This document shows positions 1-64,000 of a stretch of 64,000 nucleotides of DNA, in pieces. Under the pieces are notes generated by a model, which searched no databases, had not been told where the DNA came from, and saw only the letters and a list, made by a program, of their open reading frames with translations. The DNA is from Micromonospora zamorensis. Its GTDB lineage: Bacteria > Actinomycetota > Actinomycetes > Mycobacteriales > Micromonosporaceae. The stretch lies in the NCBI RefSeq assembly GCF_900090275.1, contig NZ_LT607755.1, forward strand, positions 558,001 to 622,000. The letters run 5' to 3'. Position 1 is the first letter of the stretch. Every line of letters begins with the position of its first letter. The translations under genes were made by a program, and so were the position numbers.

Positions 1-775
1 TGGCGTTGAAGTCGCCGGCGAGGATCTGCAGGCCGCCGTCCGGGGTGGCCGGTGGTTGACCCTTCAGGTCGGCACGCCAGGCGCCCACCTGGTCCACCGC
101 GTATGGCGCCGAGGGGTGAGCCGACTCCACGCGGACCGGGGGCGCGTCGGGGATGGCTATCGTGCCGTGCGCCTGGGTGAAGCCCCAGCCGCCGAGGTTG
201 CGCCGCAGGCCGACGTCGGTGAGCGGCCACCGCGAGTAGAGCCCGGAGCCGGGTGTGCCGATCTCCGGGTTGAGCTGCCGGTGCGGCAGCAGCCCGTCGA
301 GGCCGAACCGATCCAGGGCCGCCTGCGCGTCCGGGGTGAACTCCTGCACGGTGAGCACGTCCACCTCGTAGCGCCGCACCAGCTCGACCAGGGTCCGCGC
401 GTCGCCGGCGCCGGCGAGCAGGTTGGCGGTGAGCAGCCGGACGGTCGGCCCGGCCACCGTCGGCTGCGCGGAGGCCAACGCCCGGGGTGCCACGGCACCG
501 AGCAGTGCCACCGCCGCCACTGCCGCGAGGGCCGCCGGCCACCAGCGCCGCAGGGCGAGGGTGAGGGTGAGGGCCAGCACGCTGAAGCCCGCGACGTACG
601 GCGTGAAGGCGAGCGCCTGCACCAGCGGCCCCCGGTCCAGGCCGATCAGTCGGAGGGCGGCCCAGAGGGCTGTCGGGGCGACCACCAGCCAGCAGACCGC
701 CGTGCGGAGCCGAGCGCTTCGGTGCCACCCCGACGTGGGCGTGGGAGTGAGCGTTGACGGAGCGTCGACGATCAT
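1..775 (-). CDS. Endonuclease/exonuclease/phosphatase (EEP) family membrane protein, C-terminus cut by window
   Basis: The gene reads leftward and runs off the window, so about 258 N-terminal residues are visible. The first ~95 residues hold three hydrophobic segments (about 25-45, 50-75, 77-95), then a typical EEP domain starts with a TANLLAG stretch and a VQEF motif. The last visible residues are LAGDFNA, the metal-binding D-x-N motif of this superfamily. Family members hydrolyse phosphodiesters or phosphomonoesters; the substrate cannot be told. The ATG at 775 is chosen because TAGGAT lies 7 nt upstream, a leaderless arrangement used repeatedly in this window. It resembles the EEP domain of the gene at 16389-18326. 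An IS630-type element abuts its promoter. Confidence 0.75.
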   Translation of the reverse strand, partial: MIVDAPSTLTPTPTSGWHRSARLRTAVCWLVVAPTALWAALRLIGLDRGPLVQALAFTPYVAGFSVLALTLTLALRRWWPAALAAVAAVALLGAVAPRALASAQPTVAGPTVRLLTANLLAGAGDARTLVELVRRYEVDVLTVQEFTPDAQAALDRFGLDGLLPHRQLNPEIGTPGSGLYSRWPLTDVGLRRNLGGWGFTQAHGTIAIPDAPPVRVESAHPSAPYAVDQVGAWRADLKGQPPATPDGGLQILAGDFNA

Positions 776-782
776 GGCGCTG

Positions 783-788
783 ATCCTA
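783..788 (-). promoter_or_regulatory. -10 box (TAGGAT) for leaderless EEP gene
   Basis: TAGGAT lies 7 nt before the ATG at 775, so the transcript would begin at or next to the start codon. The TA of this box coincides with the start of the putative left end of the IS630-type element. Confidence 0.4.
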
Positions 789-912
789 GTGTCGTGTGTC
801 TGAACTGGATTGACGGTGGGACCCGTGAGTGGCTCGGGGGTCGGCACGCCTTGGCCACGGAGTGCTGCAGTTTCGTTGTGGCGGTGAGTCCGGCTGGTCG
901 GAGTTGCGCCGG

Positions 913-1344
913 TCAGGTGGGGCCGAACTCCGGGCTTGTGAGGTCCACGGTGACGGACAGGCGTGAGCTTGACCTGACCGTGGCGTGTGGCCCGTGGATG
1001 GCTGCGTCGACAAACGGGTTGGAGTCTTCCAGGTAGACGACCCACACGAGCATGTTGAGTTGGTCGAGCCTGGCGAAGAATCCTTCCGAGCCGTAGGACC
1101 CTTCGCCGCAGCATAGGTATCCGGAACCATCGGGCAACGGCAGCTCGATGGTGGTGATGATGGTGGTATGCCATTCGGGGTTGGCCAGCAGCCATGCTTC
1201 GAGGTCGAACGGCTCGAGCAGCGCGAGTCCGCCGGGCGTCGACGGTCCGGCTCGCACGGCTCGGGTTAACCCATCGGCTCGATAGAGGCCGTCTCGGATC
1301 GGGAGGTTGTCGGCCAGCCACAGCCGCGCGATGGTGCTGTTCAC
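913..1344 (-). CDS. Hypothetical protein translationally coupled to IS630 transposase
   Basis: A 143-residue protein of unknown function. Its ATG overlaps the transposase stop codon as ATGA (1341-1344), so the two are very probably translated from one mRNA. The protein is soluble-looking, with no signal peptide or membrane segment. It is rich in aromatic and hydrophobic residues, has a central CCGEGSYGSEGF stretch, and is followed by VWVVYLEDSNPF. I recognise no domain. It could be a passenger gene of the element or a resident gene next to which the element landed. The overlap favours the first. Confidence 0.55.
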   Translation of the reverse strand: MNSTIARLWLADNLPIRDGLYRADGLTRAVRAGPSTPGGLALLEPFDLEAWLLANPEWHTTIITTIELPLPDGSGYLCCGEGSYGSEGFFARLDQLNMLVWVVYLEDSNPFVDAAIHGPHATVRSSSRLSVTVDLTSPEFGPT

Positions 1345-2423
1345 GGTCGTGGGCGCCCCTTTCGCCGGTCGGCCTTGGCGATGATCTGGTCGGCGGTCTT
1401 GGTCCAGGCAAACGGTACGCAGCGCTCGTTATAGGCATCGATGAAGGCGCGGATGGCGCCGATCAGGTCTGGGACACTGGTGAAGGTGCCGCGGCGAATG
1501 GCCTGCCGGGTGATGATGCCGAAGAAGATCTCAACCAGGTTGAGCCAGGAGCAGCCGGTCGGGGTGAAATGCAGCCTAATCCGCGGGTGCTTGGCCATCC
1601 AGGCCTTGACCCTGGGGTGGCTGTGGGTGGCGTAGTTGTCGACTACCACGTGCAGCGGCACCCGCGGATGCGCCTTTGCCACGATCTTGAGGAAAGCCAG
1701 GAACTCATCGCTGCGGTGCCGCTCGTGGCAGGCGTCGGCGGTGATGCGTCCGGTGGCCACCTCAAGCGCGGCGAACAGCGTTGTGGTGCCGTGCCGGACG
1801 TACTCATGGGTACGTCGCTCGGCGACGCCGAACCGCATCGGCAGCAGCGGGGCGGTCCGGTCCAGGGCCTGGATCTGGGACTTTTCGTCTACGCACACAA
1901 CGACCGCCTTCTCCGGCGGCGCCAGGTACAACCCGACCACGTCACGGATCTTCAACTCCAGCTGCGGGTCCGTGGAGAACTTGAACGACTCGACCCGGTG
2001 CGGCTGCAGGTCCCAATCGCGCCAGATTCGGGCGACCTCGGCGAAGCTGACCGGCATCCCATCCTTGGTCAGCTGCTCGGCCAGCAGCCGAGCAGACCAG
2101 TGCGTGACCGCCAGCTCGGCTGGCGGCGGGTTCAGCGTCGCGGTCACCACCGCCGCTTCGTCGATGACCGACGGGCGACCCGACCGTGGCAGATCGGCCA
2201 GCGCGTCCATCCCGCCAGCTTCATACCGGGCTCGCCACGAGATCACCGTCTGTCGAGTCACACCGACGCGCCGGCCGATCTCGGCGTTGGGCAGCCCCTC
2301 CGCGGCCAGCAGCACCATCCTGGCCCGCGACACATGCCCGGCCGCAGCAACCGACGAGCGCGTCAACGCACGAAGACGAGTGCCGTCACCTGGGCGCAAC
2401 ACCAGCGGTGCGGCAACAGCCAT
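1341..2423 (-). CDS. IS630 family transposase
   Basis: A 360-residue DDE transposase, about the normal family length and without frameshift, so possibly active. An N-terminal helix-turn-helix of the IS630 type lies at about residues 44-70 (AEIGRRVGVTRQTVISW). The catalytic triad is visible as D179 (VCVDEKSQ), D262 (VVVDNYATH) and E298 (WLNLVEIFF). These residues carry out strand cleavage and transfer at TA targets. The ATG at 2423 is used; the stop overlaps the start of the next ORF by 4 nt. A 12/19 imperfect terminal repeat suggests an old or diverged copy. Confidence 0.93.
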   Translation of the reverse strand: MAVAAPLVLRPGDGTRLRALTRSSVAAAGHVSRARMVLLAAEGLPNAEIGRRVGVTRQTVISWRARYEAGGMDALADLPRSGRPSVIDEAAVVTATLNPPPAELAVTHWSARLLAEQLTKDGMPVSFAEVARIWRDWDLQPHRVESFKFSTDPQLELKIRDVVGLYLAPPEKAVVVCVDEKSQIQALDRTAPLLPMRFGVAERRTHEYVRHGTTTLFAALEVATGRITADACHERHRSDEFLAFLKIVAKAHPRVPLHVVVDNYATHSHPRVKAWMAKHPRIRLHFTPTGCSWLNLVEIFFGIITRQAIRRGTFTSVPDLIGAIRAFIDAYNERCVPFAWTKTADQIIAKADRRKGRPRP

Positions 2424-2801
2424 GCCCCATTGTCCCGCACGATCACCGTCTGATCACTTACGACACGCGGCACTCGTTCAGAACAGCGAAGCAATTTCGT
2501 GAATGGTGACGCGCTCATCTTTCACAATTATCTGACGGCTGATTGACAGCTCGACAAAGTGAGATCAACTATTGACTCCCGGCTTTTTCCGGTGCTACGT
2601 TCCATCTGGCTTAAACGACGCAACTCTGAGTAGTAATCCCAGCTCAGACGGGTTAGAGGTCGTTGAGAAATCAACCTCACTGGGTGCAGGAGAAACAACT
2701 TGCCCCCGCCCTGCCGTCGTCGTGCCGCCTATTTGAGGGCAGTCATCCGTCCCGCCCCGCGGGTCGGCCGAATTCGCACGGTCACACAAGGGGGACCTGT
2801 C
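2424..2801. other. 378-bp gene-free region: IS right flank, promoter and long leader
   Basis: No convincing gene is seen. The left part (to about 2494) holds the putative right end of the IS element. The middle is more AT-rich than the surroundings and includes a promoter at 2572-2601. The rest is the untranslated leader of the secreted protein at 2802, with a small hairpin around 2655-2678 (GAGGTCGTTGA, gaaa loop, TCAACCTC). Confidence 0.6.
2572..2601 (+). promoter_or_regulatory. Sigma70-type promoter for the secreted protein gene
   Basis: TTGACT at 2572-2577 and TACGTT at 2596-2601 are separated by 18 bp, a good match to a housekeeping promoter. Transcription from it would leave a leader of nearly 200 nt before the ATG at 2802. 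Confidence 0.5.
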
Positions 2802-3311
2802 ATGAGCACATCTTTCCGACGTAAGGCGGCAGCGGTCACGTTCGCCGTCCTGGCGCTCAGCCTGGCTGGTGGGGGGATCGCTATCGCCCAGCCGTCGGCG
2901 AAGGCGCCGCAGGAGGCTGTCCAGCCCGCGGCCCGCGGCACGAACTCCCAGCCGCCGGTCACCGCCGAGTCGGCCCGGATGGCGAAGGCCGCGCTGAAGT
3001 CGGGTGCGGCCACCACGCTGGTCGCCAGCACCACCGTGGTCGTCGTCAACTCCAACGGCACCAAGGCACGCGGCGTCGGCACCGTCATCAAGTACGGCGT
3101 CGGCCAGTACGAGGTCCAGTTCGGTTACACCGTCACGTCGGGCGTCTTCGTGGCCACCGTCGGCCGGGCTGACGCCTGCTGCATCCCGCCGGCCGGCGAG
3201 ATCTCGGTCGCGCCCCGGCTCAGCACGCCCAACGGGGTCTTCGTGCAGACCCGCAACTCGGCCGGCACCCCGACCGACCTGGGCTTCCACCTGGTCGTCC
3301 ACCTCCCCTGA
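2802..3311 (+). CDS. Small secreted protein, unknown function
   Basis: A 169-residue exported protein. The ATG at 2802 is chosen because AAGGGGG precedes it by 7 nt and because it places a classical signal peptide at the N-terminus: SFRRK, a hydrophobic core (AAVTFAVLALSLAGGG) and a likely cleavage after AIA-Q near residue 26. An upstream TTG at 2700 would bury the signal peptide. The mature part is Ala/Thr/Val-rich with predicted beta strands (TTVVVVNSNGT, YEVQFGYTV) and one adjacent cysteine pair (DACC). No known domain is recognised. It has its own promoter and is followed by a strong terminator. Confidence 0.75.
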   Translation: MSTSFRRKAAAVTFAVLALSLAGGGIAIAQPSAKAPQEAVQPAARGTNSQPPVTAESARMAKAALKSGAATTLVASTTVVVVNSNGTKARGVGTVIKYGVGQYEVQFGYTVTSGVFVATVGRADACCIPPAGEISVAPRLSTPNGVFVQTRNSAGTPTDLGFHLVVHLP

Positions 3312-3324
3312 TCGACCGACGTCC

Positions 3325-3351
3325 GGCCCCCGCGCCTCGTGCGCGGGGGCC
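3325..3351 (+). terminator. Hairpin terminator after secreted protein gene
   Basis: A perfect 11-bp GC-rich stem (GGCCCCCGCGC / GCGCGGGGGCC) with a CTCGT loop, 14 nt after the stop codon. No T-run follows, as is common in high-GC actinobacteria. Confidence 0.7.
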
Positions 3352-3578
3352 GCACCATGTCCGCTGCGGGGCCCACCGGTCCCAGCCCGACTCCGGCTCT
3401 GATCCACTCGGTTTCCTGCCAGGTCCGGTTTCCGTGGTCCCGAGTCGATCGGCCGTCGCCGAGTGCCTCGTGCCGTTCTTCACCCGTTCGCGCGGCTCAT
3501 CCCCGTTCGGGTCACCCCGGGGCGGTCCGGCCCGCACAATCCCACGTTTGCCGGGCACGTGCCCGGGAAGCAAGCACC

Positions 3579-4618
<1,040 letters not shown>

Positions 4619-4622
<4 letters not shown>

Positions 4623-5638
4623 GACGCGTGCACGTGACACCCGCCGCCGCGCCGGCCGACCCCGGCCTGGCCGAGCTGGCCCCCGACCAGCGGTTGCGCC
4701 GCCTGGAGCTGACCGTCACCCGCCGACTGAACGGCCTGCTGCACGGCCAGTACCGCGGCCTGCTGCCCGGACCGGGCAGTGAACCAGCCGGCAGCCGCGA
4801 GTACCGGCCGGGCGAGGACGAGGTGCGCCGGATGGACTGGGCGGTGACGGCCCGTACCGCCGTACCGCACGTCCGGCAGGTCGACGCCGACCGTGAGCTG
4901 ACCACCTGGCTGTTGGTCGACGGCAGCGCCAGCATGGAGTTCGGCACCGCCGAGCTGGACAAGCGGGAGTTGGCGGTGGCCGCCGTCGCGGCGGTCGGGT
5001 TCCTGACCGCGGGCGTCGGCAACCGCCTCGGCGCCCAGGTGCTGCGCGCGGACGGGGTACGCCGCTTCCCCGCCCGCGCCGGACGTACCCATCTGCTTGC
5101 TCTGCTCCGCGCGCTGCTCGCCGCCCCTCGTGCCACCGCGCCCGGGTCGGAGGCCGGGGAACAACCCCGCCCGCCGGATCTGGCCGACGGGCTCGACGCG
5201 CTGCACCGGATCGCCAACCGGCGGGGACTGGTCGTGGTGGTGTCCGACTTCCTCGACGGGCTGCCCGACGACCCCGACAGGCAGGCGCCCTGGGAACGGA
5301 CGCTGCGCCGGCTGACCGCCCGGCACCAGGTGCTGGCGATCGAGGTGACCGACCCGCGTGAGCTGGAGCTGCCGGATGTCGGCCTGATCACGCTGATGGA
5401 CCCGGAGACCGGGCGTTGCCGTGAGGTGTGCACATCGGACCGTCGGTTGCGGGAGCGGTACGCCGAGGCCGCCGCCGCCCAACGCGATCAGGTCCGCCAG
5501 GCCTTGCGCCGCAGCGGGGTCACCCACCTGCCGTTGCGCACCGACGGGGACTGGAGCGCGGACATCGTCCGGCACGTCCACGCCCAACGTCGGCTGGCCG
5601 CCGCGCCGGCCGGCCACCGACGGGGAGGTGTCGCGTGA
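4619..5638 (+). CDS. DUF58 domain-containing protein
   Basis: A 339-residue protein of the DUF58 family, which accompanies MoxR ATPases and contains a VWA-like fold. The conserved DUF58 core is visible at about residues 60-115 (GSREYRPGEDEVRRMDW, then DRELTTWLLVDGSASM). The DGSASM stretch resembles a MIDAS metal site. Its ATG overlaps the moxR stop (ATGA) and its stop overlaps the GTG of the next gene (GTGA), so the three genes should be produced together. No signal peptide or membrane segment is seen, placing it in the cytoplasm beside the membrane-bound VWA partner. Confidence 0.9.
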
Positions 5639-6594
5639 TCTGGCAGTCGCCACTGCGACTCTGGCTGCTGCTCGGCGTGCTCGCCCTGGTCGTCGCGTAT
5701 CTGGTGGTGCAGCGCCGACGCAGCCGCTACGCGGTCCGCTTCACCAACCTGCGGTTGCTGGACCGGGTTGCGCCCGAGCGGCCCGCCTGGCGCCGGCACG
5801 TGCCGGCCGGGCTCTTCCTGGCCATGCTGGCGCTGCTCGTGGTCGGGTTCGCCCGACCCAGCGCCGAGGTCCGGGTGCCCCGGGAACGCGCCACGGTGAT
5901 GGTGGCGGTGGACGTGTCCACGTCGATGCTCGCCACCGACGTGGAACCGGACCGGTTGACCGCCGCGAAGCAGGCGGCCCGGCGCTTCGTCGAGGGCCTG
6001 CCCGACGAGTTCAACGTGGGGCTCGTCGCCTTCGCGGGCAGCGCAGCCGTGCTGGTGCCGCCCGGCACCGACCGGGGCGCCCTCGACGAGGGGATCGACC
6101 GGCTCGCCGAGGGAATCACCGGGGTGCAGGGCACCGCGATCGGCGAGGCCATCAACACCTCGCTCGGCGCGGTCAAGAGCCTGGACAGCGAGGCCGCCAA
6201 GGAGACGCCGCCGGCCCGGATCATCCTGCTCTCCGACGGCGCCAACACCTCCGGGATGGACCCGATGGAAGCGGCGGCGGAAGCGGTGACGGCCGAGGTG
6301 CCGGTGCACGCCATCTCGTTCGGCACACCGTCCGGGTTCGTGGACCGTGGCGGACGGCCCATCCAGGTGCCTGTCGACGGGCAGACGCTCAAGGCGGTCG
6401 CCGAGGAGACCGGCGGCATGTTCCACGAGGCCAGCACCACCGACGAGCTGCGAGCCGTCTACGACGACATCGGCAGCTCGGTCGGATACCGCACCGAGCG
6501 GCAGGACGTCTCGGCCCGGTTCATCGGCCTCGGACTGGTGTTCGCGATGGGTGCCGCCGCCGGCTCGATGCGCTGGTTCTCCCGGCTGCCCTGA
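5635..6594 (+). CDS. VWA domain-containing membrane protein (BatA-like)
   Basis: A 319-residue protein with two N-terminal hydrophobic segments (about 8-25 and 55-73), a VWA domain, and a C-terminal hydrophobic segment near 295-312. The MIDAS motif D-x-S-x-S is intact at D93-S95-S97 (AVDVSTSM), so divalent metal binding is expected. The GTG at 5635 overlaps the DUF58 stop and has GGGGAGG upstream. This domain layout matches the Bat (aerotolerance) proteins. In this operon it is the likely membrane partner on which the MoxR ATPase acts; the target process is unknown. Confidence 0.9.
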   Translation: MIWQSPLRLWLLLGVLALVVAYLVVQRRRSRYAVRFTNLRLLDRVAPERPAWRRHVPAGLFLAMLALLVVGFARPSAEVRVPRERATVMVAVDVSTSMLATDVEPDRLTAAKQAARRFVEGLPDEFNVGLVAFAGSAAVLVPPGTDRGALDEGIDRLAEGITGVQGTAIGEAINTSLGAVKSLDSEAAKETPPARIILLSDGANTSGMDPMEAAAEAVTAEVPVHAISFGTPSGFVDRGGRPIQVPVDGQTLKAVAEETGGMFHEASTTDELRAVYDDIGSSVGYRTERQDVSARFIGLGLVFAMGAAAGSMRWFSRLP

Positions 6595-6632
6595 TCGCCG
6601 CGCACGACCGACGTCGACCGTGAGGAGTACGC

Positions 6633-7505
6633 ATGGCAGTGCAGACCGGACTGGGCGAACCGCGCGGTCCCTGGTTCATCTCGCCGGAACTCGACCCGGA
6701 CGGGCGCGGGTGGTGGGACCCACCCGAGCGGGAACCGGGCGGGCGACAGCCTGGGCGGCTGCTCGCCGTGCTGGCCGTGGTGGCGGTCTCCGCGGTCTCC
6801 GGTGCTCTCGCCGGTGGCGTGGTGGCCAGCCGGGACGGGGCTGGGGGCCCGGCAGCGGCGTCCGCCGCCCCGGTGCCGGCCGAGCTGGTCACGGCGGCGG
6901 AGCGGACCGTACCCGGGGTGGTGTCGGTGCTGGCCGGCGGCGGCGCGACCGGCGGGTCCACGACCAGCGGGTCCGCGACCGGGTCGGGCTTCGCCGTCGA
7001 CGACCAGCAGCACCTCATCACCAACGACCACATCCTGGCCAAGGGGGGCGGTGGGCCGGTGACAGTGGAGCTGCCCGACGGCCGCCGGTTCGCCGCCGAG
7101 GTGGTCGGACGGGAGCCGCGCAGCGACCTGGCCGTGCTGAAGGTGCCGGCATCGGCCGGGCTCACCCCGTTGCCCCTGGCCAAGCCGGGAGCGACCCGGG
7201 TCGGCGAGCCGGTCCTCGCCGTCGGTTCGCCGCTCGGCCTGGCCGGCACGGTCACCGCGGGCATCGTCAGCGCGTTGGACCGCGAGGTGCGGCTGGGCAA
7301 CAACCGGCACACTGCGGTGCAGACCGACGCCTCCATCAACCCCGGCAACTCCGGAGGGCCCCTCGTCAACGCCCGCGGGGAGGTGGTCGGGGTGAACACC
7401 GCCATCGCCACCATCGACGGAAACGGATCGATCGGCATCGGCTTCGCCATCCCGATCGACCAGGTGCAGCAGACCGCCGACACGATCATCGGCAAGGGTG
7501 GCTGA
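6633..7505 (+). CDS. Membrane-anchored trypsin-like serine protease (HtrA/DegP type, no PDZ)
   Basis: A 290-residue protein: a Pro-rich cytoplasmic start, one transmembrane segment at about 43-63, then an extracytoplasmic S1C protease domain. The catalytic triad is readable as H133 (ITNDHIL), D165 (RSDLAVLK) and S240 (GNSGGPL). HtrA proteins degrade or refold damaged envelope proteins. This one ends right after the protease domain, so the usual C-terminal PDZ domain is absent, which removes the normal allosteric and oligomer-controlling module. GAGGAG precedes the ATG. It follows the MoxR/DUF58/VWA operon by 38 bp on the same strand and may be co-transcribed. Confidence 0.9.
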   Translation: MAVQTGLGEPRGPWFISPELDPDGRGWWDPPEREPGGRQPGRLLAVLAVVAVSAVSGALAGGVVASRDGAGGPAAASAAPVPAELVTAAERTVPGVVSVLAGGGATGGSTTSGSATGSGFAVDDQQHLITNDHILAKGGGGPVTVELPDGRRFAAEVVGREPRSDLAVLKVPASAGLTPLPLAKPGATRVGEPVLAVGSPLGLAGTVTAGIVSALDREVRLGNNRHTAVQTDASINPGNSGGPLVNARGEVVGVNTAIATIDGNGSIGIGFAIPIDQVQQTADTIIGKGG

Positions 7506-7579
7506 GCTGCCCGGACGGCCTCGCGGCGGGCGGTGGCAGCGCGGCCACTGTCAGATATCCGGCGGGACAGCATCGGGCC

Positions 7580-7912
7580 ATGGAAATATTACGGTCGGTA
7601 TGGATACTGGCGGAGGTGGAGAGTCCCCTTCTTGCGGTCCTCCTGCTGGTGGGCCTGGTCATTGGATGTGCAGTGGGGTCGGCGTACGCCCGGGCACGAC
7701 GCGGGTGGAACGATTACCAGACCGTCAAGAAATCGGTGCCGGGCGCCCGTCGAGGCGCCTGGACACTCGTCCGTGGGCTCGTCGTCAAGGCCGCTGTGAT
7801 CGCGCTGCTGCTCTTCGGCGCGGTGGCGTACGCGGCGGTCGGCGCCGACGAGGAAACCGCCGGGCCGACGCCCAGCCAGTCCCCGCCGCAGAGTGAGCGT
7901 CCGCACCGATGA
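7580..7912 (+). CDS. Small two-span membrane protein, unknown function
   Basis: A 110-residue protein with two hydrophobic segments (about 15-33 and 69-88) separated by a basic stretch (ARARRGWNDYQTVKKSVPGARRG), ending in a Pro/Ser/Thr-rich tail. The basic loop should lie in the cytoplasm, putting both ends outside. I do not recognise the family. The ATG at 7580 is chosen to fit the first membrane segment; the ribosome-binding site is weak. It lies 74 bp after the protease gene and may belong to the same transcript. Confidence 0.6.
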   Translation: MEILRSVWILAEVESPLLAVLLLVGLVIGCAVGSAYARARRGWNDYQTVKKSVPGARRGAWTLVRGLVVKAAVIALLLFGAVAYAAVGADEETAGPTPSQSPPQSERPHR

Positions 7913-7934
7913 CCCCCGGCGGGTCGTCGCGGGT

Positions 7935-7940
7935 TAGCCT
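7935..7940 (+). promoter_or_regulatory. -10 box (TAGCCT) for leaderless arfB-like gene
   Basis: TAGCCT ends 6 nt before the GTG at 7947, predicting a leaderless mRNA. Confidence 0.5.
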
Positions 7941-7946
7941 CGGGGC

Positions 7947-8372
7947 GTGGACGACGGACTGCGGGTGACCGACCGGTGGGTCGTCCCCGCCGGGGAGCTG
8001 CGGGAGCGCTTCTCCCGCTCGTCCGGGCCGGGTGGGCAGGGAGTGAACACCGCGGACTCCAGGGTCGAGCTGAGCTACGACCTGGCCAACTCGCCGGCCG
8101 TGCCCGAGTGGCTGCGGACGCGGGCCCTGGCCCGGCTGGCCAACCGCCTGGTCGACGGGGTGCTGACGATCGCCGCCAGTGAGCACCGGGCCCAACTGGC
8201 CAACCGGGAGGCGGCCCGCGAACGGATGACCGCCCTGCTGCGGGAGGCCGCCGCACCCCCACCGCCGGCCCGCCGAGCGACCCGCCCGTCGCGGGGGGCC
8301 AAGGAACGCCGGCTGGCCGAGAAGAAGCGCCAGTCCCAGCGCAAACGCGACCGCCGCGCCGACGACGACTGA
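7947..8372 (+). CDS. arfB: Peptidyl-tRNA hydrolase ArfB-like (class I release-factor fold)
   Basis: A 141-residue protein with the GGQ catalytic motif at residues 29-31 inside SSGPGGQGVNTADSRVEL, and a Lys/Arg-rich C-terminal tail (KERRLAEKKRQSQRKRDRR). This is the layout of ArfB/YaeJ, which rescues stalled ribosomes: the basic tail enters the empty mRNA channel and the GGQ loop hydrolyses peptidyl-tRNA. It lacks the codon-recognition domain of RF1/RF2, consistent with its length. The GTG start is leaderless. It converges on the gene at 8386-9252 with only 13 bp between stops. Confidence 0.88.
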   Translation: MDDGLRVTDRWVVPAGELRERFSRSSGPGGQGVNTADSRVELSYDLANSPAVPEWLRTRALARLANRLVDGVLTIAASEHRAQLANREAARERMTALLREAAAPPPPARRATRPSRGAKERRLAEKKRQSQRKRDRRADDD

Positions 8373-8385
8373 CCGGTCGGCCGGC

Positions 8386-9252
8386 TCAGGCCGGGACGGC
8401 GGCGAGCAGCCGGTCGCGTAGCACAGCGGCCCGGTCGGCGAACCCACGTTGCGCCACCGCGTACTCCGCCCGACCCTCCGGCGTCTCCACCCGCACCGGC
8501 GGACAGCCCAGCGCCGCCAGGTCGTACGGGCTGGCCCGCATGTCCAGCGTGCGGATCTCCCGGGCCAGCTCGAACGCGTCGGCCACCAGTTCCGAGGTGA
8601 CCAGCGGGGACAGCTTGTACGCCCACTTGTAGAGATCCATGTTGGCGTGTAGGCAGCCCGGCTGTTCGAGTGCGTGCTGCGTCTCCCGGGTCGGGGTGAG
8701 CAGGTTCAACTGTCGAGCCGGCGGCGTGAAGAACCGGAACGCGTCGAAGTGGCTGCACCGCACGCCGCGCTCCTCGACGACCGCGGCGGTCCGCTCCGGG
8801 GTCAGCCGCAGCGGCCAGGCGTTGTGCCGCAGCTCCTCACGGGTCTGCCGGTAGACCATCGCCCACTCGTGCATCCCGAAGCAGCCGAAGTGCGGGGCCC
8901 GCCCGGCGGTGGCCGCCAACAGGGAGCGGATCCAGGTGATCGACTCGCCGCGCCGCGCGCGTACCGCATCGGTGTCGAGGGTGACCCCGGCGGCGGTGGC
9001 GCTGTAGTCCCGGCCGAACTCGGCCGGGTCGGCGTCGCGCAGCTCGACCCCGGCCCCCGGGTGCCAGCGACGGAGCTGGGCCGGGCGGTGCGAGTAGTAG
9101 GTGAACAGGAAGTCGGCCACCGGATGCCGTTCACCACGCCGCCGGCGGGCCAGGTGCGGCGTCAGCCAGACGTCCATGCGCTCCTCGTGGGCCCGTCGGC
9201 GGGCCTGCCACTGCGCCACGTCGAGCACGGCGGGGGCGAGGGCGGCGGTCAC
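8386..9252 (-). CDS. Conserved actinobacterial protein annotated as 3-methyladenine DNA glycosylase
   Basis: A 288-residue cytoplasmic protein. I recognise it as a family commonly labelled 3-methyladenine DNA glycosylase in actinobacteria (QARRRAHEER, HPVADFLFTYYSHRPAQLRRWHPG, GCLHANMDLYKWA). I see no helix-hairpin-helix or classical glycosylase active-site motif, so the enzymatic label should be treated as unproven. The GTG at 9252 is chosen because TACCCT lies 6 nt upstream (9259-9264), giving a leaderless start; a longer reading frame to 9282 would overlap that box. Confidence 0.7.
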   Translation of the reverse strand: MTAALAPAVLDVAQWQARRRAHEERMDVWLTPHLARRRRGERHPVADFLFTYYSHRPAQLRRWHPGAGVELRDADPAEFGRDYSATAAGVTLDTDAVRARRGESITWIRSLLAATAGRAPHFGCFGMHEWAMVYRQTREELRHNAWPLRLTPERTAAVVEERGVRCSHFDAFRFFTPPARQLNLLTPTRETQHALEQPGCLHANMDLYKWAYKLSPLVTSELVADAFELAREIRTLDMRASPYDLAALGCPPVRVETPEGRAEYAVAQRGFADRAAVLRDRLLAAVPA

Positions 9253-9258
9253 GCACCC

Positions 9259-9264
9259 AGGGTA
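9259..9264 (-). promoter_or_regulatory. -10 box (TACCCT) for leaderless gene at 8386-9252
   Basis: TACCCT on the minus strand is followed by a 6-nt spacer and the GTG at 9252. Confidence 0.45.
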
Positions 9265-9285
9265 CGACCGCCGCCCGCACACCGG

Positions 9286-10761
9286 TCAGGGCATGTGCAC
9301 CCGGACGCCGGCGGAGAACACCCCGCTGCGCAGCTCCAGCTGCTGGGGCGGGTCCCGCCCGTCGACGGTGAAGACCAGCGGGAGCACCATCCGGGTGCCC
9401 GCAGCCATCGGGTCGGCGAAGATGTCCCGACCCAGGTTGGCCGCCCGGGTGGCCGGCTCGTCGGTGCTCACCCAGCGCCCGCCGGGCAGGTACGCCCGTT
9501 GCAGCTGACCGTGCCAGGGCTGGTGGTCCCCGGTGACGTTGCGCACACCCACTGTGGCCTGGCAGCGTCGACCGTTGGCCGGTGCCGCACCACCGCCGTC
9601 GGTCTTCGCGGCAGAGCCGGGCGCACCACACGACATCCGGTACACGGTGAACTCGAACGCCGACTCACGCAGCGGCACACCCACCGGTCCGGTCACACCG
9701 CTACCCCTCCACGCGCCGCTGGTCGGCTGCTTCTGCGTGTCGATCTCCGAGACCTGCCGGGTCGCCGTCCAGCCGGCGGTGCCGACGACACCGGCCAGCA
9801 CCACGACGGCGGCACCCACCAACAACCAGACCGGCGGGGTACGCCGACGACTCGCCGGCCTCGGGGCTGCCGGACGCGGATAGATCGTCCCGCGATCACC
9901 CTCCGGCCCGCCGCTGGTGGCCAGTGCGGCAGCCGTCACCCGACGCCCGCGCCGACGTCGCCACACCCACAGCAGCGCGGCGCTGACCAGCAGCAGGACC
10001 GCCAGGCCGGCGAGCAGCACCGGGTACCGCCGCCAGGGCGGCGCCTCGGTGACCTCGGCCGCCGGTGCTCCCGCCGCCTTCCAGGTGGCCGTCGCGCAGT
10101 CGTACGGCCGGCTGCCGTCACTGGTGAACGCGCAGGCCGGCGCGGTCAGCGGCTGGCCCGGCGCGGTCGCGGCGAGGGCGGTGCCCAGCGTGGTGCTGCT
10201 GTGCGCCGGCAGCCGCAACCGCCAGGTCACCTCCGTGCTGGACCCGCCGGCGCTGGTGGACCGGCCGCCGGCGCTGATCGCGGTCGGCGACGAGCCGGCC
10301 GGCAGCTCCTGACGCACAGTGGTGTCCACCGGCGCGTTGCCCACGTTGCGCACCTGGATCCGGTACCTCGGCGCCGGGCTGCTCTCCGGCGCGACCGCCA
10401 CCGTGACCTGTTGCGGGGGCGCTGACGCCGGCGCCCGGGAGGGTGGTGCCACCGCCGGTGGCGCCGAGGGCGGGGTGGGCTCGGTCAGCCACGCGACCAC
10501 CGCGACCGGCGGCTGCGTGACGGTCGGCCCGGCGGTCTCCGCCGGTGGCCGCGCGGCGCCCGGTCGTGGCGTCGCGGCGACTGGCGGCGCCGCAGCCGGT
10601 GACCGTGGCGTCGCGGTCGTTGGTTGTGGCGTGGCGGCCGGTGGTCGTGGCGTGGCCGCCGCCTCCGGGGCCGCCGACGGCAGGGCCGGCACGGCGGCGA
10701 GGATGCCGAGGCAGTGTACGAACACTGCGAGGGCTCTGTGGTGTCGTGTCGATGCAGGCAT
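9286..10761 (-). CDS. Large exported membrane-anchored protein with Pro/Ala-rich region
   Basis: A 491-residue protein of unknown function. Order of parts: N-terminal signal sequence (HHRALAVFVHCLGILAAVPAL), a low-complexity Ala/Pro/Thr stretch to about 110, a beta-rich domain resembling DUF11-like repeats (YRIQVRNVGNAPVDTTVRQELP), a first membrane segment near 248-268 followed by WRRRRGRR, a basic cytoplasmic linker, a second membrane segment near 315-335, and a C-terminal extracytoplasmic domain of about 150 residues. The C-terminal domain resembles DUF4352-type domains, with two cysteines (MSCG, RRCQ) that may form a disulfide. No partner gene suggests a role. Confidence 0.7.
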   Translation of the reverse strand: MPASTRHHRALAVFVHCLGILAAVPALPSAAPEAAATPRPPAATPQPTTATPRSPAAAPPVAATPRPGAARPPAETAGPTVTQPPVAVVAWLTEPTPPSAPPAVAPPSRAPASAPPQQVTVAVAPESSPAPRYRIQVRNVGNAPVDTTVRQELPAGSSPTAISAGGRSTSAGGSSTEVTWRLRLPAHSSTTLGTALAATAPGQPLTAPACAFTSDGSRPYDCATATWKAAGAPAAEVTEAPPWRRYPVLLAGLAVLLLVSAALLWVWRRRRGRRVTAAALATSGGPEGDRGTIYPRPAAPRPASRRRTPPVWLLVGAAVVVLAGVVGTAGWTATRQVSEIDTQKQPTSGAWRGSGVTGPVGVPLRESAFEFTVYRMSCGAPGSAAKTDGGGAAPANGRRCQATVGVRNVTGDHQPWHGQLQRAYLPGGRWVSTDEPATRAANLGRDIFADPMAAGTRMVLPLVFTVDGRDPPQQLELRSGVFSAGVRVHMP

Positions 10762-10921
10762 ACGAACGAACCTCCGGAGCCGACGGTAGGGGCGAGTTGC
10801 CTCCGTGCGGGTACGAAGTCGGGAAGACCGCCCCGCTCACCTCCTGCTCCGATAGGGTGCCGCGCTGACGTGTTGCGCACACCGCACGGCCGGTCCTGGC
10901 CGGTGCAGGTGTCGGCGGGGC

Positions 10922-10927
10922 TAGATT
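10922..10927 (+). promoter_or_regulatory. -10 box (TAGATT) for leaderless FAH-family gene
   Basis: TAGATT ends 6 nt before the GTG at 10934. Confidence 0.55.
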
Positions 10928-10933
10928 GGCCGG

Positions 10934-11737
10934 GTGCGTATCGCTCGTTTCGCCCATGCCAAGGGAATGTCGTTCGGTGCCGTCGAAGGCGAAGCGGAGG
11001 CCGGGCCGCAGGGCCTGACCATCGCCGAGATCGAGGGCCACCCGTTCGGCAAACTCTCCTTCAGTGGGGCCCGTTGGGCCCTTTCCGACGTTCGGCTGCT
11101 CTCGCCGATCCTGCCCAGCAAGGTTGTCTGCGTCGGCCGCAACTACGCCGACCACGCCGCCGAGCTCGGCAACGACGTGCCCAAGGAGCCGCTGCTCTTC
11201 CTCAAGCCGTCCACCTCGGTGATCGGCCCCCGCGACGCCATCCGACTGCCGATCTTCTCCAAGCAGGTCGAGCACGAGGCGGAACTCGCGGTCGTGATCG
11301 GGGCACCGGGGGCGCGCCGCGCCGACCGGGCCGCCGCCGAACGCGCCATCTTCGGCTACACCTGCGCCAACGACATCACCGCGCGGGACCTCCAGCGCTC
11401 GGACGGGCAGTGGACCCGGGCCAAGGGCTTCGACTCGTTCTGCCCGATCGGTCCGTGGATCACCACCGGTCTGGACGTCTCCGACGTGGAGATCCGCTGT
11501 GAGGTGGGTCGCAACCCGGAGGAGATGGAGGTACGCCAGCTCGGCCGGACCAAGGACATGGTCTTCGACGTGGCGGGCCTGGTGTCGTACATCTCGCACG
11601 TGATGACTCTGCTGCCCGGAGACGTCGTTCTCACCGGCACTCCGGCCGGGGTTAGCCCGCTTGTCGAGGGGGATACGGTCACCGTGCGGATCGAGGGCAT
11701 CGGCGAGCTCACCAACCCGGTGGTTCCCGTCGCCTGA
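10934..11737 (+). CDS. Fumarylacetoacetate hydrolase (FAH) family protein
   Basis: A 267-residue enzyme of the FAH superfamily, which hydrolyses C-C bonds or decarboxylates 2-oxo-acids with Mg2+. The conserved core runs from VCVGRNYADHAAEL (about 59-72); metal ligands are seen in HEAELAVVIG (E-x-E) and ANDITARD. The length suits the short bacterial members, which include oxaloacetate decarboxylases and acylpyruvases rather than true tyrosine-pathway FAH. No catabolic genes are nearby, so a housekeeping role on oxaloacetate or acylpyruvates is more likely than an aromatic pathway. The start is leaderless. Confidence 0.88.
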   Translation: MRIARFAHAKGMSFGAVEGEAEAGPQGLTIAEIEGHPFGKLSFSGARWALSDVRLLSPILPSKVVCVGRNYADHAAELGNDVPKEPLLFLKPSTSVIGPRDAIRLPIFSKQVEHEAELAVVIGAPGARRADRAAAERAIFGYTCANDITARDLQRSDGQWTRAKGFDSFCPIGPWITTGLDVSDVEIRCEVGRNPEEMEVRQLGRTKDMVFDVAGLVSYISHVMTLLPGDVVLTGTPAGVSPLVEGDTVTVRIEGIGELTNPVVPVA

Positions 11738-11845
11738 TCCGTCCGATGCCCCTGTTTCCGCAGCTCACGAGTGGTTCGGGGGGATCGGATTTGGCCAGTC
11801 GGCACCGGGAGGGTAAAGTTCACTCCCGGCGCCGCAAGGTGCCAA

Positions 11846-11917
11846 TGGGGTATGGGGTAATTGGCAGCCCGACTGATTCTGGTTCAGTTAGTCTAGGTTC
11901 GAGTCCTGGTACCCCAG
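11846..11917 (+). tRNA. tRNA-Gln (anticodon CTG)
   Basis: A 72-nt cloverleaf. The acceptor stem is TGGGGTA/TACCCCA with the U1-A72 pair common in glutamine tRNAs. The anticodon stem ACTGA/TCAGT frames the loop TTCTGGT with anticodon CTG. The T-arm contains GTTCGAGTC. CCA is not encoded. It reads codon CAG. Confidence 0.95.
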
Positions 11918-11968
11918 CGCTGCTGGAATTCGCGAGAGTTCCAGACGCTGGATTCTGACGGAGTTCGA

Positions 11969-11990
11969 CTCCGCCCCTTCGGGGGCGGAG
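11969..11990 (+). terminator. Hairpin after tRNA-Gln
   Basis: CTCCGCCCC and GGGGCGGAG form a 9-bp stem with a short TTCG-type loop; only a weak T-rich stretch follows. Confidence 0.5.
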
Positions 11991-12052
11991 AGTGGTCTTC
12001 GGTAGAGTGCAGCTCCTCCGCCCGCACGGGTGGGGGAGCAAAAGCTAGTTCT

Positions 12053-12125
12053 GGCCCCGTCGTCTAGTGGCCCAGGACGCCGCCCTCTCAAGGCGGTAGC
12101 GCCGGTTCGAATCCGGTCGGGGCTA
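12053..12125 (+). tRNA. tRNA-Glu (anticodon CTC), copy 1
   Basis: A 73-nt cloverleaf with acceptor GGCCCCG/CGGGGCT (G1-U72), anticodon stem CCGCC/GGCGG around CTCTCAA (anticodon CTC), and a T-arm GGTTCGAATCC. Identical in sequence to the copy at 12299-12371. A TAGAGT box about 45 nt upstream may be its promoter. CCA is not encoded. Confidence 0.95.
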
Positions 12126-12134
12126 CATTGTGCA

Positions 12135-12170
12135 CAGCCCGTCTCACCTGGTGAGGCGGGCTGTTTTGTT
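12135..12170 (+). terminator. Rho-independent terminator after tRNA-Glu copy 1
   Basis: Stem CAGCCCGTCTCAC / GTGAGGCGGGCTG (one G-T pair) with a 3-nt loop, followed directly by TTTTGTT. This is the best canonical terminator in the window. Confidence 0.9.
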
Positions 12171-12298
12171 GTCCGCTTTGTGGTCCGCGCCAGCCGCTGT
12201 GCGCCCTCTGTGCGCCCGCACCCCGCGATCACGCCGGCGCGACGGTGCCGCTAGACTACAGCCGTGCCGCCCGCGAGGGCGGTGAACGGAAAAGTTCT

Positions 12299-12371
12299 GG
12301 CCCCGTCGTCTAGTGGCCCAGGACGCCGCCCTCTCAAGGCGGTAGCGCCGGTTCGAATCCGGTCGGGGCTA
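12299..12371 (+). tRNA. tRNA-Glu (anticodon CTC), copy 2
   Basis: Identical to the tRNA at 12053-12125 over all 73 nt; the AAAG and TTCTGG just upstream are also shared, so the pair arose by a recent local duplication. A CTAGACTACA box lies about 45 nt upstream as a possible promoter. Confidence 0.95.
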
Positions 12372-12379
12372 CAACACCC

Positions 12380-12412
12380 AAAGCCCGTCCCGCCAATGGC
12401 AGGACGGGCTTT
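12380..12412 (+). terminator. Hairpin terminator after tRNA-Glu copy 2
   Basis: Perfect 11-bp stem AAAGCCCGTCC / GGACGGGCTTT enclosing an 11-nt loop. Confidence 0.8.
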
Positions 12413-12480
12413 CCCGTACCCCACCCCGGCCCCCGGCCCCCGGCCCCCGGCCGCCTCCACCCCACCCCCACCTCTGCCTC

Positions 12481-12541
12481 GGTGATCAAGAGCTTTGCGT
12501 CACCGCTTCCGGCGTGTCATGACGCAAACTTCTTGATCACC
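12481..12541. repeat. Long intergenic palindrome (TGATCAAG type)
   Basis: Two 22-nt arms (12481-12502 and 12520-12541) match at 20 of 22 positions; both outer ends read GGTGATCAAGA and both inner ends TTTGCGTCA when read inward. The 17-nt spacer is unpaired. It lies between the tRNA cluster and the 3' end of the IclR gene. Similar palindromes occur at 34731 and 50844. Confidence 0.8.
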
Positions 12542-12587
12542 CGGGCTGGGTGGGAGGGGGCGGGGGACAGGGGTGGGGTGGGTGGGG

Positions 12588-13274
12588 TTAGAGGCCGGAG
12601 AGGCGTTGGCCGGCTCTCACCACTGCCATGGCGTGGCGTTCGCCGGGGCGGCGGCCCAGGCGCTCTATCGGGCCGGAGATGCTCACCGAGGCGATCACGC
12701 GGCCGGTGCGGTCACGGATCGGCGCGGAGACGCTCGCCACGCCGGCCTCCCGCTCGGCGACGCTCTGCGCCCAGCCACGACGGCGTACCTCGGCAAGGGT
12801 CCGGCCGGTGAACTTGCTGCGTGGCAGCAACGGCATCACCGCCTCCGGCGGCTCCCAGGCGAGCAGGATCTGGGCCGCGGAGCCGGCCGTCATCGGCAGC
12901 ACCGAGCCGACCGGAACGGTGTCCCGCAGGCCGCTGGCGCGCTCTGCCGCCGCCACGCAGATCCGCTCGTCGGCGCGGCGCAGGTAGAGCTGTGCGCTCT
13001 CGCCGGTGGCGTCGCGCAGGGCGGCCAGCAGTGGCTCGGCGGCGGTGAGCAGAACGTCCGGTGCGGCGTTGGCCAGCTCACCCAGGCGGGGGCCCGGTCG
13101 CCACCTGCCCTGGGTGTCGCGCACCAGCATCCGGTGAATCTCCAGGGCCTGTGCCAGCCGGTGCGCGGTGGCTCGGGGCAGCTTGGTGCGTTCAACGAGT
13201 TCGGCCAGGCTGGCGCCGTCGACGCAGGCGGCCAGGATGACCACCGCCTTGTCGAGAACGCCGACACCGCTCAT
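12588..13274 (-). CDS. IclR family transcriptional regulator (NdgR/LtbR-like)
   Basis: A 228-residue IclR regulator: winged helix-turn-helix at about 1-65 (LAELVERTKLPRATAHRLAQAL), then the effector-binding domain (AQLYLRRADERICVAAAERASGLRDTVPVGSVLPMTAGSAAQ split across 95-145). It is divergent from leuC, the arrangement of NdgR in Streptomyces and LtbR in corynebacteria, where it controls leuCD and amino-acid metabolism. By homology it most likely regulates leuCD here. The ATG at 13274 (MSGVGVLDKA) fits those homologues; a GTG 12 nt upstream is also possible. Confidence 0.9.
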   Translation of the reverse strand: MSGVGVLDKAVVILAACVDGASLAELVERTKLPRATAHRLAQALEIHRMLVRDTQGRWRPGPRLGELANAAPDVLLTAAEPLLAALRDATGESAQLYLRRADERICVAAAERASGLRDTVPVGSVLPMTAGSAAQILLAWEPPEAVMPLLPRSKFTGRTLAEVRRRGWAQSVAEREAGVASVSAPIRDRTGRVIASVSISGPIERLGRRPGERHAMAVVRAGQRLSGL

Positions 13275-13311
13275 ACTGTGTCCCACAAGCCGAAACTTAC
13301 CTCCCAGAATT

Positions 13312-13317
13312 TAGGAT
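13312..13317 (+). promoter_or_regulatory. -10 box (TAGGAT) for leaderless leuC
   Basis: TAGGAT ends 6 nt before the leuC ATG. The 49-bp gap shared with the divergent IclR gene must hold both promoters and any IclR operator; AAACTTACCTCCCAGAATTT in this gap is the only candidate stretch and I see no clear palindrome. Confidence 0.55.
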
Positions 13318-13323
13318 GTCCAG

Positions 13324-14769
13324 ATGGTGGGAGTCACTCCTGAGCCGAGGACCCTGGCCGAGAAGGTCTGGGACACGCACGTCGTACGGTCTGCCGCTGG
13401 TGAGCCGGACCTGCTCTTCATCGACCTGCACCTCCTGCACGAGGTGACCAGCCCGCAGGCGTTCGACGGGCTGCGGCTCGCCGGGCGCCGGGTGCGTCGT
13501 ACCGACCTGACCCTCGCGACCGAGGACCACAACACCCCGACCGGGTACGCCGACCCGGCGTTCCGCCTCCGCCGTGGTGACCTGCTCACCATCGAGGACC
13601 CCACGTCGCGTACGCAGATCGAGACGCTGCGCCGCAACTGCGCCGAGTTCGGGGTGCGGCTGCACCCGCTCGGTGACGACAACCAGGGCATCGTGCACGT
13701 CATCGGCCCGCAGCTCGGTGTCACCCAGCCGGGCATGACGATCGTCTGCGGCGACTCGCACACCGCCACCCACGGCGCGTTCGGCGCGCTCGCCTTCGGC
13801 ATCGGCACCAGCGAGGTGGAGCACGTGCTGGCCACCCAGACGCTGCCGCAGAGCCGGCCGAAGACGATGGCCGTGAACGTCACCGGCCGCCTCGCCCCCG
13901 GCGTCACCGCCAAGGACCTGGTGCTGGCGCTGATCACCCAGGTCGGCACCGGCGGTGGGCGTGGGCACATCGTCGAGTACCGCGGCGAGGCGATCCAGGC
14001 CCTCTCCATGGAGGGGCGGATGACCATCGCCAACATGTCCATCGAGTGGGGCGCCAAGGCCGGCATGATCGCGCCGGACGAGACCACCTTCGCGTACCTC
14101 AAGGGTCGGCCGAACGCGCCGCAGGGCGCGGACTGGGACGCGGCGCTGGCGTGGTGGCGGACGCTGCCCACCGACGAGGGCGCGCGCTTTGACGCCGAGG
14201 TGACCCTGGACGCCAGCCGGGTCACCCCGTTCGTCACCTGGGGCACCAACCCCGGCCAGGGGGCGCCGCTGAGCGCACCGGTGCCGGACCCGGAGGAGTT
14301 CACCACCGACTCGGAGCGCGCCGCCGCGCGTCGCGCCCTGGAATACATGGACCTGCGCCCCGGCACCCCCCTGCGGGAGCTGCCCATCGACGTGGTTTTC
14401 GTGGGCTCCTGCACCAACGGTCGTCTGGAGGACCTGCGGGCCGCCGCCGACGTGCTGCGGGGGCACCAGGTCGCCGACGGCGTCCGGATGCTCGTGGTGC
14501 CCGGTTCCGCCGCAGTGCGGGAGGCCGCCGAGGTCGAGGGGCTGGACAAGGTCTTCACCGACGCCGGGGCCGAGTGGCGGTTCGCCGGCTGCTCCATGTG
14601 TCTGGGGATGAACCCCGACACGCTGAAGCCGGGCGAGCGCTCCGCGTCCACCTCGAACCGCAACTTCGAGGGCCGTCAGGGCCGGGGTGGGCGTACCCAC
14701 CTGGTCTCCCCACCGGTCGCCGCCGCCACCGCCGTGGTCGGCCGGCTGGCCGCCCCCGCCGACCTGTAG
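13324..14769 (+). CDS. leuC: 3-isopropylmalate dehydratase large subunit
   Basis: A 481-residue aconitase-family protein of normal LeuC length. With LeuD it isomerises 2-isopropylmalate to 3-isopropylmalate, the second step of leucine synthesis. The three cysteine ligands of the [4Fe-4S] cluster are present at C363 (GSCTNGR) and C423/C426 ([11 protein letters not shown]). Other family motifs are clear: [14 protein letters not shown] and [10 protein letters not shown]. The ATG at 13324 is leaderless. leuD follows after 14 bp. The divergent IclR gene is its likely regulator. Confidence 0.97.
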
Positions 14770-14783
14770 AAGGGACCGAGGAG

Positions 14784-15371
14784 ATGGACAAGTTCACCAC
14801 CCACACCGGCACCGCCGTGCCGCTGCGCCGGTCCAACGTGGACACCGATCAGATCATCCCCGCCGTGTACCTCAAGCGGGTGACCCGGACGGGTTTCGCC
14901 GACGGGCTGTTCAACGCGTGGCGGGAAGATCCGGAATTCGTGCTCAACGATGACAGCTATTCCGGGGCGTCGATCCTCATCGCCGGCCCGGAGTTCGGCA
15001 CCGGCTCCTCCCGGGAGCACGCCGTGTGGGCCCTGCGGGACTGGGGCTTCCGCGCGGTGGTGGCCCCGCGCTTCGGCGACATCTTCCGTGGCAACGCCCT
15101 CAAGGAAGGTCTGTTGCCGGTCGAGTTGGAATTGAAAGCCGTCGAAGAGCTGTGGGATCTGGTCGAGTCGGATCCGACCACCCCGGTGACCGTCGACCTG
15201 ACCGCCCGCCAGCTCCGGGCGGGGGACGCCAGCTGGTCGTTCCCGCTGGACGACTTCAGCCGTTGGCGGCTGCTGGAGGGCCTGGACGACATTGGACTCA
15301 CCCTTCGGCACGCCGCCGACATCGACTCCTACGAGGCGCGTCGACTGCCGTTCCTGCCCTCCGTGGCATAG
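14784..15371 (+). CDS. leuD: 3-isopropylmalate dehydratase small subunit
   Basis: A 195-residue protein, the normal LeuD length. It forms the swivel domain closing the LeuC active site. Motifs seen: [15 protein letters not shown] near residues 20-34, and [17 protein letters not shown] near 67-83, which includes the substrate-contacting GSSRE. The ATG at 14784 has GAGGAG 5 nt upstream, and the start lies 14 bp after the leuC stop, so the two are one operon. A hairpin (15399-15427) follows. Confidence 0.97.
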
Positions 15372-15398
15372 CCGTACGCCCGCTCACACAGCGAATTC

Positions 15399-15427
15399 CA
15401 CCCCCATCGGTCCAACCGGTGGGGGTG
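15399..15427 (+). terminator. Hairpin after leuD
   Basis: A 13-bp stem CACCCCCATCGGT / ACCGGTGGGGGTG with one T-G pair and a 3-nt loop, 27 nt after the leuD stop; no T-run. Confidence 0.65.
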
Positions 15428-15437
15428 AATCCGTTAC

Positions 15438-15472
15438 GACACAAGGGCTTTTTTCTACCGAATGTTTGTGTC
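15438..15472 (+). promoter_or_regulatory. Inverted repeat upstream of hup
   Basis: GACACAA (15438-15444) and TTGTGTC (15466-15472) form a perfect 7-bp inverted repeat around a T-rich stretch (GGGCTTTTTTCTACCG). It may be an operator or part of the hup promoter region. GCATAACGT further on is a possible -10 element. Confidence 0.35.
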
Positions 15473-15543
15473 TCGGCAGCACAGGGCATAACGTGCGCGC
15501 AGAATGGCTCGCGTCGAGTCAGTTGCACAATCGGGAGGAAGTC

Positions 15544-16248
15544 GTGAACAAGGCCGAGCTCATCGAGGCGCTCGCTGTTCGCCTGGGGGACCGGAAGATG
15601 GCGACGGCCGCGCTCGACGCGGTCCTCACCGAGGTCCAGGCGGCAGTCACCAAGGGCGAGAAGGTGGCGATCACCGGATTCGGAGCATTCGAAAAGCGTG
15701 TACGTGGCGCGCGAACAGCGCGCAACCCTCGTACCGGCGAGGCGGTGAAGGTCAAGAAGACGTCAGTCCCGACCTTCCGCGCTGGCGCCGGGTTCAAGGA
15801 GATGGTGGCCAGCGGCAAGGTGCCGAAGGCCACGGTGGCGACGAAGAAGGCCGCCACCAGCACCGCCACGGCCAAGGCGGCCGGCACCAAGGCAGCCGGC
15901 ACCAAGGCGGCTGGCACCAAGGCTGCCGGCACGAAGGCGGCTGGCACCAAGGCGACCGCGGCCAAGACGGCCGCCAGCAAGAAGACCGCCCCGGCCAAGG
16001 CGAGCAAGAGCACCACGACGGCCAAGACGGCCGCCAGCAAGAAGACCGCCCCGGCCAAGGCGAGCAAGAGCACCACGGCGACCAAGACGGCCGCCAGCAA
16101 GAAGACCACCGCGGCGGCGAAGAAGACCACCGCGGTGACCAAGTCGACCGCGGCGAAGAAGACCACCGCGGCGGCGAGCAAGAGCGCGGCGGCCAAGAAG
16201 GCGCCGGCGAAGAAGGCTCCGGCCAAGAAGGCGGCCAGCAAGCGCTGA
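15544..16248 (+). CDS. hup: HU-family DNA-binding protein with long Lys/Ala-rich C-terminal tail
   Basis: A 234-residue nucleoid protein. Residues 1-92 are a standard HU domain ([33 protein letters not shown] carries the DNA-contacting arm). Residues about 95-234 form a histone-H1-like tail of Lys, Ala and Thr, typical of actinobacterial HupS/HupB. The tail contains five AAGTK units (15877-15951) and two near-identical 20-residue units encoded by a 60-bp tandem repeat (15961-16020, 16021-16080). The tail binds DNA non-specifically and tunes compaction. The GTG at 15544 has GGGAGGAAG upstream. Repeat number is likely to vary between strains. Confidence 0.95.
15877..16080 (+). repeat. In-frame tandem repeats in the hup tail
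   Basis: Five 15-bp units encoding AAGTK occupy 15877-15951. Two 60-bp units at 15961-16020 and 16021-16080 differ at one position, and a partial third copy follows. All keep the reading frame. Confidence 0.9.
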
Positions 16249-16260
16249 CCGACCTGTTCC

Positions 16261-16294
16261 GAAAGGGCGTCCACCCGTGGGTGGGCGCCCTTTC
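16261..16294 (+). terminator. Strong hairpin terminator after hup
   Basis: A perfect 16-bp inverted repeat (GAAAGGGCGTCCACCC / GGGTGGGCGCCCTTTC) 13 nt after the hup stop. Confidence 0.85.
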
Positions 16295-16388
16295 GGCGTA
16301 CGGGGACCGTTGACCCGCTCGCCTCGCTCGCGCAGAATCGCCGTGCCGGTCCCCCTCCGCCGGCCCGTCGACGCGAAATGGGGCGCCG

Positions 16389-18326
16389 GTGCGCTACCGC
16401 CAGCTCACCACCGGGACGCTCGCGCTGGGCGTCATCCTGCTCATCGACGTGCTGCGGGTCTGGTTGCCCGGCATCATCACCATCTTCGGCCAGGCGGCGT
16501 CCACGCCGGCCGAGCTGATGGGCGCGTTCGCCCTCGGCTGGTTCGTGCTCGCGCTGGGCGCACCCGCTGTGGTCCGCCGGGTCGGCGCCCGCCCCGTCAC
16601 GGTCGTCGCCGCCGTTCTGCTCGCCGTCGCCCGGCTCGCGCTCACCGCAACACCCGGCGGGCGTACGCAGCTCTGGTTGGCCACCGCCGGGCTGCTCGCC
16701 GGGCTGGTCTGGCTGGTCGGCGTCGCCGCCGACACCGACCGCCCGGTTCCGGGGCTGGCGTTGGGTTTCGCTGTCAACGCGGCCCTGCACGCGGTGTTGG
16801 ACACCGTCGACCTGGTGTGGCGGGGCGGCTGGTTGGCCTGGCTGCTCAGCTCCGTCGCGGTCGTGCTGTTCGTGCTCGGGACGGCGCAGCCCGGCACCCG
16901 TGCCGATGGCGTGACCGGTACCGGTGGGGTGCGGGCCTGGCTGCTGGCCGGGCCGGCGCTGCTGCTGGCCGGAATGGTGGCGCTCTCCCCGGCGCTGGCC
17001 CGGACCGGGATGTCGTTCCTGGTGGCCGGGGACGGCGTGGCTCGTTCGCCGCTGTTCGGCCTGGCGCCGGTGCCGGTGGCGGTCGCCGGGTTCCTGTTTA
17101 CCGCGTTGACCCGACCGCCCCGGGGGTGGAGCCGTGCGTACGGGCCGGTGGCGCTGCTGGCCGGCGCGGTGCTGTTCGCCCTCGACAGGGGTGACCTGCT
17201 CCTCCCGGCCGTCCTGCTCGCCGCAGTCGGTCTCGGTGCCTGCCTCGCGCTGACCGACGACGCCAGCGGCCCGGACAGCGACGCCGGCAACGCCAGCGAC
17301 ACCGCGAGCGCCAGCGACACCAGCAACGCCAGCGCCAGAGCGGCCCGCCGGGGGTACGCGGTGGCCGCCGGCATGCTCATCTTCGCGCTGGGGGCGGTCG
17401 GGTACTACTCCGCCTACGACCTCGGTTACCCCAACGCGGCGGTGCCCGTGCTGGTGGCCGGGCTCGCCGCCGTCGTGGCGTTCGCCGCCCGTCCCGTCGT
17501 GCACCGGCTCCCCGGGCCGTTTCCGCCACTACGGGCCGCCGCAGCGGTCACCGCGCTGGCCCTGCTGGCGCCGGTGCTCGCCGACGACATCCCGGTGGCC
17601 AGCAACCGGGACGGCCCGCCGGAGCGGCTGACCGTGGTGGCCTACAACATCCGGATGGGTTTCGGGCTGGACGGCCGGTTCGACCTGCCCGGCCTCACCG
17701 AGGTCGTCGAACGGCAACGACCCGACGTGGTGCTGCTCAGCGAGGTGGACCGCGCCTGGCTGCTCAACGGTGGGCACGACACCCTGGACCTGCTGGCAGG
17801 CCGGCTCGGTATGCCGTACGTCTTCGGGCCGGCCGCCGACCCGGTCTGGGGTGACGCGGTGCTCAGCCGTTGGCCGATGCGCGACCCGCGCAGCCGCCCG
17901 CTGCCGGCCGTCGGGGCGCCCACCGGTGCGCAGGCCCTCGCCGTCACGCTGGACCTGGGCGACGGTGTCCGTACCGCCGTGGTCAGCACCCACCTGCAAC
18001 CGCCACCGGGGCGGGGCCCTGTGGTGCAGGCCCGCGCGGTCGCGGACTTCGCCACCCGGTACGCGGCCGGCCGACCCCTGGTTGTCGCCGGCGACCTGAA
18101 CACCGAGCCCGGCGACGAGGCGTACACGGAGTTCACCGACGCGGGCCTGACCGACGCGTTCGCGACCGCCCGACCGCTGGCGACCAGCCCGGCGGACGAC
18201 CCGCGCCAGCAGATCGACCACATCTTCGTCTCGCCCGGCCTGACTCCCGGCGACCCGGTGGCGCCCCGCAGCACGGCCAGCGACCACCTGCCGGTCGCGG
18301 TGACCCTGACCCTCCCGCCCCGCTGA
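16389..18326 (+). CDS. Polytopic membrane protein with C-terminal EEP (endonuclease/exonuclease/phosphatase) domain
   Basis: A 645-residue protein. About ten hydrophobic segments fill residues 5-400, interrupted near 290-320 by a low-complexity Asp/Ser/Ala/Asn stretch. From about 410 there is a full EEP domain: VVAYNIRMGFG, VVLLSEVDR (metal-binding Glu), VVSTHLQPPPG, VVAGDLNTEPGD (metal/phosphate site) and a final ASDHLPVAVTL (catalytic Asp-His). All key residues are present, so phosphoesterase activity is expected, with the domain probably outside the membrane. The substrate is unknown; a lipid or cell-wall phosphoester is one option. The GTG at 16389 begins with the first membrane segment. 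Confidence 0.85.
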   Translation: MRYRQLTTGTLALGVILLIDVLRVWLPGIITIFGQAASTPAELMGAFALGWFVLALGAPAVVRRVGARPVTVVAAVLLAVARLALTATPGGRTQLWLATAGLLAGLVWLVGVAADTDRPVPGLALGFAVNAALHAVLDTVDLVWRGGWLAWLLSSVAVVLFVLGTAQPGTRADGVTGTGGVRAWLLAGPALLLAGMVALSPALARTGMSFLVAGDGVARSPLFGLAPVPVAVAGFLFTALTRPPRGWSRAYGPVALLAGAVLFALDRGDLLLPAVLLAAVGLGACLALTDDASGPDSDAGNASDTASASDTSNASARAARRGYAVAAGMLIFALGAVGYYSAYDLGYPNAAVPVLVAGLAAVVAFAARPVVHRLPGPFPPLRAAAAVTALALLAPVLADDIPVASNRDGPPERLTVVAYNIRMGFGLDGRFDLPGLTEVVERQRPDVVLLSEVDRAWLLNGGHDTLDLLAGRLGMPYVFGPAADPVWGDAVLSRWPMRDPRSRPLPAVGAPTGAQALAVTLDLGDGVRTAVVSTHLQPPPGRGPVVQARAVADFATRYAAGRPLVVAGDLNTEPGDEAYTEFTDAGLTDAFATARPLATSPADDPRQQIDHIFVSPGLTPGDPVAPRSTASDHLPVAVTLTLPPR

Positions 18327-18336
18327 AACACGCCCC

Positions 18337-18501
18337 AGGGCGTGTGTGGGAAGTGTCGGTCGAGCTGAGCCGGAGTCCAGGTGTCGTCCGGCAAGGCGGA
18401 GCGGTGTTCGGATACCGGTGTTGTATCCGAACACCGCGACAACGCCGCCGGGCGGCGGCTGGGCCCGGCGCAGGCCGGCCAGCACTTCCCACACACGCCC
18501 T
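18337..18501. repeat. 165-bp nested palindrome, MITE-like
   Basis: The ends are perfect 19-bp inverted repeats: AGGGCGTGTGTGGGAAGTG at 18337-18355 and its complement at 18483-18501. The centre has a second perfect inverted repeat of 15 bp (GCGGTGTTCGGATAC, 18401-18415; complement 18423-18437) around a 7-nt loop. The arms between are partly complementary, so the whole could fold into one long hairpin. It lies between two convergent genes and overlaps the last base pairs of the stop codon at 18500-18502. It could be a MITE, a dispersed palindrome or a two-way terminator. Confidence 0.85.
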
Positions 18502-19378
18502 ACAGGCGGTCGACGGCCAACAGGCGGTCGGCGGTGAAGGCAAGCAGCCAACCGCCGCCCTTGGGCGTCGTGAAGTCCTCGTCGGTGCGGCCGGTGAGCT
18601 GCTCCAGGGCGCCCGGCAGCACCTTGCCCTGGCTGCACACCGCCACCTGCCCACCGGCGTTGGCCAACTCCAGCAGCCGGGCGGCGGTGGCCAGGATCTG
18701 CTCGTCGCTCTGCTGGCCGGGCTGGGGTTCGTCCAGGTCGCCGCAGATCTCGATCGGCAGGTCGAGCAGCGCCGCCGCCGGGTCCAGTGTCTGCACGCAC
18801 CGTCGCGGTGACGCCGACACCAGCCGGGACGGCCGGATCAGGGCGACCAGGTCGGCCAGGGCGCTCGCCTGGGCCCGTCCCTCGGCGTCCAGGGGCCGCC
18901 CGACGTCCGGACCGGACCAGGTGGCCCGCTTGCCTGCGTGTGCGTGCCGGACCAGCGCGACAGTCGCGGTCACCGGCGGCAGCGCGGCGAACGCCGCCAG
19001 GACCTCGGCGTCGTGCGGGTAGCTGACCAACCGGATCGCGTCGTCCACCGCGAGCCAGCGCATGTCGTCCACCTCGGTGTCCGGTTGGAAACCGCCGCTG
19101 GCCACAGCGAGCATCGACCAGTAGTCGACCAGCTTGGCCTGCCCCTCGCTGCGGTACCGCACCGACGGCAGCCGGACCTGCGGTACGCCCCGCACGTCGG
19201 ACTCCTCGGCCACCTCACGGACCGCCGCTGCCAGCGCGTGCTCACCCGGCTCCAGCTTGCCCTTCGGCAGCGTCCAGTCGCCGTAGCGGGGGCGGTGCAC
19301 CACACAGACGCGTACGCCGTCGGGGGTCGGCCGCCAGGCCACCCCGCCCGCCGCCCGGATGCCGATCACGGCAGCCAA
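18500..19378 (-). CDS. Nudix hydrolase fused to histidine phosphatase (MutT1/SixA-like)
   Basis: A 292-residue two-domain protein. The Nudix domain (1-135) has the box GKLEPGEHALAAAVREVAEES. The C-terminal histidine phosphatase domain (about 137-290) begins with VALVRHAHAGKR, whose RHA motif carries the phospho-accepting His. This fusion is known from mycobacterial MutT1, which acts on 8-oxo-GTP and diadenosine polyphosphates. Its start overlaps the end of the CYTH-CHAD gene by 13 bp, so it belongs to the ppk group. Its stop codon lies in the end of the 165-bp palindrome. Confidence 0.88.
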   Translation of the reverse strand: MAAVIGIRAAGGVAWRPTPDGVRVCVVHRPRYGDWTLPKGKLEPGEHALAAAVREVAEESDVRGVPQVRLPSVRYRSEGQAKLVDYWSMLAVASGGFQPDTEVDDMRWLAVDDAIRLVSYPHDAEVLAAFAALPPVTATVALVRHAHAGKRATWSGPDVGRPLDAEGRAQASALADLVALIRPSRLVSASPRRCVQTLDPAAALLDLPIEICGDLDEPQPGQQSDEQILATAARLLELANAGGQVAVCSQGKVLPGALEQLTGRTDEDFTTPKGGGWLLAFTADRLLAVDRL

Positions 19379-20886
19379 CTGGTCCGCCGTCGCCGGGTCG
19401 CCCGGTGCCAGGCGGCCGGTAGGAGGCCGCGCGTGCGGCGTACGGACCCGCGTTCCCGTTCGGCGAGCCGCCCGGCGGTGACCGCCAGCTCGTGGTCATC
19501 CGGCCGCTCGGCGGCGATCCCCAGCCAGGTGTCCGCCGCGACTGCCGCATCCTGGTGCTCGCCGAGCACGTCCTGCACCCGGGCCAGGGCGCGGGACAGT
19601 CGACGTGCGCCCTTGCCGACCGTCGGTGCCACGGCGTTGACCGCGTAGCGGGCCTGTTTGGCCTCCTTGCGAACGGCGTGCCAACTGTCGTCCGGCGACT
19701 GTGCGTCGAGCCCGTCGACCCCGTCCGGCCCGGCCAGCCGCGTCCACGGACGGGCCACCAGCGCAGGCAGCGCCTCACCCGCGGGCGCGGCCGCCCTGCG
19801 GGTGAGCCGGGGCGCGCGGGCGGCCAGCACCAGGGAATCCACCAGGGCCAGGTAACGCGCGGAGCGCAGCGCCTCGTCGATGGCGGCGTGCGCCGTCCGC
19901 TGCCGTTGGGCGAGCACCTCGTCCAGGCGGTCCACCGCGCCCTGGTCGAGCGGGCTGAGCGGGTCGGCGTCGGCGGTGCGGCGCAGCCGTGCGCGCAGCA
20001 CCTCGGCGTCGCGGGCCGCGCCGAGGACACCGGCCAGCCAGCGCAGCTCGTCACGCAGCGGACGGGACCACGTCTTGCGGAGCAGTGGCCTGAAGGTGCG
20101 CAGGTCACTGCGCAGGCGTCGACAGGCGACCCGCATCTGGTGCACGGCGGTGTCGCCACCGGCGGCCGGGGCGCGCAGCCGGACCAGTGGGTCGTGCGCC
20201 AGCAGCCGGCGGATCTCCTTGCGGACCGCTTCGGTCACCACGTCGCCCGCGCTCGCCTCGGCGGTCAGCCCGGCCGGCGCGACCAGATCCGGATCGGCCT
20301 GCGCCGTCTCGCCCAGCGCCCGTACGTGCTTCGGGGTGAACGACCCACCCCGGGCGCCAGCCTCGCGCAGCACCGCGCCGATCCGGTCGAGCAGCTCGCT
20401 GTCGCCGGCCTTGCGCTCCACCTCCACCTCGCGGAACGTGTCGGAGGTGGCGCCGGAGTCGTCCAGCACGGTCACCCGGTCGTCCACCACCTCGGCGAGC
20501 ACCGCGCCGGCCTTGTCACACACCTCGTACGCGTGCCGCACCGTCCGCACCACAGTCACCGGGGCCAGCGGCGCCCCCCGGTGCAGGACGGTGACCAGCT
20601 CCACCAGCTCCGGTGGTGGCCGCCCCTTCGGCCCTGGACGGGAGATCTCGTGCCGGACACCCGGTGTCCCGGTCGGCAGTTTCACCGTCCAGGGCAGCTC
20701 GTCGCCCTTGCGGTGGCGCAGTGAGGCACCGGCGCGGGCCAGCCGCAGGTCGACGGTGTCGAGATAGCGGGCGACCAGCGTCACCGGTGGCAGCGCCCGG
20801 ACCCGACCCCCGGCCGGGGCCGTGGCGGTCAGGTCCGGCAGCACGTAGGCGTCGTCCACCTCGTACTTCTGCTCCTCCTCGACCAT
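19366..20886 (-). CDS. CYTH and CHAD domain protein (polyphosphate-associated)
   Basis: A 506-residue protein. The N-terminal CYTH domain (1-195) shows the metal-binding E-x-E-x-K motif as EEEQKYEV at residues 3-10, and WTVKLPTG and EVEVERK strands of the triphosphate tunnel. The CHAD domain (about 220-490) is an alpha-helical bundle with conserved basic and His residues (VHQMRVACRRLRSDLRTF; KQARYAVNA). CYTH proteins hydrolyse or bind triphosphates and CHAD domains bind polyphosphate. It lies 24 bp after ppk on the same strand, which supports a role in polyphosphate handling. Substrate unproven. Confidence 0.92.
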   Translation of the reverse strand: MVEEEQKYEVDDAYVLPDLTATAPAGGRVRALPPVTLVARYLDTVDLRLARAGASLRHRKGDELPWTVKLPTGTPGVRHEISRPGPKGRPPPELVELVTVLHRGAPLAPVTVVRTVRHAYEVCDKAGAVLAEVVDDRVTVLDDSGATSDTFREVEVERKAGDSELLDRIGAVLREAGARGGSFTPKHVRALGETAQADPDLVAPAGLTAEASAGDVVTEAVRKEIRRLLAHDPLVRLRAPAAGGDTAVHQMRVACRRLRSDLRTFRPLLRKTWSRPLRDELRWLAGVLGAARDAEVLRARLRRTADADPLSPLDQGAVDRLDEVLAQRQRTAHAAIDEALRSARYLALVDSLVLAARAPRLTRRAAAPAGEALPALVARPWTRLAGPDGVDGLDAQSPDDSWHAVRKEAKQARYAVNAVAPTVGKGARRLSRALARVQDVLGEHQDAAVAADTWLGIAAERPDDHELAVTAGRLAERERGSVRRTRGLLPAAWHRATRRRRTSWLP

Positions 20887-20910
20887 CAGCTCAGCCTATG
20901 CGCTGATCGT

Positions 20911-23265
20911 TCAGCCGGCCGTGCCACCGACGCGGCGCAACAACAGTTCCTGCAGATGCACCCGGGCGTTGTCGTCGGCGCTGGTCCGCCGGGTCCAGCT
21001 GCCGTCGCCGGCCAGCTCGAACGCGTCCACGTCCGGGCTCATCGCGGCGGTCAGCACGTGGTCCAGCTCGGCCCGGGCGATCGGGTCGGTCACCTTCACC
21101 AGCGCCTCCACCCGACGGTCCAGGTTGCGGTGCATCAGGTCGGCCGAGCCCATCCAGAACTCCGCCTCGCCGTTGTTGCCGAAGCGGAAGATCCGCGAGT
21201 GCTCCAGGAAACGGCCGAGGATCGAGCGGACGCGGATGTTCTCCGACAGCCCGGGCACCCCGGGACGCAGCGTGCACATGCCCCGGATGAGCAGGTCGAC
21301 GTGGACGCCGGCCTGGGAGGCCCGGTACAGGGCGTCGGTCACCCCCTCGTCGACCAGGGAGTTGACCTTGAATTGGACCAGGCCGGGCATGCCCAGTCGG
21401 ACGTGCGAGATCTCCCGCTCGATCCGCTCGATGAGGCCGGTGCGGATGCCCTGCGGGGCGACCAGCAACCGCCGGTAGGCGGTCTGCCGGCTGTAGCCGG
21501 TGAGGACGTTGAACAGGTCGGTGAGGTCGGCGCCGATCTCGGGGTCGGCGGTGAGCATCCCGAAGTCCTCGTAGAGTCGGGCGGTCTTCGGGTGGTAGTT
21601 GCCGGTGCCGATGTGGCAGTAACGGCGGATCTGGTTGCCCTCCTGGCGGACCACCAGCGCGGTCTTGCAGTGCGTCTTCAGGCCCACGAGGCCGTACACC
21701 ACGTGGCAGCCGGCGCGTTCCAGCGTGCGGGCCCAGCCGATGTTGGCCACCTCGTCGAAGCGGGCCTTCACCTCCACCAGCACCACCACCTGCTTGCCGG
21801 CGGCGGCCGCGTCGACCAACGCGTCGACGATCGGTGAGTCGCCGCTGGTGCGGTAGAGGGTCTGCTTGATGGCCAGCACGTTCGGGTCGGCGGCGGCCTG
21901 CTCGATGAAGCGCTGCACGCTGGTCGCGAACGAGTGGTACGGGTGGTGCACCAGGATGTCCCCGTCGCGCAGTGTGGAGAAGACGCTGCGCGGCACCTCG
22001 CCCTCGGCGAGCCGGGGGTGGGTGGAGGGCACGAACGGCGGGTCCTTGAGGTCCGGCCGGTCGGCCTCGCCGTAGACCTGCCACAGCGCGGACAGGTCCA
22101 GCAGTCCGGGCACCCGCAGCACGTCCTGGTCGTCCATGTCCAACTCGCGGACGAGCAGCTCCAGCACGTGGTCGGAGATGGACGCGGCCACCTCCAGCCG
22201 GACCGGTGGACCGAACCGCCGCCGGGCCAGCTCCCGTTCCAGAGCCTGCAACAGGTCCTCGTCGCGGTCCTCGTCGACCTCCACCTCGGCGTTACGGGTG
22301 ACCCGGAACAGGTGGCACTCGACCACCTGCATGCCGCTGAACAACTGCCCCAGGTGCACCGAGATCAGGTCTTCCAGGGGCAGCATCCGTACGCCCGGCT
22401 GACCCCTGTCGACCCGGACGAAGCGGGGCACGTTGTTGGGCACCTTCACCCGCGCGAACAGCTCGGAACCGCCGTTCGGGTCGCGGACCGCCACCGCCAG
22501 GTTCAGCGAGCGCCCCGAGATGTACGGGAACGGGTGCGCCGGGTCGACCGCGAGCGGGGTCAGCACCGGGAAGATGTGCTCCCGGAAGTAGGTGCGCAGG
22601 CGTTCCCGCTCCGGGTCGCCCAGCTCGCCCCAGCGCAGGATGCGGATGCCCTCGTCGGCCAGCTTGGGCAGCACGTCGTCGACGAAGCAGGCGGCGTGCC
22701 GGGCACCCAGTGCCGCGGTGCGCTCGGCGATCAGCTCCAACTGGGTACGCAGGGGCAGCCGGTCCCCGCCGCGCACCGGCAGGCCGGCGGAGAGGCGCCG
22801 CTTCAGCCCGGCGATCCGCACCATGTAGAACTCGTCCAGGTTGCTGGCGAAGATCGCCAGGAACTTGGCCCGTTCCAGCAGTGGGGTGCGCTGGTCCTCG
22901 GCCAGGGTGAGCACGCGGGCGTTGAAGTCGAGCCAGGAGAGCTCCCGGTTGAGGAACCGGTCCTCCGGCAGCGGCGCCGGCGGCTCGTCGTCCTCGTCAT
23001 CGGCGCCGGTCGGTAGGTCGCCGGGCAGGACCTGGTGGACGCCACCGGCGGTCGGGCCGGCAGCCTCGACGCTCGGCGTGGGGTCGAGGACCTCGTCCAG
23101 CCCGGAGGAGGCGGCAGCCGGGTCGTCGGCGAGGGTGTCGGCGCGGGCGGCGCTGGCCCTCTCCGCGCGGGACGGGCGGAAGCGGCCGTCGGTGCCGCGC
23201 GTGCGGGAGCCGTTGCGGAGGTCGGTGGTGGGCGGGTGGGCCGGTTGCTCGCGAGGGGTGCTCAC
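20911..23265 (-). CDS. ppk: Polyphosphate kinase 1
   Basis: A 784-residue PPK1, somewhat longer than usual because of a disordered Arg/Pro-rich N-terminus of about 90 residues. It makes polyphosphate from ATP reversibly. Core motifs: [16 protein letters not shown] (N domain), SWHDPYHSF-type region as HHPYHSF, and the two phospholipase-D-like catalytic motifs, with the phospho-accepting His in [17 protein letters not shown] and the second His in RFLEHSRIF. The GTG at 23265 is preceded by PHO-box-like repeats, suggesting induction by phosphate starvation through PhoP. The CYTH-CHAD and Nudix/phosphatase genes follow in the same direction. Confidence 0.96.
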
Positions 23266-23283
23266 CCGCTCATAATCACCCGA

Positions 23284-23305
23284 TTACGGTGAACGCAAAA
23301 TGAAC
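23284..23305 (-). promoter_or_regulatory. PHO-box-like direct repeat upstream of ppk
   Basis: On the minus strand two adjacent 11-nt units read GTTCATTTTGC and GTTCACCGTAA, both starting GTTCA. This fits the 11-nt direct-repeat units (GTTCACC-like) bound by PhoP in Streptomyces, where ppk is a known PhoP target. The box lies 19 nt upstream of the GTG at 23265. Confidence 0.6.
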
Positions 23306-23319
23306 TTGGGCTCGCCGGC

Positions 23320-23517
23320 TCAGATCATCGTCGGCAATGTCACCCGGACGACCTCTCCGTCGGGATCCGTGTCGATGCGGACCCGCTGGCCCAGCCGGAG
23401 CAACCGCAGCCCGGAGGCGTCGAAGGCCCGCGCGGGGAAGCGCATCTCGGTGCCGTCGTCGAGCAGCAGCACACCGCTGCGTGTTGCCGCGTCATAGCTG
23501 GCCACCGTGCCCTGCAT
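23320..23517 (-). CDS. Small cold-shock/OB-fold-like protein
   Basis: A 65-residue protein with a cold-shock-like pattern: [32 protein letters not shown], resembling the start of CspA-type OB folds (x-G-x-V-x-x-Y-x-x-x-x-G-x-x-L-x-D-D-G). The RNA-binding RNP1/RNP2 aromatic residues of true cold-shock proteins are mostly missing, so it may be a diverged OB-fold protein. Its ATG is leaderless: TACGGT sits 6 nt upstream. It lies between fbiD and ppk, both on the same strand, and is easily missed because it is short. Confidence 0.7.
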
Positions 23518-23523
23518 GCTGGC

Positions 23524-23529
23524 ACCGTA
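23524..23529 (-). promoter_or_regulatory. -10 box (TACGGT) for the small OB-fold-like gene
   Basis: TACGGT on the minus strand, 6-nt spacer, then ATG at 23517; predicts a leaderless transcript. Confidence 0.45.
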
Positions 23530-23540
23530 CACCCGGGGGG

Positions 23541-24191
23541 TCACCCGGCGGAGCGGGCCGGACGGCTGGCGGCGGCGACGAGTGCGGCGGTGCGCGGCCC
23601 CAGTCCGAGCCGGGCGGCGGCGGCCAGGTCCGCGGCGGTGTCCACGTCCCGGCGCAGGCTGGGCCAGTCGCCGGTCAGGGGCAGCGCCCCGCTCGCCGCG
23701 TGCGCGACCGCCGAGCCCACCCCGAAGCGAGGATCCAGCGGCACACCCGGCGGGGCGGCGAGCAGCACAGTGCCGCTGCCGGGCGCGTCCGGCACGAACC
23801 GGCGTACCCCTTCCCGACCGTTCTGCGCCGCGAGCAGCGCGCCGGCCAGCTCGGCCGGGCGCAGCGCAGGCAGGTCCGCGGTGAGCCCGGCCACCCAGCC
23901 GGCGGTAGTCCCGGCCGCGCCGTGTCGGAACGCCGCGTTCAGGCCGGCGTCCGGCCCGTCGGGCAGCACCCGCGCCCCGGCGCCCAGCGCCGCCGCCGCG
24001 ACCCGGGCGTCGTCGGTGACCACCAGGACCTCGGCGACCGCCGGGCAGGCCAGCACCGCGCGGAGGGTGTCGGCCGCCAGGGCCAGCGCCAGCTCCTCGT
24101 GCGGTACGCCGGACAGCGCGCCCCGCAGCCGGCTCTTGGCAGCGGCCAGATGCTTCACCGGCACCACCACGGCCCACCTCGGCTGACTCAC
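23541..24191 (-). CDS. fbiD: Phosphoenolpyruvate/2-phospho-lactate guanylyltransferase of coenzyme F420 synthesis
   Basis: A 216-residue nucleotidyltransferase of the CofC/FbiD family. In actinobacteria it joins GTP to phosphoenolpyruvate to give the precursor used by FbiA in F420 assembly. Motifs: [14 protein letters not shown] at 9-22 (GTP-binding loop with Lys), VTDD near 58 and LTADLPAL near 103 (metal-binding Asp). The GTG at 24191 is used. No other F420 genes are in the window, so fbiABC must be elsewhere; the presence of this gene implies that the organism makes F420. Confidence 0.9.
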
Positions 24192-24318
24192 GCCCGCAAT
24201 CCTGCCAGCCGCACGGCGGGACCCTCACTGGCCGTACCGGGGGCGAGCAGGCATGATTTCCGCTGCGGGTGTCGCGGGCGGGATTCGCGGCGGGGTTGGG
24301 GCGCGACGAGGAGGCACA

Positions 24319-25056
24319 GTGGCACGGCGGAGGCTGGGGTTCTGGCAACGGTTCGCCGTGTGGCTGGTCAAGCCGGTGATGACCGTGTGGACCCGGCGCA
24401 CCTGGCGGGGCCAGGAACACCTCGGCGGCGACGGTGGCGTGATCATCGTGGCGAACCACATCTCGCACGCCGACCCGCTCGTCTCCGCGCACTTCATCTA
24501 CGACTCCGGGCGCTGGCCGCAGTACCTGGGCAAGGCCAGCGTGTTCCGGGTGCCGGTGGTCGGCTGGATCCTGCACCGGTGCCTACAGATCCCCGTCGAG
24601 CGGGGCAGCGTCGACGCGGTCCGCTCGCTGGACGCACTGGTCGCCGCGCTCGACGAGGGCGGCGCCGTGGTGATCTACCCGGAGGGCACCACCACCCGAC
24701 AGCCGGAGCTGTGGCCGATGAAGGCCAAGACCGGTGCCGCCCGGCTGGCCCTGGCCACCGGCGCCCCCGTCGTACCGGTGGTGATGTGGGGACCGGAGCG
24801 GATCTTCGACCCACGGACCAGCCGCGTCAACCTGCGCCCCCGGACCCCGGTGACCGTCGTCGCCGGAGACCCGATCGACCTGAGCCGGTGGGCGGACGCC
24901 CCGCCGACCCGGGCCACCCTCGAGGAGATGACGGACACCATCATGTTGCGGCTGCGGGACATGCTCGCCGAGATCCGTGGCGGCACCCCGCCGCCGCTGT
25001 GGGAACGACCGGCCCGGTCCTCCGTCCGGCACGAGCAGCAGGGCGACCTGGCATGA
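24319..25056 (+). CDS. plsC: 1-acyl-sn-glycerol-3-phosphate acyltransferase
   Basis: A 245-residue PlsC-family enzyme of normal length that acylates lysophosphatidic acid to phosphatidic acid at the membrane. Motif I is NHISHADP (H-x4-D, catalytic), motif [11 protein letters not shown], and motif IV VPVVMWG. The GTG at 24319 is chosen because GAGGAGG lies 5 nt upstream; the upstream ATG at 24253 has no good site. Its stop overlaps the gpsA start (ATGA), so phosphatidate synthesis genes plsC and gpsA are co-translated, a common actinobacterial pair. Confidence 0.93.
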
Positions 25057-26060
25057 CCGGCCACGTCGCGGTGCTCGGCGCCGGTTCCTGGGGCACCGCG
25101 TTCGCCAAGATCCTGGCCGACGCGGGGCGTGACGTGACAGTGTGGGCCCGCCGTGCGCCGGTCGCCGAGAGCATCCGGACCGAGCGCCGCAACCCGGAGT
25201 ACCTGCCCGACCTGCTGTTGCCGGCCCGGGTCACCGCCACCGCCGACGCGACCGAGGCGATCACCGGCGCGGAGCTGGTGGTGCTGGCGGTGCCGTCGCA
25301 GACCCTGCGCGGCAACCTCGCCGAGTGGGTCGGACACCTGCACCCCGACTCCACCCTGGTGTCGCTGATGAAGGGCATCGAGCTCGGCACCACCAAGCGG
25401 ATGAGCGAGGTCATCGTGGAGACCGCCGGGGTCGCCGCGGACCGGGTGGTCGTCGTGTCCGGCCCGAACCTCGCCCCGGAGATCGCCGCCGAGCAGCCCG
25501 CCGCGACCGTCGTCGCCGGGACGAACAGCCACCGCACCGCGCTCGTGCAGGCGTCGATCCGGACGCCATACCTGCGCCCGTACACCAACGACGACGTGAT
25601 CGGCTGCGAGCTGGGCGGGGCGGTCAAGAACGTGATCGCCCTGTCGTACGGCATCGCCACCGCGATGGGTTTCGGCGACAACACCCGGGCGATGCTGATG
25701 ACCCGGGGGCTGGCCGAGACCGCCCGGCTGGGCGTGGCGCTCGGCGCGGACCCGATCACCTTCGCCGGCCTCGCGGGAATGGGCGACCTGGTCGCCTCCT
25801 GCTCGTCCCCGCTGGCCCGCAACCGCACCTTCGGCGAGCACCTGGGCCGGGGCGAGACGCTGGAGCAGGCCCAGACGGCCACCCGGCAGACCGCCGAGGG
25901 TGTGAAGAGCTGCCTGGCGATTCGCGACCTGGCCCGCGCGCACGGTGTGGAGATGCCCATCACCGAGCACGTCGAGCGGATCTGCCACGAGGGGATGGAC
26001 CCACGCCTCGCCGTGGAAGCCCTGATGAGCCGCACCGCCAAACCCGAGTCGTACGAGTGA
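25053..26060 (+). CDS. gpsA: Glycerol-3-phosphate dehydrogenase [NAD(P)+]
   Basis: A 335-residue GpsA of normal length that reduces dihydroxyacetone phosphate to glycerol-3-phosphate, the backbone for phospholipids made with the adjacent plsC. The NAD(P)-binding motif [10 protein letters not shown] is at residues 8-17. The catalytic Lys lies in [15 protein letters not shown], and [13 protein letters not shown] is a family signature. The ATG at 25053 overlaps the plsC stop by 4 nt. An 8-nt gap leads to the next gene. Confidence 0.96.
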
Positions 26061-26068
26061 GGAATCCG

Positions 26069-27199
26069 ATGAGCGAGTTGGGAGACGGCACCCGCTGCGT
26101 ACGCGCCGGCCTGCCGGAGCCGGCACCAGGGGACCCGTTCCTGCCCGGGCCGGTCTTCGCCGCGCCGTACCACCTCGACCCGTTCCAGGGCCAGGGCACG
26201 TCGCCGAACGGCTACGGTCGCCCCGACAACCCGACCCGGCGGCTCCTGGAGGCGGCCGTGGGCGAGTTGGAAGGCGGCGACTGCCGCGTCTTCGCCACCG
26301 GTCAGGCGGCCATCACCGGCCTGCTGCTCACCCTGCTGCGCCCGGGGGACACGGTGGTGCTGCCCTCCGACGGATACTTCCCGGTCCGGGCGTTCGCCAC
26401 CGACGTGCTGGAGGGCATCGGCGTCCGGGTGCTGTTCGCGCCGACCGCCGGGCCGTACCCGTCGTTCGAGGGCGTCCGGCTGGTGCTGGTGGAGACGCCG
26501 GCCAACCCGGGCCTGGACGTGGTCGACGTGGCGGCCCTGGCGGAGAGGGCGCACGCTGCGGGCGCGCTGCTCGCGGTGGACAACACCACCGCCACCCCGC
26601 TCGGTCAGCGCCCACTGGACCTCGGCGCGGACCTGGTGGTCGCCTCGGGCACGAAGGCGCTCACCGGCCACTCCGACCTGCTGCTGGGTTACCTGGCCAG
26701 CCGGTCCACCGAGCTGGTCGGGGCGGTGACGACCTGGCGTACGACCACCGGGGCGGTGCCGGGAGCGTTTGACGCCTGGCTGGCACACCGGTCGCTGGCC
26801 ACCCTCGATCTGCGGCTGGCCCGGCAGAGCGCGAACGCCGCCGCGGTCGCCGACCTGCTGGCCGACCGGCCGGACGTGACGGGTCTGCGCTGGCCGGGGC
26901 GGCCGGGCGATCCCGCGTACGCGGTGGCCTCGGCCCAGATGCGTCGGATGCCGGGGGTGCTCTCGTTCGATCTGGGTAGCGCCGACCGGGTGGGCCGGTT
27001 CATCGAGGCCGCCCGGCTGGTGGCGGCGGCGACCTCCTTCGGTGGCCTGCACACCACGGCGGACCGGCGGGAGCAGTGGGGCGACGACACCGCACCCGGC
27101 TTCGTCCGGCTCTCCTGCGGTGCGGAGGACACGGCGGACCTGGTGGCCGACATCGCCGCCGCCCTGGACGCGGCCGGGCTGGTCCGAGGAGGCTCGTGA
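26069..27199 (+). CDS. PLP-dependent Cys/Met-metabolism enzyme (cystathionine gamma-lyase/synthase-like)
   Basis: A 376-residue member of the Cys/Met metabolism PLP family (cystathionine gamma-synthase, gamma-lyase and relatives). The PLP-binding Lys is in VVASGTKALTGHSD, and VDNTTATPLGQRPLDLGADLV matches the usual Asp-containing segment. GYGRPDNPTRRLLEAAVGELEGG fits the N-terminal substrate region. The exact reaction cannot be chosen from sequence alone. The ATG at 26069 has GTGAGGA upstream. It is in the plsC-gpsA run and overlaps the next gene by 4 nt. Confidence 0.88.
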   Translation: MSELGDGTRCVRAGLPEPAPGDPFLPGPVFAAPYHLDPFQGQGTSPNGYGRPDNPTRRLLEAAVGELEGGDCRVFATGQAAITGLLLTLLRPGDTVVLPSDGYFPVRAFATDVLEGIGVRVLFAPTAGPYPSFEGVRLVLVETPANPGLDVVDVAALAERAHAAGALLAVDNTTATPLGQRPLDLGADLVVASGTKALTGHSDLLLGYLASRSTELVGAVTTWRTTTGAVPGAFDAWLAHRSLATLDLRLARQSANAAAVADLLADRPDVTGLRWPGRPGDPAYAVASAQMRRMPGVLSFDLGSADRVGRFIEAARLVAAATSFGGLHTTADRREQWGDDTAPGFVRLSCGAEDTADLVADIAAALDAAGLVRGGS

Positions 27200-27984
27200 C
27201 GTCAGCACCCCTGGCCGACCGGTCCGCGCTCGTGGGCCGGCTGCGTGCCGCTGGCTGCGTCTACGCCGAGGACGAGGCCGACCTGCTGCTGACCGCCGCG
27301 GACACCCCGGCGGCGTTGGCTGAGCTGACCGACCGCCGGGTGGCCGGTGAACCGCTGGAGTACCTGCTCGGCTGGGCCGAGTTCTGCGGGCTGCGGATCG
27401 CCGTCGACGCTGGCGTCTTCGTGCCGCGTGGGCGGACCGCGCTGCTGGTCGAGGTGGCCGCCGAACTGACCGGCCCGGCGCCGGCCGTGGCCGACCTCTG
27501 CTGCGGCTCCGGGGCCACCACCGTCGCGCTGGCGCACCGGCTCGCCCCACGCTGGCTGGCCGGTGCCGACATCGACCCGGCGGCCGTGGCGTGCGCACGC
27601 CGCAACCTCGCCGGGCTGGACGCCGAGGTGTACGAGGGTGACCTCTTCACACCGCTGCCCCGGCAGTGGCGGGGTCGGCTGGACCTGGTGGTCGCCAACG
27701 CCCCGTACGTGCCGACCGACGCGGTGGCGCTGATGCCCGCCGAGGCGCGGCTGCACGAGGCCCCGGTGGCGCTCGACGGCGGGCCGGACGGGCTCACCGT
27801 GCTGCGCCGGGTGGGCGTCGGTGCCGCCTCCTGGCTGGCCCCTGGCGGACACCTGGTGGTCGAGGCCAGCGACGCCCAGGCGGACGTGCTCTGCGCGGCG
27901 CTCGCCGCCGCCGGGCTGGTGCCGAGCGTGCGACACGACGAGGACCTGGACGCCACAGCAGTAACCGCCCGCCGCCCCAACTGA
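27196..27984 (+). CDS. Putative protein N5-glutamine methyltransferase (PrmC/HemK-like)
   Basis: A 262-residue SAM-dependent methyltransferase. The SAM-binding motif I is VADLCCGSGATTVALA; acidic motif II AGADIDPAAV. The catalytic motif, usually NPPY, reads NAPYVPTD. A short N-terminal helical region precedes it, as in PrmC. This subfamily is commonly annotated as a putative glutamine methyltransferase, distinct from the PrmC that modifies release factors; its target is unproven. The GTG at 27196 overlaps the previous stop (GTGA) with GAGGAGG upstream. Confidence 0.85.
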   Translation: MTSAPLADRSALVGRLRAAGCVYAEDEADLLLTAADTPAALAELTDRRVAGEPLEYLLGWAEFCGLRIAVDAGVFVPRGRTALLVEVAAELTGPAPAVADLCCGSGATTVALAHRLAPRWLAGADIDPAAVACARRNLAGLDAEVYEGDLFTPLPRQWRGRLDLVVANAPYVPTDAVALMPAEARLHEAPVALDGGPDGLTVLRRVGVGAASWLAPGGHLVVEASDAQADVLCAALAAAGLVPSVRHDEDLDATAVTARRPN

Positions 27985-28068
27985 GCCCGCTCGGGTGGCC
28001 GGGCGTAGCGGGGGAGGAGGGTTGGCACTAGCCTCGGCTCACACTCATGACGGCGGGAGGCGGTATCG

Positions 28069-29118
28069 GTGGGCAGCGCAGGTGTGCCGGTGGTCGTCGG
28101 GCTGGACAACGGCGGCACCAGCAACAACGCCACCGTGCTGACGGTGGACGGCCGCTTCCTGGTGGACGGGCTGTTGGAGATCCCCAGCGAGGTACGGGCC
28201 GGGCCGGAGGCGGCGATCGAGGCACTCGCCCAGGCGCTGGACGGCGCCCTGGCGCAGACCGGGGTGCCGCGCGACCTGGTTCAGGCGGTCGGGCTGGACA
28301 CTCCCGGCCCCGCCAGCGCCGACGGCGTCATCTCGTCGCGGGGCTCCACCAACTTCTCCCAGCCGGCCTGGCGGGGCTTCGACGTGCGGGGCGCGCTGGA
28401 ACGACGGCTCGGCCTGCCGGTCGTCTATCACAACGACGGCAACGCGGCGGCGCTCTACGCCCACCACGTGTACTTCGGCGCCGACGCGATGGGCCGCTCG
28501 TCGGTCTCGGCGATCGTCGGCACCGGCCTCGGCGGCGGTGTGGTCGAGAGCGGTCGGGTGATCGCCGGTGCGGCCGGAATGGCCGGGGAGCTCGGTCACG
28601 TGCACATCCCGCTGAACGGGCTGCTCAGCCCGGGGCAGCAGGAACCCACCTGTGCCTGCGGCTTCACCGGTGACGTCGAGAGCGTGGCCTCGCTGACCGG
28701 CATCGAGCGCAACCTGCTGCCGTACTGGCTGACCCGCTACCCCGACCACCCGCTCGCCGCCGAGCCGTTGGCTCGGGCGGCCAAGCTGGTTCGCGGGTAC
28801 GGCGAACGGGGAGACGCCCTCGCCCGGGACCTCTTCACCCAGCAGGCGATGGCGCTGGGCCGGCTTTTCACCGTTGCGGCGAACTTCACCGACCCGCACG
28901 CGTACTTCGTCGGTGGCGGGGTGGTCGAGGCGGCACCGGAGTTCCGCGACTGGTTCCTGGCGACGGTCCGCGAACACACGGTGCTCCGCGAGGAGCAGGC
29001 CGCGGTGGCCACCTTCGCGCTGGTGCCGGACCGGGACATGGCTGGCGCCCGGGGCGTGGCGATCGCCGCGCTGGAAGCCCTGCGCGCCGTCCCGGAGCCC
29101 CGCCCGCTGGTCGCCTGA
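28069..29118 (+). CDS. ROK family sugar kinase-like protein
   Basis: A 349-residue ROK protein without the N-terminal DNA-binding domain found in ROK repressors, so a kinase role is favoured. The ATP-binding phosphate loop is LDNGGTSNNATVL, the catalytic Asp is in YHNDGNAAAL, and GTGLGGGVV is the second phosphate loop. A zinc-type region (GHVHIPLN...CACGFTGDVES) is only partly conserved: CACG is present but the usual third and fourth cysteines are not obvious. The GTG at 28069 has GGGAGG upstream. The substrate, probably a hexose, is not known. Confidence 0.85.
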   Translation: MGSAGVPVVVGLDNGGTSNNATVLTVDGRFLVDGLLEIPSEVRAGPEAAIEALAQALDGALAQTGVPRDLVQAVGLDTPGPASADGVISSRGSTNFSQPAWRGFDVRGALERRLGLPVVYHNDGNAAALYAHHVYFGADAMGRSSVSAIVGTGLGGGVVESGRVIAGAAGMAGELGHVHIPLNGLLSPGQQEPTCACGFTGDVESVASLTGIERNLLPYWLTRYPDHPLAAEPLARAAKLVRGYGERGDALARDLFTQQAMALGRLFTVAANFTDPHAYFVGGGVVEAAPEFRDWFLATVREHTVLREEQAAVATFALVPDRDMAGARGVAIAALEALRAVPEPRPLVA

Positions 29119-29173
29119 GCCTGCCGGGCCTGAGCCTGCCGGGCCTGAGCCTGCCGGGCCTGAGCCTGCCGGG
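29114..29173 (+). repeat. Four tandem 15-bp repeats at the ROK gene 3' end
   Basis: CCTGAGCCTGCCGGG is repeated four times without change. The first copy includes the ROK stop codon, and because the unit is 15 bp each copy contributes a TGA in the same frame. Degenerate related sequence continues to about 29215. Confidence 0.9.
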
Positions 29174-29214
29174 CCTCGCTATACCGTGCCTGGGCCTGCC
29201 ACGTCCCTGGCCTG

Positions 29215-29249
29215 GCCCGCCGCGCGCCCTGATCGGCGGCGCGGCGGGC
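29215..29249. terminator. Two-way hairpin between ROK and DUF397 genes
   Basis: GCCCGCCGCGCGCC (29215-29228) pairs with GGCGGCGCGGCGGGC (29235-29249) with one bulge and a 6-nt loop. It lies between convergent genes and could serve both. Confidence 0.6.
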
Positions 29250-29319
29250 GGTCAGCAGGGGGCAGTGCCCGGTCCGGGCTGCGGTGGCCCCAGGTCGGGT
29301 CAGCGGTGCGACGGCCTGG

Positions 29320-29520
29320 TCACCGGCGAGGTGGCGCCTGAGCGAAGGCGGCCCAGGCGCCCGTTGCGAACAGCAGAGCCGGGCCGGCCGGGTCCTTGGA
29401 ATCGCGGACGGCCACCAGCCGTGGCAGCGCGGCAACCTCGACGCAGGCACCCTCGTCGCCGCTGCGGCTGCTCTTGCGCCACGCCGCCGCGGCCAAGGCC
29501 GCTGTAATTGTCGGTGTCAT
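29320..29520 (-). CDS. DUF397 domain-containing protein
   Basis: A 66-residue protein that is almost entirely a DUF397 domain: WRKSSRSGDEGACVEVA, then VAVRDSKDPAGPALLF, ending with WAAF. Such small proteins are abundant in filamentous actinobacteria and are encoded next to XRE-DUF5753 regulators, as in the whiJ/abaA-type gene groups of Streptomyces, where they affect development and antibiotic production. It starts 5 nt after the stop of the adjacent regulator and should be co-translated with it. An antagonist role toward the regulator is proposed for the family, not shown here. Confidence 0.9.
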   Translation of the reverse strand: MTPTITAALAAAAWRKSSRSGDEGACVEVAALPRLVAVRDSKDPAGPALLFATGAWAAFAQAPPRR

Positions 29521-29525
29521 CGGTC

Positions 29526-30371
29526 CTACCGTCCCTTCAGGACTGACAGGAGCATCTCGCGGCTGTCCGCCGGGCTGAGCGCCACGCTTCGGAGATGCTC
29601 CATGATCTTGGTGCAGGTACGCGTCTCGCCGGCCCGGTCGAGGATCATCTGACCTGCCACGGTCTCCACCGAGGCGATGATCGGGTCCTCCGGGTCGGCG
29701 AACTCCAGGATGTGCAGCGAACCCCGCGTGCCCCGGTGGTAGCCGGCGGAGAGCGGGATCACCTGGACGCTGATGTTGGGCAGCTCGGCCATCTTGACCA
29801 GGTGACGCAGTTGCCCGTCCATCGCCGACTTCTCACCGACCGGACGCAGCAGCGCGCCCTCGTCGATGATCGCGTCGAAGATGGGCGGGTTGTCGCCGGT
29901 GAGCCGTTGTTGACGGTCCAGCCGGATCTTGACCCGTTGCTCCACCAGGTCGTCGCCGAGGGTGTGCGGCCCGCCGCGCATCACGCCACGGACGTAGTCC
30001 GCGGTCTGCAGCAGGCCGGGCACCACCGAGGGCTCGAAGTTGGCGATGGCCGTCGCCTCGGCCTCCAGCGCGATGAAGTCGATGGTGCGCGGATCCAGGA
30101 GGTACGAGTACGACACCCACCAGCCCGGCTTGCGGGCGTCCTTGGCGAGCTGCACCGCCGCAGCCACCTCCTCGGCACCCACCCCGTACGACGTGAGCAG
30201 GGCGCGCACGGTGGCCGGGCTGATCAGCGTCTGGGCGTTCTCGTACCGGGAGAGGGTGCTGCGGGTGCTGTTGATCTCATCCGCCGCGGTTTCCAGCGTC
30301 AGGCCGGCGGCTTCCCGGTGATGGCGCAGGGCGATGCCGAGCCGGCGGGCGCGGGCGGTCTTGGGGGCCAT
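29526..30371 (-). CDS. XRE family transcriptional regulator with DUF5753 (WhiJ-like)
   Basis: A 281-residue regulator. An N-terminal helix-turn-helix lies at about 10-65 (LRHHREAAGLTLETAADEINSTRSTLSRYE). The rest is DUF5753 (from about 95; FEPSVVPGLLQTADYVRGVM, then LPNISVQVIPLSAGYH). Pairs of this regulator type with a DUF397 protein are the WhiJ-like systems of streptomycetes. The ATG at 30371 is chosen as the family start (MAPKTARARRLG); it has no ribosome-binding site and may be leaderless. The DUF397 gene follows after 5 nt. Confidence 0.9.
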   Translation of the reverse strand: MAPKTARARRLGIALRHHREAAGLTLETAADEINSTRSTLSRYENAQTLISPATVRALLTSYGVGAEEVAAAVQLAKDARKPGWWVSYSYLLDPRTIDFIALEAEATAIANFEPSVVPGLLQTADYVRGVMRGGPHTLGDDLVEQRVKIRLDRQQRLTGDNPPIFDAIIDEGALLRPVGEKSAMDGQLRHLVKMAELPNISVQVIPLSAGYHRGTRGSLHILEFADPEDPIIASVETVAGQMILDRAGETRTCTKIMEHLRSVALSPADSREMLLSVLKGR

Positions 30372-30649
30372 GCATCGATGGTCGCACACATTTGCGGGAA
30401 CGTCTGCATGAGAAAACGTCGATGAGAGTTGCATTCACGGCTGTACACGTGTCAATCTGTTACCGCGTCCTCACCGCCGGTTGTCGTGGCGACGGTGGTG
30501 GTGAGCGACCGGAGGGGATGGGGCGCGCGGCGATCGGGTTTCTCCCCCGTGCCCGATCGTCGCGTGCCGCCCCGCCATCCCGTCCCGCCGGAAGGAGACG
30601 ACGTGCGAACCTGTCCGGAGCCCTCCGCCGTGCACCCGGGCGGCTGTCG

Positions 30650-30868
30650 ATGACCCGCTTCCTCGTGGTGCTCACCGACGTGCGCCCCGTCGAGGGCATC
30701 GACCGCAACGAGAGGGTCGCGCCCGAGCGGCGCCGACAGGTGGTCGGCGCCAGCAGTCGGGAGGCCGCCGACCGGATCGCCGGAGCGTTCATGGCGCTGG
30801 GCATGGTGCGGGCCGGCCGGCAACGGGTCAAGGTGATCGCGGTCGGTCGCCGGCACTCCCGGGACTGA
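30650..30868 (+). CDS. Small hypothetical protein
   Basis: A 72-residue basic protein (MTRFLVVLTDVRPVEGIDRNERVAPERRR, ending HSRD). I do not recognise a family. A beta strand, a long helix (SREAADRIAGAFMALGMVRAG) and a final strand (RVKVIAV) suggest a small alpha/beta fold. The ATG at 30650 is preceded only by a weak site, and the frame stays open upstream to 30392, so the start is uncertain. The upstream portion is low-complexity Arg/Pro-rich and unlikely to be real protein. It lies between the XRE gene (divergent) and ddl. Confidence 0.45.
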   Translation: MTRFLVVLTDVRPVEGIDRNERVAPERRRQVVGASSREAADRIAGAFMALGMVRAGRQRVKVIAVGRRHSRD

Positions 30869-30994
30869 GCAGGCCCAGGTCACCGGCCTGCGACACCGCG
30901 ACTGTCCCGTCACGCACCGTACATCCTCTGTTGACCGATTGCCGTGTCGTGCTGTGGCTCGCCGGGTATCGCCTCGCCCTATCGCCACGCACAG

Positions 30995-31000
30995 TAAGGT
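30995..31000 (+). promoter_or_regulatory. -10 box (TAAGGT) upstream of ddl
   Basis: TAAGGT is followed by 7 nt and a GTG that opens a 16-codon ORF ending just before ddl. The arrangement equals the leaderless promoters elsewhere in this window. Confidence 0.5.
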
Positions 31001-31007
31001 CAACCGG

Positions 31008-31058
31008 GTGAGCGCCACCGGCGAGCACGACCAGCCGCAGTCGCGTACGAAGAGGTGA
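31008..31058 (+). CDS. Putative 16-codon leaderless leader ORF of ddl
   Basis: Reading from the GTG at 31008 gives the peptide [16 protein letters not shown] and a TGA at 31056-31058. The -10 box TAAGGT lies 7 nt upstream, so the GTG would be the first codon of the mRNA. The TGA overlaps the ddl ribosome-binding region and lies 5 nt before the ddl GTG, which would couple the two. The peptide has no run of one amino acid as in classical attenuators. It could also be an untranslated 5' end. Confidence 0.4.
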
Positions 31059-31063
31059 CCGGA

Positions 31064-32164
31064 GTGACCACCCCAGGCAAGACCCGCGTGGCGATCGTGT
31101 TCGGCGGCCGCAGCCCGGAGCACGGCATCTCCTGCGTCAGCGCCGGCAGCGTCTTCGGCGCGCTCGACCCCGACGAGTTCGAGGTGGTGCCCGTCGGCAT
31201 CACCCGGGCCGGCCAGTGGGTCCTGACCAGCGGAGATCCCGCCCAGCTCGCAATCAACGCCCGTCAGCTGCCAGAGATCACCGCCGACTCCGGCGACGAC
31301 ATCGTGCTGCGCGCCGACCCCACCGGCAACGGGCTCATGGTGCTCGACCCGACCGAGGGCCCCCGGGTGCTCGCCGACGTCGACGTGGTCTTCCCGGTGC
31401 TGCACGGCACCTACGGCGAGGACGGCACCATCCAGGGCATGCTGGAGATGGCCGGCATCCCCTACGTCGGGGCGAACGTGTTCGCGTCCGCAGCGGCGAT
31501 GGACAAGGAGTTCACCAAGAAGCTCTGCGCCGTCGAGGGCATCCCGGTCGGCTCGTACGCCGTGCTGCGCAACGGCATGACGCTCAGCGAGCAGGACAAG
31601 GAGCGGCTCGGTCTGCCGGTCTTCGTCAAGCCGTCCCGGGCCGGGTCGTCGTTCGGCATCACCCGGGTCACCGACTGGGCGCAGCTCGACGACGCGGTCG
31701 CCGCCGCCCGGCAGTTCGACCCGAAGGTCATCATCGAGGCCGCGATCATCGGCCGCGAGGTCGAGTGCGGTGTGCTGGAGGGCGAGGCCGGCGGTGCGCC
31801 CGAGGCGTCCGTGCTGGCCGAGGTGCGGGTCGTCGCCGACCACGACTTCTACGACTTCGAGGCGAAGTACCTCGACGACTCCTGCGAGTACGACATCCCG
31901 GCCGGCCTGCCGGACAAGGTGACCCGCCAGGTGCAGGAGTACGCCGTCCGCGCGTTCACGGCGCTGGACTGCGCGGGCCTGGCCCGGGCCGACTTCTTCG
32001 TCACCCCCGAGCTGGACGTCTACCTCAACGAGATCAACACGATGCCCGGGTTCACCCCGACGTCGATGTTCCCCCGGATGTGGGCGGCCTCCGGCCTGGA
32101 ATATCCGAAGCTGGTCAACCGCCTGATCCGCACCGCCCAGCGGCGCGGCGTCGGCCTGCACTGA
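31064..32164 (+). CDS. ddl: D-alanine--D-alanine ligase
   Basis: A 366-residue ATP-grasp enzyme making the D-Ala-D-Ala end of peptidoglycan precursors. Motifs: [22 protein letters not shown] at the N-terminus (shown here only in part by function: first D-Ala site), [16 protein letters not shown] (ATP-binding), YDFEAKY (the serine/tyrosine loop segment of D-Ala-D-Ala type ligases) and [17 protein letters not shown] (Mg-binding). Nothing points to a D-lactate or VanA-type specificity. The GTG at 31064 is chosen because AGAGGTGA lies 5 nt upstream; a GTG at 31055 sits inside that site. Confidence 0.95.
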
Positions 32165-32240
32165 GCCACCCGGCCCAGGAGGGTCAGACAGCCGAGCCGC
32201 CCGGTCCCGCCCGACGTGCGTCCGGCGGCGCGGGATCGGG

Positions 32241-32909
32241 TCAGCGCTGGCAGCCGGACGGGATGGCGCCGCCGGAGGGCACTGTCGCCACGATCGTGCT
32301 GGAGATGGTCGTCAGCCACTGCAACGGCTGCTCGTAGGAGCGCGGGACACGCACCGTGATCAGTGTCTCCCGGTCGACAGTGCTGAGCACCGCCGCGTCG
32401 GCCTGCTCGGCCAGGTGCCAGCAGACCCGGTTCACCGTCCAGACCTCGTCGGTGCTGGGGAACTCCGGCTCGGTGCCGCCGCAGGCCACGGTGAGAGCGG
32501 GGTCTCCGTACGCCGCGTTCTGCTCCGGGCCGGCGGTGACCGGCCGCTGGGTCAGATCGCGGATGTTCGCCGGCAGTTGGGAGAGCAGGGCCCGGCAGAC
32601 AGTGGCCGGGCGGGCGGCCAGCGCCGGGGCGGCCATCTCCACCGGGGCGGTGGACTGCACCCGGGGAGTCGTCGCGGACGGGGTCGGCGCGGCCGCGGGT
32701 GCGCCCGGGCTGAGCTTGTTGAAGGCCAGCACGGCCACCAGCAGCGTGATCGGCAGCGCGATCACCGTGGCCAGTAGCGCGGCGCCGCGAATGGTCCGGT
32801 CGCGGCCGGCCGGCGCGGCGGCGGCGGTGTCGGCCGGGTCGCGGTTACCGTCAGCCGGCTCACGCGTCCGGTCGTCGTCACGTGCAGAGGAGGCCGTCAT
32901 CTCGTCCAC
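32241..32909 (-). CDS. DUF3515 domain-containing membrane protein
   Basis: A 222-residue protein: an acidic, disordered N-terminus (about 1-40), one membrane segment (about 43-65), then an extracytoplasmic DUF3515 domain with conserved cysteines (TVCRALLSQLP, VACGG, VCWHLAEQADAAVL). The family is confined to actinobacteria and is typically encoded between ddl and thiL, as here; its function is unknown. The start GTG at 32909 directly follows the TAA of the Lrp-like gene; an ATG at 32900 is equally possible. It converges with ddl. Confidence 0.85.
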   Translation of the reverse strand: MDEMTASSARDDDRTREPADGNRDPADTAAAAPAGRDRTIRGAALLATVIALPITLLVAVLAFNKLSPGAPAAAPTPSATTPRVQSTAPVEMAAPALAARPATVCRALLSQLPANIRDLTQRPVTAGPEQNAAYGDPALTVACGGTEPEFPSTDEVWTVNRVCWHLAEQADAAVLSTVDRETLITVRVPRSYEQPLQWLTTISSTIVATVPSGGAIPSGCQR

Positions 32910-33143
32910 TTACAGCCGCACCACCGAACACGTGAGGGTGCGGGTGATGCCAGGCACCATCTGCACCTTGCTGACGATGAGCTTGCCGAGCTCGTCGACG
33001 GTGTTCGCCTCGGTGAGGACGACCACGTCGTACGGCCCGGTGACGGCGTCGACGCGCACCACGCCGGCGATGTCCGCGATGAGACCCGCCACGTCACGTG
33101 CGCGGCCGACCTCGGTCTGGATGAGGATGTACGCCTGTACCAC
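32910..33143 (-). CDS. Lrp/AsnC ligand-binding (RAM) domain protein
   Basis: A 77-residue stand-alone RAM domain without a DNA-binding part (AYILIQTEVGRARDVAGLIADIAGVV; GPYDVVVLTEA; VQMVPGITRTLTCSVV). Such single-domain Lrp relatives bind amino acids and oligomerise, and are conserved beside ddl, DUF3515 and thiL in actinobacteria. It may act as an effector sensor with a full-length Lrp regulator. Its TAA abuts the start of the DUF3515 gene, so the two are translated together. It is divergent from thiL. Confidence 0.9.
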   Translation of the reverse strand: MVQAYILIQTEVGRARDVAGLIADIAGVVRVDAVTGPYDVVVLTEANTVDELGKLIVSKVQMVPGITRTLTCSVVRL

Positions 33144-33239
33144 GACTCGACCTCCGTCCGTCGCCGCCCGGGAGCGGCCCGAAGGGTGAAACTACCTTAC
33201 GGACCAGGTCTGATCCCTATCGGTCGTCAAGGAGCAGCG

Positions 33240-34229
33240 GTGAGCGAGCACGGCGGAGCCGGGCAGCACGGGCAGAACGCCGGCAGTGGCGCCAGTGTGT
33301 CCGGGATCGGGGAGTTCGGGCTGATCGGGAAGATAACTGCCCGACTCTCGTTCGGGCCCACGACCCTGCTCGGTCCTGGCGACGACGCGGCGGTGGTGGC
33401 CGCCCCGGACGGCCGGGTGGCGGCCTCCACCGACGTGCTCGTCGACGGTCGGCACTTCCGGCGGGACTGGTCCTCGGCGCGCGACGTCGGGCACCGGGCG
33501 GCGGCGGCCAACCTGGCCGACATCGCGGCGATGGGCGCCACGCCGACCGCCCTGCTGGTCGCGCTCTGCATGCCGGCTGACCTGGAGACCGGCTGGGCGG
33601 AGGAGCTGGCCGACGGGCTCGCCGCCGAGGCGGCGACGGTCGGTGCCAGCGTCGTCGGCGGGGACATGTCGGCCAGCCCCACCCTGACCGTGGCGGTCAC
33701 CGCGCTGGGCGACCTGGAGGGCCGCCCACCCGTGCTGCGCTCCGGCGCCCGTCCCGGTGACGTGCTCGCCCTGGCCGGGCGCAGCGGGTACGCGGCTGCC
33801 GGGCTGACCGTGCTCACCCGCGGCTTCCGCACTCCCCGGCTGCTGGTCGAGGCGTACCGGCGGCCGCAGGTGCCCTACCAGGCCGGCCCGCAGGCCGCCC
33901 GGCTCGGCGCCACCTCGATGATCGACGTGTCGGACGGGCTGCTCGCCGACCTCGGCCACGTGTCCGCGGCCAGCGGGGTGGCCATCGACGTGCGGCGGGA
34001 CGCGTTCGAGGTGCCCCGGCAGATGGCCGACGCGGCACAGGCACTTGGCGTCGACCCGTACACCTGGATCCTGGCGGGTGGCGACGACCACGCGCTGGCC
34101 GCGACCTTTCCCCCGGCGGTCGTGCTGCCGCCGGACTGGCGGCCGGTGGGCCTGGTCACGGAGGGTGCCGGGGTGACGGTCGACGGCGCGCCCCACGACG
34201 GCCCGACCGGCTGGGACCATTTCCGGTGA
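33240..34229 (+). CDS. thiL: Thiamine-monophosphate kinase
   Basis: A 329-residue ThiL, which phosphorylates thiamine monophosphate to the active coenzyme. Family motifs are intact: GPGDDAAVVA (Mg/ATP), STDVLVDGRHFRRDW, VGHRAAAANLADIAAMGA, VVGGDMSAS and MIDVSDGLLADLGHV. A short disordered N-terminus of about 20 residues precedes the core. The GTG at 33240 is chosen with AAGGAG 5 nt upstream; the open frame to 33186 has no site. No riboswitch-like thi box is seen in the short upstream region. Confidence 0.95.
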   Translation: MSEHGGAGQHGQNAGSGASVSGIGEFGLIGKITARLSFGPTTLLGPGDDAAVVAAPDGRVAASTDVLVDGRHFRRDWSSARDVGHRAAAANLADIAAMGATPTALLVALCMPADLETGWAEELADGLAAEAATVGASVVGGDMSASPTLTVAVTALGDLEGRPPVLRSGARPGDVLALAGRSGYAAAGLTVLTRGFRTPRLLVEAYRRPQVPYQAGPQAARLGATSMIDVSDGLLADLGHVSAASGVAIDVRRDAFEVPRQMADAAQALGVDPYTWILAGGDDHALAATFPPAVVLPPDWRPVGLVTEGAGVTVDGAPHDGPTGWDHFR

Positions 34230-34245
34230 GGCCTGGGGCCCGCCG

Positions 34246-34251
34246 TACCCT
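34246..34251 (+). promoter_or_regulatory. -10 box (TACCCT) for leaderless GNAT gene
   Basis: TACCCT ends 7 nt before the GTG at 34259, just after the thiL stop. Confidence 0.5.
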
Positions 34252-34258
34252 GGACACC

Positions 34259-34720
34259 GTGAGTGAGATCGAGATCCGGACGGTGCGGTTCGACGCACCG
34301 GTGGCACAGCAGTTGATCCAAGCCGCACTGGCCGACCTCGGCGCCCGCTACGGCGGCACCGGCGACGACACCCCGGTGGACGCGACCGAGTTCGAGCCGC
34401 CGGATGGCGCGTTCCTGGTCGCCTACCTGGCCGGCGAGCCGGTCGGGTGCGGTGGCTGGCGCAGCCACGGCGCGGACACCGCGGAGCTGAAGCGGATGTA
34501 CACGGCCCCGGCTGCGCGTGGGCGGGGCGTGGCCCGCACGGTGTTGGCGGCCGTCGAGCGCTCGGCCCGGGAGCAGGGCCGTAAGCGGGTGGTCCTGGAG
34601 TGCGGGGACAAGCAGCCCGAGGCGATCGCGATGTACAGCTCCGCCGGTTACGAGCGGATTTCGAACTTCGGCTTCTACAAGGACGCGGAGGGCTGCGTCT
34701 CCTTCGGCCGCACCCTCTGA
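34259..34720 (+). CDS. GNAT family N-acetyltransferase
   Basis: A 153-residue acetyltransferase. The acetyl-CoA pyrophosphate loop is ARGRGVARTVL, preceded by the strand ELKRMYTAP and followed by RVVLECGDKQPEAIAMYSSAGYERI, a full GNAT fold of typical length. The acceptor substrate is unknown. The GTG at 34259 is preceded by a TACCCT box at 7 nt and is likely leaderless; the frame also stays open back to the thiL stop (GTGA at 34226) but that extension (PGARRTLDT) looks non-native. Confidence 0.88.
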   Translation: MSEIEIRTVRFDAPVAQQLIQAALADLGARYGGTGDDTPVDATEFEPPDGAFLVAYLAGEPVGCGGWRSHGADTAELKRMYTAPAARGRGVARTVLAAVERSAREQGRKRVVLECGDKQPEAIAMYSSAGYERISNFGFYKDAEGCVSFGRTL

Positions 34721-34730
34721 CTCCGTTGCG

Positions 34731-34807
34731 GTGATCGACTCGGGTTTCTTGAACTCGGGCTGTCCCCAGCGCCGGACACCCCGACTCCCGGAAAACCGAG
34801 TCGATCA
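34731..34807. repeat. Long intergenic palindrome (TTGATCGACTCG type)
   Basis: Arms of about 34 nt (34731-34765 and 34774-34807) are imperfect inverted repeats: GATCGACTCGG at the outer end is exact and GTCGGG/GTGTCC-like sequence at the inner end is mostly paired (about 18 of 24 in the inner part). The loop is CCAGCGCC. It lies between the GNAT gene and rpmB, which converge. The outer arm is shared with the palindrome at 50844. Confidence 0.75.
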
Positions 34808-34847
34808 AGGCGGCACGCCACAGCTCAGGCGGCGACCGGACGCGACA

Positions 34848-34877
34848 GAGCCGGCGGACCTCAGGGTCCGCCGGCTC
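34848..34877 (-). terminator. Hairpin terminator after rpmB
   Basis: Perfect 13-bp stem GAGCCGGCGGACC / GGTCCGCCGGCTC with a 4-nt loop, 29 nt past the rpmB stop. Confidence 0.8.
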
Positions 34878-34906
34878 CGCCGTACGAGAAGGTGGGTGCT
34901 ACCGCG

Positions 34907-35098
34907 TCAGGCGCGGGTGACCTTGCCGGCCTTGATGCACGAGGTGCAGACCTGCAACTTCTTGGTGTTGCCGCCACCGGCCGGGGTACGCACCGACTGG
35001 ATGTTCGGGTTCCAGCGGCGGTTGGTCCGCCGGTGCGAGTGGGACACGTTGTGGCCGAAGCCCGGTCCCTTGCCACAGACGTCGCACACGCTAGCCAC
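34907..35098 (-). CDS. rpmB: 50S ribosomal protein L28
   Basis: A 63-residue L28 of the actinobacterial type ([29 protein letters not shown] split at its start, ending [13 protein letters not shown]). It retains two CxxC pairs (CDVC, CTSC), the zinc-binding version of L28. Actinobacteria often carry a second, zinc-free paralogue used under Zur control; none is in this window. It stands alone, divergent from the FakA-like gene, and is followed by a strong hairpin. Confidence 0.96.
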
Positions 35099-35373
35099 GG
35101 GATACTCCTGGGATTGATACGTTCATGGGGTCGCCGGCAGGTGCTGCCCGGGCAACCTGGTCAGGTTACCCGATGACTCGCCGACCCGGCCAACCGGCCC
35201 GGTCCGGCGCTCGCCCGTGCCCCGGCTTGTGCCTGGTCGTGGGCCCGCCCGCCCGTGGGTGGGACCGGCCCGGCGGCAAGGGTACCGGAGGAGTTAGCCC
35301 GTGTTACGGCCACCGCCGGAGCGGGGCGCGGGGGACACGCGGGACGAGTCCGACGCGTGTCGGTGCGCGCCAG

Positions 35374-35379
35374 TAGGCT
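35374..35379 (+). promoter_or_regulatory. -10 box (TAGGCT) for leaderless FakA-like gene
   Basis: TAGGCT ends 7 nt before the GTG at 35387. Confidence 0.55.
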
Positions 35380-35386
35380 TCTGGCC

Positions 35387-37000
35387 GTGCTGGACACCCT
35401 CGACGCCGCCGCGGTCCGCCGCTGGTGTGCGAGCGGGTTGGCCGCGCTCAAGCGTCACCAGGGCGAGATCGACCAGCTCAACGTCTACCCGGTGCCCGAC
35501 GGCGACACCGGCACCAACCTGGTGCTCACCCTCACCTCGGCCCAACAGGCCCTCGCCATGAACCTGGACACCCTCCCCGACAGCGGGCCGACCGCGCACG
35601 GGCACGCGCTGCGGCTGATGGCGCAGGGCGCGCTGCTCGGCGCGCGGGGCAACTCCGGGGTGATCCTCTCGCAGATCCTGCGGGGGTTCGCCGACGAGGT
35701 CGCCGGGGTGCCGGCGGTGCGCGGTCGGGAGTTGGCCGCCGCGCTGCGCTCCGGCGCCGCCGCGGCGTACACCGCGGTTGCCCGGCCGGTCGAGGGCACA
35801 GTGCTCACGGTGGTCGCGGCGGCGGCCACGGGCGCCGAACGGGCGGACAGCGACGACCTGCCGGCGGTGGTCCGCGCCGCGGCCCGGGCCGCCGCCGAGG
35901 CGCTCTCCCACACCCCGGAGCAACTGCCGGCGCTGGCCCGCGCAGGCGTGGTCGACGCGGGTGGCCGAGGGCTGTGCGTGCTGCTCGACGCCCTGGTCGC
36001 GGTGCTCACCGGGGAGAGCACCGCTCAGCCCGCGCCGACGCCGCGCTCCGCCCGCCCGGCGGCCACCGTCGCCCGGGAGACCGGTTCCGACGAGTACGCG
36101 TACGAGGTGCAGTTCCTGCTCGACGCCGGGGCGGAGGCGGTCGACGGGTTGCGACGGGCGCTGGACGCGCTGGGGGATTCGCTGGTCATCGTCGGCGACG
36201 GGCGTGAGCCCGAGGGCACCTGGAACGTGCACGTGCACGTCAACGACGTGGGCGCGGCGGTCGAGGCGGGGGTCGCCGCCGGTCGCCCGTACCGGATCTC
36301 GGTGACCCGCTTCGCCGACCAGCCGGAGCCGCCCTCAGGCCCGGTGACGGCCGGGCGGGCCGCGGTGGTGGTCGCCACCGGCGGAGGGATCGCCGAGTTG
36401 TTCGCCGCCGAGGGCGCCACAGTGGTGCCGGGCAACCCGTCCACGGGTGAGCTGCTGGACGCAGTGCGCAGCACCGGCGCGGCCCGGGTGGTGGTGCTGC
36501 CCAACGACGCCAACACCGAGGCGGTGGCGAGCGCGGCGGCCCGCGAGGCCCATCGGCACGGCATCAAGGTCAGCGTGGTGCCGACGCGCTCACCCGTGCA
36601 GGCGCTGGCCGCCCTCGCGGTCCGCGACGGCGACCGCCGCTTCGAGGACGACGTGATCGCGATGGCCGAGGCGGCCGGCGCCTGCCGCTACGCCGAGGTC
36701 TGCCACGCCAGCCGGGAGGCGCTGACCGTCGCCGGCCCGTGCCGTCCCGGCGACGTGCTCGCGCTGGTCGAGGGGGAGGTGCACCTCATCGGCACCGACC
36801 TCACCGACACCTGCGCCGCCGTGGTCGACCGGATGCTCGGCGGCGGTGGCGAGATGGTCACCCTGCTGGCCGGGGCGGACGCCCCGGCCGGGCTCACCGA
36901 TGCCGTCCGCGCGCACGTCGCGAGACGCTGGCCGTTCGTCGAGGTGCACGCGTACCCGGGGGGCCAGCCGTTTTATCCGCTCCTGGTAGGGATCGAATGA
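35387..37000 (+). CDS. DAK2/DegV-type fatty-acid kinase-like protein (FakA family)
   Basis: A 537-residue protein. The N-terminal DhaL-like nucleotide-binding domain has LNVYPVPDGDTGTNLVLTL near residues 30-48 and GARGNSGVILSQ near 85-96. A middle domain with GSDEYAYEVQFLLDAG and a C-terminal DAK1-like region follow. In Firmicutes FakA phosphorylates fatty acids held by FakB; the actinobacterial homologue is always beside recG, as here, but its partner is not in this window. The GTG at 35387 is leaderless. The stop overlaps the recG ATG (ATGA). Confidence 0.88.
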   Translation: MLDTLDAAAVRRWCASGLAALKRHQGEIDQLNVYPVPDGDTGTNLVLTLTSAQQALAMNLDTLPDSGPTAHGHALRLMAQGALLGARGNSGVILSQILRGFADEVAGVPAVRGRELAAALRSGAAAAYTAVARPVEGTVLTVVAAAATGAERADSDDLPAVVRAAARAAAEALSHTPEQLPALARAGVVDAGGRGLCVLLDALVAVLTGESTAQPAPTPRSARPAATVARETGSDEYAYEVQFLLDAGAEAVDGLRRALDALGDSLVIVGDGREPEGTWNVHVHVNDVGAAVEAGVAAGRPYRISVTRFADQPEPPSGPVTAGRAAVVVATGGGIAELFAAEGATVVPGNPSTGELLDAVRSTGAARVVVLPNDANTEAVASAAAREAHRHGIKVSVVPTRSPVQALAALAVRDGDRRFEDDVIAMAEAAGACRYAEVCHASREALTVAGPCRPGDVLALVEGEVHLIGTDLTDTCAAVVDRMLGGGGEMVTLLAGADAPAGLTDAVRAHVARRWPFVEVHAYPGGQPFYPLLVGIE

Positions 37001-39195
37001 GCGAACCAGCCACGGTGGACACTCCGCTGAAGAAGCTGGTCGGGGACAAGACGGCCAAGGCGCTGGCCACGCACCTCGACCTGCACACCGCGGGTGACCT
37101 GGTCTACCACTTCCCCCGTCGCTACGACGAGCGCGGCGAGCACACCGACATCCGCTCCCTGGACGTCGGCGAGCAGGTCACAGTGCTGGCCCAGGTGCAG
37201 CGCACCGCGGTGCGCCCGATGCGGCAGCGGCGGGGCAACCTGCTGGAGGTGACCGTCGGCGACGGCTCCGGCGGGGTGCTGACACTGACCTTCTTCGGCA
37301 ACCAGGCATGGCGCGAACGGGAGCTGCGCCCCGGCCGGTGGGGGCTGTTCGCCGGCAAGGTCACCGAGTTCCGGGGCAAACGGCAGCTCAACGGCCCGGA
37401 GTACGTCCTGCTCGGCGAGGGTGGCGACGGCGAGGCGGCGGTCAGCGACGAAATCGAGGAGTTCGCTGGCGCGCTGATTCCGGTCTACCCGGCCGCCGCG
37501 GCCGTGCCAACCTGGGTGATCGCGCGCTGCGTGCGAGTCGTTCTGGACACGTTCACCCCTCCGGACGATCCGCTGCCGGGCACCGTGCGCGCCAGCCGCA
37601 AGCTGGTGGGGTTGGGCACCGCGTTGACCGAGATCCACCGGCCGTCCAGCAAGGAGGAGCTGCACCGGGCGCGGCGGCGGCTCAAGTGGGACGAGGCGTT
37701 CGCCGTCCAGCTGACCCTGGTGCAGCGCAAGCACAGGGCAGCCGACTGGCCGGCGCGACCCCGCCCGGCACGCTCGGGTGGGCTGCTGGACGCCTTCGAC
37801 GCCCGACTGCCGTACGAGCTGACCGCCGGTCAGCGCGACGTCGGTGTGGAGATCGCCGCCGATCTGGCCGCGCCGCACCCGATGCACCGGTTGTTGCAGG
37901 GCGAGGTCGGCTCGGGCAAGACAGTGGTGGCGCTGCGGGCGATGCTCCAGGTGGTCGACGCGGGCGGGCAGGCCGCGCTGCTGGCGCCCACCGAGGTGCT
38001 GGCCGCCCAGCACTACCGCGGCATGCTCGACCTGCTCGGGCCGCTCGGGCGGGCCGGCGAGCTGGGTTCCGCAGAGCATGCCACCCGGGTCGAGCTGGTC
38101 ACCGGCTCGCTGGGCGCTGCCGCCCGACGGCGGGCCCTCGGTGAGGTCGCCAGCGGTGCCGCCGGCATCGTGCTCGGCACCCACGCCCTGCTCTACGAGG
38201 GGGTCGACTTCGCCGATCTCGGCCTGGTGGTCGTCGACGAGCAGCACCGTTTCGGTGTGGAGCAACGCGACGCTCTGCGCTCCAAGGCCGACCAGCCGCC
38301 GCACGTGCTGGTGATGACGGCCACCCCGATCCCGCGCACGGTGGCGATGACCGTCTACGGCGACCTGGAGGTCTCCACCCTCTCCCAGCTGCCCCGGGGG
38401 CGGTCGCCGATCGCCTCGCACGTGGTTCCGGCCGCCGAGAAACCTGCCTACCTGGACCGGGCCTGGCGTCGACTGCGCGAGGAGGTCACTGCCGGCCACC
38501 AGGCGTACGTGGTGTGTCCTCGGATCGGTGAGGGGTCGGCCAGCGAGGAGGAGCCGCCACCGGTGGACGACAACGGCCGCCGGCCCCCGCTGGCGGTGAC
38601 CGAGGTGGCCCCGTTGCTGGCCGAGGGGCCGTTGCACGGGCTGCGGATCGGGGTGCTGCATGGCCGCCTGCCGGCCGACGAGAAGGACGCGGTGATGCGC
38701 TCCTTCGCGGCCGGTGACCTGGACGTGCTGGTGGCGACCACTGTGATCGAGGTCGGCGTGGACGTGCCGAACGCGACCGTGATGATCGTGCTGGACGCCG
38801 ACCGCTTCGGTGTCTCCCAGCTGCACCAGCTCCGTGGCCGGGTCGGCCGGGGCTCCGCCGCCGGGCTCTGCCTGCTGGTCAGCGAGGCGGCCGAGGGTTC
38901 GTCGGCGCGTGAGCGGCTGGACGCGGTGGCGTCCACGAGCGACGGCTTCAAGCTCGCCGAGCTGGATCTGGAGCAGCGCCGCGAGGGTGACGTGCTGGGT
39001 GCCACCCAGTCCGGGCACCGCTCACACCTGCGGTTGCTGTCTCTGAAACGCGACACGGAGCTGATCCGCGACGCCCGTGCGGAGGCGATCACCCTGGTCG
39101 AGGACGACCCGGAGCTGACCCGCAATCCCGCGCTGGCCGCCTCGGTGGCCGCGCTGGTGGACGAGGACCGCGCGGAGTACCTGGAGAAGGGTTGA
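36997..39195 (+). CDS. recG: ATP-dependent DNA helicase RecG
   Basis: A 732-residue RecG of normal length, which remodels stalled replication forks and branches Holliday junctions. The N-terminal wedge/OB domain (about 60-200) is followed by helicase domain 1 with Walker A GEVGSGKT near 301-308 and DEQH near 414-417, and motif III MTATPIPRT. Domain 2 has GVLHGRLPADEKDAVM, ATTVIEVGVDVPNA and QLRGRVGRG. A short insertion rich in Glu/Pro (EGSASEEEPPPVDDN) sits between the two helicase halves. It overlaps the preceding gene by 4 nt. Confidence 0.96.
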   Translation: MSEPATVDTPLKKLVGDKTAKALATHLDLHTAGDLVYHFPRRYDERGEHTDIRSLDVGEQVTVLAQVQRTAVRPMRQRRGNLLEVTVGDGSGGVLTLTFFGNQAWRERELRPGRWGLFAGKVTEFRGKRQLNGPEYVLLGEGGDGEAAVSDEIEEFAGALIPVYPAAAAVPTWVIARCVRVVLDTFTPPDDPLPGTVRASRKLVGLGTALTEIHRPSSKEELHRARRRLKWDEAFAVQLTLVQRKHRAADWPARPRPARSGGLLDAFDARLPYELTAGQRDVGVEIAADLAAPHPMHRLLQGEVGSGKTVVALRAMLQVVDAGGQAALLAPTEVLAAQHYRGMLDLLGPLGRAGELGSAEHATRVELVTGSLGAAARRRALGEVASGAAGIVLGTHALLYEGVDFADLGLVVVDEQHRFGVEQRDALRSKADQPPHVLVMTATPIPRTVAMTVYGDLEVSTLSQLPRGRSPIASHVVPAAEKPAYLDRAWRRLREEVTAGHQAYVVCPRIGEGSASEEEPPPVDDNGRRPPLAVTEVAPLLAEGPLHGLRIGVLHGRLPADEKDAVMRSFAAGDLDVLVATTVIEVGVDVPNATVMIVLDADRFGVSQLHQLRGRVGRGSAAGLCLLVSEAAEGSSARERLDAVASTSDGFKLAELDLEQRREGDVLGATQSGHRSHLRLLSLKRDTELIRDARAEAITLVEDDPELTRNPALAASVAALVDEDRAEYLEKG

Positions 39196-39197
39196 CG

Positions 39198-39455
39198 TCA
39201 CCGCGGCTGTTCGTCGCGCAGTGCCGCCGAACGCGGCCAGGCGAGAAACCGCGAGTGCAACACCCCAGACGGTGTAAGCGGCAGGTCCGCACACGCCTGC
39301 ACCAGGTACGCCGACAGATGCAGCATCAGCGATATCCGCGCGTCGGTGAACTCCTCAATGAGCTGCCGTTTTCTAGTTCTGCACGGCCACGGTGCCCCGC
39401 AACCCGCGCAGGTCCACTGCGGCCTGACCGGCTGATGCACCAACAACAACCCCAC
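39198..39455 (-). CDS. Small Cys-motif protein divergent from the XRE/Nudix pair
   Basis: An 85-residue protein (start uncertain) with CAGCGAPWPC, a C-x2-C-x5-C arrangement that could bind zinc, followed by RTRKRQLIEEF and a helical region (SLMLHLSAYLVQACADL) and SRFLAWPRSA. I have seen this family as small actinobacterial hypothetical proteins encoded next to XRE regulators. The GTG at 39455 is chosen with AGGAGG just upstream at 39459-39464, though spacing is tight; a TTG at 39449 is an alternative. It is divergent from the XRE gene and converges with recG, only 2 bp from its stop. Confidence 0.55.
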   Translation of the reverse strand: MGLLLVHQPVRPQWTCAGCGAPWPCRTRKRQLIEEFTDARISLMLHLSAYLVQACADLPLTPSGVLHSRFLAWPRSAALRDEQPR

Positions 39456-39612
39456 CACCCTCCTGGATCGTTGAAGGGGAAGAGGTCCCTCCCAGGGTGC
39501 TGGCAACCTCTTCCCCCTGGCACCCACCAGCCCGGCGAATCCGCCGCAAGCGAACCGGTGAGGCCCTGCCGCTGAACCTACGAACCGGCCTCGGGCACTC
39601 CAACGTCCCTGT

Positions 39613-39661
39613 GGACACCAGGCCGGACACTTCCAGGACACTGAAGCGTCCCTCGGTGTCC
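39613..39661 (+). promoter_or_regulatory. Phased GGACAC operator repeats before the XRE/Nudix operon
   Basis: GGACAC occurs at 39613, 39625 and 39636 (spaced 12 and 11 bp, about one helical turn) and in reverse as GTGTCC at 39656-39661, next to the -10 box TACGGT (39664-39669). The regulator encoded just downstream is the obvious candidate to bind them. Confidence 0.5.
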
Positions 39662-39663
39662 AC

Positions 39664-39669
39664 TACGGT
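39664..39669 (+). promoter_or_regulatory. -10 box (TACGGT) for leaderless XRE gene
   Basis: TACGGT is followed by an 8-nt spacer and the ATG at 39678, without a ribosome-binding site. Confidence 0.45.
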
Positions 39670-39677
39670 GGGACGGT

Positions 39678-40424
39678 ATGAGTCACCGCCTCCGCGCGGC
39701 CATGCTCCGCGCCCACCTCGACTCAGCGGCCCTCGCCACGGCCGTCGGTGTCGACATCAAAACTGTCACTCGGTGGCTCTCCGGCCGCGTCCCGCACCAG
39801 CGCACCCGCCTCGTCGTCGCCGACGCCCTCGGCGAAACCGAAGCAGACCTCTGGCCCCAGACCCGTCCCGACCAGGCACCCGGCGCGGAGGCCAGCGCCG
39901 AGGTCGTCGCCGCCTACGCCCACCGCGCCGACATCCCGCACCATGTCTGGGCCGCGCTGCTCACCGGCGCGACCACGCGGATCGACCTGCTCGGCTACGC
40001 CTACCCGTTCCTGCTGGAGTTGCTGCCCAACACGATGCAGCTCATCTCTGACAAGGCCGCCGACGGTGCCCAGGTCCGCCTCGCGTTCGCCGATCCTGAC
40101 TGCCCGCACGTCGCCGAACGCGACGCTCTCGAACAGATCGGCGGCACACTACCCGGCCGGATCCGCAACGCCCTCAACTTCTGCGAACCTCTCCACCGCG
40201 TGCCCGGCGTGGAGATCGGCCTGCACACAGTGCACCTGTACAACTCGGTGTTCCGCTTCGACCACCAGATGATCGTCACCCCACACCTGTACCGCGCCCG
40301 TGGCTACCAGCACCCCGCCCTGCACCTACGTGAACTATCGCCGCACGGGATCTTCGCCGCTCACGCCGACCAGTTCGAACAGATCTGGCAGACCACCACC
40401 GCCTACCCAAAGGAGACCCGGTGA
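39678..40424 (+). CDS. XRE-type regulator with C-terminal DUF5919-like domain
   Basis: A 248-residue protein. A helix-turn-helix lies at about 3-60 (LDSAALATAVGVDIKTVTRWLSGRVP). The C-terminal part from about 85 (VWAALLTGATTRIDLLGYAYPFLLE; VRLAFADPDCPHVAERD; IGLHTVHLYNSVFRFDHQMIV) matches a domain often found in actinobacterial XRE regulators; it resembles a phospholipase-D-like fold in outline but I see no HKD catalytic motif. The stop overlaps the Nudix start (GTGA), so regulator and enzyme are one unit. The ATG appears leaderless with phased repeats upstream. Confidence 0.8.
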   Translation: MSHRLRAAMLRAHLDSAALATAVGVDIKTVTRWLSGRVPHQRTRLVVADALGETEADLWPQTRPDQAPGAEASAEVVAAYAHRADIPHHVWAALLTGATTRIDLLGYAYPFLLELLPNTMQLISDKAADGAQVRLAFADPDCPHVAERDALEQIGGTLPGRIRNALNFCEPLHRVPGVEIGLHTVHLYNSVFRFDHQMIVTPHLYRARGYQHPALHLRELSPHGIFAAHADQFEQIWQTTTAYPKETR

Positions 40425-40894
40425 CCGGCCGGCGCGACTACTACCACGACCCGACAGCGCCGGTCGCCAACAGTCTCGTCCCCGCCGCCGCAGCCATCGT
40501 CACCGACCAGCACGGCCGCGTGCTGCTACAGCGACGCAGCGACTCCGGTAACTGGTCCCTGCCCGGCGGTGCCATGAACGTCGGCGAAACCCTCCAACAG
40601 TGCGTCGTCCGCGAGGTGCGGGAGGAGACTGGCCTGGACGTCGAGGTCACCGGCCTACTCGGCATCTACAGCGATCCAGCACACGTCATCGCCTACCCCG
40701 ACGGCGAAGTCCGCCAAGAGTTCACGGTCACCTACCGCGCCCATGTCATCGGCGGCACGATCAGCATCAGCGACGAGTCGACGGATGTCCGCTTCATCGA
40801 TCCCGCCGACTTCGACCACATCCCCATCCACGACACCGTTCGACTTCGCCTCGATCACCACGTCGAAGGCCGCGACACCCCCTACCTCGGATAG
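40421..40894 (+). CDS. Nudix hydrolase coupled to the XRE regulator
   Basis: A 157-residue protein with a complete Nudix box (GGAMNVGETLQQCVVREV followed by REETGL), so it should cleave nucleoside diphosphate-X compounds. DYYHDPTAPVANSLVPAAAAIV precedes the domain, as in other actinobacterial family members next to XRE genes. The GTG at 40421 overlaps the regulator stop by 4 nt. Pairing suggests either that the enzyme removes a nucleotide effector sensed by the regulator or that the pair forms a stress module; this is inference. Substrate unknown. Confidence 0.88.
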   Translation: MTGRRDYYHDPTAPVANSLVPAAAAIVTDQHGRVLLQRRSDSGNWSLPGGAMNVGETLQQCVVREVREETGLDVEVTGLLGIYSDPAHVIAYPDGEVRQEFTVTYRAHVIGGTISISDESTDVRFIDPADFDHIPIHDTVRLRLDHHVEGRDTPYLG

Positions 40895-40997
40895 CGGCGA
40901 CACGTCGGCGCACTGACGACCCCTCTCATGCTCTCGGAAGGGTGGGAACTCGACCGGGGCCGCTGACTGCGCCCCGATTCGGTGAACGCATAACGGA

Positions 40998-41035
40998 CCG
41001 AGGGCGCGTCGACCGGATGGTCGACGCGCCCTCGG
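40998..41035 (-). terminator. Very strong hairpin terminator of the LPXTG gene
   Basis: A perfect 17-bp inverted repeat, CCGAGGGCGCGTCGACC and its complement, with a GGAT loop, 18 nt downstream of the stop of the LPXTG protein gene. It may also end the Nudix transcript. Confidence 0.85.
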
Positions 41036-41052
41036 GTTCAGCGCAGGTCAGG

Positions 41053-42561
41053 TCAGGCGGTGAAGGTCACCCGACGCCGACGGGCGATGACGAAGAGCAC
41101 CGCACCCGCGATGAGCAGCGCGATCGCGCCTGCGGCGATGCCGCCGGCAGCCGCACCGGTGACCGGAAGACCCGGCTCCTCGCCGCCAGCGCCACCGCCG
41201 CCGCAGTTGCCCTCCGGCGTGTAGACGGCCTCCATCTCCAGGTCAAGCTCCGGCAGCGCGACGAGCGCCGTCTCGGCCTTACCGGCCTTGAAGGTCACCG
41301 TCTCCGACGCGCCGGCCGCGACCGCACGGTTCTCGGTCTTGCCGCCGTAGGTGAACGCCGCCTTGACCGGGAGCCCACCCTCGGGGTTGGTCACGGTGAG
41401 GGCGAAGTCCTTGCAGTCGGCCTTGGTGGTGACGGCCGGCAGCGGGCAGTCCTCGGGGCGCTGCCACGAGTAGGTGCCCTTCTCGATGACCTTGCCGTCG
41501 ACCAGCACCTCGATCTTGCCGGCGTTGGCGGCCGGCACCACGATGCTGCTGTCAGCCTTGCCAGCCGCGACGGAGACCTTCTTGGAGAAGCCGTTCTCGC
41601 CCTTGACCTCGAACTCGACGGCGTACTTGCTGATCTTGCCGTCGTTGCTCAGCGAGACGGCGACCGAACCGTCGCAGTTGGACGCGAAGGTCGAGGCCGG
41701 GGTGACGCAGCTCTTGTCGCCGCCGTTGTACCAGCCCTGCGGGCCCTTGGACCGGTTACCCGGAGCGCCCGGCGAGCCCAGCTTCTTGTTGTCGTAGCGC
41801 TTGCCGCCGTCGACCAGCTCGCCGATGACCTCGTCCTTACCGCCCCAGATCAGGTCGACCTGGGTGTGGCAGTCCGGGATCTCGACGTTCAGCTTGATCT
41901 CGGTCTGGGTGCCACCGATCCAGTTGCTGTCCGGCGTGCCGTACACGTACTGCGGAGTGGCGAACTGCGGCCGGGGCGCGAAGTACGACACCAGCGTGAA
42001 CCACTGCTTGCCCTCGCCGCAGAGCGGCAGGTCACCGTCGAGCTTGACGGTCGCGGTGCCCTTCGGGCCGTCGAAGGTGTGGCTGTACTTGGCCTTGTTG
42101 ACGTCCACGCACTTCGGAGTCGGCGCGCAGGACCCGTCGGCGGCGAGGTTGATGCTGCCGTCGTTGGTGGCTTCCTTGCCGTTCTTCTTCCACTTGCCGA
42201 ACACCGTGAGCTTGGCGTTGGCGGTGTCGCCCGGCACCCGCTGGACGGCCGTGATGGTGCCGGCCTTGGGGATGACGGAGCCCTGCAGCGGTACCGCCTT
42301 GGCGCCTTCCACGGGCACTGTGACGTCGGTCGACGGCGTCGCGGTCACCTGCTTGAGGGTCACGGCCTTGTCGCGCTCGCTGTTCTCCACCTTCCACGTG
42401 ATCACACGCTCGCCGGAGAGCCGGTCACACTCGGCGGTGGCGCTGATGGTGGTGTGGTGCGCGCTGGCCGGAGCGGCCACCGCGACTGCCCCGGTGAGGC
42501 CGATGAGGGCGGCTCCCAGGATGGCCAGCGGTCGCTGTAGCGACAGCTTGGGACGGATCAC
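41053..42561 (-). CDS. LPXTG-anchored cell-surface protein
   Basis: A 502-residue secreted protein. Signal peptide at 1-34 (RPLAILGAALIGLTGAVAVAAPASA). A long extracellular part (35-455) is rich in Thr, Lys, Val with several cysteines (CDRLSG, CAPTPKCVD, CGEGK, CHTQ, CVTPAS, CDGS, CPLP, CKDF, CGGGG), likely several beta domains with disulfides. The sorting signal is complete: LPVTG at 465-469, a hydrophobic segment and RRRR. Sortase would link it to the wall. No ligand-binding domain is recognised. No sortase gene is nearby. Confidence 0.88.
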   Translation of the reverse strand: MIRPKLSLQRPLAILGAALIGLTGAVAVAAPASAHHTTISATAECDRLSGERVITWKVENSERDKAVTLKQVTATPSTDVTVPVEGAKAVPLQGSVIPKAGTITAVQRVPGDTANAKLTVFGKWKKNGKEATNDGSINLAADGSCAPTPKCVDVNKAKYSHTFDGPKGTATVKLDGDLPLCGEGKQWFTLVSYFAPRPQFATPQYVYGTPDSNWIGGTQTEIKLNVEIPDCHTQVDLIWGGKDEVIGELVDGGKRYDNKKLGSPGAPGNRSKGPQGWYNGGDKSCVTPASTFASNCDGSVAVSLSNDGKISKYAVEFEVKGENGFSKKVSVAAGKADSSIVVPAANAGKIEVLVDGKVIEKGTYSWQRPEDCPLPAVTTKADCKDFALTVTNPEGGLPVKAAFTYGGKTENRAVAAGASETVTFKAGKAETALVALPELDLEMEAVYTPEGNCGGGGAGGEEPGLPVTGAAAGGIAAGAIALLIAGAVLFVIARRRRVTFTA

Positions 42562-42866
42562 GGGTACTCCTGGAGTGCTGAAGCGTCAGGGGTGTGGCAC
42601 GGGAGCGACAGTGGACGGTCACTGCACGTCCGATCGGAGAGGCGCCCTCCCGCACCGCGGGCCGGTGGGTTGCCGCCGGCACCCGGCAGACCCTAGCGAG
42701 ATCGCCCCTCGTGATACAGCGCTCAGGATTTGCTAAGGCGAATGTTATGAATTCGTGATCATTGATATACGAGAAGTGATCACGTCGTCTTCGTGGTGGT
42801 ACCGACCGTGTCGGCCGCCGGGTCCGACGGGTCGCGTAGCGTCGCGGGCATGAGCAGGAGGAGACC
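42562..42866. other. 305-bp gene-free region between LPXTG gene and rsmD
   Basis: It holds the divergent promoters of the LPXTG gene and rsmD. The segment 42720-42780 is AT-rich for this genome (GCGAATGTTATGAATTCG) and includes the inverted repeat at 42754-42784. No additional ORF is credible. Confidence 0.6.
42754..42784. promoter_or_regulatory. Inverted repeat CGTGATCA...TGATCACG upstream of rsmD/LPXTG genes
   Basis: Two 8-bp arms (42754-42761 and 42777-42784) are a perfect inverted repeat with a 15-bp AT-rich spacer, a spacing expected for two half-sites about two helical turns apart. Confidence 0.4.
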
Positions 42867-43430
42867 GTGACCCGGATCGTGGCCGGGACGCTCGGCGGCC
42901 GGCGGATCGCCGCGCCCCCCGGTGCCGGCACCCGACCCACCTCCGACCGGGTCCGGGAGGCGCTGTTCAGTGCCGTCGAGGCCGAGGTCGATCTCGACGG
43001 CGCCCGCTTCGCCGACCTGTACGCCGGCTCCGGCGCGGTCGGGTTGGAGGCGCTCTCCCGCGGGGCCGCGCACGTGCTGCTGGTCGAGTCGGACGCGCGG
43101 GCGGCCCGGGTGATCCGGGAGAACGTGGCGGCTCTGCGTGCCGGCCCCGCCGCCCGCCTGGTCACCGGCAAGGTGGCGACGGTGCTGGCCGCCGGTCCGG
43201 ACGGTGGGCCGTACGACGTGGTCTTCGCCGACCCGCCCTACGCCGTGCCGGACGCGGAGATCACCGCGCTGCTGACCACGCTGGTCGACGGCGACTGGCT
43301 GGCGCCGGACGCGCTGGTGGTGGTGGAGCGGTCCCGGCGGACCAGGGAGTTCGACTGGGTGGACGGGATCACCCCGGAGCGCAGTCGCCGTTACGGCGAG
43401 ACCACCCTTTGGTACGGTCGCCGATCATGA
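42867..43430 (+). CDS. rsmD: 16S rRNA (guanine966-N2)-methyltransferase
   Basis: A 187-residue Rossmann methyltransferase of the RsmD family, which methylates G966 in 16S rRNA during 30S assembly. [17 protein letters not shown] is the family N-terminus, [17 protein letters not shown] binds SAM, and the catalytic motif is [10 protein letters not shown]. The GTG at 42867 has GAGGAGA upstream. It overlaps coaD by 4 nt (ATGA); rsmD-coaD is a fixed pair in actinobacteria, usually right after recG, from which it is separated here by 3.7 kb. Confidence 0.95.
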
Positions 43431-43909
43431 GACGTGCGGTGTGCCCCGGTTCGTTCGACCCGGTCACCAACGGACACCTCGACATCATCGGGCGGGCCAG
43501 TCGGCTCTTCGACGAGGTGATCGTCGGTGTGCTGATAAATCAGTCGAAGAGTGGCCTGTTCACCGTCGAGGAGCGGATCGAGATGCTCCGCGAGGTGACC
43601 TCGTCGTACGGCAACGTGCGGGTCGAGTCGTTCCGAGGGCTGCTGGTTGACTTCTGTCGGGCCCAGCAGGCGAGCGTGCTGATCAAGGGTCTGCGGGCGG
43701 TCAGCGACTTCGACTACGAGTTGCAGATGGCCCAGATGAACATCGGGCTGGCCGGCGTCGAGACGCTCTTCATGCCGACCAACCCGCTCTACTCGTTCCT
43801 CTCCTCAAGCCTGGTCAAGGACGTGGCCAAGTGGGGTGGCGACATCTCCGCGCACGTCCCCGACCTGGTCCGTGAGGCCCTTCAGGCCCGGCTCGGCCCC
43901 CGCCCCTGA
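43427..43909 (+). CDS. coaD: Phosphopantetheine adenylyltransferase
   Basis: A 160-residue CoaD of normal length that adenylates 4'-phosphopantetheine to dephospho-CoA. The nucleotidyltransferase signature [13 protein letters not shown] is at about 8-20, with the TNGH motif binding the ATP phosphates. [19 protein letters not shown] and the ending [15 protein letters not shown] are family hallmarks. The ATG at 43427 overlaps the rsmD stop. Confidence 0.97.
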
Positions 43910-44135
43910 CACCCCCCATCCGGTGGTCCTGCCGCTTCGGTCGCCGTGACGCCCCTTTTGCGGAAAATTGACGCAAGAGTGCGGGCAGGGTGGGCGCGGT
44001 GTGACGATGTCGCGACGCGCCGGGTTGGGGCGGATGGGGCCGGTGTGGGGCCGGCACGACATGATTGGTGGCGCGGGGAACGGCCGTAGCCCGCATCATG
44101 GAGGTCGGCCGAAGAACGACAGGAGTGAGGTACCG

Positions 44136-44633
44136 GTGGACCCGCTCGATCGCATCGACGAACTGATCGCCATGGTGGAGCAGGCCCGCTCCGTCCCGAT
44201 GTCGCGTAACAACTGCATGGTCGACCGGGGTGAGATGATCGCGGCCCTCGACGAGATGCGCGCCGACCTCCCCGCCGACCTGCGTCGCGCCGCCGCTCTC
44301 CTGGAGGAGCGCGACAAGATCATGGAGGCCGGCAAGCGCGAGGCGGACCGGATCATCAGCGAGGGTGAGGCAGAACACGCCCGCCTGGTCTCGGTGAACG
44401 AGATCACCGTGTCGGCCGAGCACGAGGGTGCCCGGATCATCGCCGAGGCCCGGGCCGAGGCGCAGCGCCTGCGTGAGGAGGTCGACGACTACGTCGACAC
44501 CGCGCTGGCCAACTTCGAGCAGTTCCTCACCCGGGCGCTGGCCTCGATAGAGCGCGGCCGGGACAAGATGCACGCACTGCGGGAGATCGGCACCTTCGCT
44601 GGGGATGAGGCGGAACGCCCGCTACCCTTCTGA
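44136..44633 (+). CDS. SepIVA-like coiled-coil protein (DivIVA/ATP-synthase-b-like)
   Basis: A 165-residue protein: an N-terminal region (DPLDRIDELIAMVEQARSVPMS), then a long coiled coil (about 45-130) rich in Glu/Arg/Ala and a final amphipathic helix. It matches the conserved actinobacterial protein encoded before DUF177/rnc; the mycobacterial counterpart SepIVA takes part in septum formation and polar growth. Automatic annotation often calls it ATP synthase subunit B-like because of the coiled coil, but it has no membrane segment. The GTG at 44136 has AGGAGTGAGG upstream, which fixes the start. Confidence 0.8.
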   Translation: MDPLDRIDELIAMVEQARSVPMSRNNCMVDRGEMIAALDEMRADLPADLRRAAALLEERDKIMEAGKREADRIISEGEAEHARLVSVNEITVSAEHEGARIIAEARAEAQRLREEVDDYVDTALANFEQFLTRALASIERGRDKMHALREIGTFAGDEAERPLPF

Positions 44634-44742
44634 GCGGCACCTCACCAGCCGACTTCTCAGGCGGGCGTCGCCCCCGGTTCGACGGTCCGGCGGTCGTCCA
44701 GGTAACCTTTTTTGTCGGCCTCTCACCGGCCGGAGTCTGACT

Positions 44743-45306
44743 ATGCCCAAGCACTCGCCATCGACACTCAACCCCAGGTCGCCGTTGGTCCTCGACACGA
44801 GGGACCTCCCGCGCCGCCCTGGCGCGTTGCGTGAAGTCCGGCGGGTCGTGCCGGCACCGGCGGACCTCGGTGTGGAGTTGATCGGCGTGCCGGAGGGCGC
44901 GGACCTCGACCTCGATCTGAGGTTGCAGTCAGTGTCCGAGGGCGTGCTCGTCTCCGGGACCATCACCGGTCCCGTTCAGGGCGAGTGCGGCCGTTGCCTG
45001 CGCGAGATCAACGACTCGATGGGCGTGACGATCCAGGAGCTGTACGCGTACGAGGACAGCACCACGGACGCCACGACCGACGAGGACGAGGTGGGCCGGA
45101 TGCAGGGCGATCTGATCGACCTGGAGCCGGCGCTGCGGGACGCGTTGGTGCTCACGCTGCCGACCAACCCGCTCTGCCGGGAGGACTGCCCAGGACTGTG
45201 CCCTGAATGTGGGGCGCACTGGGACGATCTGCCGGCCGACCACAGTCACCAGCAGATCGACCCGCGTTGGGCGGGCCTGTCGCAAATGACCGTTACAGAG
45301 GAGTAA
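44743..45306 (+). CDS. DUF177 (YceD family) protein
   Basis: A 187-residue protein of the DUF177/YceD family, always next to rpmF in bacteria and linked with 23S rRNA accumulation in E. coli and plants. Four cysteines form a likely zinc site: GECGRCL near 85-91 and CREDCPGLCPECGAHW near 145-160. The ATG at 44743 is chosen with GGAG 7 nt upstream; the longer frame to 44605 overlaps the previous gene. The stop is 5 nt before the rpmF GTG. Confidence 0.88.
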   Translation: MPKHSPSTLNPRSPLVLDTRDLPRRPGALREVRRVVPAPADLGVELIGVPEGADLDLDLRLQSVSEGVLVSGTITGPVQGECGRCLREINDSMGVTIQELYAYEDSTTDATTDEDEVGRMQGDLIDLEPALRDALVLTLPTNPLCREDCPGLCPECGAHWDDLPADHSHQQIDPRWAGLSQMTVTEE

Positions 45307-45311
45307 GAACC

Positions 45312-45485
45312 GTGGCCGTCCCGAAGCGCAAGATGTCGCGCAGCAACACCCGGTCCCGCCGGGCGAACTGGAAGGCGACCGTGGTCGCGACCGTTGCGTG
45401 CCCGCAGTGCAAGTCCCCGAAGCTGCCGCACGCCGCCTGCTCCGTCTGCGGCACCTACAACGGCCGCCAGGTTCTCGAGGTCTGA
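45312..45485 (+). CDS. rpmF: 50S ribosomal protein L32
   Basis: A 57-residue L32 (MAVPKRKMSRSNTRSRRA at the start). Zinc-binding cysteines are present as CPQC and CSVC, so this is the zinc-containing form. The GTG at 45312 follows the DUF177 stop by 5 nt, the usual DUF177-rpmF coupling. The plsX-like gene follows after 12 nt. Confidence 0.97.
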   Translation: MAVPKRKMSRSNTRSRRANWKATVVATVACPQCKSPKLPHAACSVCGTYNGRQVLEV

Positions 45486-45497
45486 CCTGGACGCCGA

Positions 45498-46583
45498 GTG
45501 ACGCCCCCGACCCCAGGTCGGGCGGCGCGCGCATCCTGGCATTCGCCCGGTGCCCCGGCTCCCTCCGACGCCCGGCCCACTCCGGCCGGCGTCCCGGTGG
45601 AGCCGGGCACCGCGCGGATCGCCGTTGACCTCCTCGGCGGGGACGACGCTCCCGCCGTCGTGGTTGACGGCGCTCTGCGGGCCATGCGCGCCGACCCTGA
45701 CCTGCACCTGCTCCTCGTCGGTCCGACCGAGGTCGCCGACGGGATGATTGCTGCCCTCGATCCGGCGCAACGCGCCCGGATCACGGTGCGGCCCGTCCGC
45801 GATGTCGTCGGTATGGCCGACCACCCCAGTGCCGCCCGCGCGGAGAGCACCGTCCGGGCCGCGGTCACCGCCGTTCGCGACGGCACCGCCGACGCCCTGG
45901 TGTCCGCCGGTGCCACCGGTGCCACCGTCACCGCGGCAGTCCTGGGCCTCGGCCGTTGGCCGGAGATCCGCCAACCTGCCCTGGCCGCCACCCTGCCCGC
46001 CGTGGCCGGGCCTGTCGTCCTGCTCGACGTCGGCGGCTCCCTCGAACCCCGCCCGGCCACTCTCGCCCGCCACGCCGTGCTCGGCGCCGCGTACGCCGCG
46101 GTGGCGCACTCGATCGCCGCGCCGCGGGTCGGCCTGCTCTCGGTCGGCACCGAGGCCGGCAAGGGCGACCGGGTCCGCCGGGCCACCGACCCGTTGCTCG
46201 CCGTCGAGCCGCTCCCCGGCGGGGCGCGCTACGTCGGCCTGGTCGAGGGGTACGACGTGGCCCTCGGCGCGCGCGCCGATGTGGTCGTCACCGACGGCTT
46301 CACCGGTAACGTGCTGCTCAAGGCCATCGAGGGCGCGTACGCCATGGCTGGCGGCCCTCCCAGCGGGGGTGGCGCGCCCCGCGCGGCCGCCCTGTTGGGC
46401 GTCGCGGGGACTGTGGTCGTCTGCCACGGTTCCGCCCGCGCCGACGACGTCGCCTCCGGCATAGCTCTCGCCGCTCACCTGTGGCGGCGGCGCGCCACCG
46501 ATCTGGTCTCCGCGTTGCTCGACGGCGACGCCGCGACGGACCGCACCGACCGTTCCACCGACACCGAGGTACGCACATCATGA
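45498..46583 (+). CDS. plsX: Diverged PlsX-like phosphate acyltransferase
   Basis: A 361-residue member of the PlsX family, which makes acyl-phosphate from acyl-ACP for phospholipid synthesis; its rpmF-plsX-rnc position supports the assignment. The final motif [16 protein letters not shown] is intact. Several others differ from the usual family pattern: DLLGGDDAP instead of D-x-MGGD-x-xP, SAGATGAT instead of [15 protein letters not shown] instead of LDVGAN, and SVGTEAGKG instead of NIGEE-x-x-KG. The enzyme may be altered or inactive. The N-terminal 35 residues are Pro-rich and the start at GTG 45498 is uncertain. Confidence 0.75.
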
Positions 46584-47500
46584 GCAACGACAAGCGGCGG
46601 CGGGCATCCGTCGGTCACCTGGAAGCCGCCTTCGGCGTGAGCCTGGAACCCGAGCTGCTGCAGCGTGCGCTGACCCACCGCTCGTACGCGTACGAGAACG
46701 GCGGGTTGCCCACCAACGAGCGGCTGGAGTTCCTCGGCGACTCGGTGCTCGGCGTGGTGATCACCACGGCGCTCTTCCACAACCACCCGGACCTCCCCGA
46801 GGGGCAGCTGGCCAAGCTGCGCGCCAGCGTGGTCAACATGAGGGCCCTCGCCGACGTGGCCCGTGGTCTGGGCCCGGACGGCCTCGGTGCGTACCTGCTG
46901 CTCGGCAAGGGCGAGGAGACCACCGGCGGCCGGGACAAGGCGAGCATCCTCGCCGACACGCTGGAGGCGCTGCTCGGCGCGATCTACCTCCAGTACGGGT
47001 TGGACACCACGGGGATCGTCATCCACCGGCTCTTCGACCCGCTGATGGCCGAGTCGGCCGGCCGGGGCGCCGCCCTGGACTGGAAGACCAGCCTGCAGGA
47101 GTTGACGGCGGCGCTGGGGCTCGGCGTCCCGGAGTACCGGATCGAGGGCACCGGCCCGGACCACCTGAAGACGTTCACCGCCTGGGTGGTGGTGGCCGGC
47201 AACCGGTACGGCGGCGCCGAGGGGCGCAGCAAGAAGGAGGCCGAGCAGCGGGCCGCCGAGGCCGCCTGGCGGACGCTCGCCGAGCAGAACGGCCAGAACG
47301 ACGACGGTCAGGACGGGCGGGCCGGCGACGGGCGCGAGGACCAGCCGGTCGACCGGGGCGGCTCGGCCGACTCCGACGAGCCGTTCGGGCCGTTGGAGCG
47401 CGCCGAGCGGGCGGCCCAGGCCGAGCAGGCCGACCACCTGGCGCAGGCACTGCCGGCCGGGGGTGCCGACGGCCACGAGACGGGGTCACGGAGTGCCTGA
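46580..47500 (+). CDS. rnc: Ribonuclease III
   Basis: A 306-residue RNase III that cuts double-stranded RNA such as rRNA precursors. The catalytic signature [13 protein letters not shown] is at residues 47-59, with the second acidic pair in [15 protein letters not shown]. The double-stranded RNA-binding domain lies at about 170-238 ([31 protein letters not shown]). An unusually long acidic Gln/Asp/Gly/Ala tail (about 240-306) follows the dsRBD. The ATG at 46580 overlaps the plsX stop; the end overlaps mutM by 8 nt. Confidence 0.95.
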
Positions 47501-48350
47501 GCTGCCCGAGGTGGAGACCGTCCGGCAAGGGCTGGCCCAGTGGGTCGTCGGCCGCCGGATCACCTCGGTCGAGGTCCGTCACCCGCGTGCGGTCCGTCGG
47601 CACATCCCGGGTGACGTGCACTTCGCCGACGTGCTCGCCGGCCGGACGGTGCTCGACGCCCGCCGTCGCGGCAAGTACCTGTGGCTGCCACTGGACAGCG
47701 GCGACGCCATCATCGGGCACCTCGGGATGTCCGGTCAGATGCTGCTCCAGCCACCCGGCACCACCGACGAGACCCACCTGCGGGTCCGGTTCCGGTTCGC
47801 CGACGACGGCCCGGAGCTGCGCTTCGTCGACCAGCGCACGTTCGGCGGGCTCTCGGTGAGCGAGGGCGGCGCCGAGCTGCCAGACGAGATCGCGCACATC
47901 GCCCGCGACCCGATGGACCCGGAGTTCTCCGACGCGGAGTTCGTCGCCGCGCTGCGCCGCCGGCACACCGAGGTGAAGCGGGCCCTGCTCGACCAGACCC
48001 TGATCTCCGGGGTGGGCAACATCTACGCCGACGAGGCGCTCTGGCGCGCTGGGCTGCACGGCGCCCGACCCACCGACGCGCTGACCGGCCCTGCCGCGCA
48101 ACGCCTGCTCGGCCACGTCCGCGACGTGCTCGGCGAGGCGATCACACAGGGCGGCACCAGCTTCGACGCCCTCTACGTCAACGTCAACGGCGAGAGCGGC
48201 TACTTCGACCGGGCGCTGAACGCGTACGGCCGCGAGGGAGAGCCGTGCCGGCGGTGCGGCGCACCGATCCGACGCGAGGCGTTCATGAACCGGTCCTCGT
48301 ACAGCTGCCCGCACTGCCAGCCACGGCCCCGGGGTTCCCTTCGGGGATGA
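47493..48350 (+). CDS. mutM: Formamidopyrimidine-DNA glycosylase
   Basis: A 285-residue Fpg/MutM that removes oxidised purines such as 8-oxoguanine. The N-terminus PELPEVETV provides the catalytic Pro after Met removal and the essential Glu. The Lys in [10 protein letters not shown] corresponds to the conserved DNA-binding residue. The C-terminal zinc finger is complete ([18 protein letters not shown]). The GTG at 47493 overlaps the end of rnc by 8 nt. A short hairpin (48351-48368) follows. Confidence 0.96.
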
Positions 48351-48572
48351 CCCGGAGCCGACTCCGGGGTGGTGCCGGCGGGTCGCGGCCGGCCGCTCCG
48401 GGCTGGACCCTGGCGTACGTCCCGATAGCGGGTTGACGCCCGCCGAACCGACCCCCGCGCGCCCTGCGGTGATTCCGGGATGCGCCGGGGCCGATCCCCG
48501 ATGTGACCGCCTCGTCACGCACCTAACGTCAGCACCGATCACTGGGGGGCTGACGTGACAGGGGGAGTCGGA

Positions 48573-50792
48573 ATGAGGAAAAGACCGGTGACGGTGCGGC
48601 TGGCGCGGTGGAGCGCCGAGCACCCGTGGCGGGCGCTCGCGATGTGGGCGGTGTTCGTGGCGGTGTGCTTCGTCGGCGGCAGCGCCGCCGGTCTCAACGA
48701 GGCCACCAGCGGCGACCAGGCGATCGGCGAGACAGGGCGGGCCGGCCTGATCGTGGACGCCGCTGACTTCGACGACCCGGCCGTGGACAACGTCCTCATC
48801 ACCTCCCGGGGCGGTGCGCTGGACGAGGCGGCGGCCCGGGCGGCGGCCGACGACGCGGCGGCCCGGCTGCGCACTGTCGTCGGGGTCGCCTCGGTGGGCC
48901 AGCCGGTCACCGCCCGGGACGGCTCGGCGCTGCTGCTGCCGATCACGATGTCCGGTGACCCGGAGACGGCCTCGGAACGGGTGCAGCCGTTGCGCGACGC
49001 CACCGCCGGCGTGCAGGCCGAGCACCCGCAGTTGCGCGTCGAGCAGGTCGGCGGGCCGTCGATCGGCCAGGCCCTCGACGACACCCTGGGCAAGGACTTC
49101 AAGCGTGCCGAGCTGCTCAGCCTGCCGGTCACCCTGGCGATCCTGATCATCGCGTTCGGGGCGCTGATCGCGGCCAGCGTGCCGGTGCTGCTGGCGCTCT
49201 CCTCGGTCGCCGCCGCGATGGGTCTGTCCACTCTCGCCTCACACCTGGTGCCGGCCACCGACACCACCGCCCCGGTGATCCTCCTGATCGGCATGGCGGT
49301 CGGGGTCGACTACTCGCTGTTCTACATCCGTCGGGAGCGGGAGGAACGTGCCAAGGGCCGATCCGGCCTCGACGCCGTGGAGATCGCCGCGGAGACCTCC
49401 GGACACGCGGTGGTGGTCTCCGGCTTCGCGGTGATCATCTCGATGGCCGGGCTGCTGCTCGCCGGCGACGTGGTCTTCTCGTCCCTCGCCGTCGGCTCGA
49501 TCCTCGTGGTCGCCGTCGCGGTGACCGGCTCGCTGACCGTGCTGCCCGCTCTGCTGGCCAAGCTCGGCCGCTGGGTCGACCGGCCCAGGGTGCCACTGCT
49601 CTGGCGGCTGACCGCGCCGCGCACCGGCCGGCACGGCGAGCCCCGCAAGCCCCGGCTCTGGCCCGCGGTGCTCCGGCCCGCGCTCCGCGCTCCGGTGGTG
49701 ACGCTGGTCATCTCGGTCGGATTGCTGCTCGCGCTGGCAGCGCCGGCGCTCGGCATGAAGCTGAAGTTCCCCGGCATGGAGGACCTGCCCCGCACCACGC
49801 CGGCCATGCAGGCGTACGACCGGCTCACCGCCGCCTTCCCGAGCACCGGCACCAATCACGTGGTGGCCGTGCGGGCGCCGGCCGAGCAGGCCGACCGGGT
49901 TCGCGCCGCCCTCACCGAACTGTCCACCCGTGCCGCCGGTGATCCGTTGTTCGCTCCGGTCGAGGCGGACGGTCCGAAGATCGAGGTGTCGGCCGACCGG
50001 CGGGTGTCGGTACTGGACGTGGCCACCCCGTACGCCAGTCGGGACGACCGGTCGGTGCAGTCACTGGAGAAGCTGCGCGCGGACCTGGTCCCGGCGGAGC
50101 TGCGGGGCATCCCCGGCATCGAGTACGCGGTCGGCGGCAGCGTGGCCGACAGCGAGGACTACGCCGCTCACGTCCGGCAGAAGTTGCCGCTGGTCATGGG
50201 CTTCGTGCTGGTGTTGACCTTCCTGGTCATGGTGTTCACCTTCCGGTCGGTGGTGATCGCGGCGAGTTCGATCGCGCTGAACCTGCTCTCCGCCGGCGCC
50301 GCGTACGGGCTGCTGGTGCTGATCTTCCAGGGTGAATGGGCCGAGGGTTTGCTCGGTTTCACCTCGATGGGCGCCATCGTGTCCTGGCTGCCGCTGTTCC
50401 TCTTCGTGGTGCTCTTCGGCCTCTCGATGGACTACCACGTCTTCGTGGTCAGTCGGATCCGCGAGGGGATCCGGGCCGGGATGCCCAACCGCGACGCGGT
50501 GTCCTACGGGATCACCTCCTCGGCCGGGGTGGTGACCAGCGCCGCGATCGTGATGGTCGGGGTCTTCTCGATCTTCGCCACGCTGAGCACTATCGACATG
50601 AAGCAGCTCGGCATCGGCCTCGCGGCGGCGATCCTGCTGGATGCCACGATCATCCGGGGCGTGGTACTGCCGGCGCTGATGACCATGCTGGGCGACGCCA
50701 ACTGGTGGGCCCCGCGCTTCCTGCGCCCGCGTCCGGCGCCCGCGCCGGCCGACCCGCCGGCCCCCGCCCCGGAGCTGGTGCCGGTGCCCTGA
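48573..50792 (+). CDS. MMPL family transporter
   Basis: A 739-residue RND-type exporter of the MMPL family (about 12 membrane segments in two halves). Each half has one N-terminal segment, an extracytoplasmic loop (about 35-170 and 390-520) and a cluster of five segments. VGVDYSLFYIRREREE in the first half and FGLSMDYHVFVVSRIREG in the second are the proton-relay Asp-containing motifs. It has all expected parts and should be functional; the cargo, probably a lipid, is not known. The ATG at 48573 has AGGGGGA upstream; a GTG at 48555 is also possible. Confidence 0.92.
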   Translation: MRKRPVTVRLARWSAEHPWRALAMWAVFVAVCFVGGSAAGLNEATSGDQAIGETGRAGLIVDAADFDDPAVDNVLITSRGGALDEAAARAAADDAAARLRTVVGVASVGQPVTARDGSALLLPITMSGDPETASERVQPLRDATAGVQAEHPQLRVEQVGGPSIGQALDDTLGKDFKRAELLSLPVTLAILIIAFGALIAASVPVLLALSSVAAAMGLSTLASHLVPATDTTAPVILLIGMAVGVDYSLFYIRREREERAKGRSGLDAVEIAAETSGHAVVVSGFAVIISMAGLLLAGDVVFSSLAVGSILVVAVAVTGSLTVLPALLAKLGRWVDRPRVPLLWRLTAPRTGRHGEPRKPRLWPAVLRPALRAPVVTLVISVGLLLALAAPALGMKLKFPGMEDLPRTTPAMQAYDRLTAAFPSTGTNHVVAVRAPAEQADRVRAALTELSTRAAGDPLFAPVEADGPKIEVSADRRVSVLDVATPYASRDDRSVQSLEKLRADLVPAELRGIPGIEYAVGGSVADSEDYAAHVRQKLPLVMGFVLVLTFLVMVFTFRSVVIAASSIALNLLSAGAAYGLLVLIFQGEWAEGLLGFTSMGAIVSWLPLFLFVVLFGLSMDYHVFVVSRIREGIRAGMPNRDAVSYGITSSAGVVTSAAIVMVGVFSIFATLSTIDMKQLGIGLAAAILLDATIIRGVVLPALMTMLGDANWWAPRFLRPRPAPAPADPPAPAPELVPVP

Positions 50793-50843
50793 ACCGCCCG
50801 GAAACGGCCCACGCCGTCCCCGCCCCGCCGCTCGCCGTTCTTG

Positions 50844-50930
50844 CCCCTTGATCAACTCGGGTTCATTGATGTCGCGGTATCCCAGGGCGCCTGATACCGC
50901 GACATCATGAAGGGCGAGTCGATCAAGGGG
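50844..50930. repeat. Long intergenic palindrome (TTGATC-ACTCG type)
   Basis: Two arms of 38 nt (50844-50881 and 50893-50930) pair through CCCCTTGATC at the outer end and 15 exact inner positions (TGATGTCGCGGTATC and its complement), with only a few mismatches between. The loop is 11 nt. It lies between convergent genes. Outer and inner words are shared in part with the palindromes at 34731 and 12481. Confidence 0.85.
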
Positions 50931-50984
50931 CGGAGGCGAGCGGTGGGGTGTGGCGGGGCTGGGCTGGTGGGCTGGGTGTAGCCA

Positions 50985-51008
50985 GGCCACGGCCACGGCC
51001 ACGGCCAC
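50985..51008. repeat. Four tandem GGCCAC hexamers
   Basis: GGCCAC is repeated four times, just downstream of the stop of the GH114-like gene. Confidence 0.8.
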
Positions 51009-51027
51009 GGCCCGGCCCACAGCCGTG

Positions 51028-51870
51028 TCAGGGCAGGGGGCAGGCTTCCCGCCAGGCGTCCAACGCACGGTCCTTCCGGATCGACGCGAAGCCGTAGCCG
51101 ACGGTGGTGACGCAGAACTCGTCGGTCGAGCTGGCGTACTCCACGTGGAAGACCGGTTTGCCGGCGTCGACGAACGGCAGCAGCTTGGCGCACTGGCCCA
51201 GTCGGACGCACTCCTCGTTGACGACGAAGTCGAAGTCCGGGGCCAGTGCGGCGAGCTGGGGCACGTCGTTGACCAGCCCGGGGGAGAGGCTCAGCGAACG
51301 GGCCAGCTCGGCCAGCCGGCGGTTGAACAGCAGTTGGTCGTCGAAGTCGAGCGGGAAGCCGGTGCGGGACGCGTACCCGTCGGCGTCGGCGAGCGCCACC
51401 GCGCCGAAGCCCTTGCCCCGGCAGAGTCGGAAACGGTCGGCCAGCACCGGCTTGAGCGCGTCCCAGCTCCGCACGTCCAGCCACCGGCTGTCGGGCCGAC
51501 GTCCGGTCGAGCCCTGGACGATGTCCGGGAACCGGCTGGCGTCCGGGTCGGCGGTGCGGACCGACCCGACGTGCACCTGGCAGATCAACCGGCGGTCCCG
51601 GGAGCGCAGGTCGGTGGTCTGTTCGGTGGTGGTGACCACCGGGTCGAGCAGGAAGACGTCTGCTTCCACCGTCGGGTCGAGCGGGCCGCTGAGCTGCCAC
51701 TGCCACTGCCAGGTGCGGGCCGACGCGGCCGGCCACGCGGTGGGCGCGCCGGGCGGGGTCAGCTTGGCTCGGCACCCGTACGCCGGCACGACCAGGAGGA
51801 GCGCGACGCCGGCCGACAGGACGCGGCGCAGTGGGCGTACGGCGACGTGTCGCCGCGGCCGGATCCACAT
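51028..51870 (-). CDS. GH114-like endo-alpha-1,4-polygalactosaminidase-type lipoprotein
   Basis: A 280-residue exported lipoprotein: basic N-terminus, hydrophobic core and a lipobox-like LVVPAYGC whose Cys would be lipidated. The mature part follows the glycoside hydrolase 114 / TM1410 barrel pattern: WQWQLSGPLDP near the start, LICQVHVGSV, WLDVRSWDALKPVLADRF, GFGAVALADADGYA, and FDFVVNEECVRLGQC. The family hydrolyses alpha-1,4-linked galactosamine polymers or related exopolysaccharides, which supports a role in biofilm or wall-polymer turnover. It stands alone, downstream of the palindrome. Confidence 0.8.
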   Translation of the reverse strand: MWIRPRRHVAVRPLRRVLSAGVALLLVVPAYGCRAKLTPPGAPTAWPAASARTWQWQWQLSGPLDPTVEADVFLLDPVVTTTEQTTDLRSRDRRLICQVHVGSVRTADPDASRFPDIVQGSTGRRPDSRWLDVRSWDALKPVLADRFRLCRGKGFGAVALADADGYASRTGFPLDFDDQLLFNRRLAELARSLSLSPGLVNDVPQLAALAPDFDFVVNEECVRLGQCAKLLPFVDAGKPVFHVEYASSTDEFCVTTVGYGFASIRKDRALDAWREACPLP

Positions 51871-51987
51871 CGGCAGCTCCCGGGTCCCGGACGGCCCGTC
51901 GCCGCCCGCACCGGTACGCCGCCCCGCACCCTCGGCCCGACGTACCTCACCGGGTCAAACGAGCGCGGGGGCGCGGACGACGCGCGG

Positions 51988-53136
51988 TCAGCGCGGCGCG
52001 GCGAAGACCTGCGTCCAGTACGGCCCGTTGCTGTTGGCGATGCCGACGCCGATCTCGGTGAACGCGCAGTTCAGGATGTTGGCCCGGTGGCCGGAGCTGT
52101 TCATCCAGGCATCCATCACCGCGGCCGGGGTCTTCTGGTTCCAGGCCACGTTCTCGCCGTACGTGCGCCAGGTGTAGCCGACCCGGTCCAGCCGCGTGCC
52201 GGCGTTGCTGCCGTCGCTGCCGGTGTGCGACATCTTCTGGTGGTCGGCCTGGTCCTGACTGTGCTTCTGTGCGGCGGTCATCAGCTTGGCGTCGATGCTC
52301 AGCGCCTTGCAGCCGGCCTTGGCCCGCTCGGCGTTGACCAGCTTCACCACCTCGCTGGCCTGGGCGCTGACGGTGCCGCTGGAGCCGCTGGAGCCGCTGC
52401 TGGTGTTCGGCGCGGTGCTGCGCTCGACGCTGCGGCGCGACGCGGCGGTGGTCCGTGACGCCGCCGGGGTCGGCTTGACGACCTTGCTCGGCGAGGGGCT
52501 CGGCTGCGCCGGGCTGGGCGTGGCGGACGGGGAGGGTGCGGCCAGGGTGTCGATGGCCGGCTGCTCGGCCGGGGCCTCCGTCGCGAAGGTGTCGTCGACG
52601 GCGGTTGGCTGACTGCCCCCGTTGTCACCGCCGGGCAGCGCGAGCGCGCCGACGCCGAAGCTCACCACGAGGGTGGCCGCTGCGGCGGCGCCTCCGATCA
52701 TCAGTGGCTTGCGCCAGCGGCGGGGAGAGCGGTGTCGGCCCTCGCCGGGCCGGCCGGTCACGCCGACTGTCGTCTCCGGGTCGGCGTCGGTGCGCCAGCC
52801 GCCGGTGGTCTCCGCGTCGGTGTCCGGGTGCCAGCCGCCGGTGGGGTCCTCGACCGGGCGGCTGTTGGCCCAGGCGCCGCTCCCGCCATCAGGGCGGTGG
52901 GCCGGCCAGGTGGCGGTGTGGGCGTCGGCCGAGTCGACGGGTGTCGCCGGGCCCGACTGCCAGTCGGCGGCGGGCTGCTCCGGGTGCCACTCGTCCCCGG
53001 GCTGGTCGGAGTCGTCACCGAACAGGTAGGCCGAGCGGGGCTCCGGACGGTCGTGCAGCCAGGCCGGCTCGTCGGTCGGCCGTTCGACGCGCCGGGGTGC
53101 GCCGTTCGGGTCCATCGGGTCGGTCCAGCCGTACAC
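51988..53136 (-). CDS. CAP-domain (SCP-like) membrane-anchored extracellular protein
   Basis: A 382-residue protein. Residues 1-140 are a disordered, Trp/Asp/Pro-rich cytoplasmic region with repeats of the form GGWHPDTDAET / GGWRTDADPET. One membrane segment lies at about 143-165, then a Pro/Ser/Thr-rich stalk, then a CAP domain at about 260-382 with the usual motifs (VVKLVNAERAKAGC; SHTGSDGSNAG; YGENVAW; HRANILNCAFTEIGVGIA). Bacterial CAP proteins are extracellular with poorly known roles. The GTG at 53136 has TGGAGG upstream. Confidence 0.88.
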   Translation of the reverse strand: MYGWTDPMDPNGAPRRVERPTDEPAWLHDRPEPRSAYLFGDDSDQPGDEWHPEQPAADWQSGPATPVDSADAHTATWPAHRPDGGSGAWANSRPVEDPTGGWHPDTDAETTGGWRTDADPETTVGVTGRPGEGRHRSPRRWRKPLMIGGAAAAATLVVSFGVGALALPGGDNGGSQPTAVDDTFATEAPAEQPAIDTLAAPSPSATPSPAQPSPSPSKVVKPTPAASRTTAASRRSVERSTAPNTSSGSSGSSGTVSAQASEVVKLVNAERAKAGCKALSIDAKLMTAAQKHSQDQADHQKMSHTGSDGSNAGTRLDRVGYTWRTYGENVAWNQKTPAAVMDAWMNSSGHRANILNCAFTEIGVGIANSNGPYWTQVFAAPR

Positions 53137-53509
53137 GCCTATGCCTCCAGGGGTCGGTTGCGGGCCGGGGTGACGCTACGGCGCGGCCCCGAGCTGCGGC
53201 AACGTGGCTAAGGAAGAGTTAAGGGGAAGTCGGACGCGAGGGGGCGGACTTCCGGAAATCCGGGCGTACAGTAAAGGTGTCCGGACAGAGAGTGTCCGTG
53301 CCTTGAAGGCAGCCCCCCGACAAGTGGACAGGTCGACGTGGAGATGATCTACGGCCTGCGAGAACTTGACGAAGGAGGGGGTTTCGGCTCAATATATAGG
53401 TGTCGCCAGTCGCGCCCGGTCATGCCCAGATACAGCCTGGAATGACAGCCGCGTACTTAATGGGCGCGCGTTGGCCGGCCTTTCCGGCAGCGCATATCAA
53501 GGAGTCAGC
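53137..53509. other. 373-bp gene-free region with short hairpins
   Basis: It separates the CAP-domain gene from a small coiled-coil gene. TGTCCGGACA near 53278 with GTGTCCG repeated nearby and TGCCTTGAAGGCA near 53301 can form hairpins. TTGACG (53366-53371) and AATATATA (53391-53398) may be promoter elements, and AAGGAGGGGG (53372-53381) lies without a start codon at good distance. It does not match any riboswitch consensus I can recall. Confidence 0.5.
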
Positions 53510-53704
53510 ATGGCGAAGGCCCTCTACGGCCACGTAGGTGCAGCGCCCGACCGGCGTCTGCTCGACGAGGTCACCCGACTGCGTGCCAGGGTGCAGGCAC
53601 TGGAGTTCGAGATCACGCGTCTGCGTGCCGACAACGATCGGCTCGCGGCGGCTGCGGCGGAGGCGGACGATCTGCTCCGTCTGGCCGAGCCGGCGCTGAC
53701 CTGA
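53510..53704 (+). CDS. Small coiled-coil protein
   Basis: A 64-residue protein conserved in actinobacteria, with an N-terminal MAKALYGHVG and a heptad-type helix (LLDEVTRLRARVQALEFEITRL, then RADNDRLAA) that should form a leucine-zipper dimer. The ATG at 53510 has AAGGAG 6 nt upstream and clearly beats the longer frame to 53366. Its function is unknown. It is followed by a hairpin terminator (53744-53772) and sits upstream of smc. Confidence 0.85.
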   Translation: MAKALYGHVGAAPDRRLLDEVTRLRARVQALEFEITRLRADNDRLAAAAAEADDLLRLAEPALT

Positions 53705-53743
53705 TCTCCACCTCGACAAAACTGAATCGCACTATCGCAAAAA

Positions 53744-53772
53744 GCGCGCCGACACGTTCTGTGCCGGCGCGC
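53744..53772 (+). terminator. Hairpin terminator after the coiled-coil gene
   Basis: GCGCGCCGACAC and GTGCCGGCGCGC pair at 11 of 12 positions with a GTTCT loop, preceded by an A-run (CAAAAAG). Confidence 0.75.
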
Positions 53773-54062
53773 AACACTGTCCGGTTCCTTTCGGGCCGAC
53801 GATTTGTGATCTTGTGGTCGGTCGCACGGGAACCGTCCCGGCCGCATCCGAATAACGCGCCCACGGATAAGCCGATCATGAACTGCTCTCGCCATTATCG
53901 GGGCCGTCGGAACAACAGCGCGGTGGTGCCTCGCGCCCTCGACGCACACGACCCGGGGCGGGTCGCGTGCTCCTCCGCTCCCACCACCGGGTTAGTCTGC
54001 GGGTTCACCCAGGTCCCCAGAGCCGGCGACGGTACGGCGGCCACCGGACGAGGATCGAGAAG

Positions 54063-57000
54063 GTGTATCTCAAGAGCCTGACGGTGAAGGGCTTCAAGTC
54101 CTTCGCCTCCGCCACGACGTTGAAGCTGGAGCCCGGGATCACCTGTGTGGTGGGCCCGAACGGCTCCGGCAAGTCCAACGTCGTCGACGCCATCGCCTGG
54201 GTCCTCGGCGAGCAGGGCGCCAAGGCCCTGCGCGGCGGCAAGATGGAGGACGTCATCTTCGCCGGCACCGCCGGCCGGGCGCCACTGGGCCGCGCCGAGG
54301 TCACCCTCACCATCGACAACACCGACGGCGCGCTGCCGATCGAGTACACCGAGGTCTCCATCACCCGCCGGATGTTCCGCTCCGGCGAGAGCGAGTACGA
54401 GATCAACGGCAACACCTGCCGGTTGCTCGACATCCAGGAGCTGTTGTCCGACTCCGGCATCGGCCGGGAGATGCACATCATCGTTGGGCAGGGCCGACTC
54501 GACGGCATGCTGCACGCCAAGCCGGAGGACCGGCGGGCGTTCATCGAGGAGGCGGCCGGCGTCCTCAAGCACCGCAAGCGCAAGGAAAAGGCGCTGCGCA
54601 AGCTCGGCGCGATGCAGACCAACCTCAACCGCCTGACCGACCTCACCGCTGAGCTGCGCCGTCAGCTCAAGCCACTGGGCCGGCAGGCCGAGGTGGCCCG
54701 CCGTGCCGCCGGAATCCAGGCCAACCTGCGCGACGCGCGGCTGCGTCTGCTCGCCGACGACCTGGCCACCCTGCGCACCACCCTCGATCGGGAGATCGCC
54801 GACGAGACCGCGCTGCGCGAGCGGCGTGAGCAGATCGAGGGCGAGCACGTCGAGGTGCAGGGCCGGCTCGGCGAGTTGGAGGCCGCCCTCGCGGAGGACG
54901 CGCCGCTGCTCGCCGCCGCCCAGGACACCTGGTACAAGCTGTCCGCCCTCCAGGAGCGCTTCCGCTCGATCGAGCAGTTGGCCCGGGAACGGCTGCGGCA
55001 CCTCAGCGCCAGCGGCGACGACGAGCGGCCCGGCCGCGACCCGGACCAGCTGGAGGCCGAGGCGGAGCGCGTCCGCGAGCAGGAGGAGGAGCTGCGCGGG
55101 GCACTCACCGACGACCAGATCCGGCTGGCCGAGGCGGTTGAGCACCGCCAGGAGCTGGAACGGCAGCTCGCCGCCGCCGAACGGGAGCTGGTCGCCGCCG
55201 CCAAGGCCATCGCCGACCGCCGGGAGGGGATGGCCCGGCTCACCGGGCAGGTCAACTCGGCCCGCGCCCGGACGACCAGCGCCGGCGAGGAGATCGAACG
55301 ACTCGCCGTCGCGCACGCCGACGCGCTGGGCCGCGCCGAGCAGGCGCAGGCCGACCTGGACGCGGTGGCCGCCCAGTCCACCGAGGCCGACCGGGACAAC
55401 GCGGACCTGGACGCCCGGCACGCCGAGGCGGTCGCCGTGCAGGAGCGGGCGCAGGCCACCGTGCGCTCGCTGTCCGACGCCGAGCGGGCGGCGGAGAAGG
55501 ACGCCGCCACCTGGAAGGCCCGGGAGGAGGCGCTGGCGCTCGGGCTGCGCCGTAAGGACGGCGCGGGAGCGCTGCTCGCCCGGGCCGGCGACGTGCCCGG
55601 CCTGCTCGGCAGCCTCGCCGGGCTGCTCACCGTCGCGCCCGGCCACGAGGCCGCACTGGCCGCCGCGCTCGGCGGTCTCGCCGACGCGGTCGCCGTCAGC
55701 GGGGTGGACGAGGCCGTCGAGGCGATGCGCCTGTTGAAGATCTCCGACGCCGGCCGGGCCGGCCTGCTCGTCGGCAGCCCGGCGGGGCCCGGCATGACCG
55801 GTTCCGCCGACGCGCTGCGCCCGAAGCTGCCCGACGACGCCCGGTGGGCCCCCGACCTGGTGGAGTGCAGCGCCGAGCTGCGTCCGGCCGTGCACCGGGC
55901 ACTGCGCGACGTGGCGCTCGTCGACGATCTCGCCTCCGCCGCCGACCTGGTCGCCAGTAACCCCGAGCTGCGGGCGGTCACCCCCGACGGTGACGTGGTC
56001 GGGGCGTACGCGGCGGCTGGTGGGTCGGCCAAGGCCCCCAGCTACATCGAGGTGCAGGCCGCCGTCGAGGAGGCCCGCGCCAACCGGCTCACCGCCGAGC
56101 GCGCGGGCGTGGAGCTGCGCGACCAGCTCGTCGAGGCGCGTGCCGAGGTGGCCGCCGCCAAGGAGGCCGTGCAGCACGCCGCCGCCGAGAAGCGTGAGGC
56201 GGAGAGCCACCGCAACGCCGCCGCGCGCCGGCTGGCCGAGCTGGGGGCGGCGGCCCGCTCGGCGAAGGCGGAGACCGACCGGCTCGGTGAGTCCCGCTCC
56301 CGCGCCGAGGCGGCTCGACAGCGGGACCTCACCGCACTCGCCGAGCTGGAGGAACGGCTGCGGCTGGCCGAGGAGACCCCGGTCGACGCCGAGCCGTCCA
56401 GCGAGGAACGGGACCAACTCGCCGCGATGGTGCCGCAGGCCCGGCAGAACGAGATGGAGGTCCGGCTCGCCGTGCGTACCGCCGAGGAGCGGGTCTCCTC
56501 GATCGCCGGTCGGGCCGACTCGCTGGCCCGGCAGGCCACCGCGGAGCGGGCCGCCCGGGAGCGCGCCGCGGCCCGGCGGGCCGCGCGCACCAGGGGTGCG
56601 GGCATCGCCCGGGCCGTCGCCGGCGGCGCCCGGGAGGCGCTCACCCGGCTCACCACCTCGATCGCGACGGCCGAGGAGCACCGCGACGCCGTCGCCCTGG
56701 AACGCGCCGCCCGCGAGGCGGAGCTTCAGGAGGTACGCGGGGCAGCCAAGCGTCTCGGCGCGGAGCTGGAGCGGCTGACCAGCCAGGTGCACCGTGACGA
56801 GGTGGCCCGCGCCGAGCAACGACTGCGCATCGAGCAGCTGGAGGCGAAGGCCGCCGAGGACTTCGGGCTGGACGTGGAGACGCTGGTCGCCGAGTACGGC
56901 CCCGCGCAGCCCGTTCCGCCGACCCAGGTCGACGTCGCGACGGCCGAACGGGACGGCCTGCCGGTGCCCGAGCCGGTGCGCTACGAGCGGCCGGTGCAGG

Positions 57001-57677
57001 AGAAGCGCGCCGCCAAGGCGGAACGCGAACTGGCCCTGCTCGGCAAGGTCAACCCGCTCGCGCTGGAGGAGTTCGCCGCGCTGGAGGAGCGCTTCAAGTT
57101 CCTCTCCGAGCAGTTGGAAGACCTCAAGGCCACCCGTCGGGACCTGCTCACCGTGGTCAAGGACGTGGACGAGCGGATCCTGGAGGTCTTCGCCAGCGCC
57201 TTCGAGGACACCGCTCGGGAGTTCGAGCAGGTGTTCACGGTGCTCTTCCCCGGCGGCGAGGGCCGGTTGATCCTCACCGAGCCGGACGACCTGCTCACCA
57301 CCGGCGTCGAGGTGGAGGCCCGACCGCCGGGCAAGAAGATCAAGCGGCTGTCGCTGCTCTCCGGCGGCGAGCGGTCGCTGACCGCGGTGGCCATGCTTGT
57401 GGCGATCTTCCGCGCCCGGCCCAGCCCGTTCTACATCATGGACGAGGTGGAGGCGGCCCTCGACGACGTCAACCTGGGCCGGCTGATCCTGTTGCTGGCA
57501 CAGTTGCGGGAGAAGAGCCAGCTGATCGTCATCACGCACCAGAAGCGGACGATGGAGATCGCGGACGCGCTCTACGGGGTCACCATGCGCAGCGGGGTCA
57601 CCCAGGTGATCAGCCAACGGCTCAACCGGGCCGACGAGGACGACCAGCGGCACGGCCGCGGCGAGGAGAACGGGTAG
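54063..57677 (+). CDS. smc: Chromosome segregation protein SMC
   Basis: A 1204-residue SMC of normal length, the ATPase core of condensin that organises and segregates chromosomes. Walker A GPNGSGKSN is at residues 31-39; two long coiled coils flank a hinge at about 500-650 (ALLARAGDVPGLLGSLAGLL); the C-terminal LSGGERSLTAVAMLVA signature lies near 1099 and Walker B PFYIMDEVEAALDD follows. The GTG at 54063 (MYLKSLTVKG) fits SMC N-termini; the reading frame to 53967 is not SMC-like. The HAD gene overlaps the stop by 1 nt. ftsY is not adjacent. Confidence 0.97.
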   Translation: MYLKSLTVKGFKSFASATTLKLEPGITCVVGPNGSGKSNVVDAIAWVLGEQGAKALRGGKMEDVIFAGTAGRAPLGRAEVTLTIDNTDGALPIEYTEVSITRRMFRSGESEYEINGNTCRLLDIQELLSDSGIGREMHIIVGQGRLDGMLHAKPEDRRAFIEEAAGVLKHRKRKEKALRKLGAMQTNLNRLTDLTAELRRQLKPLGRQAEVARRAAGIQANLRDARLRLLADDLATLRTTLDREIADETALRERREQIEGEHVEVQGRLGELEAALAEDAPLLAAAQDTWYKLSALQERFRSIEQLARERLRHLSASGDDERPGRDPDQLEAEAERVREQEEELRGALTDDQIRLAEAVEHRQELERQLAAAERELVAAAKAIADRREGMARLTGQVNSARARTTSAGEEIERLAVAHADALGRAEQAQADLDAVAAQSTEADRDNADLDARHAEAVAVQERAQATVRSLSDAERAAEKDAATWKAREEALALGLRRKDGAGALLARAGDVPGLLGSLAGLLTVAPGHEAALAAALGGLADAVAVSGVDEAVEAMRLLKISDAGRAGLLVGSPAGPGMTGSADALRPKLPDDARWAPDLVECSAELRPAVHRALRDVALVDDLASAADLVASNPELRAVTPDGDVVGAYAAAGGSAKAPSYIEVQAAVEEARANRLTAERAGVELRDQLVEARAEVAAAKEAVQHAAAEKREAESHRNAAARRLAELGAAARSAKAETDRLGESRSRAEAARQRDLTALAELEERLRLAEETPVDAEPSSEERDQLAAMVPQARQNEMEVRLAVRTAEERVSSIAGRADSLARQATAERAARERAAARRAARTRGAGIARAVAGGAREALTRLTTSIATAEEHRDAVALERAAREAELQEVRGAAKRLGAELERLTSQVHRDEVARAEQRLRIEQLEAKAAEDFGLDVETLVAEYGPAQPVPPTQVDVATAERDGLPVPEPVRYERPVQEKRAAKAERELALLGKVNPLALEEFAALEERFKFLSEQLEDLKATRRDLLTVVKDVDERILEVFASAFEDTAREFEQVFTVLFPGGEGRLILTEPDDLLTTGVEVEARPPGKKIKRLSLLSGGERSLTAVAMLVAIFRARPSPFYIMDEVEAALDDVNLGRLILLLAQLREKSQLIVITHQKRTMEIADALYGVTMRSGVTQVISQRLNRADEDDQRHGRGEENG

Positions 57678-58297
57678 TGGCTCGGGAACGCGCGACGGCG
57701 CTCCTGCTGGACTTCGACGGCGTACTGCGCCGGTGGGATCCGGCGGTGGCTGCCGGTGTCGAGCGGGAGTACGGCCTGTCCGAGGGGGTGCTCGGCGAGA
57801 TCGCCATGCAGTGGGGCCGGCTTCAGCCGGTTCTCACCGGCCAGGTCAGCCACGCCGAGTGGGTGAGCAGCGTGGCCGACGCTCTCGCCGAGCCGGCCGG
57901 TGGCCCGGACCGGGCCCGGGCAGCGGTGGAGCAGTGGCAGCGCTACCGGGGTGAGGTGGACACCGAGGTGCTCGACTTCGTCCGCGAGGTACGCGCGGCC
58001 GGGATCACTGTCGGGCTGGGCACCAACGCCACAGACCTGCTCGACGCCGACCTGGCCGCCCTCGGTCTGGTCGGCGAGCTGGACGTGGTGGTCAACTCCT
58101 CCACCCTCGGAGTGCACAAGCCCGCCCCGGAATACTTCCAGGCCGCCTGCCAGGCCCTGGCCACCCCGCCGGCCCGGGTGCTCTTCGTCGACGACGAGGA
58201 CTGGGCCGTACGGGGTGCCCGCTCCGCTGGGCTGTCGGCGCACCGCTGGGGCGGCCACGCCGACCTGCGTTACCTGCGGGCGGCTCTGGGCCACTGA
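57677..58297 (+). CDS. HAD family hydrolase
   Basis: A 206-residue HAD phosphatase. The nucleophile motif is LLLDFDGVLRRWD (D-x-D, residues about 9-15), motif II is GLGTNATD (usually T/S), the Lys of motif III is in HKPAPEYFQ, and the final acid pair is VDDEDW. All catalytic residues are in place. The substrate cannot be named. The GTG at 57677 shares one nucleotide with the smc stop (TAGTG), so the two are co-translated. Confidence 0.92.
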   Translation: MARERATALLLDFDGVLRRWDPAVAAGVEREYGLSEGVLGEIAMQWGRLQPVLTGQVSHAEWVSSVADALAEPAGGPDRARAAVEQWQRYRGEVDTEVLDFVREVRAAGITVGLGTNATDLLDADLAALGLVGELDVVVNSSTLGVHKPAPEYFQAACQALATPPARVLFVDDEDWAVRGARSAGLSAHRWGGHADLRYLRAALGH

Positions 58298-58310
58298 GCC
58301 GCGCCGCCTC

Positions 58311-59261
58311 TCAGCGCAGGCCGGGGACCTCGGTCACCGTGAACGGTGGTGCCGGCGCGGTCGCGTTGAGCTGGCTGTTGACCCACAGCAGCCGGTCGTG
58401 GTCGCGGGCCAGGGTGGTCGGGGACTGCTCCAGGCCGGCGGTGTGGGACTGCCGGACCACCCGGGTGGCCCGAAGGTCGCCGTCCAGCACCGCCAGGTTG
58501 ACCGCGAAGCGGTACCCGCCAGCGGGATCGGGGAAGTTGACCACGCCGTAGAGGCGGTCGCCCTCCAGCAGCAGCCCGTCGGCGCCGAGCTGTCCACCCG
58601 ACACGGCGACCTCGCTGGCCGTGGCGTCGGCGAGGTCGATGCGCCACAGACGTTCGCTGCCCGGCTCACCGGTGCCCTGGTCGGCGACGAGCGCGAGCCG
58701 ACCGTCGGCGGTGGCGACGATGCCGTTGAGGAAGCCGGGGACGGCCGGGAAGTTGGACGGCAGCAGCCACGGCACGAGCGGGCCGACGCGTCCACCGTCC
58801 AGCGTGGCCCGCCAGATCGTGCCACCGGTCGAGTCGGTCACGTACACGGCATGGTCGGTGATCACCAGGTCGTTGAGAGCCGCACCGGTCACCGCGCTCC
58901 GCTTCGCCAGCAGGCGGCCGTCCAGGTCGTACACGAAGAGGGTCGCGGTGTCGTAACCGGCCACGAAGAGCCGGCCGGCGCGATCGACGTGGACCCCGGC
59001 GGCGCGGGTCCGCCCGTCCGAGCCCCCGGGGAGGAACGGGCGCAGCCACCGGTGTCGGACGTCGCCGCGGTAGACGGCGCCGGTGGCGACGCTGGTGACG
59101 TACATGGTGCCGGTGCGGGTGACGGCGATGCCCTCGGGCAGCACCCCCGGCTCGCCGGAGACGACGTACGTGTCGGGACGCCCGACGGCGGCGTGCGCTG
59201 GCGCTCCCGAGGTGCCGGTGAGCACGACCAGGCTGGTGGCCAGGACAAGCAAGATGTTCAT
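58311..59261 (-). CDS. Secreted SMP-30/gluconolactonase-like beta-propeller protein
   Basis: A 316-residue exported protein: signal peptide at 1-25 (NILLVLATSLVVLTGTSGAPAHA). The mature part has the repeated blade pattern of SMP-30/NHL-type six-bladed propellers (LPEGIAVTRTGTMYVTS; AAGVHVDRAGRLFVAG; NDLVITDHAVYVTDS; NGIVATADGRLALVAD). Such domains bind calcium and hydrolyse lactones, or only bind ligands. The ATG at 59261 is chosen by the signal peptide. It converges with the HAD gene and is divergent from the ArsR-type regulator. Confidence 0.8.
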   Translation of the reverse strand: MNILLVLATSLVVLTGTSGAPAHAAVGRPDTYVVSGEPGVLPEGIAVTRTGTMYVTSVATGAVYRGDVRHRWLRPFLPGGSDGRTRAAGVHVDRAGRLFVAGYDTATLFVYDLDGRLLAKRSAVTGAALNDLVITDHAVYVTDSTGGTIWRATLDGGRVGPLVPWLLPSNFPAVPGFLNGIVATADGRLALVADQGTGEPGSERLWRIDLADATASEVAVSGGQLGADGLLLEGDRLYGVVNFPDPAGGYRFAVNLAVLDGDLRATRVVRQSHTAGLEQSPTTLARDHDRLLWVNSQLNATAPAPPFTVTEVPGLR

Positions 59262-59326
59262 GGGCCGAGGATTCCGGTCCGGTCGCAGCCTGCTCCATGC
59301 CCTTTCAGGCAGGGCCGAAGGGTGGC

Positions 59327-59332
59327 TAGCGT
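59327..59332 (+). promoter_or_regulatory. -10 box (TAGCGT) for leaderless ArsR-type gene
   Basis: TAGCGT ends 6 nt before the ATG at 59339. Confidence 0.5.
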
Positions 59333-59338
59333 CGGCTC

Positions 59339-60310
59339 ATGCTGACGTTGCAGCTCACCGCGACGGATCTGAGCCGCACCGTCCTGCGCTCCGAACCCGC
59401 GGTGCTGCTGGAGCTCGGGGCGGCCGGCCAGCGGCTGTTCGAGGCCGCACCGGAACACCTCACGGTCTGGCGGGCACGCACCCGGGCGGCGCTGCGCCCG
59501 GAGATGCGCCCGTACCTCGACCTGTGCCGGCTGCCCTGGTGGTTTCCGGACTTCCTCACCCCGCCGAGCCTCGGCAGCGACCTGCCGGCCGCCCTGGACG
59601 AGGTGCTGGCCACCCCGACGGCGACGCTGGCGGCGGAACTGCGCCCCCGGATCGCCGCCGGCGACCTGCCGGCCCGGGTCGGTGCCCTCGCCTCCGGCGA
59701 GACGGCCGCCCGGCAGCGACTGAGCGCGGCGATGCGGGCGTTCCACCAGGTCGCGGTCGCGCCGTACCAGGACACGATCACGGCAGCGGTCCACGGCGAC
59801 CGGGCCGTGCGGGCACACACCATGGTGGACGCCGGGATCGACCGGGTCCTGCGTGACCTGAGCCCGTACCTGTTCTGGAAACCGTACGGCGAGCGGTACG
59901 AGTTGTCGTACGAGTGTGGATTCGCCAACGGAGTCGCCCTGGCCCCGGCCGGCCGAGGCGTCACGCTGGTGCCGTCGTACCTGCTGCCCCGACCCTGCGT
60001 CCTGGACGACCCGGCCGGCCCGATGGTGCTGGCCTACCCGATCCGGCCCACCCGACGGGCGCTGGTGAGCAGCAGACCCCTGGCCGACCTGCTGGGGCGC
60101 ACCCGAGCGGCAGTGCTGGGTGCGATCGCCGACGGCCCGAGCACCTCACAGGTGGCCCGGACGGTCGGCATCTCCCTCGCCTCGGCCAGCCAGCACGCCA
60201 CCATCCTCCGGTCGGCCGGGTTGGTCACCACCCGCCGGGCGGGCCCGGCGGTGCGACACACGCTCACCCCGCTGGGCGAGCACCTGCTCCGGGCCGGGCG
60301 CCCCGGCTGA
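59339..60310 (+). CDS. ArsR-type winged-helix regulator with long N-terminal domain
   Basis: A 323-residue regulator. A large N-terminal domain (1-235) of the DUF5937-like type precedes a C-terminal winged helix (about 245-320) with GRTRAAVLGAIADGPSTSQVARTVGISLASASQHATILRSAGLV, an ArsR-like helix-turn-helix. The role of the N-terminal part is unknown; it probably senses a ligand. It is divergent from the SMP-30 gene and the intergenic gap is 77 bp, so that gene is its most obvious target. The ATG is leaderless. Confidence 0.82.
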   Translation: MLTLQLTATDLSRTVLRSEPAVLLELGAAGQRLFEAAPEHLTVWRARTRAALRPEMRPYLDLCRLPWWFPDFLTPPSLGSDLPAALDEVLATPTATLAAELRPRIAAGDLPARVGALASGETAARQRLSAAMRAFHQVAVAPYQDTITAAVHGDRAVRAHTMVDAGIDRVLRDLSPYLFWKPYGERYELSYECGFANGVALAPAGRGVTLVPSYLLPRPCVLDDPAGPMVLAYPIRPTRRALVSSRPLADLLGRTRAAVLGAIADGPSTSQVARTVGISLASASQHATILRSAGLVTTRRAGPAVRHTLTPLGEHLLRAGRPG

Positions 60311-60323
60311 CGAGGGCAGCAGG

Positions 60324-60854
60324 TCAATCGCCGGTGACGCCGTCGATGCGTTCCCGGATCAGGTCGGCGTGGCCGTTGTGCCGGGCGTACTCCTCGATCA
60401 TGTGCAGGTACGCCCAGCGCAGGCTGAAGGTGCGTGTCCCGTCGCTGCGGGTCAGCATGAACGTCTCGTCCAGAGACCGTCCCTCGGTGGCCGCCCGTGC
60501 CGCTTCGACCTCGGCTCGGAAGGCGGCGAAGGCGGCCTCCGCGTCGGCGCCCGCCGCAGCGTGGAAGTCGGCGTCGTTGTCGGTGGAGTAGTCGAAGAGG
60601 TCGGGCAGGTCCTGGCCGGCGAAGCGCTGGCGGAACCAGGAGCGCTCGACGTCGGTCATGTGCAGGACCAACCCGAGAAGGCTCAGGCCGGACGGCTCGA
60701 CGCTTGCCGTGCGCAACTGCTCGGCGGTCAGGCCGGCGCACTTGTGCAGCAGGGTGTCGCGGTGGTAATCGAGCCAGCCCTCCAGCATGGTGCGCTCATC
60801 TGCGACCAGAGGCTCGTGGCTGCGGTCGATCTCCGGTGCTCTCCATGTCGTCAT
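60324..60854 (-). CDS. DinB-family (DUF664) protein
   Basis: A 176-residue four-helix-bundle protein of the DinB/DUF664 superfamily. Three metal-coordinating histidines are visible: H in WLDYHRDTLL (usually variable), LVLHMTDVERSWF, and YLHMIEEYARHNGHADLIRE. The family includes thiol-dependent enzymes such as mycothiol S-transferases. Its role here is not known. It converges with the ArsR-type gene and lies downstream of the universal stress gene. Confidence 0.88.
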   Translation of the reverse strand: MTTWRAPEIDRSHEPLVADERTMLEGWLDYHRDTLLHKCAGLTAEQLRTASVEPSGLSLLGLVLHMTDVERSWFRQRFAGQDLPDLFDYSTDNDADFHAAAGADAEAAFAAFRAEVEAARAATEGRSLDETFMLTRSDGTRTFSLRWAYLHMIEEYARHNGHADLIRERIDGVTGD

Positions 60855-60896
60855 CGGGTCATCCTGCGGCTCGGGTACGACAGCCGCGACCGGTTA

Positions 60897-61391
60897 TCAG
60901 GGCACCACGACGACGGGCCACCGGCCGGTGCGGACCAGACGGCTGGCGACCGAGCCGACCAGCCGGTGACCGGCCTGCTCGGAGGCGCCCACCACCACCA
61001 TGTCGGCCTGGAACTCGTCCGCCGCCGCGCACAACTCCCCGTACGCGTCACCGCGCCGGGACAGGAAAGTCAGCGGTACGCCCAGCTCCTCGGCCCCGCG
61101 GCGGCACTCCCGGCGTAGCTCGGCGGCCAGTTCGTCGTGGGTCCGCTGCACCGCGCCGGCGTCCATCCCCGGCATCAGGGCGGTCAGCCCGCTCGTCGAG
61201 CTGACGTAGACCACCACCAACGCGGCACCCTGCCGGCGGGCCAGGCCGGCGGCGTACCAGCCGGCCCGCTCGGAGGTGCGGGTGCCGTCGACGCCGACCA
61301 GGACCACCCGGGGCCCGTCCGTGCCGCGTTCGAACGGCAGCGGGCGGGTCCGGGGGCCGTACTCCTCGCGGTCCGGTGCTCCCACGCTCAT
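60897..61391 (-). CDS. Universal stress protein
   Basis: A 164-residue single-domain Usp. VVLVGVDGTRTSERAGWYA is the N-terminal strand with the nucleotide-contacting Asp, and MVVVGASEQAGHRLVGSVASRLVRTGRWPVVVV is partly the G-x2-G-x9-G(S/T) ATP motif (GASEQAGHRLVGSV). About 25 disordered residues precede the domain. It lies 11 bp downstream of the MFS gene on the same strand and may be co-transcribed. Such proteins support survival under stress. Confidence 0.9.
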   Translation of the reverse strand: MSVGAPDREEYGPRTRPLPFERGTDGPRVVLVGVDGTRTSERAGWYAAGLARRQGAALVVVYVSSTSGLTALMPGMDAGAVQRTHDELAAELRRECRRGAEELGVPLTFLSRRGDAYGELCAAADEFQADMVVVGASEQAGHRLVGSVASRLVRTGRWPVVVVP

Positions 61392-61402
61392 GGCTGGCTA
61401 CC

Positions 61403-63022
61403 TCACCTGTGCTCGCCGGTGCGGACCACGGCGGCACCAGCGCCGGCCGCGATGGTTGATTCCTGCTCGACCTCGGTGCCGACCGGAGAGCTGCTGTGCT
61501 GCCGCAGCGGCACCTCCTTGATGAAGCTCACAGCGATCAGCGCGATCAGCGCGAAGGGGGCGGCGGCCAGGAAGATGTCGCCGGCGCCGTGGCCGTACGC
61601 GCTCTCCACCACGGCCCGGATCGGCCCGGGCAGGGTGTGCACGTCGGGCAGGACACCACCGCTGCCCGAGCCGGACGCGGCAATCCCGAGCCGGCCGAGG
61701 CCCTCAGCGGTGTAGCCCGTGACCTTGTGGGCGAGCACCGCGCCGAGCACGGAAACGCCGATCGCGCCGCCCAGGCTGCGGAAGAACGCAACCGTCGAGC
61801 TGGCCACGCCGAGCTCGTGCGTGCCGACGGTGTTCTGCACGGCGAGGACCAGGTTCTGCATGGTCATGCCCAGGCCGATGCCGACCAGCGCCATGTAGAC
61901 GCTGAGCAGTGTGAAGCTGGTGTCGGCCCGGAGCGTGCCCATCAGCGCGAAGCCGGCGGTGAGCAGCGCCGTACCGATGACCAGGAACCTCTTCCAGCGG
62001 CCGGTACGGGTGATGATCCGTCCGCTCAGCGTGGAGGAGACCAGCAGACCGAGGATCATCGGCAGCGTCATCAGGCCGGACATGGTCGGGCTCTGGCCGC
62101 GGCTGATCTGGAAGTACTGGCCGAGGAAGACCGAGGCGCCGAACATGCCCACGCCGACAGCGATGCTGGCGACGACGGCCAGGGTGATGGTGCGGTTGCG
62201 GAACAGCCGCGGCGGGATCATCGGCTCGGCGGCCCGGGTCTCGACCCGGATCGCCAGCGCGCCGAGCACCAGGGCACCGACCACCATGACGGCGCTCTGC
62301 CAGGAGGCCCAGGCGAACTGGCCGCCAGCGAGCGAGACCCAGATCAGCAGCAGCGAGACGGCTGCGGTGATCAGCGTGGCGCCCCACCAGTCGATCTGTG
62401 CCTTCCGCTTGATCACGGGCAGGTGCAGGGTCTTCTGGAGCACGACCAGCGCGGCGATGGCGAACGGCACGCCGACGTAGAAGCACCAGCGCCAGCCGAG
62501 CCAGGAGGTGTCCACGATCACACCGCCGATCAGCGGGCCGCCGATGGTGCCGACGGCCATCACAGCGCCGAGGTAGCCGCTGTAGCGGCCCCGCTCGCGT
62601 GGCGCGATCATGGTCGCCATGATCACCTGGGCCAGCGCGGTGAGGCCGCCGGCGCCGACTCCCTGGAGCACCCGGCAGGCGATCAGCTCACTGGTGCCCT
62701 GTGCGGCCCCGGCCAGCACCGAGCCCAGCACGTAGATCCCCAGGGAGATCTGGACCAGGAGCTTCTTGCTGGTCAGGTCTGCGAGTTTGCCCCAGATGGG
62801 GGTGGTCGCGGTGGTCGCGAGCAGGGCTGAGGTGACCACCCAGGTGTACGCGGACTGACTGCCGTGCAGTTCGGTGATGATCCTCGGCAGCGCGTTCGAG
62901 ACGACCGTGGAGGAGAGGATCGCGACGAACATGCCCAGCAGCAGGCCGGAGAGGGCCTGCAGGATCTGCCGGTGCGTCATGTCGACGCCGGTCGCCCGTG
63001 GGGGCGCTGTCGCCTGGGTCAT
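61403..63022 (-). CDS. MFS transporter, DHA2 family multidrug exporter (14 segments)
   Basis: A 539-residue drug:H+ antiporter with 14 predicted membrane segments, of the EmrB/QacA type. MFVAILSSTVVSNALPRI is the first-segment motif D1, GKLADLTSKK the loop-2/3 motif A, and CRVLQGVGAGGL motif C-like. The ATG at 63022 has CGGAGG upstream. Substrates cannot be named. Regulation is likely by the MarR protein encoded just upstream, as two matching palindromes lie in the intergenic gap. Confidence 0.92.
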   Translation of the reverse strand: MTQATAPPRATGVDMTHRQILQALSGLLLGMFVAILSSTVVSNALPRIITELHGSQSAYTWVVTSALLATTATTPIWGKLADLTSKKLLVQISLGIYVLGSVLAGAAQGTSELIACRVLQGVGAGGLTALAQVIMATMIAPRERGRYSGYLGAVMAVGTIGGPLIGGVIVDTSWLGWRWCFYVGVPFAIAALVVLQKTLHLPVIKRKAQIDWWGATLITAAVSLLLIWVSLAGGQFAWASWQSAVMVVGALVLGALAIRVETRAAEPMIPPRLFRNRTITLAVVASIAVGVGMFGASVFLGQYFQISRGQSPTMSGLMTLPMILGLLVSSTLSGRIITRTGRWKRFLVIGTALLTAGFALMGTLRADTSFTLLSVYMALVGIGLGMTMQNLVLAVQNTVGTHELGVASSTVAFFRSLGGAIGVSVLGAVLAHKVTGYTAEGLGRLGIAASGSGSGGVLPDVHTLPGPIRAVVESAYGHGAGDIFLAAAPFALIALIAVSFIKEVPLRQHSSSPVGTEVEQESTIAAGAGAAVVRTGEHR

Positions 63023-63088
63023 CGTTGCTGCCTCCGAAGGGAGTCGAGGTGAAAGCGACGGGGGCGGTTTCGCGAGGGTCGCCTGAGA

Positions 63089-63128
63089 GTTGCCTGAGGC
63101 AACCGTATATTTGGTTGCCTGAAGCAAC
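63089..63128 (-). promoter_or_regulatory. Two palindromic operators before the MFS gene
   Basis: GTTGCCTGAGGCAAC (63089-63103) and GTTGCCTGAAGCAAC (63114-63128) differ at one position; centres are 25 bp apart. Each arm is 6 bp (GTTGCC / GGCAAC) around a short centre. The gap between them is AT-rich (CGTATATTTG) and suits a -10 region. This is the form of MarR-family operators. Confidence 0.8.
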
Positions 63129-63167
63129 AACCTGACGGAGCGGTGCGCTATTCCCCGTCTCGGAGCG

Positions 63168-63608
63168 CTACTGCCAGGAGTCGTTGAACCGGCCCAACAG
63201 CCGGGCGAACTCCTCGACGTCCCGGGCCGGCCAGTCGTTCAGCGTGCGCAGCAACTCTCCCACCCGCGCAGACCGGGCTGCGTCGAACCGGCGCTGGCCC
63301 TCCTCGGTGAACGTGATCTGCGCGGCCCGTCGGTCACTCGGGTCGGGGTCGCGGTAGACCAGGCCGAGGACCTCCAAGGCGTTGATCTGCCGGCTCAGCG
63401 TTCCCTTGCCCACACCAAGCCGCGCCGCCAACTCGGTCAACCGGATCGACCCACTGCGCCGCAACCAGAGCAGCAGCCCGTAGGTGTTCGGCTCCAGGTT
63501 CGGATGCACCTCGCGGGCGATCTCCCAGGAAACCGCCCGCCCACGGCGCAGCAGGGCGGTCAACTCGTGCTCGACCGCCCGGATCGGTTCTGGCAGGTGC
63601 TCGTCCAC
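63168..63608 (-). CDS. MarR family transcriptional regulator
   Basis: A 146-residue MarR regulator of normal length. The winged helix-turn-helix is at about 45-110 (SIRLTELAARLGVGKGTLSRQINALEVLGLVYRDPDPSDRRAAQITF, with the DxRA wing signature as DRRA). It is transcribed toward the MFS exporter gene, 145 bp downstream, and probably represses it. The palindromes at 63089-63128 fit its site. Ligand unknown, commonly phenolic compounds or drugs. Confidence 0.93.
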   Translation of the reverse strand: MDEHLPEPIRAVEHELTALLRRGRAVSWEIAREVHPNLEPNTYGLLLWLRRSGSIRLTELAARLGVGKGTLSRQINALEVLGLVYRDPDPSDRRAAQITFTEEGQRRFDAARSARVGELLRTLNDWPARDVEEFARLLGRFNDSWQ

Positions 63609-63617
63609 GCGTAGAGA

Positions 63618-64000
63618 CTACGGCGAGGCCGGCCGTGCGGCGGCCGAGAGTCGGCGCCGCATCACGGGGCGTAGGCGGCCGTCCTTCGTGGTGCCCTCGA
63701 TCACCACGTCAGCCCTGCGCCCCTCATGCGTCAGGGTCGCAACCGCGTTGCCGAAGTAGGGACCGGCCAACTTGCGCCACCGCACCCCCGGCCGTCGGAC
63801 ACCCGCGGAGCGAGCCAGCGCCCGGGTGGCACCGGCCGGACCGGCCGACCAACCGAGCCGCATCAGCGGACGGATGCCGGCCGGCACCTGGTTGTGGATC
63901 GGTGAGCAGGTGAGCTGGTGCACGGGTGTGACCACCGCCGGATCGCCGAACCGGGCCCGGGCCACGTACGAGTGGTGCACGTCCCCGGAGAGCACGCTGA
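63618..64000 (-). CDS. PhoD-like phosphatase (C-terminal part, N-terminus beyond window)
   Basis: About 127 C-terminal residues are visible; the gene begins to the right of the window. SVLSGDVHHSYVA is the metal-binding GDVHHSY motif of PhoD-type alkaline phosphatase/phosphodiesterases, and VHQLTCSPIHNQVP follows. The tail is basic (RPVMRRRLSAAARPASP). It lies 10 bp upstream of the MarR gene on the same strand. Confidence 0.82.
   Translation of the reverse strand, partial: SVLSGDVHHSYVARARFGDPAVVTPVHQLTCSPIHNQVPAGIRPLMRLGWSAGPAGATRALARSAGVRRPGVRWRKLAGPYFGNAVATLTHEGRRADVVIEGTTKDGRLRPVMRRRLSAAARPASP

Follow-up and report, generated by a model that had tools for sequence, protein, structure and literature searches.

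A 165-bp hairpin element of Micromonospora zamorensis as a probable two-module IS5-type MITE with exchangeable ends and a core kept foldable on one strand

A nested palindrome between convergent genes

The window analysed here is a stretch of 64,000 nucleotides from Micromonospora zamorensis. In it, a nested palindrome of 165 bp sits between two convergent open reading frames (Table 1). The structure that an earlier note had read from the letters alone is confirmed by our measurements: the 19-bp ends (18337-18355 and 18483-18501) form a perfect inverted repeat, the central inverted repeat of 15 bp is perfect and encloses a 7-nt loop, the 37-nt outer arms are 84% complementary, and all 165 nt fold end to end into a single long hairpin. 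With up to three mismatches allowed, the 19-bp end finds only these two matches in the window, against 0.04 expected from shuffles. Folded as RNA, the + strand reaches -138.7 kcal/mol (z -15.4) and the - strand -113.7 kcal/mol (z -10.4); for either strand none of 200 shuffles gave as low a value.

Table 1. Coordinates of the hairpin element, its parts and its neighbouring genes in the window
Feature	Position	Strand	Basis or remark
Left neighbouring ORF, 645 aa	16389..18326	+	reads towards the element
Right neighbouring ORF, 292 aa	18500..19378	-	reads towards the element; Nudix/phosphatase according to the earlier note
Whole hairpin element as reported	18337..18501	+ (better-folding strand)	end search, folding, arm comparison, genome copies
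Transposon proper, GGGCG...CGCCC	18338-18500		limits set by comparison with other copies
Left terminal inverted repeat, IS5-type end	18338..18355	+	end search; other copies and IS ends compared
Right terminal inverted repeat	18483..18500	-	end search
Left flanking CA	18336..18337	.	inferred from the flanks of 102 copies
Right flanking TA	18501..18502	.	common to the stop codon of the - strand gene
Conserved motif GGCAAGGCGGA, 5' arm of core	18390..18400	+	alignments
Central stem, 5' strand	18401..18415	+	outer part differs among copies, with compensatory changes
Apical loop CGGTGTT, 7 nt	18416..18422	+	folding; relatives via covariance model
Central stem, 3' strand	18423..18437	+	
Conserved motif GACAACGCCGCC, 3' arm of core	18438..18449	+	alignments

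The element was also said to lack coding capacity, and this holds: the ORFs crossing the 165 bp are mechanical overlaps only, and coding scores are low across 104 copies (maximum 5.0, mean -14.5). A scan for sigma-70-like promoters gave no hit. None of the six copies in the own genome scored above an Rfam gathering threshold; the only overlap, with MIR5534 in two of the six, reached 25.3 bits (threshold 79) at an E value of 0.56.

As had been noted, the right end of the element shares the stop codon of the - strand ORF. The window copy carries a TA flank on one side only, and on the other side the CA, judged by the flanks of other copies, is probably the decayed TA of a target duplication. The element is absent from this site in all 15 relatives in which both flanks were present, and the lengths of their spacers varied.

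Two further observations concern the left border. The stop codon of the left gene together with the next bases (18324-18336, TGAAACACGCCCC) resembles the right end of another element type (the element at L028 terminates in TGAAACACGCCCT) and abuts the left end of the window element; the same arrangement occurs at L157. Possibly these are remnants of tandem insertions or junctions of abutted ends. In two relatives (L044 and L051) the orthologous spacer begins (T)AGGGCGTGCGAG, which resembles an element end, is found without a full element and may be due to chance or to an old remnant.

Copies in the genome, the family and the class

Six 165-bp copies are present in the own genome (7.1 Mb, one contig), the other five being 76-92% identical to the window copy. 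All six fold over their full length, with the same element strand better by about 25-35 kcal/mol. Short derivatives occur as well, such as a 52-bp piece (C1:6959162-6959213; about 1500-1551 of L063) which has both ends and TA on both sides, the core being deleted.

A scan of one genome per species returned at least 120 stretches with the 18-nt loop, mostly from Micromonosporaceae (Micromonospora, Asanoa, Longispora, Rugosimonospora, Paractinoplanes, Virgisporangium, Catenuloplanes and others) and with a few unrelated chance hits; since the 18-nt loop was itself the search pattern of this family scan, loop invariance in the resulting set exists by construction. Full hairpins were found at 104 of the 118 sites examined (own, genus and family loci). 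Excluded were four sites cut by locus ends, one without pairs round the loop and nine that were weakly folded. Genome G069 has five copies at five loci that are identical at 158-162 of 162 positions.

The core covariance model was run on samples of 150 genomes of the family and 296 of the class; it matched 72 of the former, from 19 of 44 genera, and 39 of the latter, from 19 of 114 genera. For one genome the number of matches is 60, although some reverse-strand echoes are included in such counts. The phylum search was run with model R2, a poor model of only five base pairs, and its outcome (4 of 296) says little on distribution. On plasmids the window element found no match; one Streptomyces plasmid holds a partial match of a class relative (53% covered, 81% identical) in a stretch unmatched by model R1. 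Viral contigs gave no match to the loop pattern, and model R1 matched none of their 44 stretches with a core-motif 16-mer.

Mobility and landing sites

For the idea of a MITE-like, non-autonomous transposon, further copies and a matching insertion sequence (IS) in the genus had been set beforehand as the things to be found. What we obtained are six copies in the own genome, more in the genus and the family, ISs with the same kind of ends, TA flanks and empty sites of a sister copy. Target duplications, which had been expected at other copies, are visible too: of the 102 copies with resolved flanks, 44 have TA on both sides, 36 on one and 22 on neither. TA makes up 1.2% of the dinucleotides around copies, and the flank seen most often is CTA...TAG, at 21 of the 44 copies. 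Copies with GAG-type ends have identical flanking trinucleotides in 9 of 18 cases, all of the form TNA.

The sister copy L007 is 92% identical to the window copy. At its site all 30 relatives fetched are without the element and have 0-81 other bases; in L436 there is CTAG and then the same right flank. Genome G034 has an element of another subfamily, with other ends, at the same CTAG, which indicates an independent insertion. The empty site of L436 (genome G056) also contains a short tandem array, in which a piece ending CTGCTGCGTCCGCTA duplicates the gene end with CTAG. For copy L008 the predicted empty site was not found, none of the matches listed spanning the junction. That the element is a non-autonomous IS5-type transposon (MITE) is well supported.

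Landing sites are frequently stop codons. Genes were called, for stop codons as well as for the gene settings given below, with a small codon table that had been trained on only five ORFs of the window, and were not taken from annotation. On this basis 112 neighbouring genes read towards an element, of which 70 end at most four bases from the junction, 59 of them with TAG. A stop codon lies at the junction of 62 of the 104 elements, against 49 of 182 control CTAG and 33 of 1262 control TA sites. In the arrangement C-TA-GGG...CCC-TA-G the TAG is rebuilt on either side. The placement may reflect either selection against harm or target choice.

Partner insertion sequences and the exchange of ends

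The own genome contains an IS of 1035 bp with ends TAGCGCGTGTTTCGTAAG and CTTATGAAACACGCGCTA and a transposase of 300 aa, and own and related genomes contain ISs of 0.9-1.0 kb that encode DDE transposases and have similar ends. The proposal that an IS with the same ends would exist stands in part: there are ISs with similar ends for several end types, but none was found with the exact end of the window copy (AGGGCGTGTGTGGGAAGTG, against AGCGCGTGTTTCGTAAG at the start of the own-genome IS).

DUF4096 transposases are present in seven of the eight element-bearing genomes searched, and clear inverted ends could be read in 6 of 30 DUF4096 loci (L209, L210, L212, L215, L218 and L230). Of 17 positions compared with the ends of element copies, 15-16 agree for the ends of five ISs (L077, L218, L212, L209 and L210), where shuffled ends gave at most 13-14. 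For L230 the value is 14 (shuffled 12), and for L215 it is 13, no better than shuffled. The best matches between IS and copy ends are mostly between organisms; among the four best matches listed, only L218 (copy L130) is matched within the same organism. Judged by Pfam domains, the transposase pieces are of the IS4/5 DDE kind: PF01609 (DDE_Tnp_1) was found in all five scanned and PF13340 (DUF4096) in three, the other two being C-terminal parts. Relative to the own-genome transposase they are 81% (L212), 54% (L210) and 27% (L218) identical.

Inside the IS loci searched no core was found; a core occurs only beside one IS, at L218. There an IS5-type IS (1347-2373) adjoins an element (1200-1327) whose core is of the class type and whose ends, AGAGAGACCGGCAATAGG, differ from those of the IS; the TA is common to both.

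At least eight kinds of end occur on one conserved core, and the transposases matched by different end types can be as little as 27% identical. In one genome, of Paractinoplanes tereljensis, L107 and L113 have 99% of core columns in common, but their two ends agree at only 56% and 44%; on both arms the difference lies in the 17 or so bases that follow the nine outermost ones, which are alike. The reverse is seen for L109 and L190, with ends 94% and cores 70% the same, that is, the same ends on different cores (L132 alone was omitted from this comparison of cores and ends). On a core tree of 100 of the 104 copies (L096, L104, L132 and L179 left out; 88 labelled by hand-made patterns, 12 unlabelled) the eight end types need 19 changes, where the minimum is 7 and shuffled labels need 51-63, so that ends track cores only loosely. 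The data support exchangeable ends on the element cores. Core lineages have repeatedly gained different matched ends, and so have probably changed their transposase. As a guess, the two ends might change together because one arm is copied from the other through the hairpin.

Folding constraint on the core

Compensatory double changes were observed in 41 of 59 pairs, based on 29 copies less than 85% identical. These are the 33 representatives below 85% identity without L096, L104, L132 and L179, which were omitted from the alignments A1 and A2. Paired cells amount to 92.7%, against 75.3% in shuffled and at most 43.9% in slid alignments, and covariation scores 0.53, where shuffled alignments reach 0.21 and slid ones at most 0.13.

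A further line of evidence is the polarity of the mismatches, counted in all 104 copies with the two arms aligned by strand-symmetric DNA scoring. In the 26 copies less than 80% identical, the ratio of G-U to A-C is 28:1 in the central stem, 100:33 in the core, 32:13 in the lower arm and 15:9 in the ends. Over all 104 copies it is 96:8 in the central stem and 82:21 in the ends. End recognition should not require the central stem, so the polarity there suggests that selection acts on one folded strand, and it is supported that the core is kept for its fold on that strand.

From genus to genus the motif and loop of the core are conserved, and across the class they are so in a looser way; loops of the model R1 relatives include CGGTGTT, CGGGGTT, CGGAT and others. 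In 24 class relatives the middle arm has a polarity of 102:32, and the apical stem is without polarity (15:12). Many class relatives have inverted ends beside TA and GGCAAGGCGGAGGAGG opposite CGACGACGACAACGC, i.e. tandem G-A mismatches between G-C pairs. In L264-L287 runs of GGAGGAGG lie opposite CGACGACGA as repeated tandem G-A mismatches in the folded strand, which could form sheared G-A pairs in RNA. Two copies (L096 and L104) have the apical stem-loop flipped relative to their own arms and show weaker folds (-110 and -114).

A two-module element and the alternatives

We propose, at a probability of about 0.7, that the element is an IS5-type MITE built from two modules, namely exchangeable IS ends and a hairpin core kept foldable on one strand. 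The first module would consist of some 17-26 bp per side which imitate the ends of IS5-type insertion sequences, and the DDE transposase of such an IS would move the element in trans. On insertion TA would be duplicated, or TNA where the ends are of the GAG type. If the target is a CTAG at a TAG stop codon, the event should be nearly harmless, because on each side the duplicated TA restores TAG together with the element's first G. The second module would be the core hairpin domain, with arms that carry the GGCAAGGCGGA / GACAACGCC motif and with the conserved loop of 7 nt; its central stem is variable in sequence but nearly always paired, the core staying foldable on one strand. Weighing against the proposal are the lack of a sigma-70-like promoter hit, the unpolarised apical stem in class relatives, the matches of IS and copy ends that lie mostly between organisms, the ends of L215, the 22 copies with TA at neither flank and the empty site of L008 that was predicted but not found.

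We lean slightly towards RNA, rather than single-stranded DNA, as the form in which the folded core would act, in the service of the element's own persistence. A DNA fold, e.g. one extruded at replication or used as a transposition substrate, is the less likely of these two options and on balance doubtful. In DNA hairpins, too, G-T pairs are better tolerated than A-C, and the direction of neighbouring transcription is without effect: the codirectional copies comprise 28 in sense and 19 in antisense, no clear bias, which argues against a simple role in read-through mRNA. The orientation relative to the replication fork is nonetheless unbiased overall (53:58, with 3:12 in one genome of five), which argues against a lagging-strand role, and the ends are of the DDE type with target duplication. 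The fork counts comprise 111 hits, i.e. the matches listed for four of eight genomes plus the six own copies, with reverse-strand echoes removed and lengths rounded for the four.

It might also be argued that this is an ordinary MITE with a functionless core, the palindrome and its compensated changes being by-products at the DNA level, from self-templated quasi-palindrome repair and from transposase selection for matched ends. Transposase binding predicts perfectly matched ends, the G-U to A-C ratio in the ends is small in the diverged copies, hairpin-templated repair could give perfect central stems, and orientation biases are absent. Yet the ratio in the central stem is not expected from strand-symmetric DNA repair, such repair would also erase the conserved core mismatches, and the conservation of motif and loop across genera speaks against it as well. 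We regard this explanation as unlikely.

Least probable is a device that acts in both directions between convergent genes, either as a transcription terminator, the option raised in the earlier note, or as an insulator: the hairpin is very stable and 37 of the 91 copies with both neighbours resolved (13 others are unresolved) lie in a convergent setting, but 47 lie between codirectional and 7 between divergent genes, no T run follows the full stem at 18337-18501, the sole hit of a terminator scan (18402-18417, 0.1 expected) lies inside the hairpin with a tail that is part of its 3' arm, loop and motif are conserved, and the CTAG target accounts for the stop-codon position. The terminator reading was rejected, as it leaves strand polarity, conserved loop and exchangeable ends unexplained. 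A side effect of the element on transcription is possible.

Starting from the two-module element, a bolder and tentative extension, which we hold to be rather less probable than its negation, is that a conserved RNA domain travels as a class-wide transposon passenger. It would swap its outer 20-odd bp for the ends of different IS5-type transposons, land in TAG stops without breaking them, and be selected as folded + strand RNA (with tandem G-A runs outside the Micromonosporaceae) that acts on the transposase, the host or the neighbouring mRNA.

Comparison with known systems

MITEs are usually regarded as decayed ISs with meaningless interiors. Here it is the interior that is conserved and the ends that change, and the interior is under a strand-specific folding constraint in many genera. 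Two questions thereby become testable: by what route a passive element can switch transposase, and whether a functional RNA can be carried by bacterial MITEs. The findings further suggest a rule for safe landing, in which CTAG stop codons are rebuilt on insertion, and provide a repeat family for the annotation of actinomycete genomes.

The matching ISs are presumably akin to the IS5-family groups with TA or TNA duplication (the IS427 and IS1031 groups). With IS5-family ISs the element has in common the similar ends, the DDE_Tnp_1/DUF4096 transposases of the matching ISs and the TA or TNA duplication; it differs in being without a transposase gene. REP and BIME elements are likewise spreading, imperfect intergenic hairpins of which one strand folds. 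They are moved by RAYT (Y1) transposases, are much shorter and are without long terminal inverted repeats or target duplication; with 165 bp, inverted ends and a TA/TNA duplication, membership of the REP/RAYT group was rejected. ERIC and other enterobacterial intergenic palindromes are multi-copy and lie near gene ends. They are intergenic palindromes of similar length, whereas the present element has exchangeable IS5-type ends and belongs to a different host group.

Our searches of open-licence papers returned no description of the hairpin family, and it is not described in the accessible portions of a 2024 review of prokaryotic MITEs (PMC10969869), of PMC2267715 or of PMC4681348; the accessible text of the review gave no hit for actino, Streptomyces, Frankia or Mycobacterium. 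According to that text, transcripts of MITEs are predicted to form one long stem-loop, QMITE2 of Coxiella being the example in a figure. The IS-derived bacterial MITEs covered there (PMC10969869) resemble our element in being short and non-coding, in their matched inverted ends and target duplication, in the existence of ISs whose ends are similar and in a predicted long stem-loop. Compared with the MITEs in that part of the review, the present family stands apart in that one core is combined with at least eight kinds of end matching very different transposases, and in its compensatory changes, the polarity of the core on one strand and the frequent position at stop codons.
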